64,000 nucleotides of DNA from contig NC_053409.1 of NCBI RefSeq assembly GCF_016859285.1, positions 21,399,976 through 21,463,975 of the forward strand, written 5' to 3'. The position numbers and the translations under genes are program-made. This document shows positions 1 through 64,000 of the stretch, in pieces (within the stretch, counting starts at the first letter, position 1; each line of letters opens with the position of its first letter). The notes below the pieces were generated by a model. The model saw nothing but the letters and a program-made list of their open reading frames with translations, did not search any database and was not told the origin of the DNA. This DNA is from Xiphias gladius (lineage: Eukaryota > Chordata > Actinopteri > Istiophoriformes > Xiphiidae).

Positions 1-1001
1 CAGCAACCTGTAGTAAGACGACCCTCCATCATCCCCAATTGCTATATTCACCCAAAGTTGTTGGACACTGGTGAAAAGTGTAAAGACGTACTCCAACTCT
101 TGTGCTGAAATACCGGAGCTGTGGCCAGCTTGCTCTAAAGCCGGCTCATAAACAAACAGTCATGTTTCTGACTGTAAACTTAATTACAAAGCCATTTCAG
201 CCAAATCCAGGATAAGAACATTTAAAGATTACAACTGAAAGTCTGTAATCGGCTAACTGGTAATCAGCGTCATGGAGCAGAACTGGGCCAATGCTAAATT
301 ATTCTCTTATCATCTGTGGTTAGAGACAGTTCTCTCTTCTGATGGATGACTTGACAGTCAGAGAAATCATCCTGTATGCAGAAGGTCCCTTGGAGCAGCC
401 AATGTGTCCATGCCTGAAAAAAAAAGGCTCCAACAATTTTGTACCATCTCCTGAGGCACCACCCACGCTCTCTGTCCCAGTAAACAGTAAATTGGCGGTA
501 ATATCTGTCTCAGAGGGTTAACCAAAGAAACAAATTACAAATTACAATGTGTCTAATATGCCAATGAAGTACTTTAAATTCCCTTAAAAGAAAGGGAAAA
601 AGTATGGCAATGACTACGGAGTAAAACAGTGAGTCTATGGGTTGAGAAAAAGTGAATGGAAATTTGAGTTTAATTGGTCGCTGTGGCTTTGCATATTTTG
701 GGTTGGATAATTTGTGGTATCATTTGGGTGAGGAGAATAAACCTTTGTGAGGCCCAGTGGAATGCAGAACATGTAATTATGTTGAGACAGGAACAACATC
801 TGCAGCCCTCGCCAAAATAACCTCAATTATGTCTGTTGAAACGCAGCGTAATCTGAAATTACTCTGAGATGCCAAGACAGTGTTACGGTCAAATAATGAC
901 AAGACTGTACTTCTATTCAGACTTTAGCAGTCAATAATGACTCCGTGCTATTTTAGGGTTCTCATCTGCTTGACTAATGATTTCCTCTGGCAAACTGAGT
1001 C

Positions 1002-1050
<49 letters not shown>
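1002..1050. repeat. (TTG)n microsatellite
   Basis: About 16 uninterrupted TTG/GTT units inside the sos2 intron, followed 20 bases later by a long T run. Simple sequence, no coding role. Confidence 0.95.
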
Positions 1051-1052
<2 letters not shown>

Positions 1053-2224
1053 GAGTTCATTGTCACCACTTTTTTTTTTTTTTTTTTTTTTAATTAATTT
1101 ATTTTTTTGTAGCGTTTATTTATCCAAGGGAGGTAGACTAAGAATGGGAGCACTTAGAGCAACACCCTGCTTACGCGCCCATTGTTAAACACATCCATGG
1201 TGTTTACATGCACTTATTTAACCTGGTTAATGTTTGGTTTTCCGTGGCAAGGTTTCTTGAACATCATTTAAAGAAAAACTTCTATCTTTTATCAGTGTAA
1301 GACCCTGTGAAGCCCTCCTCAGACAAAAATTCAAAAAAAAAACAAAACTGTATTTGCACTTTGGCAAATTGGCACCATTAAAAGAATGCCCAATTAGCTA
1401 TCAGAAGGTCCCATTTGAACCCATGGATGTTACAGATAGCGATCACTGGATAACTTTGATTCTGAAGATGCAATGAAGAGGCAAGTTCTGGAATGTCTTT
1501 TTTCTATGATCTCTAAACGAAATTAATGGACGTTTATTCACGGTGGACATTGGAGACAATTATATCCGTGGGAAGTGTCAGTTAGACTGAAAATAAAAGT
1601 ATGTGTATGGTGTATGTAACATAGGTGAAGGGGCTAGATATTTGCAGGACACACAGTTTTCTTGGTCATCTAGATGCTGAACCAAGTTTCTAAAAGGGTT
1701 TTTATAAGCATGAATGTGCTTGAATAAGACTTTGGACAGGAAATTTATATCTGTGGGAGCAGTGTGGTCGGATGAAAGGAAAGGTATTCAATCATAGTTG
1801 TGCATTTTTGTATCCAAAATAATTAAAGCCAGAGTTTGACTAAAATTGTAACTACAACACAAACAGAAAATGTAAAAAAAAAAAAAGCCAGTTTACACAG
1901 CTGTGTTTTCTTACAACACTGTCAGTCCAAATGCTCCAACTAAGAGACACAAAAAAAACTGATCACCCTCCAGCTGCATTAAAGACAGTTTAAAATCATG
2001 ATTTTTTTGCAGGGTTTTGTTAATGCAGTGTTAATCCCTGATTTTATTTATTTATTTATTTATTTTTTTTGAGATTGCTAAATTTTTCCAGTTGTGTGCA
2101 CATAAATGTTTAATCACTGAGTAGGTTGAGCACATTTTCATAGGAAACAGAGATATTGTCTTTTTCTATTCAACACATTTTCTTCCTCGTCAAAGCTGAA
2201 GGTGGTAAAGAGGGCACCTACAAC

Positions 2225-2305
2225 AGACTTTCCTGGCTGGTTGAAGGATTCAGACTAGCAACCCTCTGGTCACAAACCTGCCTTTCTAACCTTTGAGCGA
2301 CCTGT
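2225..2305 (-). mobile_element. Degraded tRNA-derived SINE head
   Basis: Read on the minus strand, this segment has a tRNA-like A box (TCGCTCAAAGGTTAGAAAGG, compare the usual GCTCAGTGGTTAGAGCAGG) followed about 30 bases later by a B-box-like GTCTGAATCC. That spacing is that of a tRNA-derived SINE promoter. No cloverleaf can be completed, so it is not a working tRNA gene. It ends about 20 bases before the acceptor of the next sos2 exon. Confidence 0.6.
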
Positions 2306-2325
2306 CTCATATTGTCACGTTGCAG

Positions 2326-18650
<16,325 letters not shown>

Positions 18651-19298
18651 GTCGGCTTTGTTATATTTTTAAGCACCAAGAAGTGACCCTGAAATGCAAA
18701 CTTCAAACTGTCTCCTGCAAACTACGACACAGTGGACTCAAAGCTACTGATCAGAAAGAATAACACCGTTCAACAAACTCTTAACTCCACCCACCCGCCC
18801 TCTGCATCGACCCGTCACACCCCCGCTGTGCCTCTCAGGGGATCAGTAGCTCCGCCTTCGTCATAAAACCCTCTTTGCCGATGAGAAACCCACACCGGTG
18901 TGCCAGCTCATAAACAACAAGGAGTTGAGTGTTTGCGTCTGTCTGTTCTGCACGGAGCGAGAATGTTTGTACCTGATAAAAGTTCTCAGCCCTCACACAC
19001 TTAACTTAGACTTACCCCACGTCCCACTCCCCCGTCACCAGGGTGGGGTGAATGTGGGGGGGGGGGCCTAGGACTTTGTAGCCTTAACTGTCATGCTTTG
19101 TTTCTTTGGGCATTGACATCATCTGGAGTCCTGCTGCAGCCCGCGGATTTTTACGACCTCTCCTCCTCAACGATCAAGTTAGACGTAGCTCTGTCACGGT
19201 GGGTGTGGGCAGCAGACATTTCCATTGCCTTGTGTTTCCTACTAAATGAAAACAAACAGTTGCCAAAGTCTTATTTTATGCAGGGGGATAAGGGATTT

Positions 19299-19329
<31 letters not shown>

Positions 19330-19482
19330 CAAATGTGACATTAAAAGAAACACAAACAGGAGGCGACACTGAACCCCCCACCTTGTATCTCAACTGTACA
19401 CTGTGACTGTATAGACGTGAGTCAAACTGTCTGATTGTTTTTTTGTCTGAAGACAGGCCTCTCCGCAGCCACAAAACGTTGC

Positions 19483-19519
<37 letters not shown>

Positions 19520-21430
19520 AACAGCGGTGACCTCTGACCCCAGGCTCCAGTCCTCTCAGCCCCGGATGGGAAAACGAGAGCCAAGAACACTCCATTTGCA
19601 CATCGAGCTTAGGCAAAGTCAGCGGGTTTTACCAGGAAAAATAAAAAATCCCTCTGCGGTATGTGACAGAGGGAGGTCAGCCACGATATCAAACAGCACC
19701 GATCCAGGACGAAGAGAGAAAAGAGAGACAGGTTTTTTTTCTCTCTCCAGTTCCTCGAAAGCTGATGTCTTAACCGATCCCCCTTGTTGACGTGCGCTGC
19801 TGTCTGACACTGTGCTCTTCTCCAAAAGCCCTCATGACCAACTTTTCTTCATTGGTATTCAAACTCGGCACTGGAAGCGGCGCAGCCTCCCACCAAAGCT
19901 GGGTCAGCTCCCCCCAGTGGCTGCTTCTAATACCTAAAGAAAAGAAAAAAAAACAACCATGAAAAAGAGGAACTGTTTAACCCAACTTCTTCATCTTTAT
20001 CTCCCCCTCTCTCTTTTCTTTTTGTTTCTGCTTGAAACGTTTTTGTTTCACTTTGGAAAGACTGAAATAATCCTTGCGTCATGCTCAGATGTGCCTTTTA
20101 TTTTGTTTTCTACTTTACAGAAATAAGCAAATGGTGTCTAAAATGCTAAAAAATAAAGTTGCCTATGTAATGTTTAGAACAAAGCTATACACTATGAAAT
20201 TGTACATGTTTGTGGATACTGTGTATATATAACATGTATACACTAACTAAATAATTTGTATAAAGTGACAAGTTTTTTTTTTTCCCCCCCGTTGTATTGT
20301 ACCCTCATCCGCATCTGTACAGTCAAATATTGCCTAATAATCCAATGCTGCTACAGTCGGATTAAAAAAAACAAAACTAAAACTAAAAAAAAACAACTAA
20401 AAAAAACAAAAACAAAACAAGAAAAAGAAAAAAAAAAAACAGGTCACTGTCACTAACTTACTTACAGACAATCTCCAGTTTAAACACTGGGAGTATTAAC
20501 TGAGGAAAGCCATTTTTTTCTTCCCTGCCCCATAGCTGTTTTAAAGCAGTGAAAAAAAAAATATATATACAGTTCAATATGCCAAGCACTTACTTAGACG
20601 TGTGCTTCACTTTGTACATCCTACTAATTGCCTTTTTCTCCTTTTCAAAGACTTTTTAACGCTAACACTCATTAAACAGAGGTTGGAATTGTATTAAAGT
20701 TGCAGTTGAATATATAAAGACGTATATTCAGTTGCAAGTATTTGAGCATAGTGAAGAATTGGACATTTTTTTCTGAGAAACACACTTTGTGCACTTTAGG
20801 CTGTACTGTTGACGAGCCACGGCTGTTATAGGTCACGTTTGTAAATGCAGTGGTCCTATGCAGCTGTTAAACTCACTTTCTACACGGATCAGGGCAGAAG
20901 AACACGAGTCTACCGTCTCACTTCGATCCCCGCGACGTTTATAAGAGACGCGGAGACACGTTGAGGACGTCTGGTGACCACAAGCTGGATCTCAGCAGAT
21001 TTTTAAAAAATCACTCGTGCCCTTTTTTTTTTTTTTTTTTCTTCTCTCTCTCTCCTCACTTCACTCTGAAAAAACAGAGCCCTCCTAATCTAGAGATGAG
21101 AGGGGGAGTTTTGGAGGATAATTATTTTTTTTATTTTTTTTTGGGGACAGCTGAAGTCGCATCACTTCACTGTCTTCGCTCCTGTTCTGTCCGTTTCCCA
21201 AGTCAGTATTGTCGGGGTCAGTTTTGTAGTAAAAAAAAAAGTTTTTGTTGTCTCTGTTTATTATTTTAAGACCCCCAGCCTCAACAGATTAACAGCTTGG
21301 TTTTCCTCCAGTGGCACTGTAACAGCTTGATCCAGCAGTCGGTTTATTTGATGGTATGTGGCCTTTTAACTGCTTTGTATTAATGGTCTTGATGAGATTA
21401 ATAAATCACCCAGTCTTATTTTGTACTGAA
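18651..21430 (+). other. sos2: sos2 3' UTR with two poly(A) signals
   Basis: No further coding sequence follows the TGA at 18648-18650. AATAAA hexamers lie at 20152-20157 and 21400-21405, so alternative 3' ends near 20.2 and 21.4 kb are likely. The segment carries a 26-T run (19301-19326) and a 30-A run (19487-19516) in sense orientation, plus other A and T runs. The 3' end faces that of the minus-strand RhoGEF gene. Confidence 0.75.
21400..21405 (+). terminator. sos2: Distal sos2 polyadenylation signal AATAAA
   Basis: Canonical AATAAA hexamer 2.75 kb after the stop codon, followed by T-rich sequence (TTATTTTGTACTG). Likely the distal cleavage site of the sos2 transcript. Confidence 0.6.
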
Positions 21431-21523
21431 CTACTCATTTCCCTGGTTTTTATTTCATTTTATTTTTTCTGTTACTGTAAATCTGTCTTTCGTAGCTGTT
21501 GGAAGTTGAAAAGAATGAAGATT

Positions 21524-21670
21524 TAAAGGAATATTTGACATTTGTGAAAATACCATACACTTCTTCTCTTTCTGGCAGAGAGTTGGATGAGGAGATTGAT
21601 ATTACTTTTTTTTTTTAAACATATACAGCTAGCACCTAAATATCTTAGCTTAGCATACACACTGGAAACA
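21524..21670. mobile_element. Fragment of the TTAA-type palindromic MITE
   Basis: TTTAAAGGAATATTTGACA at the left, then a GAGAGTTGGATGAGGAGATTG block and TTAGCTTAGCATACACACTGG: the same ordered blocks as in the fuller copy at 40037-40680. Only the left part is present. Confidence 0.65.
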
Positions 21671-21768
21671 AAGTTCAAATATTAAAATTAAGTGCTTAAA
21701 CCTATTAAGTAAAATTTGTTAGATCTTTAACTACATATTGATCTCATCTCATCACCACCACCATTTAT

Positions 21769-21807
21769 AACCATGTTATAACCATGTTATAAACATGTTA
21801 TAAACAT
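21769..21807. repeat. Short tandem repeat of a 12-mer
   Basis: Three to four imperfect copies of ACCATGTTATAA in a row, between sos2 and the RhoGEF gene. Confidence 0.7.
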
Positions 21808-22300
21808 ATGGTCTGGAATATTAAAATGGGATTTTTTTTTTTTTTTAAAGGAAGTCTGCTGGGAAATGCTTCAGTATTTAATCTAACCTGTGCTCAGAGA
21901 CTGTAATATTCTTTTTTTCTGATTTGTTACTGATTTTTTTTTATTTATTTTCTTTTCTTTCTTTTTTTAAGACTCAAAACCTTCAAAAAATGCCAATGTC
22001 ATACAAGTAATCCTGAAGGACCAAACAGCCAAACAAAGACTTGTGCTGTGTTAAAGCAAGTTTTAGCTTTAACAGAAAATCAAGAAAAATCCCCGTTTTC
22101 AGGCTTTTGTTTCACCGAGTTGTCATTCATGCACTTTTGTTGCCGTCACGGCCTTTTGGGGGAAAAAAAACCCAAAAACAAACAAACTCCTCAACCACAG
22201 AAGTCACAACTTCTCAGCTCAGGTTTGGTTGTAACTTCAAAGTTCTTTGTGCAACAGTTTTTCGCGACAGTCCTCTTGTCCACGAGGAGGGCGGCGGGGG

Positions 22301-22403
22301 TCAAACAGTGCTGCAGGGTCCCTCGCTGTCCTCACTGTCGTCCCACAGTCCTCCGCCGCTCGTCGCTGCTGCACCGCTACCTCGCTGCTGAGCCGGGCCT
22401 GGT
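22301..22403 (-). CDS. Candidate 3'-terminal exon of the RhoGEF gene
   Basis: On the minus strand a strong acceptor (GTCTCTCTTCAG) precedes a 103-nt frame that ends in GLWDDSEDSEGPCSTV and a stop. The acidic, serine-rich end and the terminal S-T-V, a class I PDZ-ligand pattern, look coding. The exon needs two leftover bases from the preceding exon, so it cannot join directly to the large exon ending at 24315 (phase 0). A TTTATT (AATAAA on minus) lies downstream near 21.94 kb. Human ARHGEF33 is, as I recall, well over 800 residues, against 652 in the simple model, so extra 3' exons would fit. Not proven. Confidence 0.35.
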
Positions 22404-22618
22404 CTGAAGAGAGACAGATGACCCCGTTCAGAGAAGCGGCAGGTATTCTCACAAACGTATTCTCATTTCTCAAATACCGTTTTTTTTTAATGGTGTTACT
22501 GTACAGCGTAACTGACGGGCTGCAGCGCGAGTAAATCCTCCCCGCTGTGGGTTTGGATGCGTTCATGTTCTGTGCAAGCCTTGCCTCATCACCATCCTAT
22601 CTGTGATTACAGTGAAGT

Positions 22619-22751
22619 TCAAGGGTCGTCCCTGTCATAACTCAACTTGACGAAGACTCTTGCCTCAGATTTTCTCTGCTCGGGTTGAAGTTCTGGAAGC
22701 TCGGCCTCGCTGGAGCTTGGATCGGTACGAAGCCTGGTCTGCTGTCTTTCT
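22619..22751 (-). CDS. Second candidate 3' exon of the RhoGEF gene
   Basis: After a minus-strand acceptor CCGCTCCAG the sequence is open in all three frames for 28 or more codons. The frame with SSSEAELPELQPEQ and then RKSEARVFVK has coding character. With a weak donor (CAA|GTTGAG) it would join in phase to the candidate exon at 22301-22403, and its own entry phase fits a 38-nt version of the exon at 24213-24250. The donor is poor, so this is a suggestion only. Confidence 0.25.
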
Positions 22752-23844
22752 CTGGAGCGGAATCAACCTGGTTCGTGAAGCGATGTGGATAAACAGGAGA
22801 GCGTGTTGGAGAGCATTAATGAAAAGAAAATTGTTTTGTTTTTCTTCACACGAAAATAATTATACCAGTCATGGTTTGTACTACACAACCTGTAAAAGCA
22901 GATGTTATCAAGGAGCTTTGTCGAGTCATAAAATAGTCCTGGCTACAAATTTCTTAAACTTCAAAAACTTTTCTTTTTTTTAACATTTCTATTAGAAATG
23001 TGTCTCTTCTGAGTCTGCTGACTTTATGGAAGTGCGATACTTAATCGCTGGAGTGATTGCAAAAGCTTTTTACCTCTGCAGAGGAGGTTCTTATTTCGCC
23101 CGCGTCTGTTCGTCAGCAGGATTACGCCACAAGTACGGAACCGGTTTGCACCGAAACTTGGTGGAGGGATGGGGCATGGGTCAGGGAGGAACCCATTACA
23201 TTTTTGGGAGCAGATCCGGATCATTACCTATGAATTTTGAATATTTTTCCTCTGAAGTCTGGTGTATGTTGTTTCAACTACGATGAGTGCCATCGTAGTT
23301 GAATTTGAATTTGGTGAAAAGTTACGTCATGAGCCAAAGAACAGAGGATTCATTTTTGGTGCAGCGCCACATGTGGATCAAAGGTTTTTAAAAAAGGGCA
23401 TTTTTGAACATTTTCAGTATTTTCTATTCAGTGTGAAAATGTAATGCATGTACAAAAAGATAAAACATTTTCTTCTATCAGAACCACAGCATGTACATAC
23501 ATTTAAAAAAAAAAAAAATCTGATTATAGCATCTTAATAATTGTTTTGATGACATTTTCAGGTAAAAAAAGAGAGACATCCCTGTGAGAATTGGTGCAGA
23601 CCATGTGTTTCTACAACAGTCTACCACTGGGGGGTGCCAAAGTCAAATTTTTAAATTCTGCACGCAGGGCACATTTTCCTCTTTTCTCAGGAAATAAACA
23701 AATGTGGCAAATGTTTCCCACGATCACTGTGACACATCGAACATGTCTCAACATTTTCTTCTATTAAAGCCACTATAAGTAGAATTTATATACATTTATA
23801 GCATCTTTTAGAGGTTTGTGCCTTAGCAAAATGCTCTTTTTTTT

Positions 23845-23846
<2 letters not shown>

Positions 23847-23907
<61 letters not shown>
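23847..23907. repeat. (TG)n microsatellite
   Basis: About 30 TG units, plus strand orientation, between the candidate 3' exons and the last well-supported exon of the RhoGEF gene. Confidence 0.95.
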
Positions 23908-23910
<3 letters not shown>

Positions 23911-23974
23911 AGTTTAGTACAGTTTAGTAAGGCATTTGAATACATCTCGCTGGGCTTTGGTAAATTAAATTGGG

Positions 23975-24115
23975 CATTTTTTATTTTTATTTATTTTACT
24001 ATTTACTGACAGACCACATGATAATGAAAATAATTGTAAGTTGCAGCCCAAGTTCTGAAACTAAATGGAAGCCAATGTGATGATCTACGTGCAGGTGTAA
24101 TATGATGTAATATGA
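23975..24115 (-). other. Possible 3' UTR and poly(A) signal of the RhoGEF short form
   Basis: After the TGA at 24116-24118 the minus strand has overlapping AATAAA-like hexamers (TTTATT on plus, about 23980-23998). This would suit the 652-residue form; a longer form would end near 21.9 kb instead. Confidence 0.4.
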
Positions 24116-27100
24116 TCAATTTTTGCTCTTTTTTGTCGGGACGACAGCTTTTTGTTTTAGCCGTAGCCGACCCACAGTCCGTATAGGCAGAGAAGTGAGG
24201 AGGGCATCGCACCGAGAGATAAATACACGTACAGGTTTTTCTGTATCAGCCTGAGACGAGAAGCCTCTTGCTCTGGACCAGTACGGTATGCGTGTGTAAT
24301 AAAAACGTAAATACCTGTTTGGACGGGTCATCCCAGATGGGCCTGAAGGCACTTTTTGGATGTAGAGGCGGCGACCCTTTCCTGACGCTGACCAACCTCT
24401 TCCCGTAGGAGCTGACGAGACACGGCGTCGGCCCGTCCACACACGACCCGGCTTTGTTTCTCAGAGGAGGATGAGGGGTTAATCTGGGGATCTGCCACCT
24501 CAAACACACAGTCCTCTCCCTGGGCGGCTGCTGCTGCTGCTGCTGCTGGCTGTACGAGGGCTTTAACAGCACCGGCACCTGGCTGTCCTCCTCTTCATCA
24601 TCCCCGCTGTTGCTGCCCGTCATCTCCCTGCGCAGGGTGCCATCGGGGCTGCAGGAGGTGACAGAGGAGTAGTCGAAGGCCGAGGTGTCGTCGGGGTCAG
24701 TCTCGCAGTCCTCAAGGCTGCGGTTCCCAGGAGGTGCCTCCGGCTCGCTGGTGCCTTGGCCCGTGGGCTGGCTGAAGGTCCCCTGGCCCGAGTCGCTGTT
24801 TTCTCCCCATCCTGCAGCGTCCGGGGTGAGGAGGGAGCAGTAGGCGTGTCCGCAGCCGAGGGCCGGCTGGGTCAGAGCAGTCTGGTCTCTTCCACAGCCC
24901 TTCCTCCTCACCGGGCTGCAGGACCAGCACTCCAGGCGCATCGAGTGGTGGCCGTCCACCCCGTTTGTGAGGTTAACAGCCTGCTGGTCGTCTCTGAGGG
25001 AAGGACAGTGGACAGTTTTTAGTTACTTGTTACTTTGCTGATTCAGATTTTACATTCAACATGAGATAAGCTCATATTAGTATCGTTTTTCTTTATTTCC
25101 TAAACATTTCTTCCTTCTGTCCTCTTTTTTGCTGCTTTTCTTTTTCCTATCGTCTCCTCCTTTCTTCCTTCTGTTATTTCTCCTTTTCTGTTGCTTTCAG
25201 ATACTCGAACTCCTTTGCTTGCAAATCCTTTTTTTCCCACTTTTACCTAAGCCAAGGATCAGGGTGCTCCTTCCATAACTCTGCCACTTAACCTGGTTAA
25301 TGTGGCAGCTGCAAAACGCAGGGGGAACATCAGAACGATGCTTTTGTTGCCTTATTTACTGGAAAGTGTTTGCGTTCACATCTTCCTGTTCAGTGTGAGC
25401 TACGCGCCAACGTGGGTAAGGACTTGTGTTGAGCACCAAAAGAGGGAGGAGGATGAGAATTAACACTTCCCACCTCAAAGCGCAGAGTTGCACGTCGCTG
25501 CTTTACACATCACCCACATTAAAAACATCCAGCGCACCAGACTTCATTTATTTTCAGCTATCTTCCGCATGCTATGGCCCATTCAGCACAAAAGGGTAAC
25601 ACTGAATGTTTGCGAGCACAGTCTGCAAATGTTACTGTAGAAGGCTGGGACTTCCCACCAGCACATCATGAACGCACCAGCGTGACTGCATGTGTCAGAC
25701 TTCGCTGTCACTACCACACAACAACAATGCAACAGAACTGCATGATGCTCAGGTCTCGGCAAGCTGGTTTTCATGTTGTACCGAACTGAATGGAAATGCA
25801 AAGTAGAGAATTAAAATTCATGAGCTAAAGCCTGCCCAAAAACTCTTATGGGGCTCCAAGGTTTTTGCATGCAAATGTCACTGAAAACGACTTGTCTGAG
25901 CTTGACTGTGTTTTTCCCGCAGGCGTTCTCTTGGCCGCTGTGTGGTCGGAGGCCAACAGAGGGCGACACTCACCTGTGAGCAGCGGAGTTTGACTCCTTC
26001 CAGCCCCTCTGAGACTCTCTGGCCTGTTGGCTCCTTGTGCAACAGCTTGCAGAGGATCCACCGGCCACAGCATCAGGGCAGCTGCTGTTCATGCAAAGGA
26101 TGAATAGACATTCTTAACCCTGAACCTTGGTTAGAATCGAACAAACACAGGCTGCGATTATCAAACTATGACCGAGGGCTGTCCTCTGAAAAAGCAGCTG
26201 CCCCACAGTCACATACTGGATCCCCTGCCCCTCATCAAGCTCTGACCTCGGTCCAGCCCCTTCTCCTTCCTCCCAGCGGACGTCTTCCTCCAGAATCACA
26301 TGGCAGCGGGACAAAAGGCTCCTCAGCGCTCGCTCAGTGCCCAGGAGGAGGCTGCAGTCGGGATGCTCTTTGCCCGTCCACTGCAACAAGCTCTACAGAG
26401 GGAAAATAGGTGTGATTTTATTTTGAGTGGTTGGATACAATTTTCAGAATTAAAATTTAATTAAAGAAGAAATTAACTTAATATGTATTTGACCTTTAAT
26501 GTCTCCAAGTGTATCTAAACCTACTGAAAAGTGAAAGTGTCAGTAGAACTTTAATGTTTCTAAAAGTCTCCAACTATCATCCAAAAAACATCGTCATGGG
26601 TTTTATTTTCTCATCTGAATCATTTTGCGCTTGTGTTTTTCAGATGCTGGACGTCCCCTCCCTCGGCTCGGCCTGCTCAACTCTAGGGGTTACTGCGGTC
26701 CCCCGTCGGGTCGCCTCTTGTGTAGCCGCAGCTCCGCACACTGGGCGGCTGCGGCTGCTGACTCACCTGAATGTGACTCAGGTAGCCGTGTATGCGAGAC
26801 ACGGGTGCCAACAGCAGGGAGAGCAGTTTCACTTCCTCCCTCTCCATCTGGCCGCCCTGTTAAGTCAGAGAAAACTATCCATCAGCATATCTGGCCTGGC
26901 CAGTACATTTCGAGCGAGTTATATTACTGCTGTGTCGCTTATTGTACCTGCATTTTGTGGCCTCTCTCAGGACGATTCAGTCTGCTGAACTCCAGTGAGA
27001 GGAAGGACGCCAGGGTGGCCGTGTATCCAAGGTACGTATCTGAAAAAGCTGCCTGGACAACCCAAATTAGGATAAATATGAGCCATCCTGTCCCTCGACG

Positions 27101-29541
27101 TTCAGTGTAAAGGGGCTGAAATCATAAAAAAAAGTAGTAATAGAAAAATAAAAGAGCATCAACTTACGTCATTTTGGCCGATTAGCTGCACCAGGATGTC
27201 TCCAACCAGAGATTTCCAGTGTTCGGCGGAGAGTCGCTCCTGCAGGGTGTTTCTGAAGAGCAGGTGTCGCTGCAACAGCTGCTCCACAAACTTCAGATAT
27301 GTCTGACTGATTCAAAAAAAACAAAACAAAAAAAAACAAGACTTATGTTATGTAAAATAGAGGAGGAGAACATTTTCTGAATTTCTTGTTTTTGTCTTTT
27401 TTTTATGTAAAACCTGGACAATCGTGCTGATGCTAGATAGAAGATCATTTCATTTTAATTTCTGCCTCTGTGTTGCAGAATTACTGGGCCACGAAACATT
27501 TGCTCCCTTCGTGCAGTTGAAGGCCTTAGTTGCTGGGAGGAGAAAGTCTGATGTCTCTTCCCTTTCTAGTTACAGTCTGATAAGTTATATACACTGTTCA
27601 GCACTTACTGTGGCTCCACCGTCATCTGGTGAGCAGGTGGCGTCTTGTATTTTTCATAGAGCTGGTTTAAGGTCGAAACATACTCCCACTCCGAATGCAA
27701 AAGTTGCATCGCCACCTGATGTCGTGCATCTGTACAGGAAGGATAATATTTAGCCGCACAGATGTGCTTTTCACCTGGAATGTTTATTTTTCAAATGGCA
27801 TTCGGCCCTTGGTTCATGATCGAGCTTCGTGTGCAGTCTGATGGGCCGACATCTGCCGCCCCGGTGCTTTTTAGCAAGGTACTGAACAGTGGCCAACACC
27901 TTAAAATGAATTTTTCATCTGTTAAAAGTGGCGATTCGTGTCATTTATGTCTTTAGCTGCACTTCTTAGAAAGCACTCGCCAATCTAACAGCTCAGTCCT
28001 TCCTTTGATTATGTGTAAGCGAAGTTAAAGTTTCAGTAAGTATTCTCTCTTTTTTTGTTACCAGTGATGTTGATTCTCGCTGCTGAGGTTGATGCAACAT
28101 TTCTACTTCTATATATTGCAGAAAAGAAACCACTGTGGCTTGCTCCAGAAAAAAAAGCAAACAAATCCCTTATTACGGTGATTTTGTTCCTGACGTGTGT
28201 TGTTGTTGTGCAACTGTTTGAGGAAATTCGCCGTTATACGTTTCTGTAACACACCTGTGCCTTCACTCAGTCCCGCTTTGAGTCCCTGCAGGAAACAGTG
28301 GAGGAGCAGTTTTCCTCTGGACGGACAGGCGGGTGGAGCAGACGCGCGCTGGCCCCGTCCGCCGGCCGCCTCGGCTGCGTCGCTGCTGCACGACAACGGA
28401 CACGATGGCAACATGTCTGTCTGCAGGTTTTACACGCCTCTAGGTCATATTATAAAGCATAACATGCTGGGACACGTTGATGTGATGTGTGTTTCTATCA
28501 TACCATGCATGTAATCAGTGTCATGATATCGTGACTACATGAATCATTCTGTCCGTAAACAAACAAGAAAATCTTTGAAGAAGGTTTCAGCCTTTATCTT
28601 GCATTTGATGTATAAATCTGCCCAGTGTCTTTACAGCTCTGGGCTTGTTTGGCACAGAGCAGTATGGTGGCCCCTAAGAACACAACACATATAAAAGAGA
28701 CGAGCTCCACATCCAGAGTGCGTTTGCTTAATGTTTGTCTTTTCACTCGTGAATGTTGCATGGTTTTCGCAGCAGTTCTGGCTTTTCACACACATCTCCC
28801 TTAACGTTTGCCCTCTCACTCTACTGTTTAAACTGTGTGTGTGTCTTACCCTTCTCTCTGTTTCGATGTGGAGCTCTTTCCGCCCTGCTGAGGTCTCTGT
28901 CCGTCACTGTACAGCTGCAAGACCTGACACCGCATCACACCGAGTTCTTCCTGTAGGACGACAAAGCACTGAGACGAAATACAGCTTCACTGTCTGCAAC
29001 TAACTGAGCACCATCATGGATCCGTTATGGATGTATTCCCTGCAGTCAGAGGTTGAATACTCTCCAAACTGTCTCCGGTGCCTGTCTGTGTAGCTGTTGT
29101 GTGTATGTGACCAAACTTTTCACCTTTTGATTTGTATAATACTGAATGTTTAAAACCGATCTCTCGGGCCTCACCCTCAGCGACTCGACCAGAGCCTCCA
29201 GACGGAGCGCTTTCTTCTGGCAGCTCCTCCTGTTCTCCTCCATCTCCTCCCGCAGGAACGTGTCCCCGTGCTGGATCTGACTGAGCTCCAGCAGGGCGCC
29301 GGTGAAGCCCGTCTTCAGCTCCGAGACCATGCATTGCAGCTGACGGGACAGCGGGCGTGATATATTAGTCAGAAGTTTTAGATTTATTGACAATTTATTG
29401 ATTCACCGCTAATTTTGCGACTAACAAGAGCTTTTAATTCAAAGTGAACTGTCTCTTTAACAAAGCCAGGCTGGCTGATGAGGGAAAGGTGCAGAATACC
29501 TTGGAGATTTCAGTGACAAGCTCTGCCTCTTGAGGCTTCAT
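24116..29541 (-). CDS. ARHGEF33-type Rho guanine nucleotide exchange factor
   Basis: Twelve minus-strand exons join in phase: 29500-29541 (from ATG), 29175-29339, 28850-28914, 28255-28385, 27609-27729, 27168-27306, 26948-27052, 26767-26856, 26217-26392, 25974-26084, 24315-24993, 24116-24250; 652 residues. Residues 1-70 are a predicted coiled coil with LQCMVSELKTGFTGALLEL and LSQIQHG, which match my memory of the ARHGEF33 N-terminus. Residues about 139-325 are a DH domain: EWEYVSTLNQLYEKY (CR1-like), then DTYLGYTATLASFL and LLAPVSRIHGYLSHIQ, where DH domains have P-x-x-R-I-x-x-Y (CR3). No PH domain follows; the rest is Ser/Gln-rich and disordered. The ATG (29539-29541, GCCATGA) is the first in frame. 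Family assignment is firm; ARHGEF33 itself or a lost-in-mammals paralog is open. The last exon and 3' end are least certain. Confidence 0.87.
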
Positions 29542-30088
29542 GGCCTGTGCAGAGACAGAGAGCACACAAACAAGCCTGTTTGCAAACACTCGGTGATTAA
29601 CGTTCACAAACTGTGCAGCCAATGTGAGCTTTATGATTTTTTTTTTTTTTTTTCCCCCCAGCTGTAAGTGAGGTCTCTAGACTATGAAGAGAAAAGCAGA
29701 GCGCCGAAGTGGATCGAGTGTGTGCAGAAAAGCACGTTCTCTTGTGTGATTCGGATAAAGACAGAGATACAGATGCAGAGACACAGAGCCGGAGAGGCAC
29801 AATAGCAACAAAGCGGAGAGGTCAACCTGTTTTACCCTCAGTGATGTGAATCCTTAACCCCCTTCTAACCAAAAGCTCACAGAGATTATAAGAAAGAGAC
29901 AAAAACTAAATGCTTGCATGGAATTTGGTTTGACTAGGTATGATTTTAAGCACAAAAATGCAAATTCTGTCAACATCTACTGCGTTTACCAGTGAATTAA
30001 AGCTTAGACATGCACCTGAGGAGTTTACATAACATTTCCAGCCCGTTTCAACGACTTTCATGTCTGTGTTCTTGTTTGTTTGTCGTAC

Positions 30089-30206
30089 CTGCTCAGATGT
30101 TGCCCCTGCCAGCAGCCCCTGTGCTGAGGAAGTGGCGAGCGAGCCAAAGAGCTCAGCCCCGCGGGGGAAAAGGCTGCAGGAGCCAAGATGCCTCCTCGGA
30201 TGTGTC
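30089..30206 (-). other. Upstream, probably non-coding exon of the RhoGEF gene
   Basis: On the minus strand, acceptor CCTTCTGTCAG, 118 nt, then donor CAG|GTACGA. The frame that would continue into the start-codon exon is open across it but contains no ATG, so I read it as 5' UTR. Confidence 0.55.
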
Positions 30207-30554
30207 CTGACAGAAGGGCAGGCACGGATCAGCAAAGAACGCTGGCAAAATTCAAAAGTGTCACAAGATTCGCATTTTAAACTTAAAATAATCCAGGTGA
30301 GATTACTGTGATGTGGTTTGACTGTAGCTCTGCATAGGTCTGCATTTTAGAACAAAATGTGGAGAAATCCCATTGTTGTAGTAGGTGGCAAGACTGTGAT
30401 GTACATGCCAGCTACTTAAAAGCATCTTTTAATATTTCCAAACATAATGATAATGCCAGTGGTGCCCAAATACCCAGGACCCCCTCCAGAAATCTCAAAT
30501 CAAAGACCGGCTGCTGGGGCAAAAGATGTAAAAAGAAAGCCACAACGCACTCAC

Positions 30555-30830
30555 CTCAGTCACGGCTGCTCAACAACGCCTCTCCGAGACATTTTTTTTT
30601 CTTTTTTCCCCCCAAGATGCGGTGAAGGTTGAAATCCTTGACAGATTTCCCGTTCCCACTCCTCCGTGGTCGAACTTGGCCCCGGACACTTTGCGGCGGT
30701 GCGGTCCGGTGCCGAGCTGCGCGCTGCTCTGTGCAAGACAGCAGGTGTCCTGCCCGACGCTCGGGGAGCGGCGCTGTGATTTATCCACGTCCATGTCCGA
30801 ACGGAGTGACTTACGGCGGTGGACCCGTTG
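30555..30830 (-). other. Probable first exon (5' UTR) of the RhoGEF gene
   Basis: GC-rich block ending in an excellent minus-strand donor, CTGAG|GTGAGT (low end 30555). An ATG near 30794 opens a 74-codon frame that stops at 30570, before the donor; if transcription starts upstream of it this would be an upstream ORF, otherwise it is chance. The right boundary is an estimate. Confidence 0.5.
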
Positions 30831-31330
30831 CTGCGCGTCTATGTCAATATATTTTCATCCGACTGTTATTTTACCCCCACGTGTTTAGGTTGTTGTTTTC
30901 GTTGTTGTTTTTACTACTTATTCTGTTCACATAGCACTTAAAAATGTTGCTCACGCAGTCGGGTATTATTATTATTATTTTTTAAAGGTTTTCAAAGTGG
31001 AAATGTCAGTTGATTTCGTACAAAACCTGAATTAGACGTGAGAAAACAGATAAAGAGCTACTGTCTTATATATTCAAAAAAAAATTAAAACACTGAGAAA
31101 TAAACCTTAGACTGTATGAATGGATTGAAAAAGTAAAAATTTTTTTTTTTAATTGCCATCACTCCGCCCGTGTGGACCACCTTCGGAGAAAAATCGAGCG
31201 CACCCGCGCCTGCGTTGTTTTGGAGAGGGGCCAGTACTTGAATCCGATTGGCTGTTGCCTTCATTGAGTTTTTAAATTGAAGCTGACGGAGCTGTCAAAA
31301 ATATGCACGGGAACAGAGCGTAACTGGTGA
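30830..31330. promoter_or_regulatory. Bidirectional promoter between the RhoGEF gene and cdkn3
   Basis: The inferred first exons of the two divergent genes are about 0.5 kb apart. On the cdkn3 side there is an inverted CCAAT box (ATTGG, 31247-31251) about 20 bases upstream of TTTAAA (31271-31276), with CTTGAA at 31237-31242. CCAAT boxes followed closely by a CHR-type element (TTTGAA and variants including CTTGAA and TTTAAA) are typical of G2/M cell-cycle genes bound by NF-Y and DREAM/MuvB, and mammalian CDKN3 is such a gene. Motif presence is seen; function is inferred. Confidence 0.5.
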
Positions 31331-31423
31331 GAAGGAATGAAAACGACACGAACCTGCCGTATATTGCATATATTCGTCTCTGTAGCACTAAAAAGCCGCG
31401 TATTATTTTCCCATATGGTTCAG
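31300..31423 (+). other. cdkn3: Probable non-coding first exon of cdkn3
   Basis: Ends in a strong donor, GGTTCAG|GTAAAG (exon end 31423). It lies just downstream of the CCAAT/CHR-like elements. The left boundary is an estimate; the coding start is in the next exon at 33210. Confidence 0.45.
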
Positions 31424-31809
31424 GTAAAGATAAAAAATTACACTCTTCACCGTTCGGCGTCGTCCAGACGGATGAGCCGCACAGCTAACGTTAGCTACCA
31501 GCAACAACCACCACCACCACAACAACAACTCGGCGCTGATGCCGACGTTAGTACTGCGTCAAATAATGCGTCGCCCTCACCGGAGTTACCTCGTTACCTC
31601 GTTACCTTTCGGACAGTGGAGGAAAAAGGCTGCCGCCAGCCCGAGTGCGTCGCGTTTGATTCAGTCGACGGGCTGGCGTGAGGCCGGGCTGATTTAAATG
31701 ACGACACCTGTCGTGGCTTGGGCATATGCTAGCCCACCGAGGTCGAAGAGGCACGCGACCAGCGTTAGCATCGAAGTATGAGTGAAGTAGCAGACGATTC
31801 ATAACAACG

Positions 31810-31944
31810 TACATTGGCTTCAGAAAGTATTCAGACCCCTCGACTTTTTGCACACTTTTTTTTTGTTTTTTGTTTTTTTGTAGATTTAATTTTCAACTGT
31901 CACAACGTGAAGCGGTCTGAAAACCTTCTGAAGCCACTGTATAT
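31810..31944. mobile_element. Internally deleted Tc1-like element (about 135 bp)
   Basis: Left end TTGGCTTCAGAAAGTATTC, right end CTTCTGAAGCCACTGTATA: inverted repeats with TA at the outside. The same terminal sequences bound the 1.3-kb element at 50922-52226, so this is a deletion derivative of that family. It has no coding sequence and sits in cdkn3 intron 1. Confidence 0.8.
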
Positions 31945-32214
31945 TGTATTGTTGGATTCTAATTATTGATGCATCACTGTAATGTTGCAGCTCGTAAAGG
32001 TGGAGCTAATTTTAATGATTTTAGAATCTTCCGGGTAGTTTGTGAATCCCTCCCCTGAGTATAATGAAGTTATCTGGTCTTAATCAATAAATAATAATAT
32101 TAATAATAATAACGAGAATAATGATAAGTAATAATCATAATTTATTTGTTAAATACCTTCAGTGTTACTAATCTTAACCTGCAAAGTAACTAAAGTTATT
32201 AAATGAATTCAGTT

Positions 32215-32366
32215 GAGGAAAAGGTACAGTATTTGCCTCTGAAATGTCGTAGAGTAGAAGTATAAAGTAGCAGAAAATGGAAATACCCAATAAAGTAGAA
32301 GTACCTCAAAACTGATTAAGTATAGTACTTGAGTAAATGTACTTAGTTTTTTTTCCCACTGCTGCC
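32215..32366. mobile_element. Common teleost MITE-like repeat
   Basis: Contains in order ACAGTATTTGCCTCTGAAAT, GTAGAAGTATAAAGTAGCA, AAGTACCTCAAAACTG and TACTTGAGTAAATGTACTTA, blocks I recognise from a widespread fish non-autonomous DNA element. It is in cdkn3 intron 1. Family name not claimed. Confidence 0.6.
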
Positions 32367-33209
32367 ACATAGTGCAATATCATATGACGATATACTGTAT
32401 GGAGGAACAGCACACAACACAATAAAGACCTGCAGAATAGAATTCAGTCCAAAACAAAAGTCCTGAAACAGAACACAGCCTTCTTGTGAAGTGAACAAAA
32501 CAAAATTCTTTTACTTCAGTTAAATCGACGTCTCTCTGACAGTTTCAACAAAAACTGAATGTTATCATTTTTCACAATAGTGGTTTTTATTGCCGGGATA
32601 TTGCCTTGTGCTGGGATATAATGTACCTGTATTGTGTTCTGTTTTTACACTCTGCACTGCTTTAAGGGGATTTGGAGCGGATTTTTGGCTGGTCCCCATT
32701 GGGGTCCACTTACTTTATTTCTGTAAATTAAAAAAAAAAAAAATCAATGTGCAGAGATTTTAAACTTGATTGAAAATGATGAATAATCCATGGTGTACAT
32801 CACATATCTGTTGTTAGAGTTATGATGCTGTGGTAAGGGTGAGATCTGAAGATTATTCTAGTCAGTCTGTACCTTCAGCTGCACAACTACACACACAGTA
32901 ACACAACTTGGGTGGAAATAATGGTAAATGTGATGTTAAAAGTGATGGGTAATTTATTTTAAAGCAAGTTTCATACATCACAGGAATCAATAATGAAATG
33001 CATCCAAAAATCTAAAATCGTGATATAGTTTTGAATATTATCACCACTAGTAAAAGTGCACATTGTGTGAAGTACGGAGATAAAGAAGAAAAACAAACAA
33101 ACATCAACAGAAAAACAGTTTTACAGAGTCAGCTAGTCTGTGTTGCGACTCTGAGCGCTGACTCTCGGTATCCTTCGTTCTTTCTCTACAGTTTCTTTGG
33201 GCTGAAGCC

Positions 33210-33593
33210 ATGAGGACAAGTGAGTTTGACTCCTCATCTGAAGACGAGGAGGTTGGAGAGGAGCAGCTGACGCCCTTCCACATCTCCTGGTAAGTTTTTT
33301 GCGGTTTTGCTTTTGTCTCGACCAAAATGTGTGGGATTTCTTTCAGGGTTAGGTGATAAGTGTTTGGTCGTATTCTGAAGGCTCAGATTGTTTTTGAATG
33401 GTGAATGGGAAACAGGCCTCACTGGTCACATGTATTTTGTATTTTGATTGGCTTTAAGGTTGCCTCTAGCCATAGTGGAGTGCTCGCAGTTTCTTGGGAT
33501 AAGTGCGCTACCAGGTAAAGTTGCAGTTTATCATTTTACACTTGCTATTCTTACTTTATTTCTAAGGTTTTGTCCATCTCAATGTAAAAAAAA

Positions 33594-33665
<72 letters not shown>

Positions 33666-36600
33666 CTTTCATCTGACTTCAGGTTGCAAATACAAAGAGA
33701 TCCGCAGGAGTCTACAAAGAGACGTTGGTAAGATGAACTTGATCCAAAACAACACTCTGGGACTGACTGATGTTGCCAGACTTGGTTCAAATTTGCATTC
33801 ACAAGTAGATTTTAGCTTTTATTTGAACTTTTTTGGAACACCTCGTACCAGTAGATTTAGGAAACGTAGTGTCTGAGAATGAGTTCAGAGAATCACATTC
33901 GGTAACGGTAATTCAGTGTACCTCTCTGTGACCGACACCTTTGTATAAATAGTCATGGTTCAAGATGTTCCACTGACCTCTTATTTTGTCATTGTTTAAA
34001 TTTTGTGTGAGCTACAATACGTCTGAATGTTTCTGGTTTTGACTGTGGAAGGTTTTATTCTCTTTTTTTCTAAACTGCTTTAGACACATTATGTTTTCCA
34101 CAGAAATTAATCTATATCCAGCCATGAATTATTTTGTTGATGTAAGAAAACCATATTTATAAAATGCAGGTTCATTGTTTGTAGAGCCGCAACACGTAGT
34201 TGTTTAATTGATTCTATGATCAACAGAAATTTAATCGGCAGCTATTTTGATAACTAATTATTTTTCAAGCAAAAATGAGACACTTTTGCAGATTCCAGCT
34301 TCTCATGTCAGAATTTGATGCTTTTCTTAGTGTGAGATTTAAGTGTGGGTTTTGATAATGTAGTTCTGACTTTATATCATCACTGCCTTTTTTTTTCTTC
34401 TTGTTAACAGAGGAGCTCCAGAACCAGGGGGTACAAGACGTGTTTGTTCTCTGCACCAGAGGGGAACTTAACAAGTACAGGGTCCCCTCCCTGCTGGAGG
34501 TCTACGAGCAGCGAGGCTTCGCAGTTCACCACATGCCCTTCCTAGACGGAGACGCTCCTGAGCTGGAGCAGTGCTGCCAGATCCTCGAGGAGCTGCAGGT
34601 CAGCCTCGACAGCAACAGGAGGACACTGATCCAGTGAGTGAAATCATCCATCAAACTGAGATTCAGAATTTAAAAAAAAAAAAAAAAAAAAGCTTTAAAA
34701 AGTCGCATCAGTGTTAAAAAAACATATACGAGGAGAACCTTTCTAATCACATAGAGTATTTCACGTTTCCCAGTATATCTGCCTCTTTGCTCAGGATAAA
34801 AATGGAACAGAAAATGGCGTCCGACACCTGCGGTTGATTTATTTTACCAGGCAGTCTCAAAGCGGTGTCAAAGAGGACATAAGAGTTGTCCTGCAAGTTG
34901 TCTTGGTTCCTTGCTTTAAAAAGAGACAGCAAAGACATGCACATGATGGCTCTCTGGATTCTCTAAATCTATTATTACTGGTAAAATCAGTTGCTCACTA
35001 ATCACGAACCTTGTTTTGTGGTCACACTTTTGTTTGTCATATTTTTCCAGCAAACCAACACATGTAGATACTTACAATACCTACAATTTGTAGATTGAAC
35101 TACTGTACAGAAGGTATGCCTTCTGTTTCTCTACCCAGATTATTAAACATCCCTTATTTCAAGATGCTTTTCCTTATAAAGATGAACTACTAACAGAACA
35201 AAATGTGTTGAGAGAGGATTTGTAAAAATCCAAAAAAAAACTTAAACTCAAGTGTGTGTACATGAACAGAGAAAGTTAGCGGGAATCGCTACAGCTACTG
35301 CGCTGAAACCCAGGACAATTAAAGGTTAAAAAATAGATGCAGCTAAACTTTCTATGACAAATTAAACTCTTTGTTTTTTAATATTTGAAGTATTTTTAAA
35401 CATTTTGAATCCTCAAATTTTGAATTAAGTGCCAGCCCTAGAGGACCAGGGCACATCTCACCACAAGGGCATCCACTTTCACAGCTCTGCGCGGGACACC
35501 TCTCGTTTACACAGCTGAGCAGTTTGCTTTCAGCTTTTAGCCGTGCATTTGATGGGAATTTGCACTTTTTTTTTTTCTTCTTCCCCTTCAGCTGTTTCGG
35601 AGGCCTCGGACGCTCTGCATTAAGTAAGAATGCTCTATTTCTACTTTTACTTTGAAAGTTACGCTCTGTTCTGTGTGTCACGTCAGTGTTATCCAGCTTC
35701 ATTGTGTGTTTTGTTGTGACAATTGATCTACTAAATACGTCAAAAAGTTTCACCTTTTTTTCAAAAACGCTAAATGCTCTCTTACTAGTTTTATGTCACT
35801 GCTCTGATCACATGACCGTCTCTTGTTTTCCTCCGTTCAGTCGCTGCCTGTCTGCTGCTTCAGCTCTCTTCAACAATGACAGCAAACAAAGCCATCGAAA
35901 TCCTCAGGGAGCACAGAGGAGGGGGGGCGATACAAACAGTGAAGGTGAGAGGTTACTGTTCTTCCTCTGAATGTGTAGTTTTAAAGGAGAGGCAATGGTG
36001 TATTTGCATGTTTTACCCCATTCACTTAAATTCCACGTTCATTTCAGTAATCTAAATGGATGAAAATGAATGTGCAGAGACTCAAGGCAGAAAATTTCGT
36101 CGCCTCATTTTCAGTGATGATGTTGTTGTTGTCATGTGATGAGGCAGGCTGCTGTGAGCGGGGCTCTGTTTTGAAAGCGCTTCCATGGTGCTGCGTTTAA
36201 GGCCGCTCCGACATTAGAGGTTTGGCTGCTGAAAAGCGCCCATGAGCTAAGGCAGTGAGGAAACATGGCAGGCGTGAGAAGGATGATGGTGAACTGGTCG
36301 CTCGATATTATTGGCCGATATTAGCTTAATACAGACATATCTGCGCTGCCATTTATGTCAGCTGATAAATAACAGGAAATTTTATTGCGGAAATGCTAAA
36401 AAAATGTGTTTGCAGTCTTTTTTTCATGTTTATGTTAAAAACTAATATATGCCAATATAACGTCAGTTCTTTGAAATCTCAATTATCGAAGTTGGTATTA
36501 GTTTAAGGACTCCAGTATTGGTCAGACTCTGGAATGAGTGTGGCAACATCTTCTATTTAAAATTACCCCTACCACTATCACTATATAATGACAATGTAAC

Positions 36601-37037
36601 TTTTAGCGAAACCATAAAAAGTAAAAGCGACAATGTTTGTGGCCAATGTTAAGAATAACCCAGGTCAAGCAAATTTCAACTGTTTGGAAGTCGATCATTA
36701 CTCCACGCTGAAATGGCAGTCTGTCCGGTGGGAATGCAAAATAAAACTGATGACAAAACTTTGTAAAGTGTCTGCATTAATAGTTACTGGGCTAAAACAT
36801 GCAAAACCACAAGGATGATCCTTTTACGCTTATGTCTGTTTTAAATGTATGCTTGACTGCGGCTCCATTTCTGTGAACTCTTGGTTTTGTGCTTCAATAT
36901 TTCAATAACAAACATGTTAACGAAGTACTTAATTTTACTTTCCATAGCAATACAACTTCCTCCACGAGTTTCAAGAAAGATACACAGCGTACCAAGAGAG
37001 GAGGGAGGTTTCCACAGAGCGCTCAGTGTCACGGTGA
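33210..37037 (+). CDS. cdkn3: Cyclin-dependent kinase inhibitor 3 (KAP dual-specificity phosphatase)
   Basis: Seven coding exons in phase: 33210-33289, 33459-33514, 33683-33727, 34411-34633, 35592-35623, 35841-35944, 36948-37037; 209 residues (human 212). The N-terminus MRTSEFDSSSEDEE and HISW, then CSQFLGISALPGCKYKEIRR, DVFVLCTRGELNKYRVPSLL and the C-terminal RSVSR follow human CDKN3 closely. The phosphatase signature HCFGGLGRS (about residues 135-143) is complete, with catalytic Cys and Arg; it is split over exons 4, 5 and 6. The upstream loop FLDGDAPE supplies the general-acid Asp. The enzyme removes the activating phosphate from the T-loop threonine of CDK2. The ATG at 33210 lies 18 bases after the exon's acceptor and is the family start. 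The exon 3 acceptor is only 20 bases after a long TA repeat. Confidence 0.97.
33599..33662. repeat. (TA)n microsatellite
   Basis: About 31 uninterrupted TA units in cdkn3 intron, ending 20 bases before the exon that starts at 33683. Confidence 0.95.
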
Positions 37038-37208
37038 TGACTGCTTCGCTCTTCAATTCACGAGCCGTGAAAATATTGATTGCTTCAAACTTGCTCATGT
37101 GTCAGTGACTCTTTTCTGATTGTGTGTGATTTAATTGTCTTCTCCAATGGTTGCACTTTAACAGAATACACTAATATATATTGCTTTCTCTCATCCTCGT
37201 TATAGTCA

Positions 37209-37214
37209 AATAAA
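37209..37214 (+). terminator. cdkn3: cdkn3 polyadenylation signal AATAAA
   Basis: First canonical AATAAA after the stop codon (37035-37037), giving a 3' UTR of about 190 nt. Confidence 0.65.
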
Positions 37215-37234
37215 GGCATAATGAGGAAATCCCG

Positions 37235-39510
37235 TGGGTGCGTTGGCAGTTAGTTCAAAATATATCGTGGTATTTACATCACGTTTATGAATAATGGAGA
37301 TTTCTGTTCATCTAATGGGGAAAAGCAAACTTCTGTAACAATGGAGCTTTAAATTTCTAAACCTCACTAGAACCAACATCACTGTAGCGATACTGAAATG
37401 TGCTTATTAATATTGTGATATTGAGTCAAGGGAGATTTAATGAAAGTGATTTTAAGACAATGAACTGTGTTTCACTATTGTGCATCAGACAGACATCCTT
37501 ACACCAGTAAAATAAAAACATCAATAACGAATTTTATAATGTTTTTAATGACATTTTGCTTGGACTAACTAACAACATAATTTTCTATCATCACAGATAC
37601 AGCTCCACCGAAAGTCGATAACATTGAATTAGTGCCCGGCTCCATGGGTTCTTCTCTAAATCTGTTAGAAAACCACCACTCCCTCTTGCAACATACTATT
37701 TCTCAATCATACCTCTCACGTAGCGTCACATGTAGCTGCTTTGTCCAGGCCTGCATTTTCAGCCAGGGAAAGTACCCTTGAGCAAGACATTATAACGGCG
37801 TGCTCTTTAATGTTAGTCAATGGACCTGAACGTTAGGAGCTTGTTGAAAATCTATGAAGGTTTGTGGACTGCAAAAAAGAAGCCTTTTAGAACATCACGC
37901 TAACCTAGATAGGACTTAATAGGAAAAAGTGAATTTGACAATTTTTATCATTTTCCTTGTGTCCCCATTTCACATGCTAAAAGGGAAAAAAAAAAAATAT
38001 ATATATATATATATTAAAAAAAAATAAAATTTCTGTTAAAGTGCATCTGTTTCAAAAGAATTTCATGAGGATTTTTAAAATGATACCTCATTTTAACCAG
38101 CTTTGATTTAACTCTGAATAATTTGAGATCTTGAAGATGATTAAGTGAGTCTTAAAATAGATTCCTTAAGTTTTATGCATTGGTCAGGGGAAAGGCTGGT
38201 TTCATTATGACACAATCTGCTGCGAAGAGATTTGTTTCATAAATAGCCGCTTTTGATCTCATTCAAATCTACACCAAGAAAAAAATATTTCCAAAGATTT
38301 CCAGTTAAATAAAGTATTTTAAAGTGTATGAAGTCTTTTGCCTAAATATGTCCCACATGACACAAAATCATGAAGTCCATGAGATAAAACTGTTTCCACA
38401 AATTATGTTCTAATTTCCTTTAAAAAAAAAAAAAAGATCTAAAATAAAATTCCAGTCCATATTAAGAGTGGGATAGTTTTATTTAGATTCAAAGAAACTC
38501 AAGTTTTCATTTCCTAGATGTGACATGATGGGATCTAATACATAAAAATTCTATTTTTATGTGACAAATGATCATCCCCTTCCCTGATAAATTTACACAT
38601 TTGAAAATGGCATATACTCTAGAATTTCTGAAAAATTAAGTCTGATGGCTTTGACTCTAAAGAAGCACAGACATCACTTTCCAGATTTTGATTCTGGAAA
38701 ACTGCGAGGAGTGCTTGATATTGTGGAGACATAAAAAGTAAAATTAAAACACTGAATAAATAAACACTGGGTTGCCTAATGATGTGGAATATTTGGCGTT
38801 GAAATGAACAAAAATCCACAATGACAAAAACAATCAGGAATCTGAAAAGGTACATTCAACAGTATGGCATATCAGCAGTTTTTCTACCAAAGCTCAAATG
38901 CAGAAAGCAGAGAATTACAAAGTACTGTTGCTTCCTAATGCTGAAAATATTCTTGTACTGTTGAGTCTACCTTTTAAATTTATCAATAGCTGCAAGGGCG
39001 ATTCTACAGAAATACAGGTCACGTACACGTTTTGCTTTCTACTCTGGATTCACATTTAAGAAAACAAATATTGCCATTTATTTCAACAGGGATTACACGA
39101 TTTAAATGTGATAGATAGGTCTGAAGTATGGAAAGAATACATCAGACAGTTTGAAAACTGCTGTTGTGACAACCAGACTATGATTGTCCCTGTGCAACAT
39201 GTTTCACTAAGTGATAATAAACCATGCACTCCAGCCCTCACGGCACATAGCTGTACTTTAATGGTAATTTTAAGACCTTATGTATCTGTGGGCAAGAACA
39301 GAAGTCTGGTTTGCACTTTGCTATTTGTTTTAGTGATGGTGATGAATCACGTGGCAGGTATAAATTAGGTGTTCAAGCCCAGAATCTAATTTGCAGAAAA
39401 AGCTAATGCAATTCAGCGCACAGCTTAGATTCTCAGATCAATTAATACCTGAATATAATGTCTGCCTAACCTGTAGAGACTCAAAAGTTGGGAACCAAGA
39501 TGGGAAAAAA
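37235..39510. other. Intergenic region cdkn3-cnih1, nothing recognised
   Basis: 2.3 kb between the convergent 3' ends of cdkn3 and cnih1. AT-rich, with an AT dinucleotide patch near 37995-38015 and A runs. No exon with family similarity, RNA gene or repeat family seen. Confidence 0.6.
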
Positions 39511-39516
39511 AAAAAC

Positions 39517-39855
39517 TTTATTTAAATCCCAAGCATCAAAAATCACCACGCCATTTAAAAATAATGGAGAAAAAAAAAAAAAAAAAACTTGTCCATTCAG
39601 GTTTGTCCTTATTTTCCATAAAATTTAAACTATAGTGTTATGAAAACAATGCTGCGACCAAGATATTCTCTTACAACGGGCTAAATGTTTCCAAAATGAC
39701 ACTCTGCGCTGTGTGTGGGGGTTCGAGAGTTCGTCCACTTGAAATGGCGTCTTGTGTTGCTGAACGGTGTCTCCAGCAGTCCAGTGTTCCAGCACTAAGA
39801 TCGTAGTGTCTGGTCATCTACTGTACATGCAGGTCCTTCTCCTTCATCGTCTGGT
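39517..39855 (-). other. cnih1: cnih1 3' UTR with poly(A) signal
   Basis: From the cnih1 stop (39856-39858) to a minus-strand AATAAA (TTTATT at 39517-39522). A longer 3' UTR cannot be excluded. Confidence 0.55.
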
Positions 39856-41384
39856 TTAAGAGCTCACCAGAACATAGATCATCCTGTTAGAAATAGATGA
39901 GAAAGTGGATCGACTATTATTGAATGTCTGACATTGTTTTGCAGTAATATTACCCACAGTTATGTTAAATTTTACAGGGTTTTACATATTCATATGTTTT
40001 CTTAAATGAGCTGAATATGACCTAAAATATGGCTGCAGTTAAAGGAATAGTTTAACATTTTTGAAAGTTCGCTTATTTGCTTTCTCACCGAGAGTTACAC
40101 GAGGAGATCAATACCATTCTCATAGCTTTACAGTCATGAAGCTACAGCCAGGAGAGAGTTAGCTTAGCATACAGACTGGAAACAAGGGGAAACGGCTAGC
40201 CTGTCCAAAGGTGACAATTTGCCTACCAGCACATTTAAAGCCCACTTATTAATATGTCGTCTCTTGATGGTTTTATATGTACTTAAAAAAAAAAAAAAAA
40301 AAAATTTGCAATTTTAGTGGAGACTGTGTGCTTGACTGTGACTTGGCCAGGAGTAGCTGCCCACAACCAAAAATAAGTCTGGCACAAAACCTCTCATAAA
40401 ACCACAAATTGTCCTTTTACACTTTGGGTTTTTTGTATGGATTAAACAAGATATAATATATTAATGAATGAGCTTTGGAGATGGTGGTAGGTTAATTTTG
40501 TAACTTTTGGACGGAGCCAGGCTAGCTGTTTCCACCTCTTTTCACTCTTAATGCTAAGCTAACCAGCCGCTGGCTGAGGCTTTATTATAACAAACAAATA
40601 TAGTATCGGTCTTTTCATCTAACTCTAGCAAAGAAAATTACTTATCCAATGTCCCAAAATTCGAAACTATTCGTTTAATTAGATTTAAATTTGCACAAGA
40701 TCAGTATTATCAGGAAACTACCATCTTTATGAAATTAGATTATTTACACTAGACCTATTCAATTCTAAACATTGCAGATTTGCATAAGATATTGTTACCG
40801 AAACTCTCCCTCATTACTACAAATCAGACATCCCCCGATACACAAAAATCCTGTGAAGATCAGAACCAAATCATTTATTCTTAGTGCAGAGAAACAAGAT
40901 ATAAAAATGCATACATACCCATAGAGATAGTAGAAGAATGACAGGAGATAGAAAGCCAGTTTGCACCAGCCTTCTTTTTGACAGTACGCCAGGATGTCAG
41001 CATTCATGATGGTTGTCGGGTCGTAGAGTCCTGGACAGCTCATCACAGGTCTGCTCATATACCTGCATCACAGTGAAATAAAAGTGGTGGATTAAGTCAG
41101 ATTGTTTTATTGATGGACCGAACACGATAATGAGTAGACAATGGATTCCTCTCTGTCAAGACACCCACCTCCAGACATGATAAGCCAACAGTGGCAAGTT
41201 GAGACAGAGGGTGAGCCACTCAGCCGCACAGAAGAACATCACACAGAAGAAGAAATGGATGAGATACTCTGGAAGCACCAGCTGCGAAGAGAAGAATTAG
41301 ACAAAAATTTCAGGATCCTCTTAAAATGAACAGCCAGTCCAACTTCTTTGTTCTCATAAGCCTGTATGCGGTTTCATTGACTGT

Positions 41385-41416
<32 letters not shown>

Positions 41417-44400
41417 TTTAATTCTTTGGCTGTCTACACAAAATAATCACCAGGTGTGGAGTCACAAGTAATAAATGCAGTGAGCTGTAAGAAGTTAAAG
41501 CTCATGGGTCAGAAATACAACACACACAAGTTACAAAGCCTCAAAGGCAATGATGCCATTTTACAAAGCCAAAATTGAGCTATTTAAAGAGCCAGACAAC
41601 TAAAAATTGCAGCCAGCTCTACAGCAAGTTAAAGAGTGAATTACAAATGAGTGAAGTAAGATGATTATGCTTAAATATGCATTTTATATTCCTATATGTT
41701 CTTACATTTCTGTGCAGTTAAGCCTCTTGTGTCAAGCTACCAGGTTGAGCTTGATGTCTTATTACATGTGCACAAAAATGTCACAGTGAGCAATAGGTAA
41801 AATACAAAAACGGTGCTTAAATCACACACTGATCTGACATAATGTGTAACACATACAGGGTGAAAAATTAAGGCATGCCACCTGCAGAATTGGAGTGCTT
41901 TTGAACACTAAAATGCTCGCCTAAACTGAGGACAAAAAGACCCCACTCGTTTGACGTTTGTTAAGCTACCACAGTGAGGCTTATTCACTGTCCTCAGACA
42001 TCTGCTGCGGCAAACTAATATGCAAGGCAAAATACCTGACTGTTTTCAGCCATGCGGCCAAGTCATGTATAGCATTTAGCCTTTACCACTGACTTATAAC
42101 GTGGTAAATCTTTAAAATTTAGGAGTCTATCAGGTATAGTTTCAAGTGGATAGAAAAGGTTTATTAATTTCCCACCCTGCTTTTATGTCATGCATCATCA
42201 AGTCTGACCACAAGTGAAAGAAGAAACCCATCAACAACTTGCTCTGGAGAATGTTTGCGCATCTCAACATCAACATCTTTTGCAGCGAGGGCAAACCTAC
42301 AGATCATCCCACTTCCTGACAAATGGACTGGGCGACACACTGGAGAAAGACCATGCTGTGAGCACTAGCAGTGTTGATGTAGCAGCCGGCTTCAGGTTGA
42401 CAGAGTTCGAACTGGTGCGGGGTTCAGGGGGGCAGATGGAGGCACCACATGGAAGCCATGCATTCAAAAAGAGCAGAGGGTGGAGGGGCAACCAACAGCC
42501 CACAGATGGAAAGGTGAGGGACATGTATGAAGAGGACGGTGGAGGAAGGGGGAGTGGCTATAATGTGTTGAAATCCTGCACTGTGCTGCCAAATACAAAA
42601 CAACTGATCACAGCACAAAAAAAACTTGCCAACTGAGCTGAGCGTTCCACACGCAAAAAGACTAGCATGGTCAAAACAGCAGATCGTAGTGCAAGGTGCA
42701 TCATGGATCACAGATAGAGGAATCTGTACGTTTAACTAAGTAGATCCTCCTCCTGGTGAAATCATGAACCAATCAGTGGTCCTGAATATTGCTGAGCTGG
42801 AGAGTGTTGGGATTCTGCAGCCATCTGCTCTGAACCACAGGTGATGTAGGTTAGAGCCAAACACTGAGCTCATATACAGCAGCTTAGTTCTGCTAACTGC
42901 TGAATCAAACTGCAGCCTCCTCCTCATAGAAAAGTGAAATGATTCTGATATGTATTAAGAGGAGTTTCATTTAAAGCTGGAATATAAAAATCAGTTTCCT
43001 CCAACACCACGATCCACAGCTCAAAGTATCCACTGTTCAAAAGGATTTGCCACGAAATCCAATTACCTGATTTTTCTTTACATGATTTCTATGAGCACCA
43101 TTACGTAAAAGCCCTGTCAGGACGGTGTATAGGCCTGGTGTCATGTCACTGTTGTCTCAAACTCTAGACAAGTTACCTGACTTTCTGAGTTTACTGGGAA
43201 TTTACCGTACCAGTAACTATAACACTATATGCAAACAAAGGGTAGGTTGTAATAAAGATCATGCATGTTTTGAGCATTTGCAAGTCTTTTCAGTTAACAG
43301 CTATGCTGTATCAATAAATCAATAACAATGGATATTTCATCCAGGAGAATATTGTTATCCCGCTACTTCATATTCTAATGCTTCTCATGAGCACCAAGGC
43401 CTCTATGCTTCAAAACCACTATTACAAAGCTTAAAACATTTCATCAATTTAACTGGTTAGATGAGGTACAAAACAGACAATAGAAAGCAAAATCCAGTAT
43501 ATTAGTGCTTTAATGCTTACATCTTAAAAAGGTGCACTTTGAGACTTGCAGAGTAGAAAGAGTAACTGTAATATTCTTGAAATCCACAACAGGCAAAAAA
43601 ATGCTCATAAAAAAGATTTTTAAAAAAAAGGATGATTACAAAAAAATAAATAAAAGAAATTACAACATGACAGTAGAAAACCTGGGTCACAGGTGGCACA
43701 TTGTCTAATCCCGAGCTGAACTCTGGCCTTAACTCTGAGATTAGTTAACTGAAAAGACATTTGCAAACACTTCCCCGTGCAAAATGACAAGACTGCAGAC
43801 TGAGTTGAACTGAGCGGGCATTTTAAAGATTGGTACAAACCTTTAATGCAATTTTGACTCTTTTAATCTTTTTGACCTTTTCAACTGTCTTTTTGCCGTT
43901 AACAAAGTGTAAAAAAAGCAGATTAGGAAAAAACAAAACAAAAGGCATTAGAGTTTGACAGCTGACAAGATCACTGAATTCATAACAGGCAGGTTATTTA
44001 GCATAACAGTGCAGAGAAATGATTGAAAAAGACAGATAGGCGGATAAAATCCTAAAATAAATGAAATAACTTTCAACAGAGCATATCTGCATGCAGTCAA
44101 AGAGGCAAGGAGGGTGTGTAGGGTACCGTGGTGTCACTTACCGGATTTAAAGTGTTACACTGATCTATAGGATTCTTGTAGTCAGTCTTCAGCTCATCAA
44201 ATGCTATTATCTGGAGGAACGAGATGACCACAATGCAGAAATGAATGGAGAGCAGCTCAACATGAATGTACGTTTTACATGCAATTTGACTTTGGGTAGC
44301 TGTGAGTTGAGTCAGTTAGATGGAAGAGTAATCACTTCCTTAAGGGAAATTATCTTTCTTTGTACAGTATGTGCAATATACGTGCCATATAAGTATTGCG

Positions 44401-45488
44401 AAACTTTTCAATTACTCTGACACAACAAACTCACCCTGTTATCCTTTTGGATATTTGCTTTGATCTAATTTTTTTTGTTCCTCGTTTAGTCTACGCATAT
44501 CAAGTTCCCAAAGCATCAAGGTAATGTTTTCATAATATGTGTCTGACCAAACTATCACCATACAAAAGAGAAACAATACAAAGCAATACACTCTTTGCCT
44601 AACGTTAACCCCCCCCCCCCCAATTTACCTCCTTCTTAGTAGGTTACACCAATTACATTGCTAAGTTTTATGTCCCTAGATTTATTTCATTCTATTTTGT
44701 CACTCTGAATAGGACGACTTTTAGAGTCATGGACACTTTACCGAAAAGTTTACACTCTGCACTGCTGTTGTCGACATTCTGACAGTAAAGCTAACGCTAT
44801 TACTAAACGAAGAAATGCGACATGTCAGGAGACAGGTAGAGATCAAGATAACGAGCGACGGCAGCATCGAAAGGGGTCTGTCCCCTCCACGATCGGAGGT
44901 TACCGTTAGTTAGCTAAGCCTGCTAACTAGCTGACTAGCTACCGGCTGAACACTAATAATTTGACAGTCCTGGCATGGCAATGGACGTTTGCTGCAACTG
45001 GACGGCGGTTAATAAAAGCTGAACAATGGAAAGAGATTACCATGTCACGACGCGTAAATAAAACAGTGCCTTGGTTTTCAAACCGCCGAATTTCACCTCC
45101 TGATCAACGGCTGGGTGTGTTCCATTCATTCTAGTACACAGCCGTTCTGGGATGAATGGGTCACATATACCGGGCACCGAGCGCGGTGTTTCTATGGAGT
45201 TGCCTTGGATACGTTCCATCCAGACGTTGACAAGATCGACGACCCGGCTACGTAAAACCCGAGAGCGTCCCGGATATGCGGCTACGACGCTGGCCTACCG
45301 TTAGCCCGCTGTTCGCCAGCCCTCCTCGCTCTTTCGGCTACTTTTACCGGCGCCGTGGGACTGGCAGGCCACCACTCTCGTCTCAAGTCGTCTGAACGTG
45401 TACTTACATGCCAGATAGCGAAGAAGATAAGCGCCGCCGTGAGCAGCAGGGCAAGCATATAACAAAAGGCCGCGAATGTGAACGCCAT
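39856..45488 (-). CDS. cnih1: Cornichon family AMPA receptor auxiliary protein 1 / ER export cargo receptor
   Basis: Five minus-strand exons in phase: 45408-45488, 44142-44210, 41169-41281, 40919-41062, 39856-39883; 144 residues, the same length as human CNIH1. The start [20 protein letters not shown], the middle [19 protein letters not shown], then [32 protein letters not shown] and the end MIYVLVSS are nearly those of human CNIH1. The protein is a small multi-span ER/Golgi membrane protein that recruits transmembrane cargo such as TGF-alpha precursors into COPII vesicles. The last exon carries only nine codons, including the stop. The promoter is in a GC-rich block with no divergent partner. 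CNIH2/3 are excluded because their extra loop insert is absent. Confidence 0.98.
40037..40680. mobile_element. TTAA-ended palindromic MITE
   Basis: Left end TTAAAGGAATAGTTTAACA, right end AAACTATTCGTTTAA, inverted copies with TTAA outermost. The inner blocks TTAGCTTAGCATACAGACTGG and GGAAACGGCTAGCCTG on the left reappear inverted on the right (GCTAGCTGTTTCC, AATGCTAAGCTAA), so the whole element is an imperfect palindrome. It is a common fish repeat; TTAA ends suggest a piggyBac-like mobiliser. Lies in the last cnih1 intron. Confidence 0.75.
41282..44141 (-). other. cnih1: cnih1 intron 2, unassigned
   Basis: 2.9 kb intron. On the plus strand 42214-42636 is open for 140 codons (starts [13 protein letters not shown]) without a recognised relative. 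On the minus strand 42736-42927 is a second open patch with a repeat-like look (GGTTCAGAGCAGATGGCTGC). Neither has a promoter or splice partners that I can support. Confidence 0.5.
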
Positions 45489-45610
45489 TTTTTCCCTCCG
45501 GTTCTGCTCGTCGGTTCCTGGCTCGGCTGGCGGATGATGCAGGCGGCTTCGCGACCGATTTGAGATTTGTCAGTGTGTCTTCTTCTTCAGTGAGTGCTTC
45601 GCTATTGTTG
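45489..45610 (-). promoter_or_regulatory. cnih1: cnih1 5' UTR and promoter region
   Basis: GC- and CpG-rich sequence continues from the first coding exon to about 45.6 kb (CGGCTGGCGGATGATGC, GGCGGCTTCGCGACCG). No TATA box is obvious; this looks like a CpG-type promoter. The boundary is approximate. Confidence 0.5.
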
Positions 45611-45916
45611 CATTACTGCCATCTTCTGGACTTATTTTCGTCCTTCAGTGTTTGAGTCTTCATCAATGCCGGCTCCCAAAATTCAATTGCTCAATTTCCT
45701 ATATCGTCCATAATTAACACTTTGCTTGTTTTACTGTTTTAGGCTAAGTCATTTTTACGCTTAAGCACATTGAAGCTTCCCTTTTAAAGGTACTAACATT
45801 ATACAAAAAAAAAACAGTATAATGTGTTGTCCCTTTATTACCAAAACATGTACCGTACTTACAAATTAAACATATTACTTTTTAATATACAAGTACTACG
45901 ACATCCCATTATATTC

Positions 45917-46442
45917 AGTGCTGTGCAAAAGTTTTAGGCACTAAAAGTTTTCAGAAAATTGATAAGATAGTAAATGTCTTTTATCAATTAACTTCATACA
46001 AAGTGCAGGAAACAGAAAAAATCCTAAATCAAATAAATATTTGATGTGACCCCTCATTGCCTTTAAAACAGCCCTAATTCTCCGAGCTATACCTGCATAC
46101 AGTTTTTCAAGATAGGAAGCAGGTAGGTTGTTCCAAGCATCTTGTAGAACTCCACAGTCCCTCCGTGGATTTAGTCTGTCTCAGCGTCTTCTGTCTCTTC
46201 ATGTGATCCCAGACTGATGATGTAGATATCAGGGCTCTGCGGGGGGGCCAAACCATCTGCTGCAGGACTCCTTGTTCTTCTTGTCTCTAAAGATTGGTTT
46301 TTTGGCTCTGGCTCTATGTTTGGGCAGCTTTTCATGTTGCAGAGATGGATTTGGGACCAATCAAACGCCTCCCTGATGGTACTGCGTGATGGATAAGAAT
46401 CTGAACATCTAGGATGCCTTAAACTTTTGCACAGTACTGTAC
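45917..46442. mobile_element. Degraded Tc1/mariner-like element
   Basis: Left end CAGTGCTGTGCAAAAGTTTT then AGGCA; right end TGCCTTAAACTTTTGCACAG then TACTG. These are inverted repeats of about 25 bases with a few mismatches. The interior (about 470 bases) contains pieces like GGACCAATCAAACGCCTCCC on the plus strand and many stops, so it encodes nothing now. Confidence 0.75.
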
Positions 46443-49400
46443 ATTAACCAACTGAACATACTGAATACAGGGTAACTTCTTTACCCATACAGCATTTATT
46501 CTGTTAATTATTTATCATGAAAAATGGTGCTCCTTTTGCTGCACTACAGCTCGGTCTCTCCATTTCAGTGCAGCATCTAACTGCAAAGGTTTACAGAGTT
46601 GTCTTCTGGCCAATGTTGGACCAAGTATGACAAACACATATGCTCATCATACAACCATATACGTCAGTTTGAAAAAAAGCAGTCACCTGAAAACAGAGAG
46701 GTAAACGTTGCTGTCATTTTATTTGGACAATAGGACAATAGACAATTTATAAAGTATGGGAAAATACAAATATCTCAACTTTCACTGATGCCTTGAGGCG
46801 GCTGATCGTGATACATGTTTCAGGTGTTTTTATTAAAAAGGAAAGAAAATAGAAGAGTATGCATTTATTCAGAGAGGACACCAAAAGCTGAACAACACAT
46901 TTGCAGGTTACAGAAAAAGACTAAAGAGGCCAAATATAGAACAGGCTCACCACATAGTAGGGAAAGCTATTAGATCCACAGGACATAACCAGATGCATGG
47001 CTCAAAACCAAAGGGAACAATATTTTTCAACAGACCTTGAACTGGGAAAATTGCTTTTGATGCATGACCAATGTACAGCCTCTTACATCCCAGTTCCATG
47101 AAAATATAATAAAGAAGAAGGTTGTCTGTAGGTAAATATCTTATATAAGAGTAAGAACGCAGCTGAGACCAGATGTTTGAGATGCAACTTTTTCGCTCAC
47201 ATCAAATTGACTTCATAATTTAAGATTAATCCTCGTGTGTTTTGAAAGAATGCATGCAACAAAACCGGAAAATTCTTGAATATGTCTTTAGGAAGCTTCT
47301 GTCAGACTTATAAAAACTGTTCAGGCATACATTTCAGCATGCACTTCTTATGAAGTAGCTCTCCACATTTTAGAGGTGATGTTTTTATGTATTCACATTG
47401 AAACCAGTCCATTGCACAAATTTCAAGTGAAATACAAAGACTGTTCCAGAGTTAGCTTGTATTGCTTTTGTCAAAACAATCCTTATAATTCAAGTCAACA
47501 AGACACTTGATTTCGGGCTGACTGTGCATTTTTGAAAATGTAAAAGGGTTTAGCAATTCAGGGACGTAAAATTTCCCATACCCATAGAGGAAAGCGTACA
47601 ACTTCAGCTCCAGTAAGAACAGAAACCATTACGAACATAATAATTACCCACGTAGGGGTTGTGTTGCTACAGCAGCACAATATCAAGCTGATAGTGTAAA
47701 TCTGAGCTTCGATGTTATTAGTAGACAGCAAAACAAGTGATTACAGTTATATCCCATTGTACCTGTTGGATTTAACCTTGCCTGATATGTAGATCATAAA
47801 TGAATATTGATAACATTTGACATCATGATTTACATGAAATGCTGTGATTGTGCGTATATGCCTTTGAGTCAGAGCTTTAGAAAAAGAAACTGTTTCTATT
47901 ATTTAATATAACCAGGATTATACTTTGACAGAAAGATGATGATGTCTCTTGGACTTTAAAGATCAGAAAGCTTATGAAAAAAAAAAAAAAAAAGTGTCAG
48001 AAAAAAATCCCCAACCAACAAAAGCTTTTTCAATCACCATCTATTTTTCTCACAGAACATATTTATGTCATGTTTTAATTTTAGCCTCATGGTTTTTAAC
48101 AAAGATAAAATATGACCCTAAAAAAAAAAAAAAAAAAAAATCAGCCAAGGCATTGGTATGGTAAACTTAGCAATAAGACATCATACATTATGTCGTGATT
48201 TCCTGCCTTGGGGCTTTAAATCCGCCACAACCCTCCCTTATCTGTTTCCAAAGTAGAAGTTTCTCAATAAGAGACGACACTGATGAGGGAATGTGTGAAA
48301 TTCATTTGTGCCCACTATTCTTTATTAGGGTCAGACCAATATACTGAGCTGATATTAAGCTCTTACTAAGACTCAGAAATCTGCTTCTTGAGTCATGCGC
48401 GACCTTTATAATGGAGGTTTCTCTCTCACTGGTCACGTAAAACCATTAAGCAGAACCTACAATACAATGTTCTTTGCAGATTTTTAGTCCATTTTATGTT
48501 GCTTTTAACTATCTGGGGTTGGTCACTCTGCCGTTAAGAGCTGCTAATCCTTAAAGCGTTAGTAGATTTGATTTAGTGTTTTAGTGCGCTGCGCTGATTT
48601 ACATGCAGTTTTAGAGGGTTTTCAACAGGAAACAAGGAGGAATTATCATTTTTGCGCTCTGAAAATAGCCAAAAAAATATACAATAAAGTCCATAAGCGT
48701 GTGGAAAGTGACACTTTCTTTGTTGTTTTTACTGTGTACTCTTAATACACTGAATATGAAATGTGCTAAAAGCTAGAATTTGGCATTTTAACCTCCATCC
48801 AGTTTAATTACAAACCCTGTATGAAAGAATACAGGTCATATGCAACAAAAAAGCGTAATTGTATAAGTACTTACGGACTTCTTTTAAGATATTAGACATT
48901 GGCACAAGTTATGAGCTGCTGGCACACTCAATTCACAAATATCAATATCGGCCTTCGGAAATCTATATTGGTCAAACCCTGTTCTGTATGGAAAATGTAA
49001 ATTGCGCAGATGCTGTCCTTTACCTAGCAAGTCTAAATTTTAAGCACAACTGGCGTATGGAGAAGTCACGTCCGTCACTCTCAAAGCTGTGACCACCACT
49101 AATGAATCGAAGTGGCTTTACATCAGAATTAAGCACAACATTCATAAACACTAATAACAGCTATAATGCACAATAGTAGCTAGCAATCTCCCTAAAAAGA
49201 CACAGAAACCCACTAATACAGAGTAGCCCGGTAGATTAAAAAGACGGCAGGTAACGCTGCCTTGTGCGACTGTCATGGTCACTATACAAAGGTTTTTCTT
49301 GTATAAGTTGTTCAGTCTGGAATGTTTCAGTGGAAATATTGTTTCCTGGAGTGTGGTATCAGTGTAACAAATATGCAGGGCAAAGGCGGAACACAGTTCT

Positions 49401-50433
49401 ACCCATGATCCACGCCGCTTCTCCTCTCAAAAGAGAAGAACACGTGTGATCTGATGACAGACTCACAATGGTAACTCTGCAGCGTGATAAGCACCACTTC
49501 AGGGTCTCTGTCAGCTTGTTCATGTGCACAGGAGAAGGTACAACATATCATACATACTGTAAGTCTTAGGAGGCCTCTTGTCAAGGGGTTGTTGTGTTAT
49601 TGTCTTTTGCAGACTGGAACGATTAGAGCTTTCTACTTAAATTATAATTTAAATGCCCTTAAATGAATACTGAAGGAGAAACTGACCAAACCAGAACTCG
49701 TAGTTGTTCACTGAATTTTAGCTGTGATTGTTCGCATGTTCTGGCAGGAATTTTTTTGTTTTTTCACAAAAAAAGGAAATGAATGCTATTAAGTATATGC
49801 CTACATAACCCTAGTTACACCAGAAACAAAAAAACTAAAACAAAAGTAAGACTCCCTCAAATTATGAAAAATTATTAAACATAAAGAGGTGAAACTCGGG
49901 AGGTTCAGAGTTGCAAAAAAACGCTTAGTGTAAACTACTTAAGAAAACAGAAACTGTCGTTAAAATGCCTTTGAATTCTCCTGAATGAACATGCTTAGGA
50001 AGGGCGGATGAGTACTGTCAACTTCAGTTCACTTCAAGAGCTACGGGAGTGTTACTTCAGTACAGACACACAACTGCCACATGGAGAGATTGTACGGGAG
50101 ACAAAAGCAGACCTGCGTCAAATAGGATTTTCAGTTTTAGGCTGCCAGATGGGTGAGGTTTAGCTAGTGCCACAGATGTTGACAGTCACAGAAAAGTATC
50201 CAAACGCCTGTGGTTGTCTGAACCTTCTGTCAAACTCTGAATTGTAATATACTGTAAACTTCACCAAAGAGGCCTAAAACTGAGAACAGAAAGTGTTTGC
50301 AAACACAACTTAAATCAGGACTGGTACAAAGAGGAGGGAAACATGAACTGCGGTGTGTTCTCCCCCAGCAATGACACAAGTTGTGCAATCTGGATCCTCC
50401 TCTCATCCCAGACCTCTGGATGAGGGGAAGACT
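46443..50433 (-). other. gmfb: Probable long gmfb 3' UTR, otherwise empty
   Basis: 4 kb without any recognisable exon. Minus-strand AATAAA signals (TTTATT on plus) occur at 48321-48326, 46718-46723 and 46495-46500. Vertebrate GMFB messages have long 3' UTRs, so transcription may run to one of these. A runs at 47978-47992 and 48120-48140 are T runs in the transcript. Confidence 0.4.
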
Positions 50434-53400
50434 CTAGCGGAAGAACCCGAGTTTCTCTCTAAGCCATTCCTCTGTTAGGTCCTCTGTGTTTCTGATCTCA
50501 AACACCTGGAAAAACATAAAAAAGAGCAAAGAGTGGGATTTACTGTTTTCTTTGAACGTGTTGTGTTTTACTTGATGAAAAACTGTGTTGGAAATGTATC
50601 AATTCAGTTTGTTATCTAAGGTATTATCAATTAAATCAGTGGTTTGGTTCATCTCAAATGTTTGTTAACTCTTCACCTCAGTTTATCTTACCTTTATTTA
50701 ACGAATTGCAATTGGGCCCATTTGGGCTTTTTTTAATCTCACAAGCACAATCCTTTTTAATCCTTTAATGTATTACAGTTTTTGTCTTCCGATACCTGCA
50801 CATATAAATAAAGTAACTAATAAACTACAATATGGAAGAAGCATGGCGGCCACTGATAATGCAATATGTGTTAGATAATGTAATAAAATACTGAGCTGAA
50901 TGGATTAAAATGGCATAAATCACAGAGGCTTCAGAAAGTATTCAGACCTTTACCTTTTGCACACATTATTGTGTTGTAGATTTAATTTTAAATGGATAAA
51001 ATTGCCATTTTTGCCCATCACTCTACACTCTATAACCCATAATGACAAAGTGAAAACACGTTTTTAGACATTTTTGCAAACTTATTAAAATCAAAAACTG
51101 AATTCTTTTATTTCAAAAAAGTATCCAGACCCTTTTTTTTTTGCACTCAAGATTGTGGTCAGGTGCATCCTGTTTTCTTTGATGATCCTTGAGACGTGTC
51201 TAGACCTTGACTCGAGTCCACCTGTGACAAACTGAACTGATTGGACACAGTTTAGAAGGGCACACACCTGTGTATGTAAAAGGTCCCACAAGTCACACTG
51301 CAATTCAGGACAAAAACCAAGCCATTAAAACCAAGGAACTCTCTGTAGACCTCTGCGATAAAATTGTGTCCAGGCATAGATCAGGCCAAGGATATTAAAC
51401 CATTTCTAAAGCTCTGAGTGTTCCCAGGAGCACAGTGGCCTCAATAATTGTGAAAGAGAAGAAGCTTGGAACCACCAGGACTCCTTCCTAGAGTTTGCCG
51501 TCCAGCCAAATTGAGTAACAGGGTAAGAAGGGCCGTGGTCAGGGAGGTGACCAAGAACCCAACAGTCACTCTGACAGAGCTTCAGACGTCCTCTGGAGAG
51601 ATGGGAGAATCTGCTGGAAGAGGCTGAAAATCTCAGCAGCACTCATCAATCAAGCCTTTTACGATAGAGCGGCTAGACGGAAGTTACTTTGAGTGAAAGT
51701 CATATGACAGCCTGCTTGGAGTTTGCCAAACAGCATTTAAAGGACTCACGAGGAAAAAGATTCTCTGGTCTAATGAGACAAAAACTAAAATCTTTGGGCA
51801 GAACTCGAAACGCGACATCTGGCAAACGTCATCTGACGTCTCTGTGGAGAGACCTGAAGTTGGCAGTTAACAGACGTTGCCCATCCAGTCTGACGGGGGC
51901 TTGAGAGGATCTGCCAGGAAGAACAGGATAAACTGCCCAAATCCAGGTGTGTAAAGCTTGTAGAGACTTAACCAAGAAGACTTGAGGCTGTTATTGGGGC
52001 TTCTACAACGTACCAAAGTAAGGGTCTGAATACTTTTGTCAGTTAGACGTTTCATGCTTTTAATTTTAATAGCTTTGCCAAAATTTCTAAAACATGATTT
52101 CACTCTGTCATTATGAATTGTTGAGTGTAGCGTGATGGGCAAAAAATGTCTTTTTATCCATTTACAATTAAATGTACAACACAGTAAAGTTCGAAAAAGA
52201 GTCAAGGCGCCTGAAGCCATTGTATATTAGATCACTACATTAATTACCTCAGATAATACAATAATGTCACTTGTGTTACATTATTTTTAAAAAATATGCA
52301 ACTTTGTGACATTTAATTAGATTTCGAGCACTTATGTGGCAAATATTACAAAGCACATTAATTACACCCCAGTACTACTTTATTACATCTTAGCAATAGA
52401 TAAGTTCATCAGTGTGAGCAACACACACGCAGTTCACTAACCTTGGTCAGTTCAACAGTTTGCACCAGTTTGTTTTTACTTCCTGCGTACATCATCTGCT
52501 GCTCTGGCCTGCAACCTGCCAAACACGAATAAACTGACATTTATAGAAGCTTTACTTGGTGATTAGAGCAGTAAAAGTGCATTTCACGCACCAATTATAG
52601 TTTTTAATTTGCTGCTCTAAGTCTATAATTAAAAGTAATTCCAGAGATGTTCTTACCCACTGGACTGGAGAAGATGAAGCAGAGGGGATAAGACACACGT
52701 CCATCATCATGCTGGTACTTGTAACTGTAGACGATAAATGTTTCTGGTGCTAAGGACAGTTCACATATGACACGTCAGGACTCACTGAGATGTAGCACAG
52801 AAAGAAAACGACTAAAACAGAAAAGTTTAATTCATATAACATGAAGGAACAGAATAAACTAACGTGTAGATAACCCCAAATAATAATGATCTTCCTCTTG
52901 CAAAAATCCACCTTAAAACAATTTTAAAATATATATATATACACTCCACATGTTGCAGGAAGGTGAGAACACCAAAACACTTACTAACTACAGTAACGTC
53001 ACCGACTGAGCAGTGGGATCATTTAAATACTGCTGAAATAAGACAGATCACTCATTCAAAGGATATCTTGGCTGTCTCTCAGGCAGTTCGTCCTTTAGAT
53101 CGTCAGGAGAAATGTCCTAAAAAAAACAAGACACACGTGACGAAACAGGCCGTATTTGTATTTGTAAGTAAATCATACGATAATGACAGGGAGAATAAGC
53201 GAAAGATAACTTACCTCGTGCTCTTCGTCAAGAATAACAAGCTGCTTGTCTTTATCAATCTTCACTGAAGGGTAAAAAAAAAAAAAAGAAATCAACAATG
53301 TTTAACTCACCAGCAGTGTGGAGACTTTAGCGTTAGTTTAGTAGTGGTTAAGTGAGTTAAAAGTGCAAAATTTTAAGAGAATAAAATACAGAGGAAAAGA

Positions 53401-56400
53401 ATGAAAAAAATAAGTTTTTATTTTTGTTCATATTTTGCATTGCAAATGTGCTTGGTGTCTCTGCCTTCAGAGTCTACGCCATGCACACACACTCCTAAAA
53501 TAATCCAATCTAGCAGCAATGACATTTTGACACAGATGGTGGAGGATGAAGCTTAAGCTTGAGTTTGATGCTCAAGCTGATGCGACACTACGCTGTCACA
53601 CCACCTGCTGTATTTGATAGCATTCCTCTATCTGTATACTGTGGCTGGCTTACATATCCTAGTCAAATATCAAGTTATTTTTCCTGTTTTTTTTTTTTTT
53701 TTTTCATTACGTAGGTAGGTCTGACTGCGTGTGTTCACTGATAACACATCTGATTTCAGCCGTTGGCTGGAGCAGACTAGGAAGACTTTTAAGTCCAAAC
53801 ATGAAAGAGCTTTGCATTAAACAAACTCATTTAAATGAGTAGTTAGTTAGTTAGTTAGTTACATTTTAGGAAATACTCTTATTAGCTCATATATCAATCT
53901 TCCCATCTAACTGTTGGAAAGAAAGTAAATAAAATTAATTAAATGTTAAACTGTTCCTTTAAGGGCTAACAATTGCACATTAAGGTCGTCGACAGGCATA
54001 GTCATATTTAAGAGATTACTTTGTCTCATCCCTCTCTATGACGGCCGGCTCTTTTAACCTGCCTTTAGGTGTGGCCATTGAAAACAGACGTAAACGCTTC
54101 TGCTGCCCTACATGGTCAGACGACACATTCTGTGCACTAGTTCTTTTTGAGTAAAGCCTGGCCTTAATCCGAGCAGTAAGACCCCGGAGTTTGGTGAAAT
54201 TCTCCATTTTAAATGTCAGCTACCAGCGGCAGAACATCTGTGGACACAAGTGAGCTCGCCCCTGGATTTCAAAACCGCAATAAACAAAGCAGCTTGATTA
54301 GAAACTAAAACCTGTCTCTGAAAAGGCAAGAAGTGCGCGATGCAGTCGCCGAATCGCTGAATTGGGATTAATTTAAATGTTCGTTAATTTGGTGCAGAAT
54401 TTTAAAGAGGCAGCGTGTCGGCCTCCATTTTGTTCCACACAGCAGGAGGCGGTGACCAGTCTGCTTGCTGTGCCGGCTTTAATGATACATTTAACCCACG
54501 AGTATTGGCTTATGGTTTAGGCTTTACTTAAGGAAGGCACATTTTGGAAGGCAACCCAATTCTGCAAACTGCTAAGGATTTTGACTCCACAAAAACAAAG
54601 ATTCACATTGTAACACAGAAATAAAAACGAACAATAATCCACATCCTGTACTGTAATAATGGCACATTAATATTTCAGTGATTCCACTTTCACCTGTGAC
54701 TCCTCGCACTATCTGCGCGATTACTTTTTGACCTGGAACATATTATCAATAAATGTGCAAGAGAGGCAACTGAATGACACACAAGGTGTTGCCTGTACTC
54801 ACTGACGATGGCCGCATTATTGGTCTCCTTCCGGAAACGGAACTCCCTCAGCTTTTTAACCAGATCTTGATCCACGTCACACACCACCAGTGATTCACTC
54901 TGATTTAAAAAAAAAAAAAAAGGGGGGGGGGGTAGGCAAAGACGCTGATGTGGTCACTTAAATTTCAAATTCATAAACAACAGAAGTTATTGAGTTTTAA
55001 AAAATCCAACTGCACAATTCTTTATTTTTTTAAGTACAGAGTTGACAAACCAAAGCCTCGAGCTTTTGATTTAAAACGCACAGATCATAGTGTTCACCCG
55101 GACTAACCTAATGTGTCTGATTCACGGGTGAACGTTTGTAATATTTAGTACGAAAAGTGTTTGTTCCTCTGCCTTTCAGCTGCCAGCGAAACCGCACCTG
55201 TATCAGAAAGTGTGTCCACGCATCTACAGAATTAACTTCACTTCTTCCCGGCAGCCCGCATCCTTTATATCAGCTATACAACGTGCACTAAATTATTTTC
55301 TCCCCTCCTCACCATGCACTAATTCAGCTTTACATAGAGCTTATCTAGCACTATAAAGAAAGTGAACCAGACTGTCTCAGAAATGTGCTGGAAGTCATGA
55401 TACCCCTGTTATGGCTTTGTTTGATATGAAAAAGGGGACTGGAAGGTTGTGATTGATTTACTGTCATCCATGTTAAATGGACAGATTCCCTCCTGTCTGG
55501 CCACACGTTTACACAGAAAAACAACTCGAGAGTGTAAAGCAAACAACGTGTCTCAACACGTGTGTATGTCTGCAAAGGAGAACAGATACTCTTAATGAAC
55601 TGGGAAACACAGAAAAATAACTATTACAGTATGAATAACTGGCTAAAAGTGTACAGTATACCTGCCGAGGGTTTATATGTACGGTTAACAGCTGCAGAGT
55701 CTGCAGCTTTAAGTGGTTTCAATATGGTCTCAATGTTTTCTTTTTTTTAAAATCACAAAATGCCAGGTCTTATTCAATCATTTAACCGTTCCATTATAGT
55801 TTTTGTAGATTTGATTGGACTGCAACAACTAGATCCATTTTATTCTTCAATCATTTGGGCGAACAGTCACATTTTATGGCATTTAGTCTAAAAGAATACA
55901 AGAATATGCAGGATATTTCAAATCAACGTGAGTATTACATATGGATTTTTACGTGATCTTAAAGCCCTGTCTTATAGTAAGTCACTTCCCCCCTTCCTTT
56001 TTTTCCTGTTTCTTGTCTTTTTAAACCCTGACTTCACTGTGTCCATCCCACTTCTGATAGCAGACTAATGCCCTTGCTTATCGTTGCAGTAACTTGACAT
56101 TGAGCGTTCACCTCTTTTAAACTATCTTTCTGCAGGCGTCTAAACTGATCTGCAGGCTTTATCCAGCCCAAAAAAAAAAAAAAAAAGCCACCAGTCTCAA
56201 CAAGATTTCATTGGTCTGAACCTGTCACGTCCACACAAACACAGGATTACATAACTCCAGCACAGAGACATAAACTCTTCAAGAGTCTCTGCGGAGTCTC
56301 TGAATTCCCTGATTGCACCTTCCTGAACAGATGGCTGGTGGGAGTCGGGATTTTCACTGAGCCCAGGGAGAGAGGGATCTTTGCAGATTAAAAAGAGACG

Positions 56401-58322
56401 GTGGTTGGGACTCTCGAAAAACAGGATGCATAGGAAAGAGATGAGGAACAGGCATGACAACAAAAGCCGGATGGTGTCCACAGGTTTACTTCTCGTCAAA
56501 ATTCCTGGGGGGGAAACTTAAACTGCGCCTGTCTTAGTTTAACGCGTCTCGTTGTGTGAAAACGAGACGCCCTCACCGGCCCGACGTCGGTCGGTGCCGT
56601 GCGGGGTTCGGATGTGTTGACACGCTGTCAAAAGCCCGGGGGAGAACCCTTGTTCATCGGGATCGAGGCGAGCTAGCATGAGGGCAGCTCCCCGAGACCC
56701 AGACGTGGTGAACACCACCGCCAGCCGAATTACTGCAGGAAGGCCGCCCGTCTGGTCTTCAAAATAAGAGCATGCAAAACACGCCCGCGACATGACAAAG
56801 ACGTAGCGATCGTGCGGACGAGATGCATCAGAGCCGATACCTTTTTTTTACACCGTGATCTGTATCTGATCTGTCACTGTGATCTTCATTCACAGTTATT
56901 TGACACTTGATTTTGTCCATAAAACACAAAAAACAAATTGAGGAAAAATGCCCATCACATTTGCCTAAGGTGACATCTTCAAATGTCTTGTCTGTCCAAA
57001 CCCAATCCCAAAAGATATTCTATTACTATAATATAAAACACAGAAACGAGGCAATCGTTGCATTGGAAAAGCTGGAACTAGTTAATGTTTGGCTGGAACT
57101 TTTACTTTAAAATGACCTGTAATATTAATCACTTGCCAGTAAGTTGCTGACTAATTTTTCCCTACAAAACCCGTAACGCAAAGAGTCAAACTGACTACTG
57201 CTAAATTCTTCCATTTAAACACAAAATGCTGTGCTTACAAAGTACAAAACACAGGCTCAGGCCTAAGAATGCATCCACCTCATATTAGCACATGTTCCAA
57301 TGCTTTATTTTTAAATAAGCAAGCATTTTTCCTCAAATTCTTCAAGAATATATTTATGGCAGTAGTGGAAACAAAAAAGGAATTTCTTTTACTTCGATTA
57401 CAGTCAAAATGCTGGAAAATATTTAGTTTTTGTTACTGTAGTGTAAATTAATTGTGGTTTGCTGAAATGATCTATGCTTTCCAGCATTCCAGACCTACTG
57501 TAGCTGACCATATTTATATCTGATGATTAATCCTATAAACGATTTGAAAAATCTAATGTTGTATGTTTTTTAATAAAATACAAACTTTTTGGTCAAAATG
57601 GAACAGGAAAAAAAACAAACCAGTGCTGTAAAGTGCAGTCCCAATCATCATTTTACCAGTATCTACACGGCATGATCCATAAATAAAGTGTATGTTTCCA
57701 AAACTAAGTTCTTGCTCTACTTTCTTTGAGACATTGGCTTCTGCATAAGTTGCACTCTCAGTGCTATTTGCTAATTATGAGGAAATTATCAATTAAGACT
57801 GTTTTTTTTAACTGTTTGACGGCAGTAATTGATATTTTAAAATAAAAATGTCTACGATCAAAATGAAATGATGTGTATATACACAGTGTTATAACGCTCT
57901 GAGAAACTTCATGTATAATATATTCTATTAATGTATAATGTATCTACTAAAGTACCGAATATAATGACAAAAACTCGGAGTACATTTTTTTTTTGTAAAG
58001 AGTTTTGGCAACTGAAACGACCGCCAAAGTGACTGTGAAACACTAATTTGCCCCTTTTTCACCGAATCAGCATCTGTTCGAGCGCGGGGCTTTAATTTTG
58101 AAATCCAACACCGGAAAAACCACCAGTGCTATTCCGACTAACTTGATGACAGTGGGCAGAGGGCGGAACTGATGCTAAGCTAGCAGGCTAAACGCTAGCC
58201 AAACCAGCGACCTTACTTTTTCCTCTCCCGGAACCTTAACATTTAGTCAAGAGCACACGACCCCAAAGCAGAGACGAAAATGCCGACAGCTGCCTTTGCG
58301 GCAACACCGAACCACTTACCAT
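50434..58322 (-). CDS. gmfb: Glia maturation factor beta, ADF-homology actin-branch regulator
   Basis: Seven minus-strand exons in phase: 58320-58322 (ATG only), 54803-54899, 53215-53264, 53067-53116, 52657-52739, 52442-52515, 50434-50505; 142 residues, same as human GMFB. Recognised blocks: [89 protein letters not shown] and [20 protein letters not shown]. The product is a single ADF-H domain that binds Arp2/3 and debranches actin filaments rather than binding actin. The first coding exon contributes only the initiator Met before GTAAGT, as in mammals. The intron between 53067 and 52739 is AT-AC (see separate entry). GMFB is preferred over GMFG from the overall match and the neighbouring cnih1. 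Confidence 0.98.
50922..52226 (+). mobile_element. Tc1-like transposon with dead transposase
   Basis: 1.3 kb, the normal size for a fish Tc1-like element. Left end GAGGCTTCAGAAAGTATTCA, right end CGCCTGAAGCCATTGTATA. Plus-strand coding remnants are clear: [19 protein letters not shown], then a helix-turn-helix piece [20 protein letters not shown], and later a KDSLV-like motif, but stops and frame breaks are frequent. It inserted in the last gmfb intron. An internally deleted relative is at 31810-31944. Confidence 0.85.
52740..53066 (-). other. gmfb: U12-type AT-AC intron of gmfb
   Basis: On the minus strand the intron begins ATATCCTTTG immediately after CAGCCAAG and ends GCACCAGAAAC before ATTTATCG. 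The 5' site is the exact U12 consensus ATATCCTT. A branch-site-like TCCTTAGC (52749-52756) puts the branch A 11 bases from the 3' end, the short distance typical for U12 introns. Only these boundaries keep the reading frame: CCA AG|A TTT gives the conserved PRF. No GT-AG alternative restores the family sequence. Confidence 0.9.
53845..53967. mobile_element. Short deletion copy of the TTAA MITE
   Basis: ACATTTTAGGAAATACTCTT at the left and AAATGTTAAACTGTTCCTTT at the right match the two ends of the element at 40037-40680 with the middle missing. A TTAG tetranucleotide run overlaps its left edge. In gmfb intron 2. Confidence 0.6.
56197..56793 (-). CDS. Candidate nested two-exon gene, unknown product
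   Basis: Unrecognised. Inside gmfb intron 1, same strand. A frame starting at ATG 56793 runs in GC-rich sequence to a good donor GCCG|GTGAGG (exon 56577-56793). After a 72-base intron with a C-rich acceptor (TTCCCCCCCAG) the frame continues in phase from 56504 to the stop at 56197. Exon 2 encodes [17 protein letters not shown], a single hydrophobic segment preceded by [10 protein letters not shown], so a type II or signal-anchor topology is possible; the part after it is acidic and Ser-rich. The frame would be 173 codons. I know no family it matches. It could also be an alternative gmfb leader exon pair or chance. Confidence 0.3.
56540..56850. promoter_or_regulatory. CpG-rich island inside gmfb intron 1
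   Basis: About 300 bases with many CpG (CGTCTCG, CCGACGTCGGTCGG, CGCCCGCGAC, GCGATCGTGCGGACG) in an otherwise AT-rich intron. CpG clusters elsewhere in this window mark first exons, so this may be an intronic promoter. Confidence 0.5.
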
Positions 58323-58440
58323 TGTCGTAGGGCTGAATTTTCCCTGAAGCTGCAGCTGCTGCTCTGAATGGTAGGGACGCTTTCAATGTTTTTTTTTTTT
58401 TTTTTTTTAACTTCACATCATCTCGTGACTAGTCTGGCCA
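58200..58440 (-). promoter_or_regulatory. gmfb: gmfb first exon and promoter region
   Basis: The initiator ATG (58320-58322) sits directly on the donor ATG|GTAAGT. The region around it is richer in G+C than its surroundings but is broken by a T run (58390-58409). The transcription start is probably a little above 58340; no TATA box is evident. Confidence 0.45.
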
Positions 58441-60370
58441 ATCCCACACGAGGCAAGCGCCCCCCCTCCGTCAAAGGTTGGTCATAAATCTGTCCTTACT
58501 ACGGTCCTAAGGTCTTATTACTTCATTAAAAAAACATTTTAAATCGACGAAAAGCCTCATAAATATACGCGCAATAATATTTTTGCAGTTGCGTGACGAA
58601 AACGAGACTGAATAAAACGATGCCCAAAATAAAGGAAAACCTGTCAATGTCAGCCTTTTTTTTTTTTCTTTTTTTTTTTTTCTAAAAAATGAATAGACTA
58701 CAAAACAAAGCGTCTGTGCCTGGGCTTTAGACATTATTTTTAAAAATACTTGTGAATTTGACCAGCCATTGACACCAAACTGTGAAGTTTTCTGAGTATT
58801 TTTATCAATAAATATCGCGAAATTTCACATTTTTATTAATTAATTTAACCATTCAATTTTAATTTTTGTGAATTTGGTTGGATAGCGACAACTCAGTCCC
58901 TTTTTTTTTTTTTTTTTAATTTTTAAATTATTTAGTCAAATTGTCAAATGTTATGGCGTTTAGTCTGTCACTGTTACCGATACACAGTAAAGTTGGGAGA
59001 GCATTCCTACGGCCCTGAAGTCAGTATCAAGCCACGCCATCACAAATCTACTGGGCCCCAAGACAGGCAACGCCATTCTGGCTCTGATCTAACTTACCTT
59101 TAACTCCTACTCTCACACAAGGCTTGACCGGGCCTAATATCCACGTTGCATCTGCTCAGGCTAAACTGCCATGGCTGGCCCCCCTCTGACAGGCACTATC
59201 ACCTGAATGCCATGTCCCAGCCATCATCCCTACTCTAATAGCTCCACTAGTCTTGTGAGAAGTTACTTTTCCAAAAAAAATACCAGAAAAGCATCAAAAA
59301 GCTCCAACGTGAGTATGTGCGCAATTGCAGAATACAAATTCCTCTTCATGTTATTAGAGCGCCCCCCCAAAAAAAAAAAAAAATCACAAAAATATCTGAG
59401 AGCCCATAACCTTAATATATTCGATGGTAGCTAGAGCTGTAATCAGTATCAAAAACTGTACCAAAATGCCCTTAATTTCATTCCCCTTTTTCGTAGAATC
59501 GAGGCTGGATTACCAACAGGGAAGAGCAGCAGGTGTTTTAGGTCCCCCACTGTCAGGCAGTTACTGGTAGCTTGTGGTAATTTGATTAATTACAATTTGT
59601 GTAGAGGCAGCACGGCTCGATTTCTAATTGGTCAATCGTCTACAGTTATAAATGTTAATAAATCTTTGATATCTTTTAATATCTACAATCCATCAAGTCT
59701 GCAGCTCTAAACTTTGATAAACGGCTTATAAATTGACTTTGGTCCAGATGTCCTGCAGCACCTTTCCAGAAAGTAAGCGGTCAAACAGTCCATTGATGAT
59801 GTCTCCTTAATGCATTAAAGAACTAAAAAGACAAGCAAAGTGTCATGCTGGAGGGGGATTTTTCACTACCTGGCAACCCAAAAGTTGTTATTAATGGCTT
59901 ATAACTGAACTATAAATCATTAGTAAATTATGTATTAACCATTGATGAAACCATTAATTGGGCCTTATAAACTCTTTATAAATGTGCTTTAGGCCAAAAT
60001 AATATACATACATCGGAATGTGTGTACTTAGTCCCACATTTACATATATACAAACACACACGCCGTATGCGCACATCTGGATATAAAACAGTGTATGATG
60101 GATGATGAACACGCAGTGTACATACACACTTACATACCTAGGCACAAACAAGAAGAAACCCACCACTCCCCACACCCTGCTCCCACCGAAAGAGAAATTT
60201 TGGTCTGAAAGTCGCTTTCAGATTTGTGAAACCTGTTATTGTATTTGTGAAAATGAAACTAAAATGAAATTTCGCTGATTTCTTCCCATCTAGACCATCC
60301 ACTAAAAACGGTTTTGTGTCATGCTCTCACTTTTCTTTGTACTTTATATGACTTGTTGTTTTAGTGTTTC

Positions 60371-60406
<36 letters not shown>

Positions 60407-60480
60407 TGTGTCTCTGTGTCTGTGTGCGTGCGTGCGTGCGCCTTTCAGAATACGTCATCAGTCCTTCCTCTTCATGAGTT
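58440..60480. other. Intergenic gmfb to mapk1ip1l/lgals3, nothing coding
   Basis: Two kb between divergent genes. Contains T runs (58657-58681, 58902-58917), an A run at 59369-59383 and an AT-rich stretch near 59890-59990 with repeated TATAAA-type words that looks like an old repeat. No exon or RNA gene recognised. Confidence 0.6.
60371..60432. repeat. (TG)n microsatellite with TGCG end
   Basis: About 17 TG units followed by TCTGTG and GCGTGCGTGC variants, about 630 bases before the coding start of the next gene. Confidence 0.9.
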
Positions 60481-60640
60481 GTAGTTGTGTCTGCGATCAG
60501 ATCTGACGTTAGCTTGTAGTCCTGTCCCCTCGGCAGGCTAAATTAGCTGGCTAACTGGCTCCCACAGCTGGATAAATCATCGTTGTAACCCGCTACCATC
60601 ACCTGAAAGGAGTCCGTCTTCTGGCGAGGTAGCATGAAAT
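60480..60640 (+). promoter_or_regulatory. Probable promoter and non-coding first exon, mapk1ip1l/lgals3 locus
   Basis: The coding start exon at 61057 has a clear acceptor (TTTTCTTGTAG), so an upstream non-coding exon must exist. A possible donor is CTGGCGAG|GTAGCA at 60628. Placement is approximate. Confidence 0.35.
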
Positions 60641-61059
60641 ATCAGCTTTTACTTACTTTACACCCCCCCACACCCCCCCTGACACCGTGAAGCTAAAATA
60701 AACAAACGAGCTAACCATCTGAACGTTAACTTACAGTTAGCTGCTGTTAGCTAAGTCCGTAGCCAACTGTGTAACACCAGTTAACTAGGTATTTTAAGAA
60801 CTAAATCCCCGTCAATGTGCAGCTAAAGTCAGCGTAGCTTCTGTGAAGCTTGTCGTAAAAATATTCCAGTTAAGTCAAGCCGTTCGGACTCTGCTCAAAT
60901 GGATTTTGTCGATCAGCAGTCGGGGATGGAAAGATTTACTCTGCCATTACTCAGAGCCTCTGTGTGACATGCCTTCCAGTGTTTGACAGCTTGTTATAAT
61001 CGGTTGTTATAGCCACTTAGTTAAACTAATGAAAGTTGTGTCTTGTTTTCTTGTAGATC

Positions 61060-62330
61060 ATGGCAGATTTCTCGGTGAGTTCCTCATTTTATGATGTTTT
61101 TTATTTACTGGTAGCCAGTGGTTAAAGGCATCTAGTACTGTGGCCGGAGAGAGTCAATTTTCCATTGTCCCCTACTGCAGCTGGCAGATGCTTTAGGAGA
61201 TGACACCCTGGGCCAGGCAAAGAAAACAGGCAACACTAACCCGTCGGCCCCTGCCAGCAATCCTCCACCTCCTACAAATCCAGGATGGCCTGGTTCAGCC
61301 CCCGGAGCTCCCACCCAGCCCTCTGCTCCGGGTGACTTCGCTGGCGGATCATCAGGCCCGGGAGCGCCAGGGCAGTTCCCGTTCCCCTCTGGTCCTGGAG
61401 CACCAGGGCAATACCCAGGACCTCCTTCAGCACCCGGTGGGTTCCCCCCTGGTCATGGGATACCGGGACAATATCCACCTGCACCAGGAGCACCAGGGCA
61501 GTTCCCCTCCAGCCCTGGAGCCCCTGGGCAGTTCCCTGGGCAATACCCGCCTGAAGGAGCTCCGGGACAGCTACCTGGAGGCCCTGTTCCATACCCAGGT
61601 GGACCATTTCCTTCTGGCCCTGGAGCTCCCCCTGGGCCTTATCCAAATGTGCCTTACCCAGGTGGCCAGCCAGGAGGAGGCAATGGCATGTATGGACCAG
61701 GTGGTCCAGGTGGATTCCCCCCACCAGCTGGCCCCGGCTCTTTCCCTGCATTCCCTGCTGGAGGCTTTCCCCCAATACCCCCTGGGTCATGGGGACCTGC
61801 GGGTGGAGGCTTCCCTCCTGCTCCTGGCCACTTTGGTCCCGCCCCTGGGCCTATGGGTCCATATGGTGGGCCTGCAGCTCCAGGAGGCATGCTGGTGAGT
61901 ACTAACGCTGCTTACAAATAACATTATAATGCTTGCTTGCTGCATTTCCTTGCTGCTGTGTTTTTGCTCTGGTGTGCAGTGGTGTGGCAATCTTTGGGAT
62001 TTGGGATGGGAAATTATAACCGGCTACCAGCTAAATGTACTTAAATCTTTCACTGTGGCTGTCAAGTTCATCAACACTGCCAGCCACTTTATTAGGTCAC
62101 CTGCTATCTAGATATTCAGCTCTACTCTAGGAAGGTTTCCGGCCTTGTGGGTAATTGCTGCAGGATGGGGAATTTTCTGTCAGGGCTGCATTTGGAAATA
62201 TTTTCTCTGTGTCTTTGGCTCTGCTGAGGTGCAAAGCAAAACATAAAGTAGAATCAACAACTATTCACAAGTAGTTATCAAAAAATGTATTCTTGTCTTT
62301 CAGCCCAGATATAATCCACCATATAATTGA
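61060..62330 (+). CDS. mapk1ip1l: MAPK1IP1L-like proline/glycine-rich protein (short terminal-exon form)
   Basis: Exons 61060-61074 (MADFS), 61181-61894 and 62304-62330 join in phase to 251 residues. The third exon has a strong acceptor (TTCTTGTCTTTCAG), encodes PRYNPPYN and a stop, and is followed by ATTAAA at 62620-62625 with a GT/T-rich element after it. The N-terminus FSLADAL and GWPG, the length, and inner pieces NVPYPGGQPG and PPGSWGP resemble human MAPK1IP1L (245 residues; FSLADAL, GWPG, NMPYPSPG, PPGAWGP as I recall). The protein is low-complexity, rich in Pro, Gly and Ala, with several PGAPGQFP/PGQYP units, and has no known enzymatic domain. The same two first exons could instead serve as the N-terminal tail of galectin-3, so the gene name is provisional. 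Confidence 0.68.
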
Positions 62331-62619
62331 AAGCAATGAACTCAACTTTTCAGTCGGACAAGGACGTCACTTCCAGACTCAACATATGGTTTGATTAGTG
62401 CCAAAGACTGAAAATATATACACAGTATACATTTACAGTTTTTCTTTAATCCACCAGGGGGATGTAATGTTTTAATTTAATGCAATATGATTTAAAATTA
62501 CACTTTTACACAAAACTAATACATATAACATGTTAAGACACGTTTGTATTCTCTGTTAAAATCACTTTGTACGTTATCATTATTTCCACATTGACTTGTC
62601 ACTTTTGTACATGATTATA

Positions 62620-62625
62620 ATTAAA
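62620..62625 (+). terminator. ATTAAA polyadenylation signal of the short form
   Basis: ATTAAA followed directly by AGGTGTTTGTTGTTTTCTGT, a GU/U-rich downstream element as found at real cleavage sites. It is 290 bases after the short-form stop codon and before the galectin CRD exons. Confidence 0.6.
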
Positions 62626-63071
62626 AGGTGTTTGTTGTTTTCTGTCACTTTGCTCTGAAGTCCCTCTGTACAGTTGATGCCTTGATGCTGTAAAAATGTT
62701 GAAAACAGATTTTACTTTTTCATTGTCTCAACTACTCATTGTGAATTGGGTAAGAGTGGAAAGAGGTGATGACTCACAGGGGTGTTACTGTAGGAATGTG
62801 GGCAGGGTCAAAGTTTTGAAGAATGTTTAACTAAAGATTCCCACTTGTTTCAATGACATAAGGCACTTCGCTGTGTATTACCAAGTTCAGACTATTGTGA
62901 GCCTTTCTGCATTTGCCCAAGGGGATATAATCAGCAGGGTAAACAATATTTGCATTTTCCATGTTTTGCTTAATTAACATAGTGAGTGATTTAAAAAAAA
63001 AAAATACATAAGCAGAAATCAACTTCATTTCAAAATAAAACATCATAAATAAATATAGATATTTCCTGCAG

Positions 63072-63561
63072 ATGGTGCCGTATGATCTCCCTCTTCATGC
63101 TGGAATTATGCCACGACTTTTGATCACAGTAGTCGGGGAACCCATACCTGGTGCAGACAGGTATGAACAAGATTCAGCCTCCAGTCCTACTTTCAGTGAT
63201 GCTTTGTGTTTGGGGAAGAAACATAACTGATACCTCATAATAACCCTGCATCAGCCCTAATCCAGATCATGGCAATGTTGTCATCGTCAACATACAGTTC
63301 ACACTGGTCAAACATCCTCATTGTTTAATGCACATCATTAACGCACATCATTATGATCATTTTTATTTAGTTATTTATATTACTATTATTTTATTTTTTT
63401 GCAGGTTCCAAGTCGACTTCATCAAAGGTCAAGACGTCGTCTTTCATTTCAATCCTCGATTTTATGAGCAAACTATTGTTAGAAACTCCAACCTCGGTGG
63501 AAGTTGGGGGCCGGAGGAGCGGGAAGGAGGCTTCCCATTTGTTGAGGGACGGCGTTTTGAG
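63072..63561 (+). CDS. lgals3: Galectin-3 carbohydrate-recognition domain exons (gene runs off the window)
   Basis: Exons 63072-63160 and 63405-63561 encode the first two thirds of a galectin CRD: VPYDLPLHAGIMPRLLITVV, then DFIKGQDVVFHFNPRF and WGPEEREGGFPF. The sugar-contact set H-NPR, N (in NSN) and W-x-x-E-x-R is intact, so beta-galactoside binding is expected. Among galectins the MVPYDLPL...PR start is that of galectin-3. The first exon starts in phase 0 with ATG and can be spliced to 61894 (phase 0), giving a chimera-type galectin with a 243-residue Pro/Gly tail, about twice the human tail. The final exon(s), about 50 residues, lie beyond 64000. An A run and 1.2 kb of non-coding sequence separate it from the short-form exon. 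Confidence 0.9.
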
Positions 63562-64000
63562 GTAAAGTGTTACGGTCACGGAACTGCGGCAAAGATTAGA
63601 AAACTCAAAAGCTTGAATACGTTATTCATAACTGAGCCTCTCAATGTGAGTGTCTCACACACCAGTGGTTCATCAACACAGGTGTTTTTCACTTTTTCAT
63701 TGTGCTGTGTACAGACTAGACTTGACTTAACATCTCTCCTATAGTGTGTTGTTTTTTTGTTTTGTTTTTTTTTTAAATATTTTTGCCTGTTTATTTATTT
63801 GATGGTTAGATTAAGGGTGTGATAGGCAACAAAGGTCCCAGATTAAACTAGAATTATGGGACTAGTTACACCTTTTTATCAATCATCCTAAATGACTAAT
63901 AGGATAAATGACTAATTCAGGCAAATGTTTGAGCAGGGGAACTTTGTTCCCAGTCGTCAGTCAGCTCGATAGTGATTGCTAGTTGCGTTCTTAACCCTGC
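63562..64000 (+). other. lgals3: lgals3 intron up to the window end
   Basis: Begins with donor GTAAAG after FEG/RRFE coding sequence. Nothing recognised in it; the terminal CRD exon must lie to the right. Confidence 0.7.

Follow-up and report, generated by a model that had tools for sequence, protein, structure and literature searches.

Human MAPK1IP1L and galectin-3 (LGALS3) have similar beginnings, FSL-DAL plus GWPG in both, at the front of a 245-aa protein in the first case and of a tail of about 115 aa in the second. We know of no settled account of the origin of galectin-3's unusual tail, and no title among those listed in the literature searches concerned a gene shared by MAPK1IP1L and galectin-3. 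The secreted and membrane forms of immunoglobulin mu are a familiar example of alternative last exons, in which 3' splice sites and poly(A) sites compete. The human LGALS3 gene is described as having six exons, with the first six amino acids encoded in exon II and the repeats in exon III (PMC5855601). In the croaker Larimichthys crocea, an ORF for galectin-3 (LcGal-3) of 384 aa and 38.17 kDa was obtained from a transcriptome and cloned by PCR, according to the account in PMC10380712. The sequence-only reading of the present locus took MAPK1IP1L and LGALS3 to be separate neighbors in human, and the published maps agree: a macaque table lists the two as co-oriented neighbors (PMC10415907), and one interval of human chromosome 14 holds CDKN3, CNIH1, GMFB, SOCS4, MAPK1IP1L, LGALS3, and DLGAP5 (PMC6110470).

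The stretch analyzed here (the window, 64,000 nucleotides of swordfish DNA) covers 21.400-21.464 Mb of contig 10 in an assembly of 690.8 Mb and 1298 contigs. It belongs to the MAPK1IP1L/LGALS3 block, as cdkn3, cnih1, and gmfb exons lie at 34.5, 45.4, and 54.8 kb:

34473..34634, forward strand: cdkn3-like exon (Pfam PF05706, 1.1e-14), synteny marker with human 14q22
45348..45488, reverse strand: cnih1-like exon 1 (best PDB match Protein cornichon homolog 1, 3e-12), synteny marker
54792..54890, reverse strand: gmfb-like exon (best PDB match glia maturation factor beta, 2.8e-10), synteny marker

The window exon was the only CDKN3 match reported by the genome search of the assembly. The PDB match of the cnih1-like exon spans residues 2-38 of 47, with Pfam Cornichon under the cut-off, and that of the gmfb-like exon spans residues 1-30 of 33, a short piece without a Pfam match. 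A codon-usage scan of the window was too noisy for gene calling. Downstream of the galectin-3 CRD exons, in the extension L002, Pfam identified a PDZ exon that we take to be synj2bp-like. A galectin-related gene, the middle exon of which lacks H-NPR, was also seen on contig 10 at 21.988-21.989 Mb, which fits the LGALS3-LGALSL2 linkage reported in PMC10343441.

The observed and predicted parts of the gene of interest are as follows:

60608..60623, forward strand: 3' end of exon 1, 5'UTR (match of the croaker qPCR primer qGal-3-F)
61057..61074, forward strand: exon 2, start codon and MADFS, ending in phase 0 (spliced frame; donor GTGAGT, 9.3 bits)
61181..61894, forward strand: exon 3, the common Pro/Gly-rich tail, 714 nt, 238 codons, in phase 0 at either end
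62304..62330, forward strand: predicted alternative last coding segment, PRYNPPYN-stop (frame, acceptor, and joint signals)
62331..62650, 3' end approximate, forward strand: predicted 3'UTR of the short form (ATTAAA at 62620-62625, GU-rich stretch)
63072..63160, forward strand: galectin-3 CRD exon 1, 89 nt (its acceptor, 7.07 bits, ranks second among the 56 scored in the intron)
63405..63561, forward strand: galectin-3 CRD exon 2 (sugar-binding motifs HFNPR and WGPEE)
L002:2209-2364, beyond the window, forward strand: last galectin-3 CRD exon, ending APSMI-stop

Splice sites were scored in bits with a vertebrate consensus matrix. The primer qGal-3-F matches 60608-60623 joined to 61057-61063 with two mismatches; given this fit, with 60623 joined to 61057, intron 1 is of the GC-AG type (GCGAGGTA...TCTTGTAG). 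A GT donor of 3.9 bits lies 5 bases downstream. Exon 2 reads ATGGCAGATTTCTCG, its last base being 61074, and is followed by GTGAGT. Exon 3 is flanked by CTACTGCAG (acceptor, 8.6 bits) and GTGAGT (donor, 11.1 bits), and the croaker qPCR reverse primer matches it at 61267-61286 with three mismatches. It has no match in the assembly besides itself. Searches with the tail in Pfam and PDB gave no match, and a search of viral contigs found no relatives.

Splicing exon 3 to 63072, which is preceded by the acceptor TTTCCTGCAG, gives MVPYDLPLHAG..., with the ATG that opens this exon read as an internal codon. Exons 2 and 3 plus the three CRD exons form an open frame of 376 aa and 37.6 kDa, in which a Pro/Gly-rich N-terminal tail is in frame with one C-terminal CRD carrying H-NPR and WG-EE motifs, the arrangement of a chimera-type galectin and of galectin-3 in particular. 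The CRD matches Pfam PF00337 at 9e-39. Its best single-domain PDB match is galectin-3, at up to 141 bits and extending to the galectin-3 C-terminus; four two-domain galectin-9/-8 chains outscore it in total because their two domains are summed. The order of a UTR exon, an exon for the first residues, a tail exon, and three CRD exons follows the six-exon plan of galectin-3, and LcGal-3 shares this plan, the tail with one CRD, and both motifs. The fit to the croaker gene extends to its primers. In the window model these fall on two junctions, exon 1/2 and exon 2/3, and within exon 3 and the last exon: the cloning forward primer fits the exon 2/3 junction with three mismatches, and the cloning reverse primer fits the end of the last CRD exon with two. 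The masses of the two proteins also agree. Since these primers fit the exon junctions, the junction 61894-63072 is very probably real, and orthology to the croaker gene makes the 376-aa chimera galectin-3 almost certainly a genuine product.

The second ending is a prediction from local signals. The acceptor TTGTCTTTCAG precedes 62304, and the frame that would result from splicing exons 2 and 3 to it is open for 251 aa, a CRD-less protein. Downstream of the ATTAAA lies a stretch in which 18 of 20 bases are G or T. The sequence-only reading had proposed that exon 61181-61894 can join either 62304 or 63072 in phase 0, and that the first choice leads through a short tail and stop to ATTAAA and a GU-rich element; all of these elements are where it placed them, and both spliced frames are open. 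Two acceptors of the same phase, the upstream exon having its own poly(A) signal, are the layout of alternative last exons. The acceptor before 62304 scores 9.99 bits versus 7.07 at the galectin site; it heads the 56 AGs that were scored in the intron and ranks 36th of 3982 in the window. When the intron interior was shuffled 1000 times with its dinucleotides preserved, 166 of the shuffles had an equally good acceptor. The combination of acceptor, poly(A) signal, and GU stretch arose in 23 of 1000 shuffles, and 6 of 109 half-overlapping tiles from the window also show it. By themselves, the signals of the short ending exceed chance only modestly. A stronger, though indirect, argument for it is that no other CRD-less MAPK1IP1L was found in the assembly. 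We judge the short form more likely than not to be used.

The check for a second FSLADAL Pro-rich gene proposed with the sequence-only reading found none in the 690.8 Mb by pattern and protein searches. The FS|LADAL signature was written as an acceptor CAG plus codons for (L/F)ADA(L/F) and searched across the assembly. It occurs 47 times, with a Pro/Gly-rich frame only at the window site, where P+G is 0.38 over 60 residues. We read 301 bases at each of the 46 other sites, where P+G did not exceed 0.20, counted as far as the first stop or for a maximum of 60 residues. A looser contiguous pattern, which also admits S or T for A, gave 101 matches; among the 100 listed, seven spell F-S-(L/F)-A-D-A-(L/F), and none of these seven is Pro-rich. 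At the protein level, the 251-aa form found only itself in the genome. An unverified human MAPK1IP1L sequence gave one match (E 0.84) as a genome query and missed the window exon too, so that this query is uninformative and protein-level tests of absence are weak. A diverged mapk1ip1l that has lost the motif, or one left unassembled, could exist among or outside the 1298 contigs. On contig 1, a socs4-like gene was observed at 31.455 Mb. The CRD had no tblastn match in the 30 kb around it, and a candidate MAPK1IP1L beside it was rejected: the best match to a piece of the human protein (E 0.001) falls in a Pro-rich stretch with a start other than FSLADAL.

For the tail itself, the human MAPK1IP1L and LGALS3 tail sequences behind all z-scores given here are unverified. 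Over its whole length, the window tail gives z 7.1 in comparison with MAPK1IP1L and z 4.7 in comparison with the LGALS3 tail (0/300 shuffles as high in each case); between the human tails themselves, z is 5.4 (0/300). Over the first 45 residues, the values are 6.3 for MAPK1IP1L (0/1000) and 3.0 for LGALS3 (9/1000), and past residue 45 they are 2.7 and 3.3 (1/300 each). The first 45 residues thus favor MAPK1IP1L, and the repeat-rich remainder does not discriminate. Likeness to MAPK1IP1L includes the FSLADAL start, GWPGS, PPG(S/A)WGP, a nearly equal length, and a position adjoining galectin-3 CRD exons. The window tail differs from that of human galectin-3 in its length, 243 aa, and in a start nearer to MAPK1IP1L; the 243-aa tail and the predicted 251-aa short form fit the length of MAPK1IP1L better than that of the human LGALS3 tail. 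A second, CRD-less ending in intron 3 would be a further difference from galectin-3; the available text of the croaker report describes none (PMC10380712). We infer that the short form would be MAPK1IP1L. The difference from mammals is that MAPK1IP1L is a separate gene there, whereas the sole candidate here shares all but its last exon with galectin-3.

The croaker primers, the lack of a visible lgals3 start of its own, and the failure to find a second FSLADAL gene together make one transcription unit the best reading, and on balance we favor a single unit whose alternative last exons let it serve as both mapk1ip1l and lgals3. The proposal of such a unit by the sequence-only reading gains from these three observations as far as the single unit goes, and its ending at 62304 stays a prediction. 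For the window gene, the galectin ending is well supported and the short ending is only predicted. Transcription would start near 60.6 kb, and exons 1-3, comprising the 5'UTR, MADFS, and the 238-residue Pro/Gly-rich tail, would be joined in phase 0 to one or the other of two sets of last exons. With 63072 as the acceptor, the product would be the chimera galectin-3 of tail plus CRD, 376 aa long. Use of the exon at 62304, with its stop and with cleavage near 62.65 kb, would yield the 251-aa CRD-less protein serving as MAPK1IP1L. Which of the two is made would depend on how a stronger upstream acceptor with a poly(A) site competes with a weaker acceptor 768 nt downstream. The immunoglobulin mu forms are alike in that a terminal exon lying upstream, and having a poly(A) signal, is set against splicing downstream, and different in that the products here would correspond to two differently named mammalian genes.

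If this single unit exists, its history may be read in two ways, as a preserved ancestral unit or as a secondary rewiring, to which we give about an even chance. In the latter, MAPK1IP1L and LGALS3 would have stood in tandem ancestrally, exons 1-3 of lgals3 would have been deleted, and mapk1ip1l would have captured the CRD exons through the matching phase-0 intron. The MAPK1IP1L-like start of the window tail, in the comparison with the unverified human sequences, is in keeping with this, and a second chimera galectin bears on it as well. A profile search placed PF00337 at 31 sites in the genome, and examination of about 1.5 kb on each side of the CRDs showed Pro/Gly-rich frames at three places outside the window gene. 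Two of them, L031 and L032, are on contig 7, where each frame has a CRD match on either side and so probably links the two domains of a tandem-repeat galectin. The third (L011, L027) is on contig 4, close to 17.227 Mb. In this contig-4 gene, the tail exon runs from HSDAL to SGPL and the CRD exon after it, of the same 89 nt, begins SVPYNLNLARG; among single-domain PDB chains, the CRD is best matched by galectin-3 (134 bits). The junction of this gene, SGPL|SVPYNL, resembles that of human LGALS3. Its different tail speaks for rewiring of the window copy, as do the two co-oriented genes that macaque retains according to the table in PMC10415907. However, the contig-4 tail is like neither human tail (z 1.4 for LGALS3 and -0.8 for MAPK1IP1L, not significant) and is nearer the window tail (z 3.8, 1/300); being so diverged, it cannot date the split or settle the history. 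The intron between tail and CRD in this gene is only 99 bp, leaving no room for a terminal exon, so that of the two chimera genes the window copy alone could have both endings. Instead of a preserved ancestral unit, the window gene may represent a later rewiring, with a MAPK1IP1L front and a galectin-3 back.

A simpler account is an ordinary galectin-3 gene, in which exons 1-3 are lgals3's own, the 62304 acceptor in intron 3 is unused or rarely used, and a stand-alone MAPK1IP1L has been lost or missed; we regard this as a serious alternative, though a less likely one than the shared unit. The exon plan is identical to that described for human LGALS3 (PMC5855601), and what was cloned in croaker is the long form (PMC10380712). 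This account also draws on short-ending signals that are close to chance level and on a tail that resembles the LGALS3 tail too (z 4.7) and, past residue 45, does so at least as well as it resembles MAPK1IP1L. It sits less easily with the length of the tail and its first 45 residues, both nearer MAPK1IP1L, and it would leave unused a site that is the intron's best acceptor and has complete terminal-exon signals.

Two independent genes, with an lgals3 promoter and first exon in 62.65-63.07 kb or, in a variant, a prototype galectin possibly starting at ATG 63072, are very improbable: the CRD exon does open with an ATG, and seven GT donors of 4.8-7.1 bits occur in 62305-63071, but the croaker primers place the start at exon 2/3 and the end of the CRD within a single ORF, 62650-63071 contains a single CpG (o/e 0.08), and no Pro/Gly-rich frame was found between the short ending and 63072 (62331-63071). 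The interval 60450-60950, by comparison, has 19 CpGs (o/e 0.74; window median 0.485). The unseen lgals3 start that the first reading had kept as its alternative is thus not visible in 62.33-63.07 kb by frames or CpG content, and we rejected it. The most CpG-rich stretch nearby was seen at about 57.75-59 kb, beyond exon 1 and not at 60.5 kb, and is possibly part of the gmfb-like gene, which lies on the opposite strand.

Alternative last exons are an ordinary mechanism, and if the shared unit is right, the unexpected point is which two proteins have a common front end. One promoter and one tail would then supply both a spindle/MAPK-interacting protein and a lectin, with the choice of splice site setting their balance. 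In terms of the window model, the croaker qPCR primers lie wholly in shared exons, so they could not distinguish lectin from CRD-less transcripts, if the latter exist. The expression of croaker galectin-3, published as "ubiquitous" and infection-induced (PMC10380712), could accordingly mix the two kinds of transcript if CRD-less ones occur there. Knockouts that target the shared exons would remove both products. It is possible, if somewhat short of an even chance, that "galectin-3" in this fish, and conceivably throughout the spiny-rayed fishes, arises through last-exon choice as a MAPK1IP1L-galectin fusion, the tail having been acquired from MAPK1IP1L or never separated from it. A gene with both endings would make the origin of the tail testable, as the separation of one gene in the line of mammals or as a fusion in the line of fishes.

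Across the Xiphias gladius assembly (G000), the stretches around galectin-domain (PF00337) matches contain the following features:

Minus strand of contig 4, around 17.2262-17.2281 Mb: second chimera-type galectin (stretches L011, L027)
Contig 1104, 12.6-13.2 kb: galectin CRD (L012, L025)
Contig 7, two sites (around 2.615 Mb and around 24.70 Mb): Pro/Gly-rich frames, each flanked by two galectin CRD matches (L031, L032)

The contig-4 gene has its own Pro-rich tail, encoded by an exon starting HSDAL and possibly preceded by ATGGAA, a first CRD exon of 89 nt, and a CRD ending in VETLP. The contig-1104 CRD, which ends in TESLP, looks related to this gene; no Pro-rich frame was found within about 1.5 kb of it. 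The contig-7 frames are probably the linkers of tandem-repeat galectins.

For the window gene, the 5' structure was modeled on the exon 1/2 junction of croaker (Larimichthys crocea) galectin-3:

Window 60624-61056: predicted intron 1, CTTCTG/GCGAGG ... TTGTAG

Provided that the croaker junction applies here, intron 1 appears to be of the GC-AG type. A weak GT donor (3.9 bits) lies 5 bases downstream of the GC donor. When the LcGal-3 qPCR primers listed in the primer table of PMC10380712 are placed by the window gene model, the amplicon runs from the exon 1/2 junction into exon 3, and under that model it cannot distinguish galectin-3 from a CRD-less transcript.

Elsewhere in this region, minus-strand coding-looking frames occupy window 24321-29357, between the sos2-like and cdkn3-like genes, and four of them (24321-24962, 26195-26383, 26695-26859, and 29157-29357) matched no Pfam family. 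Downstream of the window, between the galectin and PDZ genes (L002, 3500-3900), the sequence resembles, by eye, a degenerate Tc1-like transposase gene represented by its 3' portion.

CpG content gave no sign of a promoter in the intron upstream of 63072. The first CRD exon opens with an in-frame ATG codon (window 63072-63074), and given this exon-initial ATG, any transcript initiated in that intron could yield a prototype galectin.
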